Of a stretch of DNA of 60,000 bases, positions 1-60,000 are shown piece after piece. Numbering within the stretch: the stretch's first letter is position 1; each line of letters opens with the position of its first letter. A model generated the notes under the pieces. The model was not told where the DNA came from and made no database searches. It worked only from the letters and a program-made list of their open reading frames with translations. A program made the translations under genes and the position numbers. The DNA comes from Bolinopsis microptera (lineage: Eukaryota; Ctenophora; Tentaculata; Lobata; Bolinopsidae), in NCBI RefSeq assembly GCF_026151205.1, contig NC_087076.1, forward strand, positions 13,193,675 to 13,253,674. Direction: 5' to 3'.

Positions 1-388
1 TGAAAGGTCAGGGATTTTCTGCTCTTTGAAAGCAACATATGGACAATGTGGTTATTCTGGATATTTGGACAGTACGAAACGCCAGAGTGCGTGCTTCAGG
101 GAAGGAGCAAAGCTCAACACAGCACTCTGTCTAGCGGCAAATGTAGTTGGTTTAGATTTTAATGGGATGGAGAGGCTGTGCCATATAATGGGATTGGATG
201 GGCCTGCTGACTCGTGGGATACCCTGTACAACACAAAACTGCACGAGGTTGGATCAGAGATGACAGACGATCTTCTTGCAGTCAAACGCAGGAGATCACA
301 CGAACACCGGGGATTGGACGGTTCGGTACCTACACAGATCACCATCAAGAGTGATGAAACTTACCAGAAGAGAGGTGACCGCTCAAGT
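1..388 (+). pseudogene. Mutator-like transposase fragment, copy 1
   Basis: The reading frame from 26 carries a CGYSGYLD zinc-ribbon-like segment near residues 8-15, then a helical stretch ending in GMERLCHIMGL. It finishes with ITIKSDETYQKRGDRSS, which resembles the 'I-S-DGTWQKRG-SS' signature of the Mutator-like transposase domain family (Pfam PF20700 type). The family is recalled, not searched. The usual DGT is altered to DET, and the protein stops at an abrupt junction near 389, where an unrelated repeat block begins. The N-terminus is cut by the window edge or an earlier frameshift. Related pieces lie at 11301-11700 (plus) and 44130-44487 (minus). It is a dead fragment, and only the family assignment is fairly secure. 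Confidence 0.65.
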
Positions 389-1660
389 TGTATTTCCCAA
401 CGGATGGTGAGACTGTAGAACAGTCATCGGCTATCGTCATGACCATATTATAATCTTATGTCATATTCAATAGTCTTCATTTCATTCTTCTTGATCTCTT
501 ATAATTTATTAGTATTAATTTTAACAAATTTTTCTTTTCCGAATTTCCGAATTATTATTTTTCATCATTTTTCTTTCATCGTTATTTTCTTTAATACCTA
601 TAAATATTATTATTAGTTACAAAAACAAACTAATTTGATCTTATCAGTCTTTAAATGAATTCACGCAACATTTAACAATCGATTACTTAAGGAATAACAG
701 ACTAGGATTGGAGGACAGCTGAGAACAATTTTGTTCTTGCTGGTTTAACCCCCCTTCTACAATTGTCTGCTCGTGTGATTTGTAATGTTCATTGTTACAT
801 TTCTAAGAAAACATAAGACATATGATTGGAGGACAGCTTTACCAATTCAATATGTAACGCTAACGTCCTCAGTGCTGCTACTTTAAAAAGTATAGCAACA
901 TGATAAACATTATCTTTGGTTTATTATTATTGTTATTTATAATGTCATAACATATTGTGACAAATTGCTACGAATACCTTCAATATAATGGTGAAATTAC
1001 TGGTATTTCGAGTTTTTAAGTAGTTACAAACTAATACAAGAATCACGTCCCAATATAGATTGAGCTTTTTGTTCCTCCCGTAGTCATTTTAACAGGTATT
1101 TTTACAAAGGTTTTATAAACAAATATCCCTTGAAGGATCAGTAGAGGTTTAAAAATATTGCTTCAGGAGTTGAAAATCAAGATAGAGAAACACTCGGAAA
1201 GTATGGACGTCCTCCGGGCCGTGATTCCTGTGCAAACTTGAAAATGCAGTTGAACAGAAGAGCTGGCCCTGGGTTGCTAACACGTACGCGTAAGTCTAGC
1301 GCTGTAGTAAGTGACAAGTATCGAGTGGGGAGAATATAGTGAAGGAGATGGTAGGAGATTTGAGGAGAGTAGATCTAGTCAAGCTGAGTGACTTATACAA
1401 AATGATTGAGGTGTTATTGGCGAGGCATGTCCTTCCAGAGATGCAGAGCTGTTTGGGCGTCTCAAATCTAGGGCAGGTGGTGGAAGATAACTCCTGTCTA
1501 GAGGATCGCCTGACAGACTCTATGGTCAGTGCATTACATCTGCACATCAGAACAGGTTCGCGGAAGGTAACCCGGCGGTTCTTGAGACAGAAGCTTAAGA
1601 GAAAGATGTGGGATATAAATAAAACTAAAAATCCCGAACAAAACATTGAATGGTGTTAGC
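389..1660 (+). repeat. Long dispersed repeat, copy A
   Basis: This block is closely similar to 6515-7740 (copy B) over most of its length and in part to 13570-14215 (C) and 16277-16780 (D). Shared landmarks are TTGTATTTCCCAACGG, the ACAGTCATCGGCTATCGT stretch, the TAATGTCATA/CATATTGTG stretch and the ACTCGGAAAGTATGG segment. The copies contain exon-like coding pieces, so this is more like a duplicated gene segment or an autonomous element than a simple SINE. The left edge joins a Mutator-like fragment directly, which suggests insertion or recombination there. Confidence 0.8.
1168..1660 (+). pseudogene. Repeat-borne helical ORF, copy A
   Basis: Two reading segments are visible. The first resembles ELKIKIEKHSESMDVLR and is broken by a short insertion at about 1206-1220 relative to copy B. 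It continues in another frame as MQLNRRAGPGLLTRTRKSS and stops at about 1339. The second (from 1339) runs KEMVGDLRRVDLVKLSDLY, then ARHVLPEMQSCLGVSNL, and ends at 1659 in a basic tail. It is predicted to be mostly helical and charged. I do not recognise the family. The same protein appears at 7334-7798 and 16277-16574, and copy D has a longer C-terminus (ending DTPPSASALDF), so copy A is probably truncated by a stop after IEWC. Conservation of the frame between copies suggests it once encoded protein. Confidence 0.5.
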
Positions 1661-2470
1661 AAACTTTGTTTGTGAGCAAACTTTGTTTGTGACCAAACTT
1701 TGAGGCTTCGAGGGGGCAGGGGGGTTAAGTGAGTTAAAGTAGAGTTAATGTAGATTTAAAGAGCCAAATTCACGAAATCGCGTACAAAATCAACAAATTC
1801 GACGGAAACAAGAGAGCGCACCAATTGAACAAAAGAGAATTATATATCTATTGCGCGTGCCACAGACTCCGTGGCACCATTTCACTGAAGTTTAGGTTGT
1901 TTTGCGACGTTTGTAGCCCAAGTTATTTATCAAAATGTATGCGAGTAGACGTGTTTCTGACTTTTGTTTCATCTTTCACAGGAATTGCAAAGGAAGTTGA
2001 AGTTGAAACAAGTCTTCCTGTGGTGGGCAAAAAACAGTGTGTCCGGTGTGTGAGAAAAGGTATCCTCTCCTGCTAATTTGTTTTACGACGTTTGTAGCCC
2101 AAGTTATACATCAAAATGTATGAGAGTAGACTTGTTATTTATAATGTCATAACATATTGTGATAAATTGCTACGAATTCCTACAATGTAATGGAGAAATT
2201 ACTGGTATTGCAAGTTTTTAAGTAGTTACAAACTAATACAAGAATCACGCCCCAAAATAGATTGAGCTTTTTGTTCCTCCCGTAGTTGTTTTTACAGGTT
2301 TTTTTAAAAAGGTTTTATAAACAAATATCCCTTCAAGGATAAGTAGAGGTTAAAAAAGGTTGCTAATTTTTGAGGAAAAGGTCGCAATTGCAATTTCTGA
2401 GGGAAATAAGATCATCTAAATTTAACGTTTGTAACCAGATTCGATGCACCCGAAAAGTTCTAGGTAAGGG
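1661..2470. other. Non-coding, includes repeat copy E
   Basis: No supported gene. Sequence from about 2085 to 2460 repeats parts of blocks A, B and 9466-9765 (F). The shared phrases are CATAACATATTGTGA, AGATTGAGCTTTTTGTTCC and the region around GATTCGATGCACCCGAAAAG. The short plus-strand frame at 1825-2076 is Cys-rich but has no recognisable domain. Confidence 0.6.
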
Positions 2471-2924
2471 TAAATATTATTGATAGGTCATAATCAGTTG
2501 TTAGATAGAACCTGCGGGTTCACTCACCACTCATCTGCCTATTCATTATTACTACTATACTACCCTTCAGCTGGTGAGGAATGGGATGTCAACGCTGGCA
2601 GAACAGGAACCAATATTGTCATCGATACTCAAACATCTTCCACTTCTAATGTAGGTCAAGAAAAGAACATCAGCCATGTATCATATCACAGAATATAATA
2701 GTAACATATTTGATGCACTATTGTATATATTATTCGGATATATATTTGATAATATAGTAAAATTGTTTTTTCTCTCAAAAAATTGTCTTTTCTCCAAATG
2801 TTCCACAAAAGAAATTATTCATTTAATCTATAACATAAATATTGTGCGAGATTCATATCATGCGTTTCATTGCAATTTTAAATATAGGTCTTTATTTAAC
2901 AGTTAAGAATATCATTTAAGTCGT

Positions 2925-2992
2925 AAACCTTAAGAATACTTGGAGATCAGTTAACACAAGAGCAGATCCAGAACTTCAAGATAGTTGTTCCT
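2925..2992 (+). pseudogene. Exon-like repeat 'GDQLTQEQIQ', copy 1
   Basis: The translation LGDQLTQEQIQNFKIVVP is followed by a stop. Nearly the same nucleotides recur at 9826-9885, and a more diverged version lies at 15560-15665, which continues into SSRVKK. Recurrence with a conserved frame points to an exon of a multi-copy gene or element. No domain is recognised. No splice sites could be assigned with confidence. Confidence 0.35.
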
Positions 2993-3462
2993 TAATGTGC
3001 CTGACAGTTCACGAGTAAAACAGCCAGCCATTTACCTGATGCACTTAGAGAGAAAGTGACGCTGAGTTTCCAAATTTCCTAAACAGTTTGATTCAATCAA
3101 AGTACATCCCTAACTGCTTACACGCCCTTGTTAAACAAATTCTTGATTATTTTGGCGAGTACAAAAATGGTAATGCCTATAAGAGTTTCGTATAGTTAAA
3201 AACGAAGTTGAATGTTTCGTGAAACATAGTTTGTTGGTAGAAGCTGCATCGGAAAAATTTATCAGGTCGGATGAAAGCCACTGTAATCTATCCAGTTTTG
3301 AAAAGAACACAATTTGCTCACTTTTTGGAAAATATATAAGGACTTGAACGTAATCAAATCATTTATCAGACTAAAAAAGGACATCAAAAGTCTTAGATCC
3401 GATAATCAATTGATTAGTGCTGCATTTCCGCCTACGAGTCTGAACGCTTAAAGAGAGTCACC

Positions 3463-3816
3463 ATGCGCTTGCCGGTTTCAAGGCCGATTCAGTTTGCTAT
3501 ATTTGCCTCCCTAAGACAATGGTTCAGAACGCCACTGTCGACGACCAATCTATTATGTCTGTTAAGGGATAATTGGGAGAAATTTTACAGTATTCACGAA
3601 AGTTGTGGTATCGAGTTATGCTACATCAAGAAAATAGTTATCACAGGACTCGAACTCCCTAAACTGCCAGACAGTTTTAATAGTGTGTATGTCGAGAAAA
3701 TATACAAGGCAAGCAAAACGGCTGTAATGGAACGTTTGGAGATGAACAGGTCTGCAGCTCTACGGGCGAATCCATCAGGAGAAATTGCTGTTAAGTTTGA
3801 TGGCACATACCAGTAA
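3463..3816 (+). pseudogene. Mutator-like transposase fragment, copy 2 (diverged)
   Basis: A 117-residue frame ends in SGEIAVKFDGTYQ and a stop. The segment 'I-A-V-x-F-DGTYQ' matches the DGTWQKRG signature region of Mutator-like transposases. The preceding residues, about 80-105, are a helical stretch (KASKTAVMERLEMNRSAA) that commonly precedes it. The expected KRG and zinc/catalytic regions downstream are missing. It differs from the 1-388 copy and probably belongs to another subfamily. The ORF N-terminus (MRLPVSRPIQF) shows nothing recognisable. Confidence 0.5.
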
Positions 3817-4119
3817 CCAGACAAGGGATAATTTAGAGAAATTATACAGTATTTACGAAAGTTATGGTAGCGAGTTATGCATATGCAACATCAAAAAAAA
3901 GTTATAGGCTTGAATGAATATGATACTCATCAAATACAATGCGAACCTAAGGTGTTCTTTTTCAACACTCTAGAATTAGTAGAAACGCGCAAATAGATAA
4001 GTAGCTACCAGTTACAAGCCTCGGCGGGTGGTTGTTGCATCGTTCACACGCAAGAGCCACTTTGGTCTACTTGCTGTGAGGTGTCTCAGCCAATGGGTTG
4101 GGGGTCCCCCACCCCATTT

Positions 4120-4327
4120 TTAGTATCTAATATTGCTGCTGGTCGAAGTCAGTTTGGCTTGTTCTGAGGCTATAGCTGAGACCTACGGGTCAGTGATGGA
4201 AAAATATCATCAGGACAGGTTCCTGAATACTGGCCCAACCAATGATGATATAAGACTACAAAAGGAAATGTTTATTCGCCTTAATGGCCCCCCATTAAGC
4301 AGAAGCAAAGAATTTGTAGGATTATAG
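4120..4327 (+). pseudogene. Transposon-like ORF remnant
   Basis: A 64-residue frame contains YGSVMEKYHQDRF and, further on, KEMFIRLNGPPLSR. The style (aromatic, charged, NGPPL turn) resembles C-terminal parts of transposase-like proteins that occur in many copies in invertebrate genomes, but I cannot name the family. It follows the Mutator-like fragment by about 300 bases and could be a downstream part of the same dead element. Confidence 0.3.
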
Positions 4328-4329
4328 CA

Positions 4330-5840
4330 TCAAGGTTGAGGGCCGGGCCCACTACCTTGTACCAGCAGTAGCAACCCTCCAGTCACCGGATCAAAACTAG
4401 CACGGTATTAAAGCGGCTTAAGGAGAAACCGAGTTCAAGCTTTTTTAAGTAAGTCCACGACAGGTTTTCTGATACCATTTTGGTTGAAAGTTGTGTTATG
4501 TTTCTTCCCTCATGAGCTATCCAGCTTTTGATATGATGACATTTATAATATGATGATATGTGTAATGTGATGTTATTGTTGAATTAACCTAAAAAAGAAA
4601 ACACAATACAAATTATATTCAAAGATACCATACAACTACCCTCTATTAACCTAGACAAATATAAACGGTGTTTCATTTGTTTAATGTTCATTTAGCCACA
4701 ATTATTCAATATAATTTATAACTTCACATTGTTAAAGTTCCTAGTTTCTGTACTAAGAGTCAGTTATCTGTTGTGTTTATCTGCGAAACTGAACCTAGTT
4801 TCAAAGTATTCGGAATTGAGTTTTAGGATAGCTTAAGAAAGTAGAAGAGGGAGTTGGTTCCTCTCGTGCAAGCATGTTTGCTCAGTCAATCATTCTTACT
4901 GATATTGAAACAGATAATTAAGCATAAAACTTTCATACATACTTTCATATCATAGATAACTTTAGTTATTTACAGTAAGTAAGAATTTAATGTTTTAAGT
5001 ATCTGGCCGCTGTACTGTTACTGTAACAGAAATATTGAACATCAATTAAATCATAAGAAACATATGATTGTGATTTCTCAATGCTAGCAACTTAAATACT
5101 CATCTGGAGGAGTGTCCAGACAACAATCAGTGATGCGAATAAGTGGGCGTATTTCCTTTTCACACAATGTGGAGTTGAAAATTTGGCCACATTGAAAACT
5201 TAAGTTAGGAATTCATAACAAACAAGAAATGCGGCCGCTTTTCTTTTGTGGATGGCCGCTCAATTTCCCGATCCGGGATGAAGTATTTTATCATATTCCA
5301 TACCACCTGGGGACCCCAGTCTTTGCTGTTTATAAGCATCCAGATATGGCGGAGTGACAGGCCGAGCGCCGCCCAGTTGATATAATTCTATATTGAATTT
5401 GAAAATCGTGTATATTTCTATGTAACCATATGTTTATTGTTTATGCAGCCTGACACGGATCTGTGCAAAATAGTAATACTAACTCAAAATAATAATACGA
5501 TGCTATCAATTAGTCCCTAGCGGGATGCGTACATGGTGAAATTAACAATGTACTTGAACATTTCAGCACCGCGCGCCAACAATTGTTTAATTCAGATGAT
5601 CGCGCAAAATAACTTTGCGCAGGCAGACACGTGGGCGATAACTAGACTGGGGGCGAGGGCACGTACGCACGCACGCACGCACGCTCGCAGGCACGGTCGC
5701 AAAGCTACCATATACAAAAAAAAACCTCGATCGCTAACCCTTGTCCTTGACTCTTTTGTGCCTTCGGCACTTTGAGTCATGGATCGGGAAAAAATGTATA
5801 AATTTAGAATCTTGTTAAGTGTATATCATATTTATCATCG
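4330..5840. other. No gene seen
   Basis: Mostly AT-rich sequence without supported genes. A more GC-rich island lies at about 5229-5375 (GCGGCCGC, GCCGAGCGCCGCC); it might be promoter-like but has no gene attached. A short ACGC microsatellite is listed separately. Confidence 0.6.
5661..5690. repeat. (ACGC)n microsatellite
   Basis: Seven or so tandem ACGC-type tetranucleotides with a single interruption (ACGCTCGC). Confidence 0.9.
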
Positions 5841-5846
5841 ATCTTT

Positions 5847-6020
5847 TTGATCCTGCACCAGCTCCTTCAAGCTCGACAATCTGAGGCACCAGACAGGACT
5901 ATCTCAGAAAGTATTATAAAAGAGTTAAAGGATATTAGCACCTCACGATTATCCAGTACAATCACACAAGGGAACACTGCACAAGGAAAAACTTTTTTGG
6001 AGCCAAAGCCCGAAAACTAA
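5847..6020 (+). CDS. Unidentified exon-like ORF
   Basis: An open frame without its own ATG reads LILHQLLQARQSEAPDRT, then ISESIIKELKDIST, and ends at TAA (6018-6020) after LEPKPEN. The composition is that of real protein: amphipathic, Gln/Glu/Lys-rich, coiled-coil-like. A 44-bp piece of its end (ATTAGCACCTCAC... at 5935) is duplicated at 6182. It sits upstream of repeat copy B, in the place where copy C has the exons at 12470-13418, so it may be the equivalent coding part. No family is recognised. Confidence 0.35.
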   Translation: MILHQLLQARQSEAPDRTISESIIKELKDISTSRLSSTITQGNTAQGKTFLEPKPEN

Positions 6021-6499
6021 GGTTTTATGGGAACTCCTTCCTAGAGAAATGCCCATTGAAGGAATACAACTCAGATAAAGACTGCTGTCCTAATGTCATA
6101 AAAAAGGGCCAGGTCTTGACTCTACCCACTTTTGAAGACGATTCAGTTAAAGTATAAGTAAAATATTGGCTTCCCCCCACATTAGCACCTCACAATTATC
6201 CAGTACACTCACACAAGGGAACACAAGGGAATGCAACCAATGCCTCACAAAAAGACCTTTTTATTATTTTAAATAAATGTGAGAATCTTTTAAAGAGAGG
6301 AGAACTAGTAAGCAAACCAAGACACAATTTATGTTAAGGAAATATGTGTATGTATAAATTTATTGGTATCATAAATTATATCAACATTTTATGAACTCTG
6401 TGATTGGTTAATAAAATAATAATATAGACGTAATTAACGTCAAAAACATATATTCTGTACTAATTTAAAACAATGACTAAATGTAATCTACATCATATT

Positions 6500-7740
6500 T
6501 TAGATGAAGAGGAAAAGTTGTATTTCCCAACGGATGGTCAGACTGTAGAACAGTCATCGGCTATCGTCATGACCATATTATAATCATATGTCATATATTC
6601 AATAGTCTTCATTTCATTCTTCTTGATCTCTTATAATTTTTTAGTATTCATTTTAACAAATTTTTCTTTTCTGAATTTCAGAATTATTATTTTTTATCAT
6701 TTTTCTTTCATCATTATTTATTATTTTCTTTACCACCAAATATTAGTATTAGTTACAAAACAAACTAATTTGATCTTATCAGTCTTTAAATGAATTCACG
6801 CAACATTTAACAATCGATTACTTAAGGAATAACAGACATAAGATTGTAGGACAGCTGAGAACAATTTTGTTCTTGCTGGTTTAACCCCCCCTTCTACAAT
6901 TGTCTGCTCGTGTGAATTGTAATGTTCATTGTTACATTTCTAAGAAAACATAAGACATAGGATTGGAGGACAGCTTTACCAATTCAATATGTAACGCTAA
7001 CGTCCTCAGTGCTGCTACTTTAAAAAGTATAGCAACATGATAAACATTATCTTTGGTTTATTATTATTGTTATTTATAATGTCATACCATATTGTGACAA
7101 ATTGCTACGTAGCAATTTGTCACAATATTCGTACGAATTCCTACAATATAATGGTGAAATTACTGGTATTTCGAGTTTTTAAGTAGTTACAAACTAAAAC
7201 AAGAATCACGTCCCAATATAGATTGAGCTTTTTGTTCCTCCCGTAGTTATTTTAACAGGTATTTTTACAAAGGTTTTAAAAACAAATATCCCTTCAAGGA
7301 TCAGTAGAGGTTAAAAAATATTTCTGAGTTGAAAATCAAGATGGAGAAACACTCGGAAAGTATGGCAATCCTTCGTGATTCCTGTGCAAACTTAAAAATG
7401 CAGTTGAACAGGAAAGCTGGCCCTGGGTTGCTAACACGTACGCGTAAGTCTAGCGCTGTAGTAAGTGACAAGTATCGAGTGGGGAGAATATAGTGAAGGA
7501 GATGGTAGGAGATTTGAGGAGAGTAGATCTAGTCAAGCCGAGTGACTTATATAAAATGATTGAGGTGTTATTGGCGAGGCATGTCCTTCCAGAGATGCAG
7601 AGCTGTTTGGGCGTATCAAATCTAGGAGGGCAGGATGTGCAAGATAACTGTCTAGAGGATCGCATGACAGACTCTATGGTCAGAGCGTTACATATGCACA
7701 TCAGAACAGGTTCGGAGAAGTACATCCGGCAGTTCGACGT
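6500..7740 (+). repeat. Long dispersed repeat, copy B
   Basis: The best-preserved copy of the family. It starts with an intron-like leader (6340-6515) shared with 13418-13562 and continues with an exon reading DEEEKLYFPTDGQTVEQ. It then follows copy A nearly base for base to the helical ORF. It carries a 40-bp palindrome at 7089-7128 that the other copies lack. Confidence 0.8.
7089..7128. repeat. Perfect 40-bp palindrome
   Basis: Two 20-base arms meet with no spacer: ATATTGTGACAAATTGCTAC followed at once by its reverse complement. Copies A, D and E have only the left arm and then continue into unique sequence, so the right arm was added in this copy. Confidence 0.9.
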
Positions 7741-7798
7741 CACGTTTGTATCATGCAGTAATGTACTTCACCTTTTCTGCTTGTTGAATTTGGAATAA
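7334..7798 (+). pseudogene. Repeat-borne helical ORF, copy B
   Basis: First segment: ELKIKMEKHSESMAILRD continuing through SCANLKMQLNRKAGPGLL in a single frame, then a stop at about 7493. Second segment from 7493: KEMVGDLRRVDLVKPSDLY, diverging after RTGSEKYIRQF from copies A and D and ending at 7798. The first segment is unbroken here, which shows that copy A suffered an insertion. A short AT microsatellite (about 7797-7817) follows. The function is unknown; a helical protein is predicted. Confidence 0.5.
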
Positions 7799-7819
7799 TA
7801 TATATATATATATATTTCA

Positions 7820-8200
7820 TGGCTGGACTTCTACACAATAAAAGAAAGCGGTTGTGATTAGATCTTCGAAAGTCTTTGCATCGTTTATTTACATCAATTC
7901 TGAGAAATTATATCATTAAAGTAACTACAACAAATACGAATCATATACAATTGAGAATAAATACAAACTAAAAGCAGTGGGAAAATCTGATGAACTGAAA
8001 TTTAAAAAAGAAACTGAAAGCCGTTAAAAATGTACTCTTATCTTATCTCTTATCTAAATACTGATAACTGATTCTCGGAAAATCACTTAAAATCACAACG
8101 AAAACCTGTAAAATTTATATTTAAGTAAAAAATGTAATATGCACGTCTCTGGAATAATGGTATAACTAAATAAAATCTACAAAATATACTAAAACTAAAA
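7820..8200. other. AT-rich, no gene; 3' side of Penelope-like ORF
   Basis: No coding signal. As the following ORF is on the minus strand, this stretch would be its 3' flank. Confidence 0.5.
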
Positions 8201-9062
8201 CTAAGCTCCGGCAGATTTAAAAAGTAGATGGTTACTATCAAGGGTGTTCATACCCCCAAACCGTTCAAGGGTTTTCAATTGGGTCTGGTAGAACCCCTCT
8301 CTAGCTTCCATAGCCTTTTCTTTGTCTGCTTTACTAATATTAGGCTCAAATACTAAAGCGTCTACTATAATGACAGAAAGGTGCTTACTAAGTGAGGAAT
8401 TATAGCAGGCTATGGTACTAAAATCTAAATCATGATCAATATCTAAAAAATGGTTAACTAATTTACAACTTCTTATACCTTTCTTTATGTGACTCTTATG
8501 GTTAGAGAATCTCTTAGGGAGATTTGAGGTAGTATAACAGACATACGACTGTTTACAAGTCTTACACTCCATTAAATAAATGAGGTTATAACTCTGACAA
8601 GATATATACTTAGTTATAGGGAAAACTTGTTTAGAATGGTGACTACTAAAATTGGAACAGGGGGACAGGAAATTTTGCTTACAAACATAACATTTACCAC
8701 AAGCATGGCACCCTGGGTCGACAGCCCCGGGAACCGCCCTTAGACTTTCGGAGTCTGGTTCCTGGATCTGGCTTGCAGTTGTTTCTCTCTCATTATCACA
8801 GTTTAAAGTTCCACTGGCACGGTACTTATTGTGTACAAGCATGCCACCGATAGTTTGATTCTTTCGATGACTCACGAATACACTGTCCGCACGTACCAGC
8901 TTCTTCAGGGCCGGATCAAGGTTGAGAAGGTGCTTATACTTATGGATAATGCCCCCCATGTTGGGAAGTGCTGGATTTTGATCCATCACCATGGGTATTA
9001 AACAGGCAGTCGACTCATCCTTGTCTATATATATAATTTCGTTGTGCTTGAGTAAAATTAGT
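8201..9062 (-). CDS. Penelope-like element C-terminus with GIY-YIG endonuclease domain
   Basis: The 263-residue frame from Met at 8992 can be read upstream to about 9062 without a stop. It holds NPALPNMGGIIHKY (linker after the reverse transcriptase), a Cys cluster CHACGKCYVCKQ, then SYNLIYLMECKTCKQSYV and LPKRFSNHKSHI. This is the order typical of the C-terminal GIY-YIG nuclease of Penelope-like retroelements: zinc-binding Cys motif, 'IYLI-C--C', 'YVG-T', 'L--R---H'. The conserved Gly of YVG is replaced by Cys (YVCYTT), while the Arg and His remain, so nuclease activity is doubtful. No reverse-transcriptase part is readable upstream (9.06-10 kb), so the copy is 5'-truncated or replaced. Confidence 0.8.
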
Positions 9063-9189
9063 TGTTAGTAAGAAATTGTATGGAGGGTTCTCCTACGATA
9101 TGGTTTAAAGAAAGAAGAATAATTGATCATGCATATTATTTATCAGCATTATCAGAGGCCTTTAATATGTAATTATTTACTATTAGGAT

Positions 9190-9471
9190 ATGTCGATGAA
9201 CATAAACATCACTAACTGTCCAGTAGTACATGTCCACACTGTGCCAGGACGGGCTTCCAGTAAGCCGAGGAGACAGCGCACCTGCTATAGGTTAGTTTGT
9301 TTGTAATTACTAATTATAGTCTGTTTTGTATGTTTATATTCTACCTTTCACAATTGCAAGTTGAGGTGACCGATGTCTAACCACAATGTGTATAGAAAAC
9401 AAATCAAAGATACAACATTTAGGCTAATGGGATTATTAATTTCAGGTGCAAGGAGGTTGGGCACCTAACAT
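9190..9471 (+). pseudogene. Split CCHC zinc-knuckle exons, copy 1
   Basis: An exon ending ...SKPRRQRTCYR at 9290 is followed by donor GTTAGT. An acceptor TTTCAG (to 9445) joins to TGCAAGGAGGTTGGGCAC. Spliced, this gives CYRCKEVGHLTSR, a C-x2-C-x4-H zinc knuckle that lacks its final Cys because the sequence runs into repeat copy F at about 9470. The intron (155 bases) aligns with that of the second copy at 10335-10525. Zinc knuckles of this kind bind nucleic acid in Gag-like and other proteins. The break by the repeat makes this copy dead. Confidence 0.6.
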
Positions 9472-9900
9472 CCCGTAGTTGTTTTTACAGGTTTTTTTTA
9501 CAAAGGTTTTATAAACAAATATCCCTTCAAGGATAAGTAGAGGTAAAAAAGGTTGCTAATTTTTGAGGAAAAGGTCGCAATTGCAATTTTTGAGGAAAAT
9601 AATCATCTGATTTAACGTTTGTAACCAGATTCGATGCACCCGAAAAGTTAGGTAAGGGTTACAACCCTTACCTAACTTTTCGGGTTATTGATAGGTCATA
9701 ATCAGTTGTTAGATAGAACCTGCCGGTTCACTCACCACTCATCTGCCTATTCATTTGCAGCAGCCCCTTTGACGAAGGAACTTTAATCCATGTCCCATAG
9801 ACCAGATGTGTGTACACCTACTACCTTAAGATTACTTGGAGATCAGTTAACACAAGAGCAGATCCAGAACTTCAAGATAGTTGTTATTATCATTTTTGGA
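9466..9900 (+). repeat. Dispersed repeat, copy F, with GDQLTQEQ exon
   Basis: Matches 2275-2560 closely (TTTTACAGGTTTTTT, GATTCGATGCACCCG, GTTAGATAGAACCTG). After a gap it contains the 9826-9885 segment that repeats 2925-2992. A 48-bp palindrome at 9638-9685 is specific to this copy. Confidence 0.7.
9638..9685. repeat. 48-bp inverted repeat with 2-nt loop
   Basis: Arms of 23 bases (ACCCGAAAAGTTAGGTAAGG... and its complement) are separated by AC. The related copy at 2450-2480 has a single, slightly different left arm only. Confidence 0.9.
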
Positions 9901-10259
9901 TTAAATAGCATTTGCTTTCTTGATGGATACTGGATAGTGGATTGTTCATTGTTCATTGTTCAATGTTGAGCAGAATTTATATCTTCCATCTTCGGCTTTA
10001 ATTTATTCCATCTTAATAAATTGCTAATTGTCAATTGGGTCACATCTGAGATTTCTTAATATGATTTGAAGGATCATTCATATTAATTATTTGATATTAT
10101 TAGCCATTACGGGCATTATTAGAGGCTTTTTTAAAGGCTATAGCATTCTGAATTGTCTTCAAAACCGCTTTTGCCTTTCTTCAAGTTTCATAATATTAAC
10201 ACTAAGTACTAACACTAAACACTGAACTATTATAATGAAATTCCACTTTACTAACTGTA

Positions 10260-10618
10260 ATGTCAGCATAGTTACTGGTAGGGGAGAGGTCGGGGAGCTG
10301 GAGGAAAAATGAGGAGACCAAGAACGTGTCATCGGTACGTTAAAAGTTTGTTGTAACTCGTAATTACTAATTCTAGTCTGTTTGAACTATGTTTATATTC
10401 TACCATTGCAAGTTGAGGTCATAGGTAACCTATGTCTAACCAGTAACCAGAATGTTCAATGTTTACAGAAAACAAAACAAAGATACATATTTTATTATTC
10501 AGGCTTAAGGAATAATTAATTTCAGTTGCAAAGACCCAGGACACTTCATTAAACCCCTGAGTCCGTCGACCGGACGCCTAAGTAAACCAAAAGCCTGGTC
10601 CCACGAGCCGCCTCTGCC
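10260..10618 (+). pseudogene. Split CCHC zinc-knuckle exons, copy 2
   Basis: The exon ends GKMRRPRTCHR at 10334 before donor GTACGT. The acceptor TTTCAG precedes 10526, and the second exon reads CKDPGHFIKP and runs to a stop after HQGLFYC. Spliced, CHRCKDPGHFIKP has the C-x2-C-x4-H pattern, but the last Cys position is Leu. The phase-2 intron sits at the same codon as in copy 1. RGAGGKMRRPR upstream is basic, as often seen next to zinc knuckles. This is probably a gene or element segment duplicated in tandem with 9190-9471. Confidence 0.55.
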
Positions 10619-10644
10619 TCATCAGGGACTGTTTTACTGTTGAA

Positions 10645-10835
10645 CCCTATCCCTCCCGCCAACCGTCAACCGGTCAACCCCCACCCACCCTGCCAACCAA
10701 CCCCCCACCGGCCCCCCACCGGCCTCCTACCAGCCCACCACCGGCCCCCCACCAGCCTACCACCGGCCCCCCACCAGCCCACCACCGGCCCCCCACCAGC
10801 CCACCACCAACACCACCTGGCACAGCCCACAGGCC
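10645..10835 (+). repeat. Pro-rich minisatellite (CCACCGGCCCCCCACCAGCC)n
   Basis: C-rich tandem units of about 20-21 bases repeat about six times. In one frame they give Pro/His/Thr-rich repeats (PPTGLLPAHHRPPTS). The low complexity gives no functional clue. Confidence 0.8.
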
Positions 10836-11300
10836 ACAGGGCACTAGTGACTAGCTAGTTATGAATTAGCTGATGATTCATTATCAATTATGAATTTTAT
10901 TTTATGATATACGTGTTTATTATATCGTCAATAAATCTAACAACATCTGATGTTGAACATCAATCAAGTCTCAATGTTATACTTTTATTCATTTTCGTAA
11001 TTTATATTCGTTATAATCTTTTAATCCACTATTTTGTTAGCAAGCACATCAAATTTCCTGCCAATTCAATATTCATCGTACATTCTACATCTTAAACTCT
11101 TCAAAAACTTGGGATTCAGCCTCAACATGTGAGTTCATAAATACATTTACGTACATTTTATAATAAAAAATCAATTGAAATTTAAGGCTATAGTTACTAG
11201 TTGCAAACTGTACCGAACCGTATGTAATATGTTATACTTAGAGTTAAATAGCCTATAATGACAAATCTACACAGGAATAGATAGATTTGATGAGGTCAAC

Positions 11301-11700
11301 GTGCTCACTGAGCACGATGACCTCATCAAATCTACCGAAAAGATTTTAAAAGAATCCGACCCTGTTGCCTATAGCTGGATATTATTTAAAATTGTATTTA
11401 CCATTCGAATATTTAACAATTCTAAATCAATAATATGTCGATGCTCCGGCAGGTTCTTTGTGATTCACTTGCAGAAATGCACGTTTCTTGGAAAGGCTGT
11501 GAGAAAGGAAACTTCAAAGTTGTTGAAATGACTAGTGAAGGATCTTCTGCTCTTTGAAATCAAAATGTGAGCAGTGCGGGTATTCTGGGTATTTAGACAA
11601 CACCCAAGTCGGCAGGGTGCATGCTTCAGAGAAGGTGTAAAGCTAAATATAGCTCTCTATTTCTCTATTTAGCTGCCTATGTTGTGGGCCTAGCATTATA
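11301..11700 (+). pseudogene. Mutator-like transposase fragment, copy 3
   Basis: Sequence from about 11531 matches 1-165 (TCTGCTCTTTGAAA, TATTCTGGGTATTTAGAC). Reading several frames, a CEKGNFKVVEMTSEG segment leads to KCEQCGYSGYLDN. This is the C-x2-C zinc-ribbon-like start characteristic of the Mutator-like transposase family, and it extends further N-terminally than copy 1. At least two frameshifts are present, and the downstream DGTWQKRG region is absent. Confidence 0.55.
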
Positions 11701-12465
11701 TATCACACCTGTCAACTGCAGGTATATTTTATTTTATTTTGTTTAAATGCATACGAGAGGAACGCAAGATAAAAGGCGTTCATTACAACCATGAGCGTGA
11801 CCCATATAAGAAGAACTGGAAGAGATGTTCTCCATGTTCCATTTCAGATTAACATGGAAAACAATAAAAAGTCACCACTCTAGAACTCTCTAAACTCAGA
11901 TTATGTAGAATATGCACTTGCTGAAAAGATTGCTCTGAATATAATTAATCCGCGAAAATGCAACATGTTCCCTTTGTTTAGGCAGAATTTGTTTAGGCAG
12001 AATTTACTGATACAGAGGACAACCCCTGTAAGATGATGGTTTGTGTAAACAACTATCTGGACAATCAGGGAGAATACAAGAAGGAGATGATCTGCAGACC
12101 AGATAAGGCTCTTTGGGTTAAGACTAAGAAAGTGCCATTTCACCTCCGATAACACAGCTCTTGCTGTTGTTACTTTACCAAGCACTTGTACTTAGTATGC
12201 GAAGTATTATGAACAAAACTACTTAGTCACCAAGTAAGATTGTCTGTGGAAAGAAATAATGAAAACATGAAATTATAATGCAGATAAAAGAAAAGTGATG
12301 ATAAAAAGTGATAAAAAGGTGTGACAAAACGAAATTTTGTTAAGAAAAGAATGAAAGGAATGAAAATAACTGGAATATTAAAACGTGATAAAAATTAGAT
12401 ATTACGATGATAAGCTATTTTGTTATTTTGAAGACATGGCTGCTAGGGTGCTCTTTTGTAACACT
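11700..12465. other. No gene seen
   Basis: AT-rich sequence. The minus frame at 11901-12185 has no recognisable domain and was not called. A short direct repeat lies at 11979-12005 (GGCAGAATTTGTTTAGGCAGAATTT). Confidence 0.5.
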
Positions 12466-13418
12466 TCACCTGCAGGAACACAACAGTCTTACGACAGGCT
12501 AACAGTGACTTTGAAGCTTCAGCTGCTGCAGAGAATCTTAACAACATAGGCCTTATCTCAGCATCGCTCGCCTCAGTAGACAGTGACAAACTCTGTGAGC
12601 AAATAGCCAAGATCAGCGACCTCACAAGCACCATCAATCTGGACAGTCTCAGCAATCAGCAGCAAAATGCAACGACTCCAGATTTTTGATCTTCACCTGC
12701 AACATCTCCTGATTAATAAAGATGGGTTGAAGTCTCATCAGGCTCAGATGACGAAGTTAGAAGCAGCACTGTCCTCATCATCCAGCTCTGTCACAGACTC
12801 CCTAGCCCACAGCATTGAACAGCTTGTTATATTTGATATTACATTTGTATTATATTTGATATTGTTATATGTTAACTAACCCTTTCATATCTTTTATAGC
12901 CTTTTATATGGATTGAAATAATCAGAGTATAACTTCTACCGCAAGAAACTAGATAATAACCAGTGCTCAACTTGCACAGCTTCAATCGCAACAAGCTGCA
13001 TTTGCAGCATCTGAAACACCTGCTTGCACTGCCACTCTTTCATCCTAACAACCCGGGAAGAAAGTCGAGTTCATGGAACAATATAGTGTGGCACATGAGG
13101 ACACATCTTAACGATGCACGGGTGGTGCCAGCCTGGTACACGTCGATTAACACAACATTCGACAGGTTCGAAGTCCAGATTGGAAAGACTTTGGTAGATG
13201 GTGCTCTGACATTTATTACAGGGGACATTCCATACAGGCGCTGGCCGAATCACTGCGTCTCGTTAAACAATATAAACATCTATTTTGGAGACCGGCAACA
13301 TGACGAGAAGTTCCTGGCACTAGTGTCAAGAGTGGCGTACGAGTGCCTGCAGGAGGCATTCATAGCGTCTGTCAAGGACGTGACGAAGGATCGTTCAGGC
13401 TTTATCCTTTATATATAA
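12465..13418 (+). pseudogene. Multi-exon unidentified gene segment
   Basis: Three coding-like pieces. The first (after CCTGCAG, about 12476) reads QANSDFEASAAAENLNNIG, then LASVDSDKLCEQIAKISD. The second (12690-12830) includes HQAQMTKLEAALSSSSSSV. The third (about 12963-13418) reads AQLAQLQSQQAAFAASE in one frame, and in another RTHLNDARVVPAWYTSIN, then DRFEVQIGKTLVDGALTF and VSRVAYECLQEAFIASVKD. The N-terminal parts look like coiled coil and the C-terminal part like a folded domain. I do not recognise it. The frame changes between pieces could be introns or frameshifts. The end is followed by the same intron and LYFP exon as in repeat copy B. Confidence 0.45.
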
Positions 13419-13549
13419 TATGTGCATGTATAAATTTATTGGTATTATAAATTATATCAACATTTTATGAACTCTGTGGTTGGTTAAATGACGTTAAAAA
13501 CATATTACATATTCTGTACTAATTTAGAACAATGACTAAATGTAATCTA

Positions 13550-14225
13550 GATATTATATTTAGATGAAGAGGAAAAGTTGTATTTCCCAACGGAAGGTGA
13601 GACTGTAGAACAGTCATCGGCTATCGTAACAACGAAAGTGAAAACGAAAGTAATAACGCTAAAGAACAACATGGGTCAAATGATCAGAAGAGATTCGCCT
13701 CAGATTGTTAGGAGCCATAAAAAATCCCGAACCAAAGAGCCTGAAAGTTATGGCTACTCTTAGTTATTCCTGTGTGCCATATTCAATAGTCTTTATTTAT
13801 TCTTCTTGATCTCTCATAATTTTTTAGTATTCATTTTAACAAATTTTTCTTTTCTGAATTTCAGAATTATTATTTTTCATCATTTTTCTTTCATCGTTAT
13901 TTTCTTTAATACCACTAAGTATTATTATTAGTTACAAAGCAAACTAATTTGATCTTATCAGTCTTTAGATGAATTCAAGCAACATTTAACAATCGATTGC
14001 TTAAGGAATAACAGACATAGGATTGGAGGACAGCTGTACCAATTCAACATGTATTCTAACGTCCTCAGTGCTGCTACTTTAAAGAGTATAGCAACATGAT
14101 AAACATTATAATTCATTCATTATTATTGTTATTTATAATGTCATAACATATAATTGTGATAAATTGCTACGAATACCTTCAATATAATGGTAAAATTAGT
14201 GATATTGCAAGTTTTAATTAGCTTA
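13550..14225 (+). repeat. Dispersed repeat, copy C
   Basis: Follows copies A and B from the LYFP exon to about 14215 but lacks the segment that carries the helical ORF. It lacks the 14-kb equivalent of the GTTTAACCCCCC stretch, a clean internal deletion relative to A and B. Confidence 0.75.
13563..13763 (+). CDS. 'LYFP' exon, repeat copy C
   Basis: After an acceptor-like TATTTAG the frame reads DEEEKLYFPTEGETVEQ, continues for about 45 residues rich in Lys/Thr/Ser (TTKVKTKVITLKNNMG), and stops at 13763 after EPESYGYS. Copies of the first part occur at 389, 6515 and, diverged, at 23292 (AKRKNLYFPKDDKSVQQ). The conserved frame between divergent copies supports real coding origin. The family is unknown. 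Confidence 0.45.
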   Translation, partial: DEEEKLYFPTEGETVEQSSAIVTTKVKTKVITLKNNMGQMIRRDSPQIVRSHKKSRTKEPESYGYS

Positions 14226-14289
14226 ATGGTATAATTTAAAGGAATATCACTTAAGTAGGAGTTATTACGAGATCGCCTGTGTTACCCAC

Positions 14290-14839
14290 TGGTCAGAGAG
14301 TGTCAACATGAGGGACCTCCGATTTATCAAGGAAGCAAAGGCTCTAGTCCAGAGCCACCTGAAACATGAAACGGGTTTAAAGGTTGCCTTCCCGGAATCT
14401 GCGGGGAAAGGAGGAACTCAGGAACCACGACAAGTGGTAACGTTTGTCGTCGGTTGTTGTACGAGAAATGGATAAGGGAAACACTGCTCGACCTCGTTCC
14501 AGAGAGGAATAGAAATAAACTCAGAGTTATTATTGTGAGATTGGCTGTTGCACTAAGGGTGATATAAGCTCAAAAAGGGAGTTACGTGAAGAGAAGGTTA
14601 CTGAGTTGGAGGCGTTTAACAGGGATAACACCAGTTAACCTCCCCCTCAGGTGAAGATATCACCCTCGGTTCATAAGCTTCTGGGACATTCGTGGGACCT
14701 TGTTGCTCTTAATGACAATTTTGGTTTGGGGACAGTATCAGAGGGTGGTATTGAGGCCTGTTGCAAGAGCGACTTCTACAAAGCAAACAAACGCAAAGTA
14801 CTTTTGACAAAAACTGTCCGACACAGGCCGGACAGTTGA
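14290..14839 (+). pseudogene. Transposase-like family, central/C-terminal part
   Basis: Frame pieces are GLKVAFPESAGKGGT, then (shifted) GTTTSGNVCRRLL followed by IRETLLDLVPERNRNK, and after a gap KISPSVHKLLGHSWDL and FGLGTVSEGGIEACCK, ending at 14839. The order 'GGTT-GN-ARRLL' then 'SPS-HK-L-HS...LG-LSEE--EA-NK' is typical of a large unnamed protein family found in many copies in aphid, cnidarian and other invertebrate genomes and presumed transposon-derived. This is recalled knowledge, not a search. There are at least two frameshifts. Confidence 0.5.
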
Positions 14840-15324
14840 TCAGCTGTGTAAGGGACCAGTGTTCCTATTTCAGTGAGGAAAAGAGTGAGTTCTCCTATTA
14901 GATTATTATATGAAAAACTCAAATAATATTAATAATAATTTTATCACCTTCAATAAAATATTTATGTATGGCAGTTTTGACAAATTTTGTTATTCTATAT
15001 ATATACTAAGCAGTGTTCGAATCGGTTTATTTTCTGGATACAAAAGGGTTTTGATTGCCCGTTTGAAGGGATGGAGGAACAGTAGACAGATGACGAAAAA
15101 AAGAGGAGGTTTCGCCATCCAGTATTAAACTATGTGTTATTCATACCAGGAATTTCATTGCAATTTTTAATAGAAGTCTTCATTTAAAATGGGATATTAT
15201 ATAAGGTTCAACATTTGCCCAAATGATAAAGTATTTTTAGAAACTAGGCCAGGGGAGACAAAATATCAGAATATATCTACCAGAAAGCAGATTTGATCTC
15301 CAAGAAGTACAGCTAATTAGCTGT

Positions 15325-15507
15325 GTGCTACAACGAAAGTTCTCTACGTTTTGTTGGCTACTATTCTCAAGAAGAAAGGCGAGAAGGAGGACAGTGAATC
15401 CCTTAAAAGCAGAGTTAACCTAGCAACATCAGTACTTCTAAACCTTGCAAACCAGGATCTCAATGTCTACTCCGCGAAGCTCGGATTGCAGCAGGTTGCA
15501 GCAGGTT
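15325..15507 (+). CDS. Exon of unidentified (transposase-like?) gene
   Basis: An open frame reads ATTKVLYVLLATILKKKGEK and later NLANQDLNVYSAKLGLQQ, ending at a donor-like CAG|GTTAGC (15508). The composition and hydrophobic spacing are those of a folded helical domain. It lies between two pieces attributable to the same transposase-like family, so it may be part of a second copy. The acceptor is not certain (CTAATTAG near 15320). Confidence 0.4.
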
Positions 15508-15559
15508 AGCAGCCTTACCATAATTTAAAGTCCAACTTTAGCTGAAATGATATAGCCAT

Positions 15560-15670
15560 TAACCTTCAGATAACTTGGACTGCTGGACATCAGTTAACAT
15601 AAGTACAAATGCAGAACGCCCAGATCAACCTAGCTAGTGTGCTTGGTAGTTCTCGAGTCAAAAAAAGGGT
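15560..15670 (+). pseudogene. Exon-like repeat 'GHQLT', copy 3
   Basis: The nucleotides align with 2925-2992 and 9826-9885 but carry an extra CTGCT and a stop within the frame. The frame continues into QINLASVLGSSRVKK. Confidence 0.3.
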
Positions 15671-16020
15671 AAAATAAGATGAAAATTGCCTTACACTCAT
15701 CTTTTTATTCACAGTAAGTATATTGAAAACGCCTTGATGAATAATGCTTTCTTAAAAGTATAATGTTAAGAATTCGGCTACAGGGCGATTCTGGAATTAT
15801 CAGAGAAGTATGTATATACAAAGCAAAAAAGTAATTTTTTTCGATGACATCCGAAAAGATGTAACAGGTTAGTTAATACATCCTAATTAACATTTCATTA
15901 GACGCATAATGGTTGCCTACTTATAACATATTATGCACATATTATTTCACTACTCAGAAGTAGCTTGAGATGTGGATGTACAGCTCTGCTGTATTATCTC
16001 AAGCTTATCCCATTATTTCA

Positions 16021-16204
16021 GATCATATCCCTACCCCACACCAACTCAACGCTCACTGTCAGCATCCAACCCGAAATATATAATGTAATCAGCATGGTTG
16101 ATGGCAAAATGGTTTCAATTATGCAAGGAGATGGGGGCAGTCCTTGCCACATCAACATCACACCAACAACTGCTCAAATAAACGACAGGATTCAACTCGA
16201 TTAA
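16021..16204 (+). pseudogene. Transposase-like family, 'MVDGK' exon
   Basis: After an acceptor TATTTCAG at 16020 the frame reads IISLPHTNSTLTVSIQPEIY and MVDGKMVSIMQGDGGSPC and stops at 16204. The 'MVDGKV--LQGDSG--CHYC' pattern with a following TQANDP-like segment belongs, from memory, to the same unnamed multi-copy invertebrate family as 14290-14839, but from an earlier part of the protein. The second Cys of the CHYC-like motif is lost (CHIN). A copy of its end and 3' flank recurs at 17575-17700. Confidence 0.45.
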
Positions 16205-16276
16205 TCAAGGTTGAACCTTATCAATTTAAAACAGGTATAATATTTTAAAAACCATTAAGTATTATATAGACAGGAA
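16205..16276 (+). repeat. Direct repeat partner of 17575-17700
   Basis: The stretch from about 16155 to 16285 (AACTGCTCAAATAAACGACA... to ATATAGACAGGAATGA) recurs at 17575-17700 with few changes. At 16277 it is joined to repeat copy D, while at 17700 it continues differently, so 16277 is an insertion or recombination joint. Confidence 0.75.
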
Positions 16277-16780
16277 TGACCTCCCAGAGATGCAGAGCTG
16301 TTTGGGCGTCTCAAATCTAGGGCAGGTGGTGGAAGATAACTCCTGACTAGAGGATCGCCTGATAGACTCTATGGTCAGTGCATTACATCTGCACATCAGA
16401 ACAGGTTCGCGGGAGGTCACCCGGCGGTTCTTGAGGCAGAAACTTAAGAGGAAGATATGGGATATAAAGAACAAGAAAAATTCCGAACAATATAATGAAT
16501 GGTGTGAGCAAACCATGACTTTATATGACTCTCAAAAGGACACACCACCTAGTGCAAGTGCTTTAGACTTCTAACGTTCTCAGTGCTGCTACTTTAAAAA
16601 GTATAGCAACATGATAAACATTATCATTCTTTTTTTATTGTTACATTATTCATAATGTCATAACATATTGTGATAAATTGCTACGAATACCTTCAATATA
16701 ATGGTAAAATTGGTGATATTGCAAGTTTTAAATAGTGTAATGGTATAATTTAAAGGAATATCACTAAAGTACAGCAATTG
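16277..16780 (+). repeat. Dispersed repeat, copy D (with helical ORF C-terminus)
   Basis: Starts abruptly inside the helical ORF (GAGATGCAGAGCTGTTTGGG). It reads through SMVSALHLHIRTGSREVTRR and a basic stretch, and ends EQTMTLYDSQKDTPPSASAL at a stop at 16574. This is the longest C-terminus of the family. One stop codon replaces Cys in the 'NSCLED' segment. The 3' part matches the sequence downstream of the LYFP exon in copies A-C. Confidence 0.7.
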
Positions 16781-17998
16781 CACAGTACACTTGGGCCGGA
16801 TACTCCACAGTCTCGGCCCAAGTGGAAATTTTAAAACATCGATTTATAAACGGATTATCGTTTACTGTAATTATGAATTTTTTAATTGTTTAGCTAATTG
16901 GTTAGACACCCTTAGAAAAGCAAGTAAAAATTATTTCATTTATAACGAAAAGCCACACACTTTTTAATATTTTTATCAACTTATGTGCAATAGTGCATGC
17001 ATCATCAATAAATACTGTTTATATATAAATACAAAACCCCCTATCACTTTTAAGCTCTATTTGTTTATTGTTAATACACGACACAGGCTCTCCCAATAGA
17101 GCATCGTGGATCACAGCAGGAAAGGATGGCAAACACCGCCCCAGTAAACCTCGGGAATCAGGCAGGGAAGTACAGAGGCACAGGGCCACAGGAACAAGCA
17201 GAGACAGGAGGGCTAACAAAGCCCTTAAAAGGTATCAAAGGGACAGGTAAACGAAGTTAAAACTGCTAGTGGTGGGTACCAAAAGGTACCTTACTATAGA
17301 ACTATATTGAATCAAATAAAATCTGTGGTATTAAGATTACATCCTTGTAATATTTGGATCACTATCACTATCATGACACGTTAGTTTTTTTTTCAAGATT
17401 GTCATGTGTTTGCAAGTTAGCTTATTTATAAATAAGTAAATATTGTTTATAAACTCACTCATTGTTTATAAACTCACTCATTCATTCAAATCACAATCCA
17501 TGACAGATCATGATAATATCAGTATATGAAAAACAAATGTTCATTCTTATAGCGGCACTGCATCACACCAATTAACGAACACCAACAACTGCTCAAATAA
17601 ACGACAGGATTGAACTTGATTAATCAAGGTTGAACCTTATCAATTTAAAACAGGTATAATACTTTAAAAACCATCAAGTATTATATAGACAGGAATGAAC
17701 TAAAATTTTTAAAACACAGCGTTGGGTCACAACAATATTTAGTTTGGTGGAAATGCTAAAATAGCTTAAAAAGTTAGTTTGTTTATTGTTTATTGTTTAA
17801 TTTCAATTAAATTCAGCAAAAGTGTTGAACTAAAAGCGTACTCTGTATTTTTGCTTATCTAGGAATGCTTATTACTTTAGATGAAAGGTTTTACAACTTT
17901 TTAAAGAGATCCGAGGGAGGAGAGAGATAAGATTATATTATATTTAAAGATCAGAACTCGAAAAGAGTGCACATTGTTAGTTGACTATGTTGCGATCG
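16781..17998. other. No gene seen
   Basis: AT-rich sequence with small direct repeats (TATTGTTTATAAACTCACTCAT, duplicated at about 17444-17480) and the 17575-17700 repeat described above. Short opposing ORFs at 17019-17250 are overlapping shadows of one another, and neither shows a domain. Confidence 0.5.
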
Positions 17999-19612
17999 TA
18001 TAGACAGGGGGGGGGGGGGGCCAATGGCATAAAATGGCATAAAATGGCATAAAATGGAGACTTTTTCTATGGAGAAAATGGAAAAACCCATGAGTAATTC
18101 TCCATTTTCTCCATTTTATGCCATGAATTTTGTCTTCAAATTTTGATCTTTAACACCTAAATTGGACATCCTAACATGAACATGTTTATTTACGCTTACT
18201 AGGGGCGTAACAAGCTTATGAAAGCTCATAGTAGGCTACTAGATGCTTATACTAGGTTAGTAGAGGCACACTTCAGGCAAACTCATAATTACTCAAGCCT
18301 AGTGTAAAGTTATTTCTACAGGCTACAGCAGGAGTGAGTAATAGGGGAGAGTAATTATAGGCACTGAGAAGTGAGACCTACATCCTCGAAAGTCGAAACA
18401 AGCTCGCACTGCAAAGGGGAGGCCTGCCTTCCGAGATCGCATTACTAGGGGGAAGCCTCGAGTCCAAATTTGTGTATCTAGGGGTAGGTGCAGACTTCGA
18501 TAAACCGAAAAACCAAAAAAATATTTTCGGCTAATAATGAAGAGGGTAGCATGAAACGTGGAGAAAAGTGGTTTTTAGAAAAACTTTGAAAAATTTTGAC
18601 TTAGAAAATTTTCGGCCCGAGTCATTCTCGATACGTACCTCTCGTATCGAGAGCTCACGATTCCGAGCTCGTGTTGCAAAGGGGAGGCCTGCCTTCCGAG
18701 ATCGCATTACCAGGGGGAAGCCTCGAGTCCAAATTTGTGTATCGAGGGGTAGGTGCAGACTTCGATAAACCGAAAAACCAAAAAAAAAATTTCGGCTAAT
18801 AATGAAGAGAGTAGCATGAAACGTGGAGAAAAGTGGTTTTTAGAAAAACTTTGAAAAATTTTGAATTAGAAAATTTTCGGCCGAGTCATTCTCGATACGT
18901 ACCTCTCGTATCGAGAGCTCCCGATTCCGAGCTCGTATTGCAAAGGGGAGGCCTGCCTTCCGAGATCGCATTACCAGGGGGAAGCCTCGAGTCCAAAATT
19001 GTGTACCGAGGGGTAATTTTCTAAGTCAAAATTTTTCAAAGTTTTTCTGAAAAACACTTTTCTCCACGTTTCATGCTACCTTGTTCATTATAAGCCGAAA
19101 ATATTTTTTCGGTCAAAATTTTTCAAATTTTTTCTGAAGACCGCTTTTCTCCACGTTTCATGCTACCCTGTTCATTATTTGCCGAAAATATTTTTTCGAA
19201 GTCCACACCTTCCCCTCGATACACAATTGTGGACTCGAGGTAATGCGATCTCGGAAGGCAGGCCTCCCCTTTGCAACACGAGCACGGAATCGGGAGCTCT
19301 CGATACGGGAGGTACGTATCGAAAATGACTCGGACCGAACATTTTTTTCTAAGTCAACATTTTTCAAAGTTTTTCTGAAAACCACTTTTCTCCATGTTTC
19401 ATGATACCCTGTTCATTATTGGCCGAAAATATCTTTTTTTTAAATAATTTTTCTCGAAATTCTAAATTTTTCAGGTTTTCAATGGCATAAAATGGCATAA
19501 AATGGCATAAAATGGAGACTTTTTCTATGGAGAAAATGGAAAAACCCATGAGTAATTCTCCATTTTCTCCATTTATGCCATTGGCCCCCCCCCCCCCCCC
19601 CCCCTATAGACA
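17999..19612. mobile_element. G/C-tract-ended DNA element 1 (non-autonomous, hAT-like TSD)
   Basis: Element 18007-19604 starts with 14 G followed by CCAATGGCATAAAATGG and ends with the inverse (CCATTTATGCCATTGG then 20 C). Both sides are flanked by a perfect 8-bp duplication TATAGACA (17999-18006, 19605-19612). An 8-bp duplication is the hAT hallmark. A ~105-bp hairpin-forming module (three ATGGCATAAA units, then ATGGAGAAAATGG ... CCATTTTCTCCAT) is present at both ends in the same orientation. The interior holds about 265-bp units, at least two in direct and two in inverted order, each with AGCATGAAACGTGGAGAAAA and GAGGCCTGCCTTCCGAGATC. There is no transposase gene, so mobilisation would be in trans. 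Confidence 0.85.
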
Positions 19613-20250
19613 AGACAAGATCGCAAGTAGCCATGTTTGGTGGCAAACTGTACCAGTTTAATAGTTCAGAGCTGAGGTCCTGATCCCCGAAAGAGGATGA
19701 ACTGTGCTCTGAAGAAAATAATTCATTCGATAAATGACACTTAAAATAAAAATAATAGCATTCAGGTATTCAGTCAATTATTGAATAATTATGGAATCTT
19801 TCGGAGGAACCAACAACAACGCTAAGTAAAGGGCTAAGAGTAAGAAGGATTATATTCACGTAATACTTGACATATTAATACAATATGGTGTTCCTGATGT
19901 AAACTCCATAAATTTTATTTTTGGGGTCATCTGAAAAACTTAGTCTATGGAGATCCTGTTCCCAAAAGTGTGGAAGAACTGAAATAAAGAAATGTTTTAG
20001 TCACTAATCAGCCTACTTGTTTGGGGTCAACAATGTCGACTGTCGGGGACTCTTTCGGTTTTACGGATTCTTCCTGTATTACTATCCACACGTTTGAGAT
20101 TTCTTGTTTTAACCACTGGTTTCATTTGTACCTATAGGCCGATTATTTTAAATAAAAGGAAAAAGTTAAAAGAGGGATTATAAAAGGATTGGGTGCCAAC
20201 TAATTATGCAGATTATTTTTTCCCTTTCGATATTAACAAAATCATACTTT
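19613..20250. other. No gene seen
   Basis: AT-rich sequence without supported features. Confidence 0.5.
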
Positions 20251-20533
20251 GCAGAGCTGGTTGCTTGCAAAAAGGTGGTCAAGAATCTTAGGAAAGTGCT
20301 ACCAGCAGATATTCTACACGAAGGAAATGCCATTCATTGACATTGAGTTGACCGACGGCATTATCACGGTCATAACCGACCACATGCACAAGATCAAGGA
20401 CGCTGCTAGTATCAGCAAATTAATCCCTTACCTAAGCACCATGGTAGTAAAAGATACCATGGTGATTATAAAAGACAAATTTGAAAAAGAATGTATTCTT
20501 GTGGACAATGACCTGCGATTGAAACATACATAA
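20251..20533 (+). pseudogene. Duplicated exon pair, member 1
   Basis: After a TTTGCAG acceptor (20254) one frame reads ELVACKKVVKNLRKVLPADI, then stops after GNAIH. The shifted frame continues with ELTDGIITVITDHMHKIKD and KLIPYLSTMVVKDTMVIIKD. The latter segment recurs at 20794-20945, so a single-base frameshift probably lies near 20335. A helical, mixed-charge protein is predicted. The family is not recognised. Confidence 0.4.
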
Positions 20534-20789
20534 TAAAATTTCCAGTGCGCGTGAAAAATCACCTAGTTTTATTCTGTGTACTATTTCATTACTATAATTT
20601 ATTAGCGACTACCCCAATGAAATAGATAAACGAAAAAGTTTTTATTCGTTTCTACAGGAAATTTATGAGTTCCATTTTAACAGTATTTAAGCATAACTAT
20701 TAACCTCATTCAGTATGTTCCGATTAACTAGCGACTGTCCGATTAAAATACATTAATTGGTGTTCCGGCGTTCGTTATGCATTTGAACT

Positions 20790-21033
20790 TACGGTGTTAA
20801 CCGACGGTAATATCACGGCGATGACCGACCACCTGCACAAGATTAAGGACGCTGCTAATATCCGCCAATTAATCCCTTATTTAAGTACCATGATAGTAGA
20901 AGATACCATGGTGATTATAAGAGACATTTTTGAAGAGGAATATATGAGTAAGAAAGAGTTAAGAAAGAGTGGTATTATAGCACGGGCTTTCAATTCACCT
21001 GTTGGATTTTTTCTCTCCTCTATCATATTCTAG
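20790..21033 (+). pseudogene. Duplicated exon pair, member 2
   Basis: Reads VLTDGNITAMTDHLHKIKD and LIPYLSTMIVEDTMVIIRD, about 75 per cent identical in protein to 20345-20500. It lacks the upstream ELVACKK part. The 3' flanks of both members are also related (GTTTTTATTCGTTTCTACAGGAAATTT at 20637 and a similar stretch at 21165), so a unit of about 0.55 kb was duplicated in tandem. Confidence 0.45.
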
Positions 21034-21351
21034 TCAAATTTAGCAGTGCTTTAAATCATTAATAAATATGATATCGCTGTTCCATCATTCGACCTTAACT
21101 GGTATAATTAGTAATAGCCATACCCAATTTATCCTACTTTGTGTTATTGATTAAATTTTGTTTTTCATTTTGACAGGAAATTTAAGAGATTAACTTTTAA
21201 GTATTGAAGTATAACCATTAACCTGTAAGTTATATTCGATTAATGATTCCAGCAAAACAAGAATGACCTGTAATCGGATTAAAATCTGCAAACTTTTACA
21301 TAATATATAATTATTGTGTTTATTGCGCAATACCCTGAGGAAAAAGAGGGG

Positions 21352-21775
21352 ATAGTTTGTTTTGTCTGTTTTTTTCTGTTTTTGTCCGCCCGAGGAGGAG
21401 GAGGGGGAGGAGGACTAAGGACGAGGAGGACTGAGGAGGACGACGACTACGAGGAGGACTGATGAGAAGAAGGAGGAGGACTGAGGATGACTGAGTAGGA
21501 GGACTGAGGAAGAGGAGGACTGAGCTGAGGAGGACAGAGGAGGACGACTAAAGATGAGGAGGAAGACTGAGGAAGAGGACTGAGGAAAAGGACTGAGGAG
21601 GTGGAGGACTGAGCAGGAGGAGGAAGGAGGAGGAAGCATCTAAATGTTATTTCTATAACATTTTATGTCTGTTTTTGTTTGTTTTGTCTGTTTTTGTCCG
21701 CCCTACTTTTTGTCTGTTTTGAAAATATAGGGTACCAAACGGACAAAAACATGACACCCCCCCCCCCCCCCCCCC
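21352..21775. repeat. GAGGAGGACT purine tract ending in C19, possible third G/C-tract element
   Basis: A purine-rich minisatellite (GAGGAGGACTGA units, 21390-21640) is bracketed by two direct copies of GTTTGTTTTGTCTG...GTCCGCCC (about 21357 and 21678). It ends ACAAAAACATGACA plus 19 C (21757-21775). The architecture (same module at both ends, C tract at the right) recalls the elements at 18.0 and 37.2 kb. The left G tract is only GGGG and no target duplication was found. Confidence 0.5.
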
Positions 21776-21836
21776 TTATCTATATCGCTATTGGTGTTAA
21801 ATTTTCAAAAATACCATTACCATCCGCATCCCACAG

Positions 21837-22001
21837 GACTTCGGGAAAAACGTAAGAAACATCCTGAAAGGAAGGGAGTTTTCAGAGTTTTTGTAAGCAC
21901 ACTGAAAGAAGAGAAAGTGTCCGTGAAGATACCGGGCAGAAAGGGATATCCTGGTCTAGAATCAATACCACAAAACTTCCTCTATGATCAAAAACGGAAG
22001 G
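21837..22001 (+). CDS. Unidentified exon
   Basis: Acceptor CATCCCACAG precedes GLREKRKKHPERKGVFRVF, then STLKEEKVSVKIPGRKGYPG and SIPQNFLYDQKRK up to donor GTAACC (22002). The frame is open with plausible protein composition and correct splice signals at both ends. The domain is not recognised. It may belong to the same gene as the exons at 20.25, 20.8 and 23.0 kb. Confidence 0.4.
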
Positions 22002-22009
22002 TAACCTTA

Positions 22010-22995
22010 AATTAAGATTTCTTGCTATTAATTACTTTTGATTTATTGATGAAAAAAGAAGGATAGAAGGAATGGGTGCCAACTAGTGCAGATTAATTCC
22101 TACTCTCAGCTGTTTATCTGTGTTTTTAAAAGAAACTTACATATATCCAATGACAATATAATCGAAAACGGAGAGAAAGGTTGGCACATCAACATATTCA
22201 AGACTAACAGTACACAAACATTTACAGGTTCGAGATTTTATCAGTATCACATTATAGCATCAAACACCTGACACCATTAGGTGCCTACAATTTTTTAGAA
22301 AACTCTTCCAACAATTCAAAGTGCCGAAAGGAAACACCTGAATATCTTAATTTATTGGTATCATTAGTGACATACTGACATCAACATTTTATAAACTCTG
22401 ATATTGATAACAACTCTATTATGAAACGTCCAAATAATTTGACGTCTGTGAATATAATTTGTATCAATTCAAGACAATGAGTAACTGATAAAATATTTGA
22501 TACATTAACCATAAAAATTTGATATATTAACCATCATATTCACTCTAGACAAAACCAACTATTCTAACCCTGACCGCGACACTAACGACTTTGATTAAAC
22601 ATAAACTTTTTGAACAGTTGGGATTTCAAGACAATTCTCACCTTGTCAGGTGAGGCAATTTTTAGAACATTAATGCATATATTATGTAATTTTTGTGTAA
22701 CAATTAACAAGACTTTTTCCAGTAATGTCTTAGTATTAGCAAGTAGAGTTCATTGCTAGCTTATTAATTAGGAAGTACCGTTTGAAAGTGAAACCAACAT
22801 CGCAATTAGTACCAAAGAGTCCGACCATTCAGAGTTGCATGGAAACTCCTTGAACAATTCCATCCATAAATGGTCAGGGCGAACTTCTAGATACTGTCGT
22901 TATCAGATATTTAACTCGTGACACAGATAAGAGGTTTCTGCTGTATCTAGGGGTTCGTTGACATATTACTTACAATCACTTTTTTAACAATTTTT
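22010..22995. other. No gene; diverged intron-like repeat
   Basis: Part of 22345-22500 resembles the intron before the LYFP exon in repeat copies B and C (TTTATTGGTATCAT, ATCAACATTTTAT, AACTCTG). Otherwise featureless. Confidence 0.45.
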
Positions 22996-22998
22996 AGG

Positions 22999-23220
22999 AA
23001 CCCTGTCTTGCCAAACATGACGTTTGTGCGTATAGAGGATAATTTCACCGAAAATCACGCAAGGGTTTTGGCAAACATGACGTTTGTGCGTATAGAGGAT
23101 AATTTCACCGAAAATCACGCAAGGGTTTTGGCAAACCTTTTAAAAGCGAAGGAAGCGGAAGCGCCAAAATGTTTGGTGTTCAACTATTCCTCATTGATAA
23201 AAGACATGATATCGGAGGTC
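22999..23220 (+). CDS. Exon with in-frame 60-bp tandem duplication
   Basis: After an ATTTTTAG acceptor the frame reads NPVLPNMTFVRIEDNFTE and NHARVLAN. Then 20 residues (MTFVRIEDNF...) are repeated exactly, followed by LLKAKEAEAPKCLVFNYSS and a donor-like GAG|GTCAGT at 23220. The 60-bp unit (about 23009-23068 and 23069-23128) is essentially identical in both copies, so the duplication is recent or homogenised. As it keeps the frame, it would add 20 residues. The family is not recognised. Confidence 0.45.
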
Positions 23221-23291
23221 AGTTCATAATTATTTAAATATATGTATTATATAGTATATATGTATTATATAGTATATATAGTATATACAAC

Positions 23292-23344
23292 CTTAAGGCG
23301 AAGAGGAAAAATTTGTATTTCCCTAAAGATGACAAGTCTGTACA
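23292..23344 (+). CDS. Diverged 'LYFP' exon
   Basis: The frame reads AKRKNLYFPKDDKSVQQ and ends at a donor-like CAG|GTTTTA. It aligns with DEEEKLYFPTEGETVEQ of the 13.6-kb exon. Its position after the 23.0-kb exon suggests that both belong to one gene family. Confidence 0.35.
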
Positions 23345-23598
23345 ACAGGTTTTAACTATTATATCGACTCATCGTGGACACCCACAACACAAATGTGTTG
23401 TAATACATTTATTTAATAACTGGGCCATAATGTAATTAATTGAAACATATCTTATGTCCATAATGATTGTATAATCAAGAACAAAATATTCAGTTTGGCT
23501 ACTGATGAATCGTAAAGAAAAGACATCACAGACACAAAAACGTCAAGCAGTTATGTTAATACGTACTCAAATGTTCTGGGCACTGAATCTGGACAATA

Positions 23599-23871
23599 AT
23601 GGCCCACACTCATCGTGATGTGGCCATATTTTTTATTAAGGGAGAAGCATGGAAAGCAGTGTCTAATGACGGCCACGGGAAACCTCTTAGTCACTGCAAG
23701 AAATATTCTAAGAAGGCTGAGGCCTTTTCGAATTATTCTCTTGAATATTCAGAACGTAAATGGATTGTAATCGACCTGCAATCGACCTGTAATCGACCTG
23801 TAATCGACCCTGTCATAGGGACAGGGTCAACCATAGACCCTGACTGTAAATTATTTTGTCCACCCAATTAA
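23599..23871 (+). other. Short ORF, probably not a gene; 11-bp tandem repeat
   Basis: A 90-codon frame exists but shows no domain. Its second half is driven by the tandem TGTAATCGACC (about four units, 23764-23808), followed by the hairpin GACCCTGTCATAGGGACAGG. Confidence 0.3.
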
Positions 23872-24084
23872 ATTAAACGTATTAACGTATTTTCATTCGT
23901 TATCAAAGCTAACACAAAGGAGAAGCATTTCCTGGGTGTTTAAATAATTTGTATTGATATTGATAGATTTTACTGTAAACAACAGAAACCTTTGTTTTAC
24001 TATCAAGCTTTTATTCATTACTAATATTTAACCTGATTATAATGATAAACAAGTTAATTATGTTATGCCATGTTTAGCCATGCC

Positions 24085-24212
24085 AGAAAGAAGTCCTAGC
24101 TCAAGAAAAAGAAGAAGAGCCATTAAATTGGATGATTCCATCAAACCGAAATGGGCTCTTATCAGATTTAAAGATCTGCCCCAAGAACCCGCAGAGATTC
24201 TCCCTGTCGACA
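24085..24212 (+). CDS. Basic exon with W-[ASL]-RFKD motif (BEN-like context possible)
   Basis: The frame reads ERSPSSRKRRRAIKLDD (basic, nuclear-signal-like), then KPKWALIRFKDLPQEPAEIL and PVDRL, up to donor GTAAGA after TTA (24212). The 'KWALIRFKD...ILPV' layout resembles short chromatin-associated modules seen N-terminal to BEN domains, but this is a weak resemblance. The last part and the intron start are duplicated at 25187-25310. Confidence 0.35.
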
Positions 24213-24294
24213 GATTAGTAAGAGTAATATCATATTGTAACATTTTAATTACGACTGCTACAATGGGATTCAATTTCAATAATAGATGGACTTA

Positions 24295-24530
24295 AATTTT
24301 AATGATTTGTAAATTCGTCTGTAACATACATCAACATAGATACACAAACGTTTACCTATTCGTATCGAATATTAACATGCTGAATATTTCAAAGGAATAG
24401 GCACCACAGCAGGAGCAGCAGGAATACATGAACAGAACTTTCATGAACTTCACGGCATGTCTAACCACAACAACAGCAATTCATGAACAGAACGTTGATG
24501 CATTTCATGGGAACTATTTTTTTTATTTTA
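24295..24530 (+). repeat. Intron-exon repeat, partner of 27360-27610
   Basis: TTTGTAAATTCGTCTGTAACAT, AATATTAACATGCTGAATATTTCA and ATTTCATGGGAACTAT are shared in the same order with 27360-27610, where the second part is an open Gln/Trp-rich exon. Here the exon part is disrupted. Confidence 0.7.
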
Positions 24531-25082
24531 CTGGAAAATTCAATTAATCATTGAAAAAAACCTTAAAAATGACTCTCAAAAATGCCGGCGACCCTGTATA
24601 TGTATACCTGTTGCCATTTTACTGACACCGATTTCCACAAAAACTGTGAGAAATTACAGTTGAAACTGTGAGAGATATACAGTTGAAAATAAACTTATGT
24701 CAAATTACATAATAATAAGCAAAATAAATAAATATTTTGACAGCTAAGAAATGTCACAAATAATCAACATTACGTACGGCCACGGGGGCACTGGCACTCC
24801 TAATAAGCATTCCTGGTAAGCTGTCTATTTTGTAAAGAGCACTTCCATATTGATTATTTTCTTTATAATTGTTGCATCTTTTTGTCCAATTTACTATCAA
24901 GGAGACAAATATTCCAAGGAAGAAAAACTTTCAAAAAAGGAAAAATTCCAAGAAATGTTATAAGTATAAGACATTTTGTTAAAAATAGTTTGTTTTTTCC
25001 CTTTAAAAAAAATTCAAAGCTATGCTTCGTAATAGTAATGATTGTTTAATATCGAGATGAACTTTTAATGTAATATTTTCAG

Positions 25083-25126
25083 CTGTGGAAAAACTGGGCA
25101 TATTGCTAGAACTTGCAGGGAAGAAG
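25083..25126 (+). CDS. CCHC zinc-knuckle half exon, copy 3
   Basis: The exon is bounded by ATTTTCAG and donor GTAACT and reads CGKTGHIARTCREE, which contains C-x4-H-x4-C, the intact second half of a CCHC zinc knuckle. The first Cys would come from an upstream exon that I could not place. It is flanked by the duplicated KWALIRFKD-type segment (25187-25310), so a gene with a basic N-terminus, a knuckle and a Gln-rich end may have been duplicated here. Confidence 0.5.
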
Positions 25127-25186
25127 GTAACTTATGTTTAATGCATTCAATATTCCTGGTATGGAGATATAATCGATTGTTAAAAT

Positions 25187-25315
25187 TCTGAGAACCCGCA
25201 GAGATTCTCCCTGTCGACAGATTAGTAAGAGTAATATCAGATTGTAACATTTTAATTACGACTGCTATAATCGATGGGATTCAATTTCAATACTAGATGG
25301 ACTTAAATTTTAATT
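25187..25315 (+). repeat. Duplicate of 24188-24300
   Basis: GAACCCGCAGAGATTCTCCC, then GACAGATTAGTAAGAGTAAT, then TGGACTTAAATTTTAAT, nearly identical to the end of the 24.1-kb exon and its intron. The duplicate starts without the KWALIRF part. Confidence 0.8.
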
Positions 25316-25513
25316 ATTTCAATTTTTCGTTACACTGGAACCAATGAGAAAGCAGCCTGCTGCAGTGTAGGGGACACCTACTTTGTAACATATGAAAAGA
25401 AGAAAGAGACTTATGATCCCTTTTGAAAAATATATATAATATACCAAGACAACAACATGTAAAAGTCTGTTTCACAATTTCATTCAATCACTCACCACTA
25501 TGTTATTTAGCTA

Positions 25514-25571
25514 TGGGAAAGAACGAGGAAAAACTGGATCAAAGAAAACAATACTGAGAAAATGCAGAAGG
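25514..25571 (+). CDS. Short exon, paralogue of 27290-27330
   Basis: After TTATTTAG the frame reads YGKERGKTGSKKTILRKCRR to a donor-like GGTAAT. GSKKTILRKCRR aligns with GSRRTFLRRTRRS at 27295-27335. The large TA-flanked element is inserted about 40 bases downstream. Confidence 0.35.
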
Positions 25572-25611
25572 GTAATTTTTTATTTGAAAAATTAGTCTGT
25601 AACATATATGG

Positions 25612-27079
25612 TACGGGTATCGGCCTTACAAAATGACACGAAAAAGGAGATGGCTCTGAAATGCACAAAAATGAGTTTTGTTCATGTTTTATTATCCAGA
25701 TAGGTAGTTCAACAGGTATATTTTTCTTCCCGGGGGTTGATTTGATTGAAAACCCGTAAATTTTGCGATAAAAATTGTCATCTTTGAAATCTTCCAAAAA
25801 AACATGCCTTACAAAATGACAATTTCGTCACGGCTGTCATTTTTTAACAGCAGCCTATAGAAATTTGATTTCACCTAGGACAGTTAGATAAATATAATAG
25901 ATTGAAGATTAGAATAGCTTTTACAGGAAAAAGGATGATTAAAAAATGTTGGGCAATTTCGCGTGAGATAGTGCCTTACAAAATGACAACCCAAAACGGC
26001 ATCACTTCAAATCCGATTTGGGAAAAAGTTTCATTATTCTTTCACGTGTCTTACTGTTAGATATATATGTTGTTTATATTATACCAGTTCTGTTTTTACC
26101 AAAATATATTTAAAAAGGAACATTTTTTATACTTTGAAAAAATTTAAAAAATGTCATTTTGTAAGGCGTAAAAATCATTTTTTGTTTTCATACTTGAACA
26201 CAGTATTTGGTTATATTTGATATTTTCTATGACTGGATAGATCACTTTTCAGTGTTTAGTTAACGTTTGACATGTTTTAGGAGTTGTTATTACTCTCTGC
26301 TTTCACAAAATAGAAGCTTTATTTCGTTGAGTTTTGAAATCAGAGTTTGAAATCAAAGAGTTTGAAATCAAAGTTTTGATATCAGAACTGCACTTTTTTA
26401 ATGCTACTTGATTGTTAACTGTCAGATTATGATTATTTTTAACTCCTTCTTGTATTGACTGTCTCTGATCCATTTAAGATGATGAAAATAATTCAATCTG
26501 AAACATTGTCATTTTGTAAGGCTTTTCGGTGTCATTTTGTGAGGCATTTTGATCAAAATTGATGATCAAACAAACACATTTAGGCTCATCATGAGCTTAC
26601 TTGGTTTAAGAATACCAATAATTAGGCAAGGGGCATCCAATATAAATATGCCATCTTTGTATCATAAAATAAAACTGTCATTTTGTGAGGCATAACACTG
26701 TCATTTTGTGAGGCTAGGTCATTTTTTTTGTCATTTCTTCTACCAAAGTCACTAAATCAGTTTTTTTATTTGACCAGAGTAGTCTTTGATTGACATAAGT
26801 CATGGTAGTACCTGGTTTTCTGGGGTTAAATTCAAAACTTAGGTCTCCATTCTGGGTAACAGTTAGGCGGGGCAATGACTGAACAGCAAAAACGTCCATA
26901 TTTATGTAAGAAATATAGATTCTATGTCATTATCATTCCTTGGGAAGTGTTAATTAATGCTTTTTCTTTCATACAGTAAAAGGAATAGGGTTCAATGTAT
27001 AGGGAACCTAAGCTACAGCATGGTCTATGTGGGCTGTCATTTTGTGAGGCCTGTCATTTTGTAAGGCCGATACCCGTAG
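25612..27079. mobile_element. TA-flanked DNA element with ten 15-bp motifs
   Basis: The termini are perfect inverted repeats of 24 bases beginning CGGGTATCGGCCTTAC, with TA on each side (25612-25613, 27077-27078). A TA duplication is typical of the Tc1/mariner-IS630 group. The motif GCCTTACAAAATGAC (or GCCTCACAAAATGAC) occurs at 25623, 25806 and 25973. In opposite orientation it occurs at 26153, 26508, 26531, 26677, 26700, 27036 and 27053, so every copy in the left third points one way and every copy in the rest points the other. Such subterminal arrays usually bind transposase. A minus-strand frame at 26714-26899 (MDVFAVQSLPRLTVTQNGD) lies inside, but no DDE domain was seen, so the element is probably non-autonomous. 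Confidence 0.85.
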
Positions 27080-27110
27080 AAAGAAAACTTCATTTGTTTG
27101 TTATTTAGCT

Positions 27111-27340
27111 ATGACTAACCACCTCTCCCAAGGAAAAGCATCTGTGAACAGCAGACCTTATCTGTCATCCGTGGCAGTATTAGAATTCAGACAGGGTGAC
27201 ACGGCTATGTACTATAAGTCATCTCATGATGAATATGAACCATTTAGAAAAGCAGACTTCTTGAAACTTAATAATAATAGGGCTGAGAGAGCTAGAGGTT
27301 CGAGAAGAACATTCTTGAGGAGGACACGAAGGTCAATGCC
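27111..27340 (+). CDS. Unidentified basic exon
   Basis: After TTATTTAG the frame from 27111 reads NSRPYLSSVAVLEFRQGD, then AMYYKSSHDEYEPFRKADFL and RARGSRRTFLRRTRRS. It ends near an AGG|GTCAAT donor-like site. Aromatic and basic residues suggest a genuine exon of a nucleic-acid-associated protein. It is followed within 110 bases by the Gln/Trp-rich exon. Confidence 0.35.
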
Positions 27341-27448
27341 AATATTATTCACACTTTTTTATTTGTAAATTCGTCTGTAACATATATCAACATAGATACA
27401 CTAACGTTTACCTGTTTGTATCAAATATTAACATGCTGAATATTTCAG

Positions 27449-27679
27449 AGGAGGTGCGAAAATAGGTACCGTGCACAGGAAGCTCACACTGAGTTTCTTA
27501 ACAGAACTTTCATGCATTTCACTGCATGTTTAACCACATGGATGGGACAGTGGGTGGGACAGCAGCAAATCATAAACGCATCATTGATGCATTTCATGGG
27601 AACTATGACAACATGGATGCTGCAATGGATAAGGCAACAACAGCTCAGCAGTAAACTTGTATCTTTTTCTCAATCTTAA
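27449..27679 (+). CDS. Gln/Trp/Met-rich terminal exon
   Basis: After acceptor TATTTCAG the frame reads CENRYRAQEAHTEFLNRTF, then TTWMGQWVGQQQIIN and MTTWMLQWIRQQQLSS, with a stop at 27677-27679. Two TTWM-x-QW repeats stand out. The segment is amphipathic and resembles the C-terminal oligomerisation helix found after Myb/SANT-like domains in transposon-derived proteins, but that domain itself is not visible here. A decayed paralogue lies at 24395-24530. Confidence 0.45.
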   Translation, partial: RRCENRYRAQEAHTEFLNRTFMHFTACLTTWMGQWVGQQQIINASLMHFMGTMTTWMLQWIRQQQLSSKLVSFSQS

Positions 27680-28108
27680 TCTAATATTTGACGTGATGAT
27701 ACCCTGCCTGCACTCACAGCCTCCCACAAAGCTGTCGTGCTATTTTTCTAATGTCATAGCTCATGTTTACTTATAATTTACATGAATATGAGTAATTGGT
27801 GTTTCAGAGTACTGCATTAAATTATTGATAGAGAAAGGAAGAAGGAAAGTTTTAAAAGATTGAAAGATATATTTTAATATCAAGATGATTTAATAGTTTT
27901 AATAGTTTTGTTTTATTAAGCGTGACAAAGTAAACGATGTTTTCGTCCAACTTAAAGTTTCATGTGGATGTGTGAGCAACAATCTTCAGGGACACCAGAC
28001 GCTTATAGAAAGCTCCTATTTATTAGTTCAGCACTTTGCTGAAAGGAGAAACAAACACGCTTGTTTAATGATACTTAAACCTCGCCGACTTGGGTAATTT
28101 GTTAACAG

Positions 28109-28275
28109 AGACGGTGGCATTCAATAGGCGTATCACCACAACAGGTTTGCCACCAACTCTGTTGCCAAATTGCCCAAGTCCACCACCAGCACCATCATTA
28201 CCTCAAACTGCAGTTGTCACAACTGCAGGTGTGACACCCTCACTATTCCCACCGGTGTCACCACCCCCATATTGT
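28109..28275 (+). CDS. Pro-rich exon
   Basis: Acceptor TGTTAACAG precedes ETVAFNRRITTTGLPPTL, then NCPSPPPAPSLPQTAVVTTA and SLFPPVSPPPY, up to a GTGTAA donor-like site. The low-complexity Pro/Thr linker is compatible with a transcriptional or structural linker region. It lies between the Gln-rich exon and the TatD exon on the same strand. Confidence 0.35.
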
Positions 28276-28383
28276 GTAATAATGTTTGGATTTTGTTTAA
28301 TCGACATTTGTGTACACACACACTGAGGACGGAATCTGTTCCTTTTACACGTTCACATGAACATTTTTCCTGCGGGAGACATT

Positions 28384-28532
28384 AGTATAGCGGCATTATA
28401 GCGGCATTAGTATAGTGACATTAGTAATTAGTATAGCGGCATTATAGCGGCATTAGTATAGTGACATTAGTAATTAGTATAGCGGCATTATAGCGGCATT
28501 AGTATAGTGACATTAGTAATTAGTATAGCGGC
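28384..28532. repeat. 46-bp minisatellite, just over three units
   Basis: The unit AGTATAGCGGCATTATAGCG... repeats exactly every 46 bases (starts 28384, 28430, 28476, 28522). Inside each unit TATAGCGGCATTA is itself doubled. Confidence 0.95.
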
Positions 28533-28539
28533 TACTACT

Positions 28540-29100
28540 ATACTTTATTCAAGAATTAATTTTTTGTCCAGGATCGATGATCATTGCTCTGGAGACAAAC
28601 CATGGTATCAACTTATACAACTTTGAGTAGAATGATCTGTAACTTAATTGCACTTCTACAGGATTACTCGAATGTACAGGTTGGGTTGGTGGGAAACTGA
28701 AGCACTCATCTATGGAAAACAAAATGTCAATGTGGAACTTCGAATAAGAAGAAAAATCTGGTGGGAGAAACTCAAAAACTGGCACTGAGGAAGTAATGAG
28801 CGGTGGAAAGTGCTAGTTTTGTACCAAAGCAGTGGTATGCACTATGCAGTGTTATCTGCGCTTGCAAAGACTTGCTCCTATAGATCACTGACTAGTTCTA
28901 ATGCAAAGGAGCACTTAAGGAGTTCACTTCTAAATATAACGCTTAACAGTGAGCTTAGCGTTATATTTATTAATAATTGAATTTAATTTATGGGCTTAAC
29001 GACCCGGAAAGCTAAAGGTATCTTCTGACTTTTTTCTGATGTCAGTTCAGTATTAATCTAAAGATCAAATTAACGTATCATAAATAAATACACTACTGTT
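28540..29100. other. No supported gene
   Basis: A minus-strand frame (28549-28785) reads KFHIDILFSIDECFSFPP and has protein-like composition, but no domain or splice signals could be assigned. Confidence 0.4.
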
Positions 29101-29104
29101 GCAG

Positions 29105-29219
29105 GTTTGGTAACGTTCAATTCAGCTACTAATGTTACCGATGTCGCCCGAAAAGTGCCATTAGAAAGGCTGCTTATAGAAACAGACGCACCCTATATGC
29201 GAACTCGAATTCTTCAAAT
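29105..29219 (+). CDS. TatD-family DNase exon
   Basis: Acceptor CTGTTGCAG precedes LVTFNSATNVTDVARKV and PLERLLIETDAPYMRTR, up to a donor-like ATA|GTTTGT. 'VPLERLLIETDAPY' is the C-terminal signature of TatD metal-dependent DNases (TATDN type), and the Asp of ETDAPY is a metal ligand in the family. TatD enzymes are TIM-barrel 3'-exonucleases. Only this one exon is recognisable: the N-terminal HxH exon and the other exons are not visible nearby, so this may be a relic or part of a gene with long introns. Without splicing the frame stops at 29248. Confidence 0.65.
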
Positions 29220-29583
29220 AGTTTGTCATATACTAAATCCTTCTTGTTGACCAGAGCGTGTCATAAACCTTAATAGACCCAACTCAGGAACATGTAATGA
29301 TAATTAACTGTTATGATTATACCAGAATTAATAACATCCAGCACTGTACTACCTGGATCAGAGCATTATCTCTTTAGTTTAATTAGTTAATTAGTGAAAG
29401 TGTGCAAGAGTATTTTATAAATAGGATTATATAACATAACAATAGTATTTGCTGTAATTGTAATATTTTATGAACTACAGATGAGAAAAGATATTGAGAG
29501 AAGGTTAAGACAGGTATGGCATATACTGCAATTTCTAGACTTACGTCTCTTTCCGGTCTACATTTCATTTCGTTTGATCATAG

Positions 29584-29751
29584 GCAGATTCGGACGTCAA
29601 AGAAAGAACACCAAGTCCAATAGATTCATGGAGTATTTGGAGGGAATTTCAAGGCAATCATCAAAAGAATAATCTTTTCAAAGAATATTTTGGGCAACCC
29701 TTCGACCCTATTCAAAGCAACCCTTCGACAGCAAAGACTACTCCAAGCTAA
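29584..29751 (+). CDS. Possible terminal exon
   Basis: After TGATCATAG the frame reads ADSDVKERTPSPIDSWSIWR, then EFQGNHQKNNLFKEYFGQPF, and stops at 29749-29751 after AKTTPS. Ser/Pro-rich, then aromatic: plausible protein. It follows the TatD exon by 365 bases, but no link is proved. Confidence 0.3.
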   Translation, partial: ADSDVKERTPSPIDSWSIWREFQGNHQKNNLFKEYFGQPFDPIQSNPSTAKTTPS

Positions 29752-30570
29752 GTTAGACGAAGATGCTTATTTGATAGTTGCAAAGCCTCGGCCCTCGGAC
29801 AATACACTATATATATAGACTATTGAAACAGGCATTAATGGCCAGTTTCAACAGCAATTGAAAGAAACCCCAGCTGCTAGCAACTTGCGTAGTTAAAATT
29901 ATATTGATAAGGCGTGGTAAAATAGACAAATTTATTTATTATTTTGATATTTTCCATCAGTTATTACATTTTTGCTTTGCCCACTCTTTTACATAAACTT
30001 CGGCTGCCGGGGTCGGAGAAATACTAGAGCACACCTTTTTGCTCAACACTGGGCGCTCCGGAAGTAAAGGTTACTCCTGTAGAAAGATGCAAATTCATTC
30101 AGCCAAGCACGGAAACAGTGCAGCTCCCACAGTCAATGACTGTCATAATATTGGAAGAAAGTCACCTTTTCTGACGAGTGCTAAGTAAAGATAGGGTAAG
30201 ATACTTGGATTTGGAGCAAAAAGTCAGAAGGGTACAGCACAAATGACCACAACCACCACCACTGAAGAAGGCTTTGCGACCGCAAAGCTTCTGAGTAGAA
30301 GGCTTAGCGATCGCATAGAGGTACAGTTATTACTTATTTTAATTCATAAAGTACTGTTAAAAGGTATAAGTATCTCCGGCTACCTTTCTTCAGGATAGAG
30401 TTCGAAAATAAGATCAAATACGGATTGAATCAGTCGTTTGACAGTGAAAAGCCCGCGAAAAATATCTGCCCCGCACGTGCAACTGCGCGTTCCCAGGACA
30501 TGGGTACCGACGATATAAATGGCGATACTTGGCATTGACGCCAGCGCGTTACATTAAGTCAGGACCATAT
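29752..30570. other. No gene seen
   Basis: Contains GGCTTTGCGACCGCAAAGC at about 30271, a small perfect hairpin of the kind seen near 3' ends of some retroelements. Nothing else is supported. Confidence 0.4.
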
Positions 30571-31282
30571 AATGATTCCTCAAAATGGAGACATTTTCTC
30601 AATTTCAGATTTTGCCCAAAACAGCCTAAAACTGATCTATTTTACAAGTTATCAGTTCTAATATGACAGGAAAGTTTTTTGAACCGGTGAAAAAGGATGG
30701 TGAAGATAAAATATGCCAAAAATTTAAATTCTGAAATTCATCGAAAAACATCGTTGGGAACCGGAATTCCAAGATAAGAATAAATTTTAACTGTCCTAAT
30801 AGACCAGGGAAGGCATTTACAGTTGACACCCTGGTAGATCTGGAAGTATTTGGAGCCTTCAGGGGAAAAAATGGGCCGAAAAGGGGCATTTTCGGGTGTT
30901 TTCAAATTTGAGATTTCAAAGCCAGATTTTCGGCTTTTGTTGGCTGGGACATGCCCAAATTGGTGTGGGTGAGTTGCATAGAGGTAGTACAAGTGTGATC
31001 CGTTGCAGAAATCCGGGTTCCCAAGATTCAAAATGACTTGAAAAGATTTTGTAAAAAATTGGAGACATTTTGGAATCCATGGGAATTTTTTGGAGACATC
31101 CATATTTCGCCCCTAAAACGTCTCCAATGAGTTTGGTTGGCACCCTGGTTGATCTGGAAGTACGTTACCAGTTATTTGGGGCCTTCAGGGGGGAAAATGG
31201 GCCGAAAAATGGGCCGAAAAGGGGCATTTTCGGGTGTTTTCAAATTTGAGATTTCAAAGCCAGATTTTCGGCTTTAGTTGTG
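30571..31282. repeat. ~350-bp tandem-repeat family, array 1
   Basis: Begins ATGATTCCTCAAAATGGAGA and holds about two units, the first diverged (30590-30935), the second (30936-31282) nearly identical to 52287-52634. Landmarks are TTGGCTGGGACATGCCCAA, GAAATCCGGGTTCCCAAG, AACGTCTCCAATGAG, GGGGCCTTCAGGGG and AAAGCCAGATTTTCGGCTTT. The second array is circularly permuted relative to this one, as expected for fragments of a tandem array. Short overlapping frames within it are not genes. Confidence 0.85.
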
Positions 31283-32925
31283 ACTCCTCCAGTTCTTCCA
31301 AAGTGGATTTATCAGTCCAGCTTGAGCTCAAATGAGATTCTTTGGCTTCATATCCATAATCTCCCAGGGAGTAAGTGAAGACTGTCTGCCAGATCTTTGT
31401 TTGATGTTAATCTTTTCACTACTGAGGCAGTTGTTTCTTGGCTTTCTTAAGTTCATTCTGAGATTCCCATCTTGAGAAGAAGTTATAGTCAAAGGTAGTG
31501 GCATGAGCTTAACACTGCGTTATGACTTCAGGTAATTCTGAGATTTCTTTTACCAACCGGATATATCTATCAATAGCACCATGTTTCTTCAACTGGGAAA
31601 CGCGCTTCAGCGCTTTTGCAAACTCTGCATGTCATATATATGGTACGGTCTCATATCAGCCACTCGGACCAATTGGATACCTTGTCAAATGGGTTTCATC
31701 AATGGAGCCCAGTCAAGCTGGCCTTCTGTCCAACTGATCCACAAACTTGTTGTATTTTTACCATCATTCTATCTCTCCAATGTAGTGAATGCCAACGTCA
31801 AACTCTATTATTTTTTCAACCAAAGTGTGACAACAACCCCAGCCTGGTTCCATGTGCTCCAATACTAATACTTTCTTCCCAATTTGAGAGCATGGCAGCT
31901 ACTGTCTACCCCCTATACCACTTCAACAACACAGCAACATAAACTTGCTGCTTGACCTTACAGAACTGTTATATGACTGTTTTATAATGGCATCTCGTTA
32001 TACGGTGATCCTCTCATAGGGCTTTCTAGGGACCCTGAGTCTGCAGAAAATGGGTTATTGTTCCAAGATCAGGGTAAAACAGCCAAAATACTGTCTTATG
32101 TAGGTATCTTAGTCCTGCTATTAAAACAACAGCCACTCCAAGGAAAAGGTTTGGAAAGAGGAGGGATATTGGAGAACAGAATATATGCAAGCACAAGGAA
32201 CGTCAAAATGAATATAGAACTTCCATCTGCTGATATGATAGAAAAGATTATTTGGGCGATGTGCAGTAGGCAGCTCAGTATTCCGTTTAAAGTAATTGGA
32301 ATCCATAAGCAAACTAAAAGGTTTAGTGTAGGTGTTATTAAACTTCTCTTTCTTTATAAGCATTGCGAAAAAGGAAAATCTAATATCAGGAATGTTTATA
32401 AGAAACTGTGATAAAATTTACGGCCATGAATCAAATCTGACAAAACTATAAGACTAACTTTAAATCATGAGTGCTAGAATATTGCGTCGGGTATTTATAT
32501 AGGAACAAGAGTGTAGACTTAAATTAGGCTAGGTTATTGGTCAAAATAGCCAATAGAGCATTATTCATTAACTTCATAAGCCCAACTTACCAAGTAAGAA
32601 TCTAGTCCATAGAACAAATCTCTTTAACTCTCTTATACATTCGACACCGCCTGAAGGTGACTGCATAACACGGACAACGTGGAATCATACGATAATAGGG
32701 CTTGCAGCTTCGATGACATTGTGTTCGATGTTGGTTTTAATCTGGTGTCATGCTTGAGTTGGTTTTGGCCTTTTCATGTTTATATTTTATTTGTTATTGT
32801 ATTGTATTATAAAGCTAATATGAAAACATATACATTTAGTATCTAAAGTGTATAGCGAGCATATTTTAACAATTTCATAGTTCAATAATGTATTGTGATG
32901 ACTGAAAATATCGCATGTCAAATCA
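31283..32925. other. Decayed coding-like minus-strand stretch, otherwise empty
   Basis: On the minus strand around 31500-31740 frames such as KKHGAIDRYIRLVKEISELP look protein-like but are broken by stops. No family could be assigned. The remainder shows no features. Confidence 0.35.
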
Positions 32926-33232
32926 CAGTGCGTACCGTTGCCTGTGGCGCTCCCCCCCCCCTCACCCCCGAAAAAGAGCCTCCTGTTGGCGCCCCTCCCT
33001 TGTTGCCCCTTCCTAAATCGAAAAATTAGGTGATTTTTAGAGGATACGCGGTAAAATTTCTAAAATGTGTGTATCTAGAGCAAAACACACGTTTTGACTA
33101 GTACTTTCAGTTATGTTTTCGAAATTGTCCCATATTCAACCGACGTTTGGCGCCCCCCTCAAATTTTTTTTTCTTTTTTTTTTTTTAAAACAAAGACGGA
33201 GGGTCAGCGGCGGCCCTTCGATACCGCCACTG
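32926..33232. mobile_element. Possible hAT-like miniature element
   Basis: The termini CAGTGCGTACC and the inverse of CAGTGGCGGTATC face each other. CAGTGGCG starts are common in hAT elements. Flanks GTCAAATCA and GTCAATCTA look like an imperfect 8-9-bp duplication. The inside is C- and T-rich (C12 near 32953). It is only 307 bases long, so it is non-autonomous if real. Confidence 0.5.
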
Positions 33233-33894
33233 GTCAATCTATAAAACTACTTTTATAAGTTTTTTAATAGGAAAACAAAATTAATGTCGACGTCACCCAC
33301 TCTCAGCAGTAAAACCCGGGCTCATAAAAGCTTAATAGAGCCTGTGTCCTTTCACCAGCTGTGGCAATGTGAGTGGTGTGTGGTAGACTCACTTTACAGC
33401 GTGTTTTATTAGTAATTACAATGGCGCTAGTGCTAGTATATGGTATTACTACTTTGAAATCAAGTTTATTCAGATATAATATATTTTTTAATTGATTGTG
33501 GAATTGAATTGGTGATAATTTGGGCAAATAACTCAACGAAATTCCATAGTCAAGTGTTATCCAAGTTTTTTCCTGTGAGTAAAGCATGTGCGAGAAAGTT
33601 TTATTAAAATGAATGTCTATTTTTGAATTGTTGAATCTTTAAAATTTAATTTGAGAATGAAGTATAAAGAGATGTTTAATAATTTTTCACCAGCTCTCCA
33701 CCTTGAAGTTGCATTTAGAGAAAAATCAACAATAAACTATTACAGGTTAGATGTTTACCTGAGTTCTATATCTTTCGATAGCAACTCCATCTATCAATCT
33801 GATTAGCAAGTCATTCTGTATTCCACCAGTACTTGTGATCCTGGTTGCAGCTTTCAACATGTTTTATGGGCCCAACACTCAGCTTTCACAGTTT

Positions 33895-34426
33895 ATGACT
33901 TCTGGCCTCCTTGCGATGTCGTAGCAGGTAGACCATTTCTTGTTGTCTCGGGCTAACCAGATTGTATAGGAACATCGAAGAGCGACCAAAGCAGCCTCAT
34001 TCAGGGCTTTATTCTTCGTTCTCTTCGCCAATCCAAAGTAGTTAAATAGAGCTGGTACAGTATGGTGCCAGAAGCCCCTACACCCAATCTCTACCGTAAA
34101 GAGCAGAGCTTTCCAATCAGCTCTCTGTTGTAGCGTGCTTCTTTACGTGCTACTTGGTCACTGAAGTTACTCTCGTCACCACAAGTCAGTTCAATCAGAA
34201 CTACTTCTCTCAAACTATCCGACCATACTACAATGTCGGGTCTCTCCGCTGTGTTGTAGATGTGCTGTGGGAACTGGGCAGGTAGTGTATCCTCGTCCCA
34301 TATCAGCTTCCAGTCTTTCGCTCTCTCAAAGGGCCTCTCCTTCCTCAACTTTGGCTTTGGGTGTTCATACTTCCCATCCTTCGACTTGAACCGTATCCAT
34401 TCTTTGTCGGAGGTCGTGGAACACAA
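33895..34426 (-). pseudogene. Retroelement-associated C-terminal domain (RPDIV / VEIGCRGF type)
   Basis: The minus frame from 34426 reads PFERAKDWKLIWDEDTLPAQ and RPDIVVWSDSLREVVLIEL, then ARKEARYNRELIGKL. After a frameshift near 34100 the sequence continues LFTVEIGCRGFWHHTV and FNYFGLAKRTKNKALNEAA. The layout 'RPDIV-WS---VILIELTVPWE' followed by 'F-VEVGCRGF' is common in ORFs attached to retrotransposon reverse transcriptases in cnidarian and mollusc genomes. It resembles a PD-(D/E)xK-like fold, though the catalytic Lys is not evident. It is inactive here. Confidence 0.6.
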
Positions 34427-34429
34427 TAA

Positions 34430-35055
34430 TTATATTTCATATTATATAATATTGGTAGCAGTGGACAATTTCCGTTACCTCTGTATTGTGCTCTGCCAAT
34501 TGCAACACTTGAATTAATTTATTGTATATATACTGTTTGACACACTTTTCCCTCGCCTGATATCTGAGGAGAAGAGCTATGAGAGATATATGATATTTAT
34601 TGCTCATGATTTACGATTGTGCTTTGCCGATTGCATCACTTGATTTAATTTATTGTATAATTATACAATATAAACATATTATAGTGTAGACTTTCTGTCA
34701 CAACAAGACTGCTACCCATAGTAACAACTATAAACAGAACCCCTAATGTCTGCTAACAATTTTCTTCTGATCCTAATGTGAGCCTTGTCTTTAAAAACTC
34801 AACTGAACTAGTGTTTCGGTGTGTGCAAGCTTTCAGGCATGCTTATTCCTTTCTCTGTTGTATAAATTGTTTGACTATTTTTCTTTTGTAAAAACATGAT
34901 GAACTCTATCCAATCTTTAAAAATACCTACCTGAAAAAATAGCATAATTTATACTTCATAGTGTTTTATTTTATGTTTTTTAGACCTTCAGATCAGCTTC
35001 TAAATTTAATGAAGGACGATTCGAATTATTTAACTTTGAATGATATATTTAATAA
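34430..35055. other. Upstream region of FANCI; direct repeat
   Basis: Two related stretches (GTGCTCTGCCAATTGCAACACTTGAATTAATTTATTGTATA at about 34490 and a similar one at 34619) form a ~130-bp direct repeat. A short open stretch at 34983-35055 (PSDQLLNLMKDDSNYL) after TTTTTTAG could be an upstream exon or a leader. The FANCI promoter should lie here, but no element was recognised. Confidence 0.45.
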
Positions 35056-35061
35056 GGTGCA

Positions 35062-37152
35062 ATGGCAAACAAGTATGAAATTATCAACACTCAGAGTGAA
35101 GAGGAACGCATGAAGCTTTTGGTTAAGAAAAACAATGCTGGAAAGCTGGTTGAGTTTGCTAAAAATCTTTTGTTTGGTAATGCCATCTGAATTAATCATT
35201 TTACTTAAGTGCAAGAATGCCTACTTATTTTCACTAGGTTTATGATATTACCTGTCCTTGATCAGATAGACAGGTTGGTGAGCAACTGTATATTTTTAAA
35301 TAGTTTTATACTTAGTTTCACATTTTATCCTAGTCCTGACCCAAATAAATGGTATTTGATAAGTAGATAATGGAACAGCTATTTTCACTGATTGAATTTG
35401 AAACTTAACCGTCCTGTTGTCAGATAAGAAGATTACTGTTACATGTAAATGTGCGATATCTCTAATTTCTTTACTGGAGCAACAAGATCTTGTCAAGCAG
35501 GTTTCTAATCAGCTCCCTTATTCTTAACTGTTAGGTTTTGAGCTTGATTTGCTAAATTTAGTAATAACGAATTATCTAGTGTATGGACGTGTCCATTATA
35601 TATACCAAAAGTCAGTGGGCATACGTTGGCCTTAATAGCTCAGTCACTGGTTGCACAATTGAAATAATTCTTTCTGGTATGACTTACTACCACCACTGGT
35701 TCGAGGAATTTGTCAAATTGAAAAATATTCGAGATCATTTTTTCAAATGAAGGTTCATTTTTGCATTTATTTGATAGTTGGGATAGTCGGATCGAATTAA
35801 ATTTTATTGAATTGTGTTTGGCCATTCGAATTACGTTTGTCCTTAAAAAATTAGAACTGTAGCTTCTCAGATGACCGAGATATGAAGCATAACGAGTTTA
35901 TTCATTACGCGTTAAACATTATGGGAATTGTTAAGGGTGCCCAATTAAGGTGTCGTGTCACGGTGTCACATAATCACCCAGTCAATTTTGTTAACGAGAT
36001 ACAGAAAATGCTTGATAACTTCGTCATTTCTAATCTGTTTTGCCTCATGTTTTCAGATCATATGCAACATTTGATACTCTACCGTCTCTGAAAAATTAGG
36101 CGTTCAGCATGTTCAGAGAAAACAGTATAGGTGTTTTAATATTGAATGGGCGTGGTCTTAAATATTCGAATTTTCAAATTTTGACGGCGGAATCCTCGAA
36201 CTAGTAAGTACAGTATGCCATCTGCAAAGCAACAGCTCTCAAATATAAAACATGGTGGAGCTATTAAGGCCAACGTATGCCCACTGACTTTTGGCCCACC
36301 CTGTACTATGCTATGAATGTGTATATTCACTTAATAGTGAGTTCTATTGTCGTTCAAATGATTCTACCATTTTGAAAACAAGTGGTACATATTTAGATAT
36401 TTCTAATTCTAAAAGTTATCTGATTGGCTGTTTGCCAGGTTACAACCGAACTGATAACAGCTCTCAACACTTTTGTCTCTTCTGCTCCAGTTGGCTCGCT
36501 GCAAGAAATTTCTCAACACTTTTTGGATGTTATCATGAAATCCAACAACTCATGCGGAAAGTAGGTAGCTCACTGGAAAATTGTTAACAAGATTAGATTA
36601 ATAACATATAATATTACAACATCGCAAATTAGATCTTTAATTTGTATCAAATTTCTAGTTTTACATTCAGGAGTTTTGAAGTATTGGGACAAGTTTTGAA
36701 TTGTCTTGAGGCTTGTCGACAAACGGTATCTTGTGATGGTGAGGAGTTTACTGGTCCAGAATACAGATCTCATCTCATCAACAAAATCTGCAGTGTCAGG
36801 TACCTGGGTACATACAGCTTATATCACAAATTTTCCCAGTGCAGAAATGGAAATATGGTTCTATAAACTTTAATATAATGCAGACAGTTAAACTATGTTT
36901 AAGATTATATGATATTAATTTTAGGTGGCCCCAAAACAACATCCTACACATTGGCCAGATGTTTCAGGACATAACAGTTTCACAAAGTGAGATGGCATTT
37001 TTCATCGAGAAGATTTGTTCCAGCCTGTCTCTTGTGAAGTTTGATGTTGTTCCACAGATTGTTCACTTATTACTTCTATCAGCTGCTAAGGTAACTTTTG
37101 AATGAGTTTTCTTAGGGTATGTACTATACAGATGCCTTCTTAATTAAAATAC

Positions 37153-37184
<32 letters not shown>

Positions 37185-38884
37185 ACCATATTAAAGTATA
37201 TTAAGGGGGCCGGGGGGGGGGGGGGGTCTTCATCAAAATTCTCTCGAAATTGACTTTATAGTTGTTTCTGGTAGAAGGGAGTGATATCTACCAGCTGCTT
37301 TTGGTCCCATGGAAAAATATTGTTCCTAGCCGAAAACCTGAAAAAATCGTAAAAAAACGAGGTCCAAGATTTTCAAAATTGAATAAAAAAATTTTAAAGG
37401 CCTATCTCAAAATTTTGGCTCGATCAAATCTTCTAAATGGTCCCTAGAACATATCCTGAAAGTTTCAGGGTGATTGCTCAAAAAATGTAGGAGAAGATAG
37501 ATTTTTAGACTCGATTTTCAGAATTTGCGATTGAAAATCGCTCGCGCAATACAATTACACATAAGCGGCAAGCGCTGACCTTAGACCAGCGATAATTTCG
37601 GCTAGGAACAATATTTTTCCATGGGACCAAAAGCAGCTGGTATATATCACTCCCCTCTACCAGAAACAACTATAAAGTCAATTTCGAGAGAATTTTGATG
37701 AAGACCCCCCCCCGGCCCCCTTAAAGTATATCCCCGGGTCAAAATCGGAAAAAATCCTACATTTTAATATACTTTAATATACCTACAATTAGAAGATTTA
37801 TATTCTTCGTTAAGATTTACATGATGAACTATATTTTTCACTCAGATTCGCAAGATAAGCCTGTTTTAGGACTAGTACATGAATTTCCATCCAGATTGGT
37901 CAAAAATTGGCTGATCTATGAGCTTTAAAAAATATGCCCATATTTGGGCATACGCTTTCGTCCAAATTCGCTTTTGCCCAAATTCGATAAAATTTCAATA
38001 TTTTTTAATGAGACTAACTCTATGTGAAAGATATAACTCAGTGTTTGTTGGATATAGTGGATACTAAGTAAAAAGACCTCCATGAACAAAATTGGGAAAA
38101 TTGCACATAATATCTCGGTTCAGAATACTAGCCAAAATAACTTCAATAAATTGAAATAACTCCATCAGTTTTCAATATTTTTTCAAGAACTTTTTGGAAT
38201 CGATTAAGGATTGCATTTCAAGCTTATTTTGGGCAACAATTTTTGATGTAGGCCTCCAAGGAGATAGGGATATATTAAAGTATATTAAAGTATATTAAAG
38301 TATATTAAAGTATATTAAAGTATATCCCCGGGTCAAAATCGGGAAAAATCCTACATTTTAATATACTTTAATATGGTTGCCCCCCCCCCCCCCCCAAATA
38401 CTCAAAAATTAAGTTTTGAACAGCAATTTTATTTTACAAACCTAATCAAACAAATGTATATATTTGTTTGATCAAAGTTAAATGGCTCATGTCAGGGTCA
38501 TCACAAGAAAGTTGTGTTTGGATTAACAAGTAACTTCAATGATATGGAGGAGAAGGAACAAAATGAGTGAGTTAAGCTTCTCCTTTAGCTTTCTAAGGAT
38601 TGAAATTATATTTATTGTTTTTTATTGAGTGTTTCTGAGCTGAAAACTTAACTTGGTAGGTTGACCTTACCTCTGCTGAAGTACTAGTAAATAAATTTGG
38701 AGAGTCATAATTAGTAATGATATGTACATAGCATCAAATCAACAGTCTGTATCGTTCTATGACTATACGTGGCTTACACACATTCTGCAGCCAAGAAGAA
38801 ATGACACGGGATGTTGAAAGTGAGCGGAGTCAAGCAGAGGGAACATCACTTCTACACATCTCCTTCGCTGTAAAACATGACCTG
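35062..38884 (+). CDS. FANCI: FANCI, N-terminal part (seven exons)
   Basis: Fanconi anaemia group I protein, partner of FANCD2 in DNA interstrand crosslink repair (nucleus). Exons: 35062-35176, 35424-35500, 36439-36560, 36671-36799, 36925-37090, 38496-38566, 38791-38884. All have GT-AG ends and every exon joins the next in phase. Diagnostic pieces against vertebrate FANCI are KITVTCKCAISLISLLE, EFTGPEYRSHLINKICSVR followed by WPQNNILHIGQMFQD, EKICSSLSLVKF, VPQIVHLLLLSAAK and GTSLLHISFAVKHDL. Together these cover roughly the first fifth of the usual ~1300 residues. A segment of about 45 residues between exons 1 and 2 and a short one before exon 3 were not found. The start Met at 35062 is a choice: a coding-like stretch precedes it. 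The next plausible exon (38963) stops in frame after ten codons. Transposons occupy two introns. Confidence 0.75.
35605..36294. mobile_element. DNA element with perfect 37-bp terminal inverted repeats, in FANCI intron
   Basis: CCAAAAGTCAGTGGGCATAC... (35605-35641) is exactly repeated in inverse at 36258-36294. The right side continues CCCACCCTGTA, so the original end may have been the mariner-like CAGGGTGGGCCAAAAGT with TA target. On the left this outer part is missing. The 690-bp element carries only short frames with no transposase similarity, so it is non-autonomous. Confidence 0.8.
37147..38402. mobile_element. G/C-tract-ended DNA element 2, in FANCI intron
   Basis: Element 37154-38395 begins with 29 G, then CAACCATATTAAAGTATATT, and ends AATATACTTTAATATGGTTG plus 16 C. 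It is flanked by AAATACT on both sides (37147-37153, 38396-38402). The duplication is seven bases, or eight with one mismatch. As in element 1, a hairpin-forming module (AAGTATATCCCCGGGTCAAA to ATCCTACATTTTAATATAC) appears twice in direct orientation, at 37725-37785 and 38316-38375. The centre is AT-rich with no transposase, and TATATTAAAG is repeated five times at 38273-38325. A second element is nested inside. Confidence 0.8.
37201..37724. mobile_element. Nested TTAA-flanked inverted-repeat element
   Basis: GGGGGCCGGGGG...GTCTTCATCAAAATTC (from 37205) to the inverse ending CCGGCCCCC (37720), with TTAA on both sides. The inverted repeats run for about 135 bases (37205-37340 with 37585-37720). 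The empty site is visible in the sister module at 38318-38335 (TATATTAAAGTATATCCCC), which shows one TTAA where two flank the insert. TTAA duplication is typical of piggyBac-like elements, but the termini are unusual for that group. Confidence 0.8.
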
Positions 38885-39325
38885 GTCAGTTCAATCTCTG
38901 TTAAGTAGATTTGTGTTCTGTCTTCAATGAATTGAATAAGTTTTTCTTGTTTCGATGTTTAGGATAATGTTATCCCTGATACATCTGTCCTGTGACGCTC
39001 ATGGAAGATGCCTGCCTGCTGGAATCCCGAACAAGACTTGTAAGTTTATCTTATATTAATAAAACATGCATTTATGTAAATTTCAATATTGATAAGGTGA
39101 GATTTAAAATTTGCTGCCATGTGATCCTGTTGTTCGGCAGTTCGATGATGGAGATGCAAAACTCTAATTTGCCATGATATTCTCAGTGTAATGTTTCCTT
39201 TAAAACGCAATTGGATGCTGTCATCAATTTTATTATAAGCTAAACGGCTGGCACATTTCCAGTACTACGTAAATCCAGTTATTCTATGAAATGGAGGCTC
39301 ATTTGGAATTAAGAGCTCTACTGAA

Positions 39326-39358
<33 letters not shown>
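39326..39358. repeat. Solo G33 tract
   Basis: Thirty-three G without a matching C tract downstream. It might be the remaining end of a third G/C-tract element or a simple repeat. Confidence 0.9.
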
Positions 39359-39360
<2 letters not shown>

Positions 39361-39541
39361 CATTCTACTTCATTGGAGGAGCCATTGGAGGAGCCGTTTG
39401 TAATTTTATAGTTAAGTGAAAATGTATTTAGTTTCGTAAAGTAGAATACGAAAAGTACAGTAACAACGCAAGATTTGGATAATAATTAAACATTAAGATT
39501 AAGTAATTAGTATCTGTAAGTAGGTAAGTAAAGTTATAATA

Positions 39542-40019
39542 CTATTTTATCATAGATCTAGCTCTGAGTTTTCTTTCTGCTTCTTTGCAGTCTTTAAAAG
39601 CTTTTTTTGCTTTATCTATATCTGCTTGTGTAAATTCATATTCAAGACCATTACTTGAATTTATAATGGATGGTACTTCCACCTTGCACACAATTCTCTC
39701 CAGGAACTCCCAGCAAACCTGCTCAAACCCAGCTTCCTCTTTCCAATAATACCGATTCTCACTTAGTTTCGTCATGTACGCTACTGAAACCTCTCTCTCG
39801 ATTCACTGTCTACCTCTTTCACACGGCAAATGTAAAGAAGGGGACCATGTATCACTACAACAAAGTCCAACTCTTTGCAGTCGTCATTATTGGCTGGGGT
39901 TTTCTCGATCGTAGTTCCTGGCCCAATCCGGACTCCACCAGTTGACATGTCTCCAGCATCCATTATACCCGCTCCGTATCCAGCTAGAGATTTATCCTTC
40001 TTCTCTAGAGCAGACTAGA
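39542..40019 (-). pseudogene. Unidentified ORF with one frameshift
   Basis: Minus strand, reading from about 40010: EKKDKSLAGYGAGIMDAGD, then GPGTTIEKTPANNDDC and ELDFVVVIHGPLLYICRVKE. A frameshift near 39780 leads to MTKLSENRYYWKEEAGFEQ, then NGLEYEFTQADIDKAKKAF, with a stop at 39542. The layout (FVVV---GPLLYICRVKEVD ... YWKEE-GF) resembles a C-terminal module that transposon-derived ORFs carry in several invertebrates. I cannot name it. The break and absence of introns point to a relic. Confidence 0.4.
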
Positions 40020-40745
40020 GGCAGGCCTGATATTTTGTAGCAGCAATTTCGTTAGTCTTGCTCATCCTTAGGATAATAATCCTTAGTCCGCTTTCGGAAG
40101 ATCATCTCAATGTGAGGGGACAGGTCGCCGTGGTGGCCCTTCTTCCCGTTTCACTCGTTTTTTAACCATCTTAGGTACTAGTTTCAATGTGTTTGAGATG
40201 ATTGATATGTTTATCACTTTATGTGAATAAAAATTTGACGACAATTTGATTGTTTACTTTTTTTTGTCCCAATTATTATTCATAGAAGTTTCCACTAATA
40301 TATTTAATTTCTATATCTGTATCTCCTTAATTTTTAGAGTGTACGACTAACACTTAACAGTCTCATGATCTGATTTTCTGAATCCTTTACAGCATCATCT
40401 TTAGATTCTTATATAGACGACTTAAACATTTACTATTAAATTGCTCTGTAAAAAGATAAACATTTAAATAATCTGATGGAAGCCTGATTTCCTCTTGCAG
40501 GTCTCCAAGCATGTCTTCTATTGTACTGCAACTGTTTGAAACAGGTCAGGCACTGTTAGAACTTAGAGTTCTAGGTGCCATTTAACTTAATAATGTCAGA
40601 TCCAATAATGAATCTAGAATTTTCGAGTTATAATTATATAGAACAATTCGACAAAATATTACAACGAAAACAGCACATAACATATAGGATCGATATCATC
40701 AAACACTTTAGACAAGTCTCCTCCGTCTGAAAACGTTTGGTTATT
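40020..40745. other. No supported gene
   Basis: One exon-like stretch after CTCTTGCAG at 40501 (SPSMSSIVLQLFET, then GTCAGG donor-like) could belong to FANCI or be chance. Nothing else was seen. Confidence 0.35.
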
Positions 40746-40750
40746 CATAA

Positions 40751-40862
40751 AGTTAATACGTATAACTGTATAAGTTAATACGTATAACTGTATAAGTTAA
40801 TGCGTATAACTGTATAAGTTAATACGTATAACTGTATAAGTTAATGCGTATAACCTTATAAT
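40751..40862. repeat. 22-bp tandem repeat, five units
   Basis: AGTTAATACGTATAACTGTA plus TA repeats five times, with A/G variation at one position (AATACG/AATGCG). Confidence 0.95.
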
Positions 40863-40959
40863 TTTGGAGAACCGGGAAAGACATTAATAGCGGCGTATAA
40901 TGTATTCGTTACGGTATTAATAACAGATACTACAACTAACAAGTACCAACAAATTGTCA

Positions 40960-41532
40960 GATTAGCCTCCTCACCAAACATCACTGTCAATGGCGACCCG
41001 ACTGCAATGAGGTGGTGCCCCATCTTGTTGGAAAATACATTTTTAAAAGTTGCCCTTCCTTTTCAGAGCTCGTATTAACTTTCCTTTAATAAACTTTATA
41101 TAATTATCTGTTTTTATTGTCTTTGCTACCCCCTCCTTATCATCAAAGAAATAAGGACCGATTAAACCAGCATCTTGGCCAAGTGCAACAAAAACAGTAA
41201 CTTTAACTCACGCCCCTGTCCTTGTTTTTAGAGCTTCCACCCAGTCATATGGCTTTTTTGCCCCAGAACCGCATATTCTGGCGATTAACATACCCTGATA
41301 AGCGAAAGTGGGCTTCGTCCGAAAATAATATGTGCTGTAGAAAATCTTTGTCTGACTCAATCCGATCAGAAATGAAACTAGCAAAATCCACACGTTTTCC
41401 CTTGGTTTACTGTGCATGTAATGTGGTCTGTTTTTGCCTGAGTTGGATCTTATAAGGACATTTTATTCTGTTCTTTTTCTTGATTCTGTCAAGATTCTTA
41501 TTCGAAATGACACTTCGGGATCGTCCAGGCGT
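40960..41532 (-). pseudogene. Mariner-like transposase, C-terminal part (split)
   Basis: Minus-strand pieces in order: TPGRSRSVISNKNLDRIKKK, PYKIQLRQ, FISDRIESDKDFLQHILF, SDEAHFRLSGYVNRQ, VFVALGQDAGLIGPYFFDD and FQQDGAPPH. SDEAHF holds the first and FQQDGAPPH the second catalytic Asp of the IS630/Tc1/mariner DDE/D domain. Several frameshifts and stops separate the pieces, so it is dead. The N-terminal helix-turn-helix part lies at 43014-43231, beyond an inserted LINE fragment. Cut-and-paste transposase of the TA-targeting group. Confidence 0.8.
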
Positions 41533-43013
41533 TTTGATTGAAATAAATTTTCGTGCACATACAGAATGAATGGTTAATAATTTAATATATATGTAGACCA
41601 AGGTCTGTGCACGGGATGCTTCCTGGAAGAATCCAGTTCTTTTAGCGGGGCACCCTACCTAAAGCCAAATTAAGATATAATAATCATATTCCTAAGAAAT
41701 AATCAGAAATCGAATACCAATCAAATAATATGATATATATGAGTAGTAACCATATTTACTATGCAAAATGCCCCAACCACATAGTGTAAATTTATATAGA
41801 ATTCAAATTCCATATCATCATTAAACCTCAATACCTAGTCAATATAATAGCCCAAGCAAAATTAAATAACTTCTTATATACCTTACTGTCATACTACAAA
41901 TTAATTAAACATTTGAAATCTGTTGACCAGAGAATAAATTTCTAAGCCTAATGCAAGTGAAATAATTTAGATGCAATAATGAATGCCTAATGTGAGTATC
42001 ATTTGTCAATGTCCTTGTAAAAAAGTCTGTACAAGAGATATGAGTAACTAATATAGAAGAAAAAACAGGAAGTTGTCGTCTGTTGTAAAATAAATAAAAT
42101 ATCTAGAATATAAATTAGAATATAAAATAACATTCAGTCAATGTGTCGTCAATAAACTGTACAATTATCAAATGTTAAAACTGGTTGATACAGTCACCAA
42201 AAATAAATACTAAGTATGATAAGTTAATAAATTAAATGTGGTCTATAAAACTACCACTAAGTATAATAGGTCAATAAATTAAAAGTGGTTTATAAAACTA
42301 CCACTGTGGGAACCCCTTCTCCAGTTAAAACATGTCAGTCATGTGCAAAATCAATCAGAATGGTAAGGTGGTAAAAAAGGGAATATCTTTTTGATACATC
42401 AATTATATATGCCTCAGATTTAAAAGAATTAGAAGTTACTTAGTTATCGTCGACTATGATTGCAATGTAAAATTTTTCATATGAATTGTCGACGGTATAA
42501 TTAGGGTCTGTTGTTATAGATGATAGTAGCTGTTTCTTATACGAATCACTAAAGCTTTTAACATCGGGCAGATTTCGTAGATCTGTTGGAACATTATTCC
42601 AACATTTTGCCCCCAAGTATTGAAAGTTTTTATGTGATGTTGATCTATTGACATAAAGGTTGCAGCTTTCGCCGCTCCTACTACCTCCTGATATGTAACT
42701 AAATTTGTTCATAAAGTTTGTAGGACAATTGTCATGGATGATTCTAAACATATAATTTGACAGATGGAGTTGTCGTCTAAGATGGAGTGGTAACCATTTC
42801 ATGTCTCTATAAACATTAAGGCTGCTCTCTGTTTTTGGAACGTTGAGAGCTATTTTGGCTACCTTTTTGTACAGAGTGTCAAGTTCAGCAAGTTTTGTCT
42901 TGCCAGCTCTACAATAGATCGTGTCTAAATAATCGAATTGTGGCAACATGAGTGCATTGGCAAACATTTTCCTATATTTAATGGGTAGCAGTGCTTTACT
43001 TCTATACATGGCA
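41533..43013 (-). mobile_element. 5'-truncated LINE inserted in the mariner-like gene
   Basis: The insertion is bounded by CCAGGCGT on both sides (41525-41532, 43014-43021), taken as its target duplication. The minus frame 43013-42440 reads YRSKALLPIKYRKMFANALM, LPQFDYLDTIYCRAGKTKL, KWLPLHLRRQLHLSNYMF and YLGAKCWNNVPTDLRNLPD. This is the classic C-terminal end of non-LTR reverse-transcriptase ORFs ('LP-FDY-D---G----L--LQ...LPL--RR...GAK-WN-LP--LR'). The catalytic palm is missing because of 5' truncation. About 900 bases of 3' sequence follow, AT-rich, ending near TTTATTTCAATCAAA. Confidence 0.75.
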
Positions 43014-43231
43014 CCAGGCGTAGGCGGAGAGATCTTTTTCAGTGTGTAGTTGGTCTGGAGTCGGTTCACAACCCTCTTTATCTGCTCGTTCGACAGCATA
43101 GGGACCACATGCACAGTGGACCAGTTTGACCCACGGGATAAAAGTAAACGTCTCACACGAGCAGGGCTTCGGCCATTTTTGAAATAGGCCTCTATTATGG
43201 TCATTTTCAGCTGCTCTATAGATAGCACCAT
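43014..43231 (-). pseudogene. Mariner-like transposase N-terminus (helix-turn-helix)
   Basis: Minus frame from Met 43231: SIEQLKMTIIEAYFKNGRSP, RVRRLLLSRG, SNEQIKRVVNRLQTNYTLKK, ending ISPPTPG. 'EAYFKNGRS' and a second helical half match the paired helix-turn-helix that starts many mariner-like transposases. It continues in the other half at 41532 (TPGRSRSVIS), where TPG is shared at the junction. The frame happens to remain open into the inserted LINE, giving a 263-residue chimera. A possible TIR, TACAGGGAGCAGGTGTACCG (minus), lies near 43340-43363. Confidence 0.7.
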
Positions 43232-43363
43232 TACGAAACAAAGAGTTGAAAAAATCGAGCAATAATAGAGACTTGATACTTGGTATACACAAATTCGTAC
43301 ATATTTATACTATGTTTTTCATTCAAAATAGTCACACTTTTTACGGTACACCTGCTCCCTGTA

Positions 43364-43820
43364 GCTGTAGTTGCCTTATTTGGTACCTTTAGCTTTCCTT
43401 GTGCCAAAATGACTGATTTTTGTCGATATCTCTACAAATTGTAAGCTAAGACCTTCCTAGCTCAATTAGAGTGTGTTGAAAACCGGCGCACCATAGAATC
43501 CCCGATGATCAATAGCTGATGATTGAGTGCTATTTTTGGCTCGATGAGCTTTTGTGGAGACCTTATTTTTCTTTATGACTTGCATGTGGCTCTTGCGGTC
43601 ATTATTGTTAGTTCAATGAATCAATGACACACGTTGATAGTTGAAAGGAGATAAGTCAATAGATATACAAAACTAAAATTAAACTTTCTTGGACGTTTAG
43701 GGACTGAGATAAAATTGCGGAAATCTGCCTCATTCTGCGCTGCCTCATTCGGGCAGACAAATAGGGCAAAATTGGGATAAGGCAGAATGGGGTTGGAACC
43801 CCCGCCCTCCCCCAAGTTTG
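43364..43820. other. No gene seen
   Basis: The minus frame at 43621-43815 is unsupported. Confidence 0.4.
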
Positions 43821-44110
43821 ACTTTATTTATTTATTATTTGTTACACCACATCTGTACCACATCTGTACCAGGAGTCCTTCCATCCGGACAGAATTAATG
43901 GCGGTTGGTAGGGTCCTCTATATAATGCAGGTGGAGTGGTAGAGAACAGCAAAACTCGTCCTTAGTGTTCCAACGTGCAATCTCTACTTCTGAACTGTTT
44001 GGCGACAACTTACCTGTCTGTACCTCTTTCCCGAGGCAATATGCCCTACCCATTCTTAGACCGGGTGATACTCTTCATGCCTTCAACTTACAACCCAGAT
44101 TTATGTCTAA
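43821..44110 (-). mobile_element. LINE 3'-end fragment 1
   Basis: Minus-oriented retroelement tail ending in AAT/AAATAA units (plus strand TTTATTTATTTATTATTTG), about 80 per cent identical to 44488-44795. The upstream frame is broken (VEGMKSITRSKNG, SSEVEIARWN-like), consistent with the end of a reverse-transcriptase ORF followed by a short 3' UTR. Confidence 0.65.
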
Positions 44111-44129
44111 GTTTTGACCTAGTCTATTG

Positions 44130-44487
44130 AGTCCACGATGGATGCTCTTGCCATCTTCCATCTTTTTCCCATCCGTAACCAGAGCTTCTATTTTTGAAGC
44201 AAAATTCGACACAACCCATCTTTATAAAGTTATAACAATGTTACAATCGTATACAATCGAACAGAGACACTACCCCTATGCTATCTTGGATGTGTATCCT
44301 CTCGACCGGTCGCCTCACTTCTGGTATGTTCCATCACTCTTGATGGTAATCTTTGTGGGAACTGTACCGTCTGATCCCTGGTGTTCATGCGATCTCCTTC
44401 GGTTGTCTGCAAGAAGATCTTCTGTGATCCGCGAGAGAACCTCTTGTTATTTTGTGTTATACAGGGTATCCCACGAGTCTGCAGGCC
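44130..44487 (-). pseudogene. Mutator-like transposase fragment, copy 4
   Basis: The minus strand reads GPADSWDTLYNTK, then ITEDLLADNRRRSHEH, TVPTKITIKSDGTYQK and GDRSRGYTSKIA. It is close to the second half of copy 1 and keeps DGTYQK, though a stop replaces the following Arg. It extends a little further than copy 1. The upstream side is cut at 44488 by the insertion of LINE tail 2. Confidence 0.65.
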
Positions 44488-44800
44488 CTTTATTTATTTA
44501 TTATTTATTACACCACATGCACACCTGTACAAGGAGCCCTTCTATCCGGACAGAATTGATGGCGGTTGGTAGGGTCCTCTATAGTGCAGGTAGAGTGGTA
44601 GAGAACAGCAAAAAGACTCGTCCTTAATGTTCCAACGTGCAATCTCTACTTCTGGACTGTTTGGCGACAACTTGCCCTCAAACAGTACCTGTCTGTACCT
44701 TTTTCCCGAAGCGAGTTATGGAAATCTGCCCTACCTATTCTTAGACCGGGTGATACTCTTCATGCCTTCAACTTTCAACCCAGATTTATATCTCACTTCA
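44488..44800 (-). mobile_element. LINE 3'-end fragment 2
   Basis: Same family as 43821-44110: tail TTTATTTATTTATTATTTA, then CACCACATGCACACC, TTGATGGCGGTTGGTAGGGT, GTTTGGCGACAACTTGCC and AGACCGGGTGATACTC. It is inserted into the Mutator-like fragment at GGGCCTGC. Confidence 0.7.
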
Positions 44801-46060
44801 ATAATATGGAGCCCGTTACACAATGCAGATAAAACCTTTCATTATTGAGAGGGTGCTCAACTTCAAGAGGTGAAATTACTTTTGCAGCTTCAGCTTATGT
44901 CGTTGAGTACAGGTACTTGATCAGTTTGGCCTTAAAAATAGCTATCCACTAAGAAATCCACTGATGAAATTACAGAATTGGAAGCTTCAACAAAAGAGTT
45001 GAATGTGAGAGATATTTATTTTGAGACAATATTTACCTAGAATAGCTTTTTCGATAACTCTTTCTTCGACCTGTGGAGGTTTTTGTTAATCACACAATTT
45101 TTAACGTAAAGAAAAGTCTTCTTCGCTTTCATCTCTTCTGCGCTTTCATCTCTTCTGCGCTTTCATATCTTCTGCGCTTTCATCTCTTCTGCTTTTTCAC
45201 TTTTTCATCTCTTTTGCTTTTTTATCTCTTCTGCACCTTCATCTCTTAACAGCTACTCTAGGTCCTTCAATTCCTGAAGTTCTTAGCCATTGATGTTCTT
45301 GATAAATCACGTTTGAAAACCACTTTACAAGAGGGCTTAGCTATGTATGACTCACACCATTCACTGTAGCTTTCGTTCTTCGTACCCAATATTTCTTCAA
45401 TATACATTGCTTCCGTCCAAGACGAAGAAAAAGTGATGACACCACAATTTAAAAACTTGTAGTTTTGTTGTTGTGTTATTGTTTTGCGCTGTTTTATACA
45501 ATTATTATTTATAATATCATTGGGACTTTCTTCTTATTTCTTCCTTTCCGGTAAATAGCTTTTAAACCTGTGTTGGGGGTATAAACAACCAAATAAATAA
45601 ATATAAATATGAAATTTAAGAGGTAGTCAGCTGCTCTTCAGTCTTCACCCACTCGGTTAAGAAAGCATCTGCGAGGTTGGTGAATTTCTGTTTATCAATT
45701 CATTATCTATCCCATATATAATATATATATCCCGTATATTCCAAGCACGATGTATGATTTGAGTCTCCGTCTGAAATTATTCAATGAGGTTATGACTGAA
45801 CACCGACTATTATCAAATAAATGCTAGATAAAATGTTATCTACCCCTCTTTAATATTGTTCTCTTTCTTTTGTTGGCTCTTTTCCATTACTTCTTCTATA
45901 AACCCCGTTTAGAAGGTAGAAAAAAGTGACGACAAGGTAGGTGGGTCGAAATAAAAAACATGTGGTGTTATCGTAACATTTGGTGAGTGATAAATGTCAC
46001 TACAAACTCGGTGGAGCAGGTGAAGAGTCTGAGTGAGAATTTAATGAATAATTAAAATAA
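44801..46060. other. No gene; 17-bp minisatellite inside
   Basis: AT-rich. The tandem at 45119-45245 is listed separately. TATATAATATATATATCCCG near 45710 is simple sequence. Confidence 0.45.
45119..45245. repeat. 17-bp CTTTCATCTCTTCTGCG minisatellite
   Basis: Pyrimidine-rich units of 17 bases, about seven copies, progressively diverged to the right. Confidence 0.9.
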
Positions 46061-46066
46061 TATTTA

Positions 46067-46570
46067 GATTATAGATTGCACTACTCTGAGTACTCTCAAT
46101 ATCCGTCTCAATCACAGGATTTCTCATGATCCCAGGCCCAAAACTGACAGAATAATCAGTCTTCTGTCCCTTAATCTCACCCTCCTAGTCCTCATCCACT
46201 CCAAGAGAACGACAGATATCTTGAGTTGATTCCTTTGACAGGAAACAGAGTTCCTCCCAGTTAATTATACCTGTAGCTCTGTCCTGAGCGGATGTTATAA
46301 TAGGCAGCCATCACAAGGTTGAACCCAACCGTCTCTGTGATGGTCCTTGCGGAACCCTGCTCGTCAACCATGTGCTTGAACAAACCACCGTGTTTGTATG
46401 CCTTCTGGTTGATGATGTGTTGTGAGGTGTTGTAAATGATCTTTGACCACTTCTTGGCTCGCTTCCCGTTTTCACGGCTGGTTGGAGGGAGTACCCACCC
46501 AGCGTGCTGTGAGTCTCCTATCTTACAGCACTTGCACCACAGGTGCACAGCAGTTCCGGTGGTCACTATC
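46067..46570 (-). pseudogene. Repeated membrane-protein-family module plus tail exon, copy 3
   Basis: Minus frame from 46566: CKCCKIGDSQHAGWVLPP, KKWSKIIYNTSQHIINQKAY, HGGLFKHMVDEQGS and ETVGFNLVMAAYY. After a shift it continues NWEELCFLSKESTQDICRS, a stop, then QKTDYSVSFGPGIMRNPV and ETDIESTQSSAIYN. The last part is a copy of the tail exon at 48082-48328. The first part resembles 54731-54967 (NGYVHGGFDKS, CTRC), so the module recurs twice. The domain is not recognised. At least one stop and one frameshift. Confidence 0.45.
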
Positions 46571-47106
46571 TACCCCCTTTCTATCAGCCATGGTGACCCT
46601 GATAAGCACAGTCTTGCCTCGGACTGAAGGTCAAGCCCAGGACGTTAAGGTCCACTATCTCCATACTCAGACAATTTGAATAATTTAACCAATAAAAGAA
46701 ATCTTTATTAATTATTATGAACAAATAAATAACATTTTTTTCCTTTCTCTCTTTCAGTGGTCTTGTCAAATCGTTTCAGTTTTAGTATTAACCTTTTTCA
46801 AGATTCATAATTGGTTTTCCAAAATCAGTATTGACCATCATATAATAACAAAGTTTGAAGGTGTGTGATTGTGTCGATCTATAATAAAACTTATTATATT
46901 GACATAAACACTTTTTGATTACTTTTAATTATTCCACTCGATTACGTTTTTTGTTCCGTCTACTTTACGAAAGTTGTGTTAGTGAATAATGATGAATGTG
47001 ACGTCCTTCATTTTTCTTGCAGGTGTTTCTTACCAAAAAATAACTAGTGGAAGAGCACAAGTCAGGATGCCCATCTCCCCTGGGCAAATAGCACCACGGG
47101 ATAAAG

Positions 47107-47355
47107 TCAATAGTGGACTAGCTGTGTGGGGAACATACAACTAAAGTGGAAGGGGCCGGGTGAAAGCATCAGGGTGGCGGCAGTATCAGCAATAACTGGA
47201 ATGATTTCCTGCCAGTAATATCTACTCTTCTTATATCCACTGCATAAGTGAGGTGAACCCTTTACTAAGTATTCCACCGCCTTGCAAATGTTTGTACATC
47301 GATGTTTGTTGACAGTTTGCGTGTAACTAATTATGACAAATGGTGAGTAGATCAC
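47107..47355 (-). CDS. Unidentified Cys-containing exon
   Basis: Minus frame: SYTQTVNKHRCTNICKAVEY, then GSPHLCSGYKKSRYYWQE and GPFHFSCMFPTQL, stopping at 47107. Four Cys and a 'FHFSC' stretch suggest an extracellular fold, but it was not assigned. It lies between tail exons on the same strand and could be an ectodomain exon of that family. Confidence 0.3.
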   Translation of the reverse strand: MIYSPFVIISYTQTVNKHRCTNICKAVEYLVKGSPHLCSGYKKSRYYWQEIIPVIADTAATLMLSPGPFHFSCMFPTQLVHY

Positions 47356-47899
47356 CTGAATTTAATGAATAATCAAAATAATATTTAAATATTAGTTGAA
47401 TATCATTATATGCTCTTGGAAATCCGCGGGAAACGTCGTGTATCTGGGATCATGTATATAATCGGATTTATTGGAAACAATTACAGGACAATTCTGAGAA
47501 TTCTCCAAAATAGACAGGTGCCAGGCAACATGGCTCTAAATCGACTCTAAATTCTTTTGTTTAAAAAATCCTCTTGTTGGTAGTATATATTTCGTACTAC
47601 GAACTTCTCCGAGGAAATTTATAGACGTTCGTAAAAGACATTTAAACATCAAGAAAGTATCATACCAAGATTCAAACTCACCATTTAGGATGCTAAACGC
47701 CCAAAAAATACAGTAGACGCAATCCATAATCATGTTAAGCTGGAAATAACAGATTAAGTTGTAATTAATCTCGGATGCTAACAAACAGTATTTATTAAAA
47801 TCTTTTTTTAATAAATCCTCTTGTTGTTAGATTATTTACTGTACTCTGTAGAAGTAACAACCCCTTCTCGGGGTCTTAAAATTGTTTTGCGCAATTAAG

Positions 47900-48060
47900 C
47901 TTGTAAATATTTTGCTGACTTATGAGACCTTCCGCTCGGGCTGTTAAATAAGTGTTCTGAAAGTAAGACTAAAACGGTAGCCTTGGTAATGATGAGAGTT
48001 ACTACCGTGAGCACTATGATGGAAGTCTAGAAGGCCACCTGTGTCGCCAGATCCATAACA
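47900..48060 (-). repeat. Rearranged fragment of the tail exon
   Basis: On the minus strand ATGGATCTGGCGACACAGGT precedes unrelated sequence. TATTTAACAG and a CCCGAGCGGAAGGTCTCAT segment recall the 5' start of the tail exon at 48328. The pieces are in the wrong order compared with the intact exon, so this is a scrambled duplicate. Confidence 0.5.
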
Positions 48061-48081
48061 TTTGGTGAGTGATAAATTTCA

Positions 48082-48328
48082 CTAGTGATAAATTGCACTA
48101 CTCTGAGTGCTCTCAATATCCGTCTCAATGACAGGATTTCTCATGACCCCAGGCCCAAAACTGACAGAATAATCAGTCTTCAGTCCCCCCTGTGTCGCCG
48201 GATCCATAACAAACAGCGAATTAGATGAGGACTGCTGACTGTATGAGGAGCGCTCCCTTTTACACGAGGCAAAGTCCATGTAACGTGTAGCTCCAATTGA
48301 TAGCGTCTTGTGAGACCCTCCGATTGGG
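48082..48328 (-). CDS. Cytoplasmic-tail exon, intact copy
   Basis: Minus strand, acceptor TTCAACAG (before 48328), frame PIGGSHKTLSIGATRYMDFA, then CKRERSSYSQQSSSNSLF, VMDPATQGGLKTDYSVSF, GPGVMRNPVIETDIEST and QSSAIYH, stop at 48082-48084. Ser/Thr/Tyr-rich, no hydrophobic segment, basic start: typical of a cytoplasmic tail. The transmembrane exon at 49123-49238 lies just upstream on the same strand. Copies lie at 49864-50010 (frameshifted by one inserted base) and 46067-46170 (last third). I suspect a surface receptor family, but no family is identified. Confidence 0.5.
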
Positions 48329-49122
48329 CTGTTGAATGTATATTTTACGTGTTTTCTAATCCGGCTTTTCCAAACTATGAGCTAACAACTTGTGAACTGT
48401 AGGTGAGAGCTAACATTTCAGAGGAGAGAACTTCTCCAAAACAAATATGTCTCTTTACAGTACTGCTTGAACTCATCAAGCTTGTTAACATTGTCCTTGC
48501 TACTCACGATTCTCAAGATTACTGACAATCTCTTGCACAGTTCAGCAATATTGTCCCGCAAATGATGAGGTACGTTGGAAAGCAGCTCTCCAAATTCAAT
48601 TTAACCGCTCGTCTGTAGCGAGACCCTTCCTAACTTCCTTCCCAACACCTTCTAGATAATTAGGTCAATTAGCCAATTTTTTTCTAACAACTTTCTAAAT
48701 ATGAGGTCTAAATATATCTCTCGTTTGGATGTCTGCTGCTCTATCTTCATTTTAGAGTTGCAAACGGATCAAAATGAGGAAGTCACTGTGAAAGTCTAAT
48801 TGATGACTGATTGCACCAAGACTTGTGTGATGATTAAAAATCGTGATGAATAAAAAGATATCACCCGTTAGCATATGCTATTCCCCTGTATAAGCTCTCA
48901 TTATCCTTGTTGTCTTCACACAAATACAAAGTGTTTTCTAACAATAATAGAAATAAAAAACCTTTTCTTTATATATTTGACGATATACTGAAAATATAAA
49001 GTTTCAGTTCAGTTATATTTAAGAAATATTACATGTTATATAATACTGATAATTGATATTTATGACATAACATACTTGTTAAAATCAAATGGTCAAACAT
49101 GGATTCAAATTGAAATACATAC

Positions 49123-49238
49123 CCATTTAATCACAACAATAGCGATGCTGCAGGCTATCCCTACGGCCAGTGCTATTATTCTGTCAACTGTCCACTGGTT
49201 GCCCTCTTCCACTGGTCGCGGAATCGATGCTGGCCGGT
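49123..49238 (-). CDS. Transmembrane exon, copy 1
   Basis: Minus strand, acceptor AAATTTCAG before 49238 and donor GTATGT after 49123. It reads RPASIPRPVEEGNQWTVDR, then IIALAVGIACSIAIVVIKW. Nineteen mostly hydrophobic residues form a single membrane-spanning helix preceded by a short charged, Pro-rich juxtamembrane stretch. This is the usual layout of a type I receptor exon. The next exon in order on the minus strand is the tail exon at 48328. Confidence 0.6.
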
Positions 49239-49755
49239 CTGAAATAATAAAATTTCAATTGTGAAGCCTATAACAGCCCACCATAACATTTTCCTCGAAA
49301 AAAAACGAAGCAAAAAAACCCTCGTCATCTTCAAAAGTTCAGAAATTCAAAGCTTCATAATTATAGTATGATAATGCTCGAAATAGGGAGTAATACTCTC
49401 TCCTGTTGGAGTGTCCTGTTGAGGTGTCCAGCACCGTTTTGTTTCGGACGACCCTGGGATAGATTAAAATTAGTATCCGTTAAAATAATGTCCGTTAAAA
49501 TAATGACCGATAAAATTAAATACAAGCGTCCATTTTGATATCCGTTCCAAATACTGTCCTCTATATTCATACCTCCTCAGCTATGATCATTCTCTTACTC
49601 CTTGACTTTTTCTGTATATATTTGACGATATACTGAGAATATAAACTTTCAGTTCAGTTATATTGAAGAAATATTGCACACAATACTGATATTTATGACA
49701 TAACATACTTGTTAAAATCAAATCGTCAAACATGGATTCAAATTGAAAAACATAC

Positions 49756-50010
49756 CCAAATAATTACAACAATAACGATGCTGCAGGCTATGCCTACGGC
49801 CAGTGCTATTATCTTGTCAACTGTCCAGCCCTCTTCCACTGGTCGCGGAATCGATGCTGGCCTCCCTGTACTGTGTCGCCGGATCCATAACAAACAGCGA
49901 ATTAGATGAGGACTGCTGACTGTATGAGGAGCGCTCCCTTTTACACGAGGCAAAGTTCCATGTAACGTGTAGCCCCAATTGATAGCGTCTTGTGAGACCC
50001 TCCGATTGGG
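49756..50010 (-). pseudogene. Fused TM exon copy 2 and tail exon copy 2
   Basis: The TM exon (49862-49756) reads RPVEEGWTVDKIIALAVG and IACSIVIVVIIW with donor GTATG. The tail-exon copy lies immediately before it on the minus strand (50010-49864), so the order tail-TM is reversed from the functional one. The tail copy carries an extra T (AAGTTCCATG against AAGTCCATG), which shifts the frame. Deletion between repeat units probably made this joint. Confidence 0.6.
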
Positions 50011-51310
50011 CTGTTAAATGTATATTTTACGTGTTTTCTAATCCAGCTTTTCCAAACTATGAGCCAACAACTTGTGAACTGTAGGTGAGAGCTAACATTT
50101 CAGAGGAGAGAACTTCTCCAAAACAAATATGTCTCTTTACAGTACTGCTTGAACTCATCAAGCTTGTTAACATTGTCCTTGCTACTCACGATTCTCAAGA
50201 TTACTGACAATCTCTTGCACAGTTCAGCAATATTGTCCCGCAAATGATGAGGTACGTTGGTACGCAACTCTCCAAATTCAATAACCCCTCGTCTGTAGCG
50301 AGACCCTTCCTAACTTCCTTCCCAACACCTTCTAAATAATTAGGTCAATTAGCCAATGGTTTTCTAACAACTTCCTAAATATGAGGTCTGAATATATCTC
50401 TCGTTTGGATGCCTGCTGCTCTATCTTCATTTTAGAGTTGCAAACGGATCAAAATGAGGAAGTCACTGTGAAAGTCTAATTGATGACTGATTGCACCAAG
50501 ACTTGTGTGATGATTAAAAATCGTGATGAATAAAAAGATATCACCCGTTAGCATATGCTATTCCCCTGTATAAGCTCTCATTATCCTTGTTGTCTTCACA
50601 CAAATACAAAGTGTTTTCTAACAATAATAGAAATAAAAAACCTTTTTTATTATATACTTAAAATTATCCGCCTATTCCTGGACTTTTTCTTTATATATTT
50701 GACGATATACTGAAAATATAGCTGCTGGACCGGTCTGAAATTACAAAATTAAAATTGTGAAGTTTATAAAGCAATGAAAAGCATTAGTTTGGTCAAATCA
50801 AACAGAACATATGCTATCAGACTTTCAACTGACTAAGGTAGGGTTAAAACAGTTTCGACGCTAGCAACGATCCCCTTTTTTATAGCCTATAACAGCCGCA
50901 CTAACATTTAATTCGAGCCAAAAAACCCTCGTCATCTTCAATAGTTCCAAAATTCAAAGCTTCATAGTGTTAATATGATAAATGATAATGCTCGAAATAT
51001 GGAGTAATGCTCTTTTCTGTTGAGGTTTCCAGCGGACACACTATAGTGTGTTTTACTGTTTCGTTTTGGACGACCCTGGGATAGATTAAAATTAGTATCC
51101 GTTAAAATAATGTCCGTTAAAATAATGACCGATAAAATTAAATAAAATTAAGCGTTCATTTTGATATCCGTTCCAAATTATGTCCTCTATATTCATACCT
51201 CCTCAGCTATGATCATTCTCTTACTCCTTGACTTTTTCTGTATATATTTGACGATATACTGAAAATGTAAACTTTCAGTTCAGGTATATTTAAGAAATAT
51301 TGCATGTAAT

Positions 51311-52040
51311 ACTTATACTGATATTGATGACATAACGATTCAGATATGCTACTAATTTATTTACACGCCCACAGATGGATAGTGTTTGTACTGGAACACG
51401 CCTAACTCCTTATTCAGCAATGTCATAAGTTAGCTAATATTTAACTCTTTGTCTGGAATAAACAAGTAAAGCAGCAAATGCTTTCAATCATAATTTGCCC
51501 TTTTCTGATTAATTACGTTGACTGATATCTTAGTGTTCATAGTATCAGCATCTGTAAATATCTTCGCCCGGATCTGAAATAAGCAGCATCGTTAAAAACT
51601 GAAGGTCGGCAACATCTGGAAGCTCCACATTATATTTGAATTAATCTATTTATAACTTTATAACAATGAGCAGCTGCATCGAATCATATTACACATTTCC
51701 GTCGCTAAAACTTCTGCTGCTGTATAGGTGTGTAAAGCTTCAGTTTACCCATAACTATATCTAACAACACCTACAGACAGGTATACAGGTGTGTATTACC
51801 AAACGGTCCCTGTTTTGAATTCCATTGGCACTACCACGTTGTACTTTACCACGTACCTCATTCAGAGCTTGAAAGCACCTTTTTTATAATGGAAATCTCT
51901 TGTTTTGTAACCCTTTGCAGACCAAGTTTGCAAACTTGGTATAAGTAAATTGTAAAGTACATTACTTTAAAATCTGCCACGAGATGTGTTTGGCAATTTT
52001 ACCTGTCTCATAATACTGGATTCTTGTCCTGACGATATTA
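51311..52040. other. No gene seen
   Basis: AT-rich sequence without supported features. Confidence 0.4.
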
Positions 52041-52042
52041 TG

Positions 52043-52634
52043 ATTCCTCATATTTGGAGACATTTTGGAGACATTGTCTCCATGGGAATTTCATGGGAAT
52101 TGGAGGGGAATTAGAGGGGAATTACGTATTATTGATATTTAAGCACCTAAATTAGCTGTATATGGCTTAACTGAGTTCTGGTCTGTCCCTCAAATAAACT
52201 AAGACCTTTCACATGCGAAAAGAAGACAAAAAAGGGGGGTGGCGAACCATATTTGCCACAAAAAAAATGTCAAAATTTTGTTTTCCATATTTCGCCCTAA
52301 AACGTCTCCAATGAGTTTGGTTGGCACCCTGGTTGATCTGGAAGTACGTTACCAGTTATTTGGGGCCTTCAGGGGGGAAAATGGGCCGAAAAATGGGCCG
52401 AAAAGGGGCATTTTCGGGTGTTTTCAAATTTGAGATTTCAAAGCCAGATTTTCGGCTTTAGTTGGCTGGGACATGCCCAAATTGGTGTGGGTGAGTTGCA
52501 TAGAGGTAGTACAAGTGTGATCCGTTGCAGAAATCCGGGTTCCCAAGATTCAAAATGACTTGAAAAGATTTTGTAAAAAATTGGAGACATTTTGGAATCC
52601 ATGGGAATTTTTTGGAGACATCCATATTTCCCTC
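52043..52634. repeat. ~350-bp tandem-repeat family, array 2
   Basis: Starts ATGATTCCTCATATTTGGAG like array 1. Then, after unrelated AT-rich sequence, 52287-52634 is nearly identical to 30936-31282 in circularly permuted order, beginning at CCATATTTCGCCC and ending at CCATATTTCC. Confidence 0.85.
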
Positions 52635-52639
52635 CCAAA

Positions 52640-53290
52640 TAGCACTCAATATCTTTTTACAATGAAATAGATGTTTCGATTACTACAGCATTCAGGCGAT
52701 CAGGAGACTTATATGATACTCCTGTTCTTTTTTCTTACAGGGAATTGGTACTTGACAAAATGTTGTATTGGAGGGAATTTGGTATAAGCCTTGTTTGGCT
52801 TGATCGATGTTGGTCCAGCCAATCCAATGACAATTCAAAATTACACGGGAGGTCCTTATGTTCTATTAAAAAGCTGTCAAAATACAGCAAACCCATCCTA
52901 TATTGCAAAACCAAGCGGGCCAATAAGCAGGATTTTTATTTTTCTCAGGAAAAGTTTTGCTGATTGAGTTTGCTAGTTCTTGTTTTGTGTAAGCTTACAG
53001 TCCTCAAGTATTGAAGAGAATTTATCTATGGTGACATCTTCTATTTGATTGTATCATAGAATTTCTCTGAATCATCATACAGTTGCTGCTTGAAATGGGC
53101 AATACCTATCTTCTATTGTACTACAGCAATCACTGCCACATCCATAGCCGTTGTATTGCTTGTAAATTTCGGCGGATCTGAAGCAACTTATTAATGAACA
53201 ACCTTGGCTGCAATTTTCACATTCTAAGAGTGGCTGACATGCCGAATAAGTTCAGTGTAGTCGCTATTACTACAGGGGTCTCACACATCT
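52640..53290. other. No supported gene
   Basis: Two opposing frames at 52735-52963 overlap; neither has a recognisable domain. Confidence 0.4.
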
Positions 53291-53294
53291 TGTA

Positions 53295-53483
53295 TTAAGT
53301 TTCATAATCATGAAAAACTAAGTGTGATAAACTCCCACTGTCGGGTGGGCCTTCCTTTGTCTTACTCTCGTACTGTCTCTCCCTCACATACACCCAATGT
53401 TTCAGACATCTCACAAATATAGCAAATAACAAGCTCTCCGAGATGGTTTTCATCACCATTTTCTCGTGAGTTGTCCATAGCAA
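53295..53483 (-). CDS. Possible C-terminal tail exon
   Basis: Minus frame: SESLLFAIFVRCLKHWVYVR, then ERQYESKTKEGPPDSGSLSH and VFHDYET, stop at 53295. A short hydrophobic stretch followed by a charged tail is compatible with a membrane-anchor end, but it is not similar to the tail exon at 48 kb. Confidence 0.25.
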   Translation of the reverse strand: MLWTTHEKMVMKTISESLLFAIFVRCLKHWVYVRERQYESKTKEGPPDSGSLSHLVFHDYET

Positions 53484-53766
53484 GTCAACCCTTTACCGTC
53501 TAAAAAATTGGCCAACACCAAGTGCCATACAGTCTGGTAAATATATAGTACAACTTTTCATCAACCAAGCTGTTAATGCCATAATGTTTTTATCATCTTA
53601 GGGAGTCTAGACGGTAAAAACTGCTGTGACAACAACTTCCGCCTTATGGCACAGTTCTGGATCTGCTGTATTTTCAGGTGGAGAATGTCTACCAGCTGGT
53701 GTAATCACCAGTGACTGCACATTTTCAACTCGTAAGATCGTTGGTGCCCCAAACTAATATGACTTG

Positions 53767-54051
53767 CTATAACCAATGCAAGCTTAGGGTCCTATTGCAC
53801 TGACCTTTTGGCTTTAACACGTTCACCTGGAAGGACTGTCCAAGGGTTCCTATTACCGGACACGCGAACTGATGGGTCTTGGTGTTAGAGTCGCCCATGA
53901 GTTGCAGCTCCGCTAGAACTGTTTGCTGGACAGTTTTCTCAGGTGGAAGTGAGAACCTTCCGTTGCTGCACAGAAGACTGAGTTTCAGCAGGACCTGTTC
54001 ATCAATACCGTTGACGATACCAGCTAGTGACGATCGTGTCATCACAAACAC
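53767..54051 (-). CDS. Possible ectodomain exon
   Basis: Minus frame: RSSLAGIVNGIDEQVLLKL, then SLLCSNGRFSLPPEKTVQQ, LAELQLMGDSNTKTHQFACP and GQSFQVNVLK, stop at 53767. Alternating hydrophobic residues with a Cys in 'LSLLC' and another in 'QFACPV' 37 residues later suggest a small beta-sandwich, perhaps Ig-like. The spacing is shorter than usual for Ig. It shares strand and neighbourhood with the TM and tail exons. Confidence 0.3.
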   Translation of the reverse strand: MFVMTRSSLAGIVNGIDEQVLLKLSLLCSNGRFSLPPEKTVQQTVLAELQLMGDSNTKTHQFACPVIGTLGQSFQVNVLKPKGQCNRTLSLHWL

Positions 54052-54279
54052 TGAGTTAATTCTGTTCTCACACTATGAACATACTCCATTGATTCTTGTC
54101 GTTTCCGGTTCTCATAGATTGCACTTAAAGCACACCTTTCCTGAACAGACGCCTATGCTGATAGTAGCAATTTCTGATTAGCATAATCTCAGACACATCG
54201 TCAAGTGAAAAGGTAGCTTGCTACTAGTGGTTGTATCAACTGAGGGAGGGTATTAGTTTTATTATGATGGAGTTTTGGC

Positions 54280-54495
54280 TTATGGGTCAGTCTGCACTTT
54301 GATGTAACTGCGTCGAGGGCTGAGGCAAGGGGTGCTGGGATTGTGGGGGATAGGGTTGTCTGAATCCCCAGTTATAAGAGTAGTCTTCCCCAAACTTGTA
54401 GGACCTGTCTTCCATTCTTCGGGATGAAACTTATTACTAGCTTGGCTCTCCAGGAGAAACTCTGTAACTTCTTTGAGGATCTCATCACTTAGCAC
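54280..54495 (-). other. Unassigned open frame
   Basis: Minus frame LSDEILKEVTEFLLESQASN followed by Pro/Ser-rich residues. Protein-like at first but of unknown identity. It could be part of the neighbouring minus-strand gene. Confidence 0.25.
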
Positions 54496-54599
54496 ATCGA
54501 CCAGAGTGTAGGTTCACACACTGGAGGTTCTGTGCATTTAGGGAGGGGGATTTCTGTAGCAGGTGTGCTTCAGATGGACTCTGGACGCCTGAAATCTGA

Positions 54600-55170
54600 A
54601 TCTCTACTCAGCTTCTCATGGTCTTGTCTCCAGGGATACAATCCCACAGTAGGGCATACAGGTTACCAACAGCATAGAAATAGCATCTGATATAGCCTGT
54701 ATGTTCTGCAGTAGTCTACAGAAGCTCTTTTTAGTTGGTTTGTCCAATCTTGCTGAACATGCTGGATGCCTGGTCTGGGAATGATTTATCGAAACCACCA
54801 TGGACATATCCATTCTGAAGAATCATATTCATAGAAGCTTCAAGAGTTGTTTTCGTTCTGAATTTTGTTAGCACCCTTGATATTGCAACAGGAAGCATGC
54901 CATGCAGAAAACATCTGGTACACTTGAACTTCCATTTCCTTACCACTGATGATGATGGCAAGGACAATCGACTCTTTGAAGCCCGTTGTTTTACTGTAGG
55001 TTTATCCTGATGTTCAAGTTCTTCAGCAGACTCTTCTCAGCTACGGGAGAAGGGAGGAAAGGACTTGTACAGGAGGGTCTCATTGGACTGCTGGGGCTCT
55101 CTCGGAGGTTCGATGATTCTAAAGCTGAATATCAGGTTTGGCTGATCTTTTCATTAACCAGATTTACTGG
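54600..55170 (-). pseudogene. Membrane-protein-family module, second copy
   Basis: The minus frame runs from about 55136: FRIIEPPREPQQSNETLLYK, a stop near 55040, AEELEHQDKPTVKQRASKS, KWKFKCTRCFLHGMLPVA, EASMNMILQNGYVHGGFDKS, a stop, and in another frame LLQNIQAISDAISMLLVT. The 'KC--C' and 'Y-HGG-DK' pieces and the following hydrophobic helix correspond in order to those at 46178-46570. There are two breaks. The family is unknown. Confidence 0.4.
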
Positions 55171-55269
55171 AGGTTAAGAACAGATGTCTCTTTTGTTCTG
55201 GGGTGACTTTGAGTGGTCGGTTTACACCATCACAGCTTCTGGGCCATTGCACTAGGTCTGTTCTGCGCA

Positions 55270-57150
55270 GGGGCTTTGTTGTCTGCTAGAGGTTTTCTTC
55301 TTTGGGAGGAAGCCTCCGAATACGGCTAAACGATGTACCATCAGAAACAAGGGGATGTGGAAATTCCGGGGTTCCCTGCAAGGTCAATTCCTAGGGCCAT
55401 TACTCTTCCTACTGTAATATGAACGATATAATTAAAACTGTTTTCAGACAGTGGAAGTGAAATTTGGTACTTTATGCTGATGACACTAATAACTTCATAT
55501 CAGGACCGTCTAGAGAAGCAACATACAAAAAAGCCAACGTTAGTGCTTAAACATGTTCACGATTATATGAAATGTAATCTACTCACATCAACATGTCAAA
55601 ATGCTGCTACATCATTTTAACCCTGCCAGGCTGAATATGATGACACTTGTTGCACGGAGCTAACCATTTGCTACCCTGCTAGATGAATCTAGATCAATAT
55701 CATCAATGTTAAGTATCACTAAAGTCAAGTAGACCAAATTTTAGGTGTTGTTATAGATAGTAGAGCTTAACTGGTTCCTGCCACATGCACGTACATCCGT
55801 AAAAACTGAGGTCCCATACGGGGCACTCGTAAGAATTCGGCACTCGATACCTGCTGAACTATATTTAAAAATATATAATGCTCTATTTGAATCACAATCT
55901 AAGTTATGGTAAAATGTTTGGGGAGTTGTCCTCAAAGAACGTCTAATGAGAGTCTTTTTATCACACAGACGCACTGTATTAAGAATCCTTTTTTGGGGTG
56001 ATCATCGACTCATATCTAGAAAACTAATCAACATGTGCAAGAACTAGACAATATGGCATGCAAATACTAGGCCATAAACATTTGAAAGGAGCATACGACA
56101 CCCATTTTTATAGTTAAATGATTCTTACGGCTCAAAACTTGAACAAATAATCACTGTATTTTAGAATTCTCTAAGATTATCAAGTACCACTGCCCATACT
56201 CCCTTTATGAAGGCTAGATCCAACTTTTCAATAACCGTGCAACGGAGTCTAACAGTTTATTCTTCTAATAAATCAATACCTTTTTGTTTAATGCAGCCAA
56301 GCTTTGGAACACAGTTTCATAAAAAAATTTAAACAATGGTATAATTTTTTTGCCCGTCAATCACTCAATACATGCATAGATTTATACCTAGCACTGCTGC
56401 TAATACCTTTTTTAAAGTCTTTTAAATATCGAACACCAATGCACTATTTGATCTTTTCTGTTTTGTCTAAAAGACCCGTCAAAAGGAAACTCTGCTTATA
56501 ACAACCAAGCCCTCAAACAGTTTTCGTTACAAATCTAGTTGCCTTTTGAATTTCATTCGTCAGATGTTGCACTGAACGACCCTTGAAATCACTCATGGTT
56601 TAAATTCAAATCAAAGGTAAAAAAAAGTCCATTCTCTCGTCTCAGGGGTAAATGTGACAAGAATACCTGGGCCCCCTTGTCAAACATTCTGAACTCAGGT
56701 CGAGCTTGACCTACTAAATTTGAAAAAATCAAACTCATGTCCTTAATGAACTATTAGAACCTCAAGACCTCAGAAGCTGAATCCGCATGTCTCCGCTATC
56801 TAAAATGTTTAAGAGCCCAATCACTCATCACTTACAGTTTTAATCCTTCAAAGTGAGTTGTACTTCTAGTTGTTTTTAAGTAGCTGTTGATAGTGTAAAC
56901 AGGAGTGGACTTATCTTTTCATCTTCGTGTTACGAATTTGTACCTTAATATAAAACAATCACTGCCATGGGGTTTTTCTAAAAAGGTTCATTGTAAAGCC
57001 TCCATCGTATGGTGTCCTAAGTCCTCTGCCCATGCAGTGCCTGTCAGCCTCAGCTAACAAATAGGCCCTAACATAACATCAAGCCACAAATAGGTCTAAT
57101 AATGATTTAATATTGTTGAATAAAGAGAATTTGAATATAATATTTGTTTT
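55270..57150 (+). pseudogene. Decayed LINE with reverse-transcriptase remnants
   Basis: Plus-strand pieces in order: SLQGQFLGPLLFLL (the 'PQGSILGPLLF' box), LYADDTNNF (catalytic YADD box), TKFLGVVIDSRA, IPAELYLKIYNALFESQ and AAKLWNTVS. These are the palm and C-terminal signatures of non-LTR reverse transcriptase. Many stops and frameshifts. The 3' end is near 57150, after TTGAATAAAGAGAATTTGAA. It differs from the LINEs at 41.5 and 43.8 kb. Confidence 0.75.
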
Positions 57151-57916
57151 ATTCTGAAATATTTGTTTTATTCTGAACTTCAAGCATTTGTCTAGAAACT
57201 TCCATTAACTTGATAAAATTAGACGAAAGCACTATTTATACAATCCCAGGCGCTGACTTAAAAGAGGACTTGACGCCAAAGAATTTTAAGGTTACACTTA
57301 ATTCAATCTAATTGCCAGCGGCACATAACATAATTAAAACTATTGCTAACAATATTGTACTACTGACTGAAATATCTCAGATCTATTTTGGGTCGTTTTT
57401 AACAATTGTAGTTGTAATTCTAAATAGTAGATATCCCTAATGTTATAACTTTTAAATCAGAGTGAATTAATAAGTTGTATATTTGATAATTTTAAATTTA
57501 TTGATATTTTAGTTCGATATGATATTAATATTGATTATGATTGATATTGTGTTTATTGACTTGAATGAAGCTAACTCAGACAACATAATACTACGTCTTT
57601 TAACAAAGGGACTTGGAGTATAAACGACCGCAATTTGCATACTTTTCTTTCCAACCAAAGAAATCAGGAGCAAGTGTGGGTGCGTAAACGTTTATGGTCT
57701 GCACTCTCAGATCCTGTAATCACCCTGATTCATTTCGACGTATTCTTTGGTAAAAAGTAACATAATACTTTCTGGTCCACTCTCTGCGTACTCCAAGTCC
57801 CCTAAGAATATGGTCTGAAAGTTGTGCACTAGTTATATATATAAAATATGTTATTGTCTTCTTAACTGATACTAATAAAATTGTTTGTTTTTCTGAAATT
57901 GTATGATTTTTCTTGA

Positions 57917-57991
57917 CTGCACAGAATACTCTATAGTAACACGGTACACTGCACAGAATACTCTACAATAACACGGTACACTGCACAGAAC
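57917..57991. repeat. 32-bp tandem repeat
   Basis: ACTGCACAGAATACTCTATA plus GTAACACGGTAC repeats twice, with a partial third copy. Confidence 0.9.
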
Positions 57992-58107
57992 ACTGGTCGG
58001 ATATTGAGTACACAATATAGATCAAACTGTCCTGAGATTGTACCTAATATAGTCACACTGTTCGGAAGATTGTAAAAACGTCTGCCCGAGAATTAGGTTT
58101 AAAATAC

Positions 58108-58131
58108 TCTAATAATAATAATAATAATAAA
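58108..58131. repeat. (TAA)n microsatellite
   Basis: About eight ATA/TAA trinucleotides. Confidence 0.9.
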
Positions 58132-58859
58132 TTAATGTTATTTTGATACAGCACCAAAAGGTTAAATAATTTAAATTTAAACCCATATCTCAGCTGTAAA
58201 TGATACCTAATGACATAGAGATCGTGCATCATCGCCTGAGGACTGTTAAAAACGGAAGTTTTATAGCAACAAGTTCGCAGTCCTGACTAAATAAGGCAGA
58301 GAACACCTTTACAAGAAATATCCAAGAAAGGTTAGCAGTTTTCTAACAAAACATATGACAAATAGATGATGACCACAAGAAATCTATGTATGAGCCGCAA
58401 ATATATATAACCCAAATATACAAACAATTGAATACTTCATAACAATACAAAATTATTAAAAAAGCTTACTGCAGAAAGTAAAACTGATGTTACAGAAAAA
58501 CCAATACATGTCAAGTCAAATTAATCTGGGCAACAAACAAGTCTAAGACGTGAAATAAACAGAGTGGAAGAAGATGCTAAAAACTTAAACAAAATACAAA
58601 GAATAATGCAGCTTTCTCCTGGGTGCCCAACCCCAAAAAATGTTGGTGTCCCGGGATAGATCCTCCTTTTTCTGACCTACAACTAAAATTTTGTTGGCAA
58701 CACAAGTGAACACGAAAATAATAATATCTCGAATTTTGCCGAAAATCCTGACAAATTAGTAGCCTAAATAATAATTTAATTTAAAGTGCGTAAAATTGGA
58801 GCCTGCTATAGATGAAGTTTTAAATCTTACTGATAATGTCTTATTTACTTCATTACAAG

Positions 58860-59100
58860 ATCAAAGGACTTTCTAAACAATGAGCTTTTAGTTTCCCTAA
58901 AGTCATTGATGGTTACACCATTTCCCGATTTCTTGGAGAAGGTTGTTCCATAATCTGGAGCAGATTGTAAGAGAATGCTCTTGTGGACTTGTCTATAGTG
59001 GCAATGAAGAGACACATCTCTGCCACCACTGGGATTGTACTTGACAAGGTTTGACAGTATACGGTGAACCTATCTCCGAGATCTGGTTTTTTAAACGGTA
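58860..59100 (-). pseudogene. LINE C-terminal fragment
   Basis: Minus frame: NPSGGRDVSLHCHYRQVHK, then SILLQSAPDYGTTFSKKSG and INDFRETKSSLF. The 'R(S)...F---AP-LWN-LP---R-----FK--LK--LF' arrangement at the end of non-LTR reverse-transcriptase ORFs is recognisable, although WN is altered to GT. Only this end is left. Confidence 0.5.
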
Positions 59101-60000
59101 CGAGAAATATTATCTGCGGTAAATAGTAAAACTTGGGCTTCTAGAAACCAACTATGAACTAAATTCCGTTTAAAAAAGTCCGACAAGTTAGTATGTAGTA
59201 TTATGATTATAATTAAATGTACAACACGAAGCTACAAGTTTGGCTCAGGTCAACATCTAATATTTTTGTCTTTCACTTTTCCAACACTAAGGAAGCTATT
59301 GAATGTTTCAGTAGAAAATACTGATATTATATAATAAAACTTACCCCGACCAATTTACCTCAATACACAATTGTACCAATTGGATCCTCAGGGCAATAAG
59401 TTAGTAAAAGGTGTTATCACGTGATCCTCGTTCACATGACTGCAGTATGACGCACCTTATGCGCTTGAAAGGTGCAATTAGAATACTGAACTCACACATT
59501 GCACATAAGCTCAAAACTGATCACCGACCACATTTCTTAAATATGGTTAAAATGGTCATAGATATTAATTGTTTATTATTGTTATTTCCAGAACAATGAC
59601 ATTTCCCATTTTCGATAAAACTTTCGCCATCTGAACTGTCACAATGTTAGTTTTTACAACTGGTACCAATTCCATAAATACGAAAAACCACCATCCACCC
59701 TACTAACAATAGAATGATCCCGCCAACCTCCGCAAAATAAACTTTTTGTGTGACCAAGTTCGTTTATAAAATCTCAATCATATGATAAAGATTGATCCCA
59801 TAATCTAAAATGAACGGTATATCATAGCTCATCGTTATTATGAAATCCGGAATGGAAGTAATTAATCAAATAGATGTTCCCTTTCAACACAACTAAACAA
59901 AAAACGAAATTGCTTTCTCACCAGTGTGACGCAATCGTAAGGGCATGCGAGTTGTTTTCAGATAACTTTTACCCCGACAACGCAATTATGCAATTGCGCC
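59101..60000. other. No gene seen
   Basis: AT-rich. The short plus frame at 59411-59599 has no support. Confidence 0.4.

Follow-up and report, generated by a model that had tools for sequence, protein, structure and literature searches.

Homopolymer-capped mobile elements with direct hairpin modules in the genome of the ctenophore Bolinopsis microptera

Introduction

Among foldback-type elements, FB of Drosophila inserts with a 9-bp target-site duplication, and the duplication of Galileo measures 7 bp. Generic MITEs are short and non-coding, with inverted ends, a target duplication and numerous near-identical copies; LTR retrotransposons carry direct terminal repeats and give rise to solo LTRs as well as tandem derivatives. 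In the portions of the literature available, Galileo and Tetris are both assigned to the foldback type, and the Tm1 element of root-knot nematodes is described with composite inverted ends, 13–15-bp tandem repeats and duplications of 8–10 bp, mostly 9 bp (PMC3169594). Merlin/IS1016 elements are likewise characterized there by a terminal GG and 8–9-bp duplications (PMC8101967), IS3EU and GingerRoot by 6-bp duplications and ends that mostly read TA..TA (PMC10045372). These partial descriptions make no mention of homopolymer caps for Tm1, Merlin, IS3EU or GingerRoot (PMC3169594, PMC8101967, PMC10045372), and our literature searches, to which this statement is confined, returned no description of G-tract-ended transposons.

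Here, we analyze a mobile element from B. microptera that begins with 29 Gs and ends with 16 Cs (the G29/C16 element), located in a 60,000-nucleotide stretch of contig NC_087076.1; this whole stretch is referred to as the window. The element is probably a non-autonomous foldback-type (MITE-like) DNA transposon with slippage-prone homopolymer ends. Elements built on the same G/C-tract plan are widespread in the genome; at least two integration machineries probably serve them, and they need not form a single superfamily.

Structure of the G29/C16 element

The element lies at positions 37147–38402 of the window, just downstream of an exon that matches solenoid 1 of FANCI, and hence most likely sits in the following intron of this host gene. 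Its parts are arranged in the order AAATACT / G29 ... C16 / AAATACT and are listed here after the host exon:

36917–37084, + strand: exon of the host gene, with a match to FANCI solenoid 1
37147–37153, + strand: left target-site duplication, AAATACT
37154–37182, + strand: terminal G29 tract (range 9–60 across 39 family copies)
37183–37204, + strand: left terminal inverted repeat CAACCATATTAAAGTATATTAA, the start of the left hairpin module; its 3' end is the TTAA that hosts the nested element
37205–37720, no strand assigned: 516-bp nested element, TTAA-flanked and bounded by inverted repeats of 124 bp, foreign to the outer element
37721–37781, + strand: remainder of the left hairpin module, left type CGGAAAAAATCC
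37782–38270, + strand: core, without an open frame of at least 90 aa
38271–38379, + strand: right hairpin module with 10-bp tandem repeats (TATATTAAAG), loop CCCCGGGTCAAAATCGGG (right type) and an inverted arm ending in GGTTG
38380–38395, + strand: terminal C16 tract (range 8–30 across 39 family copies)
38396–38402, + strand: right target-site duplication, AAATACT

Both tracts and both flanking heptamers had been proposed in the initial annotation and were confirmed at these positions. The outer ends form a perfect inverted repeat of 38 nt, 16 of which are tract letters. The further proposal that a hairpin module is repeated in direct orientation at both ends was borne out as well: a 60-bp module, TTAAAGTATATCCCCGGGTCAAAATCGG(A/G)AAAAATCCTACATTTTAATATACTTTAATAT, is present in two direct copies that are 98% identical and 594 bp apart, and the module folds better than shuffled sequences (z = −4.6 for the right module; z = −8.1 for a solo copy at locus L128). 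No Rfam family matched the window at gathering score. This architecture is not a product of chance, since 39 of the 40 loci fetched repeat its ends, its module and a duplication at the flanks.

The nested 516-bp element, overlooked in the initial annotation, interrupts the left module; its 124-bp inverted repeats are 97% complementary, with TTAA on both sides. In the four relatives compared, it is absent and the left module is continuous.

Copies, target-site duplications and mode of insertion

Searching the 264.65-Mb genome with positions 37723–38379, and scoring 40 of 1,223 candidates, gave at least 52 matches, among them at least 41 near-full-length ones with 96–100% identity at no fewer than 40 loci, including the window. 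The genome contains 82 exact matches to a left-end pattern with 12 Gs. L033 was excluded for its short left tract (GGG), which left 39 copies out of 40 loci for the analysis of duplications, two of them (L011 and L014, the latter with one mismatch) set by eye. The duplication measures 6 bp in 26 copies, 7 bp in seven and 5 bp in six; it starts with A in 36 of 39 cases (92%) and ends with T in 27 (69%). From a second batch of 20 regions, 12 copies could be scored by script, with duplications of 6 bp (seven copies), 5 bp (one) and 7 bp (one) and none in the remaining three.

A foldback-type DNA transposon probably accounts for these data, as follows. The element, whose ends each consist of a palindromic hairpin module of 10-bp repeats with a homopolymer cap, G outside on the left and C outside on the right, would be moved in trans by some transposase. 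Insertion would then proceed, presumably by cut-and-paste chemistry, through a staggered cut of 5–7 bp, mostly 6 bp, with creation of a duplication that starts with A. Two observations on the duplications speak against this explanation: a length varying from 5 to 7 bp is unusual for one DDE transposase, and a preference for A that is sharper at one edge (92% versus 69% for T at the other) would also suit target-primed insertion.

Tract length and long G runs in the genome

Within a copy, G-tract length does not correlate with C-tract length (rho = 0.13, P = 0.44, n = 39; the G tract of L011 was entered in this correlation and in the tally as 21, the length of a neighboring run, instead of 25). 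Differences are directly visible among copies with shared flanks, which look, because of these flanks, like one insertion carried in larger repeats. Thus, L082 and L137 display G32/C24 and G17/C25, respectively, and G16, G21, G15 and G12 are found in L110 (twice), L112 and L124. The latter four had also been considered as separate copies with a changed interior; this was rejected, as flank and interior are both shared, i.e., they represent one insertion inside a larger repeat. Replication slippage after insertion is the simplest cause of such differences, with homopolymer read error as an alternative. The suggestion in the initial annotation that the tracts change after insertion is therefore supported, and slippage would be the process by which their length shifts.

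Long G runs are abundant in this genome, with 35,560 overlapping G20 positions on the forward and 41,340 on the reverse strand. The first 14 G20 stretches listed for the forward strand of C1 served as an unselected sample. Three of these are part of tract-paired elements that show a duplication within 2.6 kb (L082, L089, L093), two are low-complexity sequence, one is a long G array and eight are without a pair bearing a duplication. Elements of this plan hence explain some of the long G runs of the genome (three of 14 in this small sample), and the majority of those sampled were not identified as element ends. Two random 10-kb stretches (L079 and L080) contained five G or C runs of at least 8 and no clear element with a duplication. 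If the tracts reflect slippage only, the numerous G/C homopolymer pairs whose insertion points can be identified amount to a natural experiment on G-tract instability.

Other families with the same plan

A second element with homopolymer ends, which belongs to a family referred to here as the 18-kb family, is found in the same window:

17999–19612, + strand: comparison element of the 18-kb family, in the order TATAGACA / G14 (18007–18020) / C20 (19585–19604) / TATAGACA
18022–18116 and 19480–19574, + strand: its direct hairpin modules, 95 nt each, 100% identical, 1458 bp apart

Among 19 further copies of this family, an exact 8-bp duplication flanks 13, or 16 if G/C bases merged with the tracts are counted; it is absent in three. 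A third family, CAACGCCCC, whose ends read CAACGCCCCAAAAG..., is represented by 27 exact ends genome-wide. Five of its loci were fetched, three of which (L165, L166 and L167) contain two or three direct modules. TATATA is found on both sides of L166, and AGTATA surrounds the composite at L165, with a tiny copy directly after this composite. Direct hairpin modules at both ends thus occur in three sequence-unrelated families (G29/C16, 18-kb and CAACGCCCC), in line with the early claim that the two elements of the window share a plan and not a sequence.

The plan extends further. A search for mid-size elements (G12, 64–94 bp, C12) returned 58 places compared to 32 for a reversed-pattern control. 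Among the 50 places listed of these 58, 28 carry a significant inverted repeat beside the tracts, with 0.25 expected, and 22 do not. Grouped by eye, the 28 passing places fall into approximately 14 families; nine of these places belong to the G29/C16 family. In 12 of the 14 families, a CAA lies no more than 7 nt from the G tract (shuffle mean 1.8, maximum 8 in 20,000 sets), a significance to be taken as indicative, since one end per family was used and some families begin with identical letters (CAATGGCATAAAATGG twice, CAACCTCAT twice) and are thus not all independent. The best internal period, among lags of 6–14 bp, is 10 bp in eight of the 14.

Even smaller versions, with 8–38 bp between the tracts, occur at 79 places compared to 20 for the reversed-pattern control. 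One of them (L155) is a tiny form of the G29/C16 family with an interior of 33 bp and AGATTTT on both sides; another G-tract element of this size (L142) is flanked by TTAA. Scored by script, 20 fetched tiny elements comprise six with a duplication of at least 5 bp (one being a copy of L082), one with TTAA and 13 with none. Inspection by eye of one of these 13 (L153) revealed a broken tract with AGTGGAAT on either side.

The initial annotation had tentatively regarded the plan as the mark of a superfamily and had asked whether a search would return more than the two elements of the window. With some 14 eye-grouped families of tract, inverted repeat and tract, the plan itself clearly reaches beyond two families; a single transposase behind it is disfavored by duplications of 6 ± 1 bp, 8 bp and TTAA. 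The duplication of 7–8 bp predicted at the same time fits the 18-kb family and fails for the G29/C16 family with its 6 ± 1 bp. Judged by duplications of 6 bp in the G29/C16 family, 8 bp in the 18-kb family and perhaps 4 bp (TTAA at L142), at least two integration machineries likely stand behind the plan.

A coding partner with ends of the G29/C16 type was not found in partial searches with Merlin, Mutator and P profiles and with a pattern for longer arrays, a result that counts against the foldback-transposon reading. The Merlin profile DDE_Tnp_IS1595 matched 58 times in the genome. At the 14 loci examined, no placeable end bears a tract of 8 or more; the ends that could be placed start with GGC or GGT, several with 10–11-bp tandem repeats, and three loci show 8-bp duplications (GAATATCC at L104, CAATCGTG at L107 and CGTATAGA at L108). 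None of these 14 loci (of 58 matches) links Merlin, as a candidate partner, to G-tract ends. Foldback elements use a transposase of the Mutator or P kind. PF20700, a Mutator profile, gave 18 matches; at the eight loci examined, all G and C runs are shorter than 7, and none of these loci is linked to G29/C16-type ends. At two Mutator-profile loci, both with long open frames, the inverted ends start with TTAA and the N-terminus appears THAP-like by eye; we take these elements to be Kolobok-like. The P-element profile PF12017 was without match, as was its control. A pattern with longer repeat arrays matched a single place, with three mismatches, and two patterns gave no match in viral contigs.

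Alternatively, the shared appearance could be a property of the host: unrelated transposon superfamilies with ends starting with GG may have had their terminal Gs expanded independently by slippage. Such a convergence is quite possible, if short of probable. It would readily accommodate that duplications of 6 ± 1 bp, 8 bp and TTAA all co-occur with G/C-tract ends, that the Merlin-profile elements with their GGC or GGT, 8-bp duplications and 10–11-bp repeats differ from the 18-kb family mainly by the tract, and that the host is rich in long G runs, eight of the 14 sampled stretches being without a paired element. Less easily explained are the CAA close to the tract in 12 of 14 families and the direct-module plan of three unrelated families, which is unexpected for independent superfamilies; moreover, the Merlin ends examined here are not expanded.

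The opposite reading, a single undescribed transposition system that recognizes a homopolymeric G tract, (Y)CCAA(Y) and a 10-bp-phased hairpin, is doubtful when taken as a whole. Its minimal unit would be one self-complementary hairpin, (G)n-stem-loop-stem-(C)n, with interiors down to a few tens of bp. The stems would diverge freely and only tract, CAA motif and 10-bp phase be retained, and duplication length would vary among lineages. The tract would then be a working part of the end, perhaps via a quadruplex or C-strand structure or via pairing of the ends. In this case, it would constitute a homopolymer end signal of a kind absent from the descriptions of Tm1, Merlin, IS3EU and GingerRoot, as far as the available portions of these extend.

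Module asymmetry, solo and tandem forms

In the G29/C16 family, the two modules are not equivalent. Letters of the CGGAAAAAATCC type mark the left modules, and CGGGAAAAATCC the right ones: one of 57 is of the G type on the left, versus 53 of 57 on the right. TATTAAAG units number two in 53 of 57 left modules and at least three in 53 of 57 right modules (nine further modules of unclear place were left aside). The same kind of left/right difference is seen at L165–L167 of the CAACGCCCC family. These fixed letters imply that both modules of the G29/C16 family are copied within one linear DNA and not renewed in the manner of LTRs; in the foldback-transposon model, the modules would move together on such a template, each retaining its own diagnostic letters. 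The argument applies to the G29/C16 family and may not extend to the 18-kb family, as the two modules of the window copy are identical over 95 nt, a finding that slightly lowers confidence in the foldback-transposon reading.

Solo copies consist of a G tract, a single 85-bp module and a C tract, flanked, for example, by AAATAA at L119 and AGTTACA at L128. Allowing for up to three mismatches, solo-sized forms of the G29/C16 family occur at seven places, L128 among them; the terminal CCAACC letters are missing from one of the seven, which lies on C12. Six of these seven solo places were fetched, and three of the six show a duplication of 5 bp or longer; a recognizable duplication is absent in three of eight solo copies examined, another point against the foldback-transposon reading. 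All six scored solos have two repeat units, the number of the left module, and five of the six carry the right-type letter, i.e., they look like left/right chimeras, as expected from recombination between direct modules. A tandem copy (L023) contains three modules within one duplication, AAATT. Recombination between direct modules may thus generate both solo and tandem copies, and, owing to the fixed differences between modules, the origin of solos in the G29/C16 family is easy to trace.

Conversely, the solo hairpin might be what primarily moves, with the 650-bp form composed of two solos. This is rather improbable, since the inner borders of the composite lack tracts and five of six scored solos look like chimeras, even though solo-sized forms exist at seven places in the G29/C16 family and, by eye, also in the 18-kb and CAACGCCCC families, and the L119 solo has its own loop variant.

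Very unlikely is a retrotransposition mechanism, with modules as miniature LTRs or with target-primed reverse transcription that adds untemplated G/C tails. Direct terminal repeats, solo and tandem forms, a variable duplication with one sharply defined edge and the identical modules of the 18-kb window copy would fit it; the fixed left/right differences over dozens of G29/C16-family copies are the opposite of LTR renewal, and 39 of the 40 loci fetched first have inverted ends on both sides. Assembly or sequencing artefacts are a negligible explanation, for although homopolymers are error-prone and low-complexity sequence surrounds L088 and L090, the latter adjoining N, the tracts at independent loci are bordered by matching duplications on the outside and by inverted repeats on the inside.

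Comparison with known systems

The G29/C16 family resembles Merlin in its terminal GG, which is present trivially through the G tract. The 8–9-bp duplication of Merlin is found in the 18-kb family only (8 bp), as the G29/C16 family duplicates 6 ± 1 bp with a mode of 6 bp; the 10–11-bp end repeats of local Merlin-profile elements are a further likeness, but their placed ends are without a G tract.

With LTR retrotransposons, the G29/C16 family shares direct terminal repeats as well as solo and tandem derivatives. It differs from them in its fixed left/right differences, inverted outermost sequence and non-coding nature. Terminal repeats that are identical at insertion, as typical of LTRs, are not a feature of this family, whereas the modules of the 18-kb window copy are identical.

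Inverted ends with a flanking duplication, seen here in several copies, are expected of a non-autonomous TIR DNA transposon (MITE). The family combines generic MITE features with direct hairpin modules and homopolymer caps.

Closest in anatomy, as far as the available portions of their descriptions reach, are the foldback elements with their inverted ends of short fold-back tandem repeats and composite ends with outer motifs. The inverted ends of the G29/C16 element are likewise built of short tandem repeats. Its duplication departs from the 9 or 7 bp of foldback elements, with a mode of 6 bp and 7 bp in only seven of 39 copies. Unlike foldback elements, the family combines homopolymer G/C caps, 10-bp units, direct modules with solos and 6-bp duplications that start with A.

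Elements with terminal G and C tracts

In the same genome, the interior is nearly absent from one tract-ended element, in which merely 12 bp (ATTACTCATGAT) lie between the G tract and the C tract at two loci, L082 (G000:C1:108274) and L137 (C1:3319116). Both copies carry AGTATAT on their flanks and, because these flanks are common to both, they look like one insertion. Further features lie in the window itself:

8204-9064, minus strand: 287-aa open frame with a GIY-YIG domain
about 21356-21775: remnant from a different tract family, with ...GGACAAAAACATGACA followed by C19, and a polypurine interior
37205-37720: nested 516-bp element with 124-bp inverted repeats, ends GGGGGCCGGGG and TTAA on the flanks
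39326-39358: lone G33

No left G tract was seen for the remnant; its relative at locus L093 has G32, C8 and the duplication TTTATTGG. Downstream of the lone G33, the window holds no C run of at least 9. Elsewhere, a satellite-like CACTCACTACGTCA array adjoins G runs of 59, 136 and 54 (L094, G000:C1:1242493-1245193).

A truncated copy of the main family (L120) has host sequence repeated on either side, the repeat taking in the final bases that precede the G tract, and represents either an aberrant insertion or a later duplication.

Relation to known elements

The GIY-YIG frame perhaps belongs to a Penelope-like retroelement. At five loci matching the Merlin transposase profile (L100, L102, L103, L105 and L108), the inverted ends are 10-11-bp tandem-repeat arrays. 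The TTAA flanking the element nested in the left hairpin module of the main-family copy is a piggyBac/Kolobok-like target.
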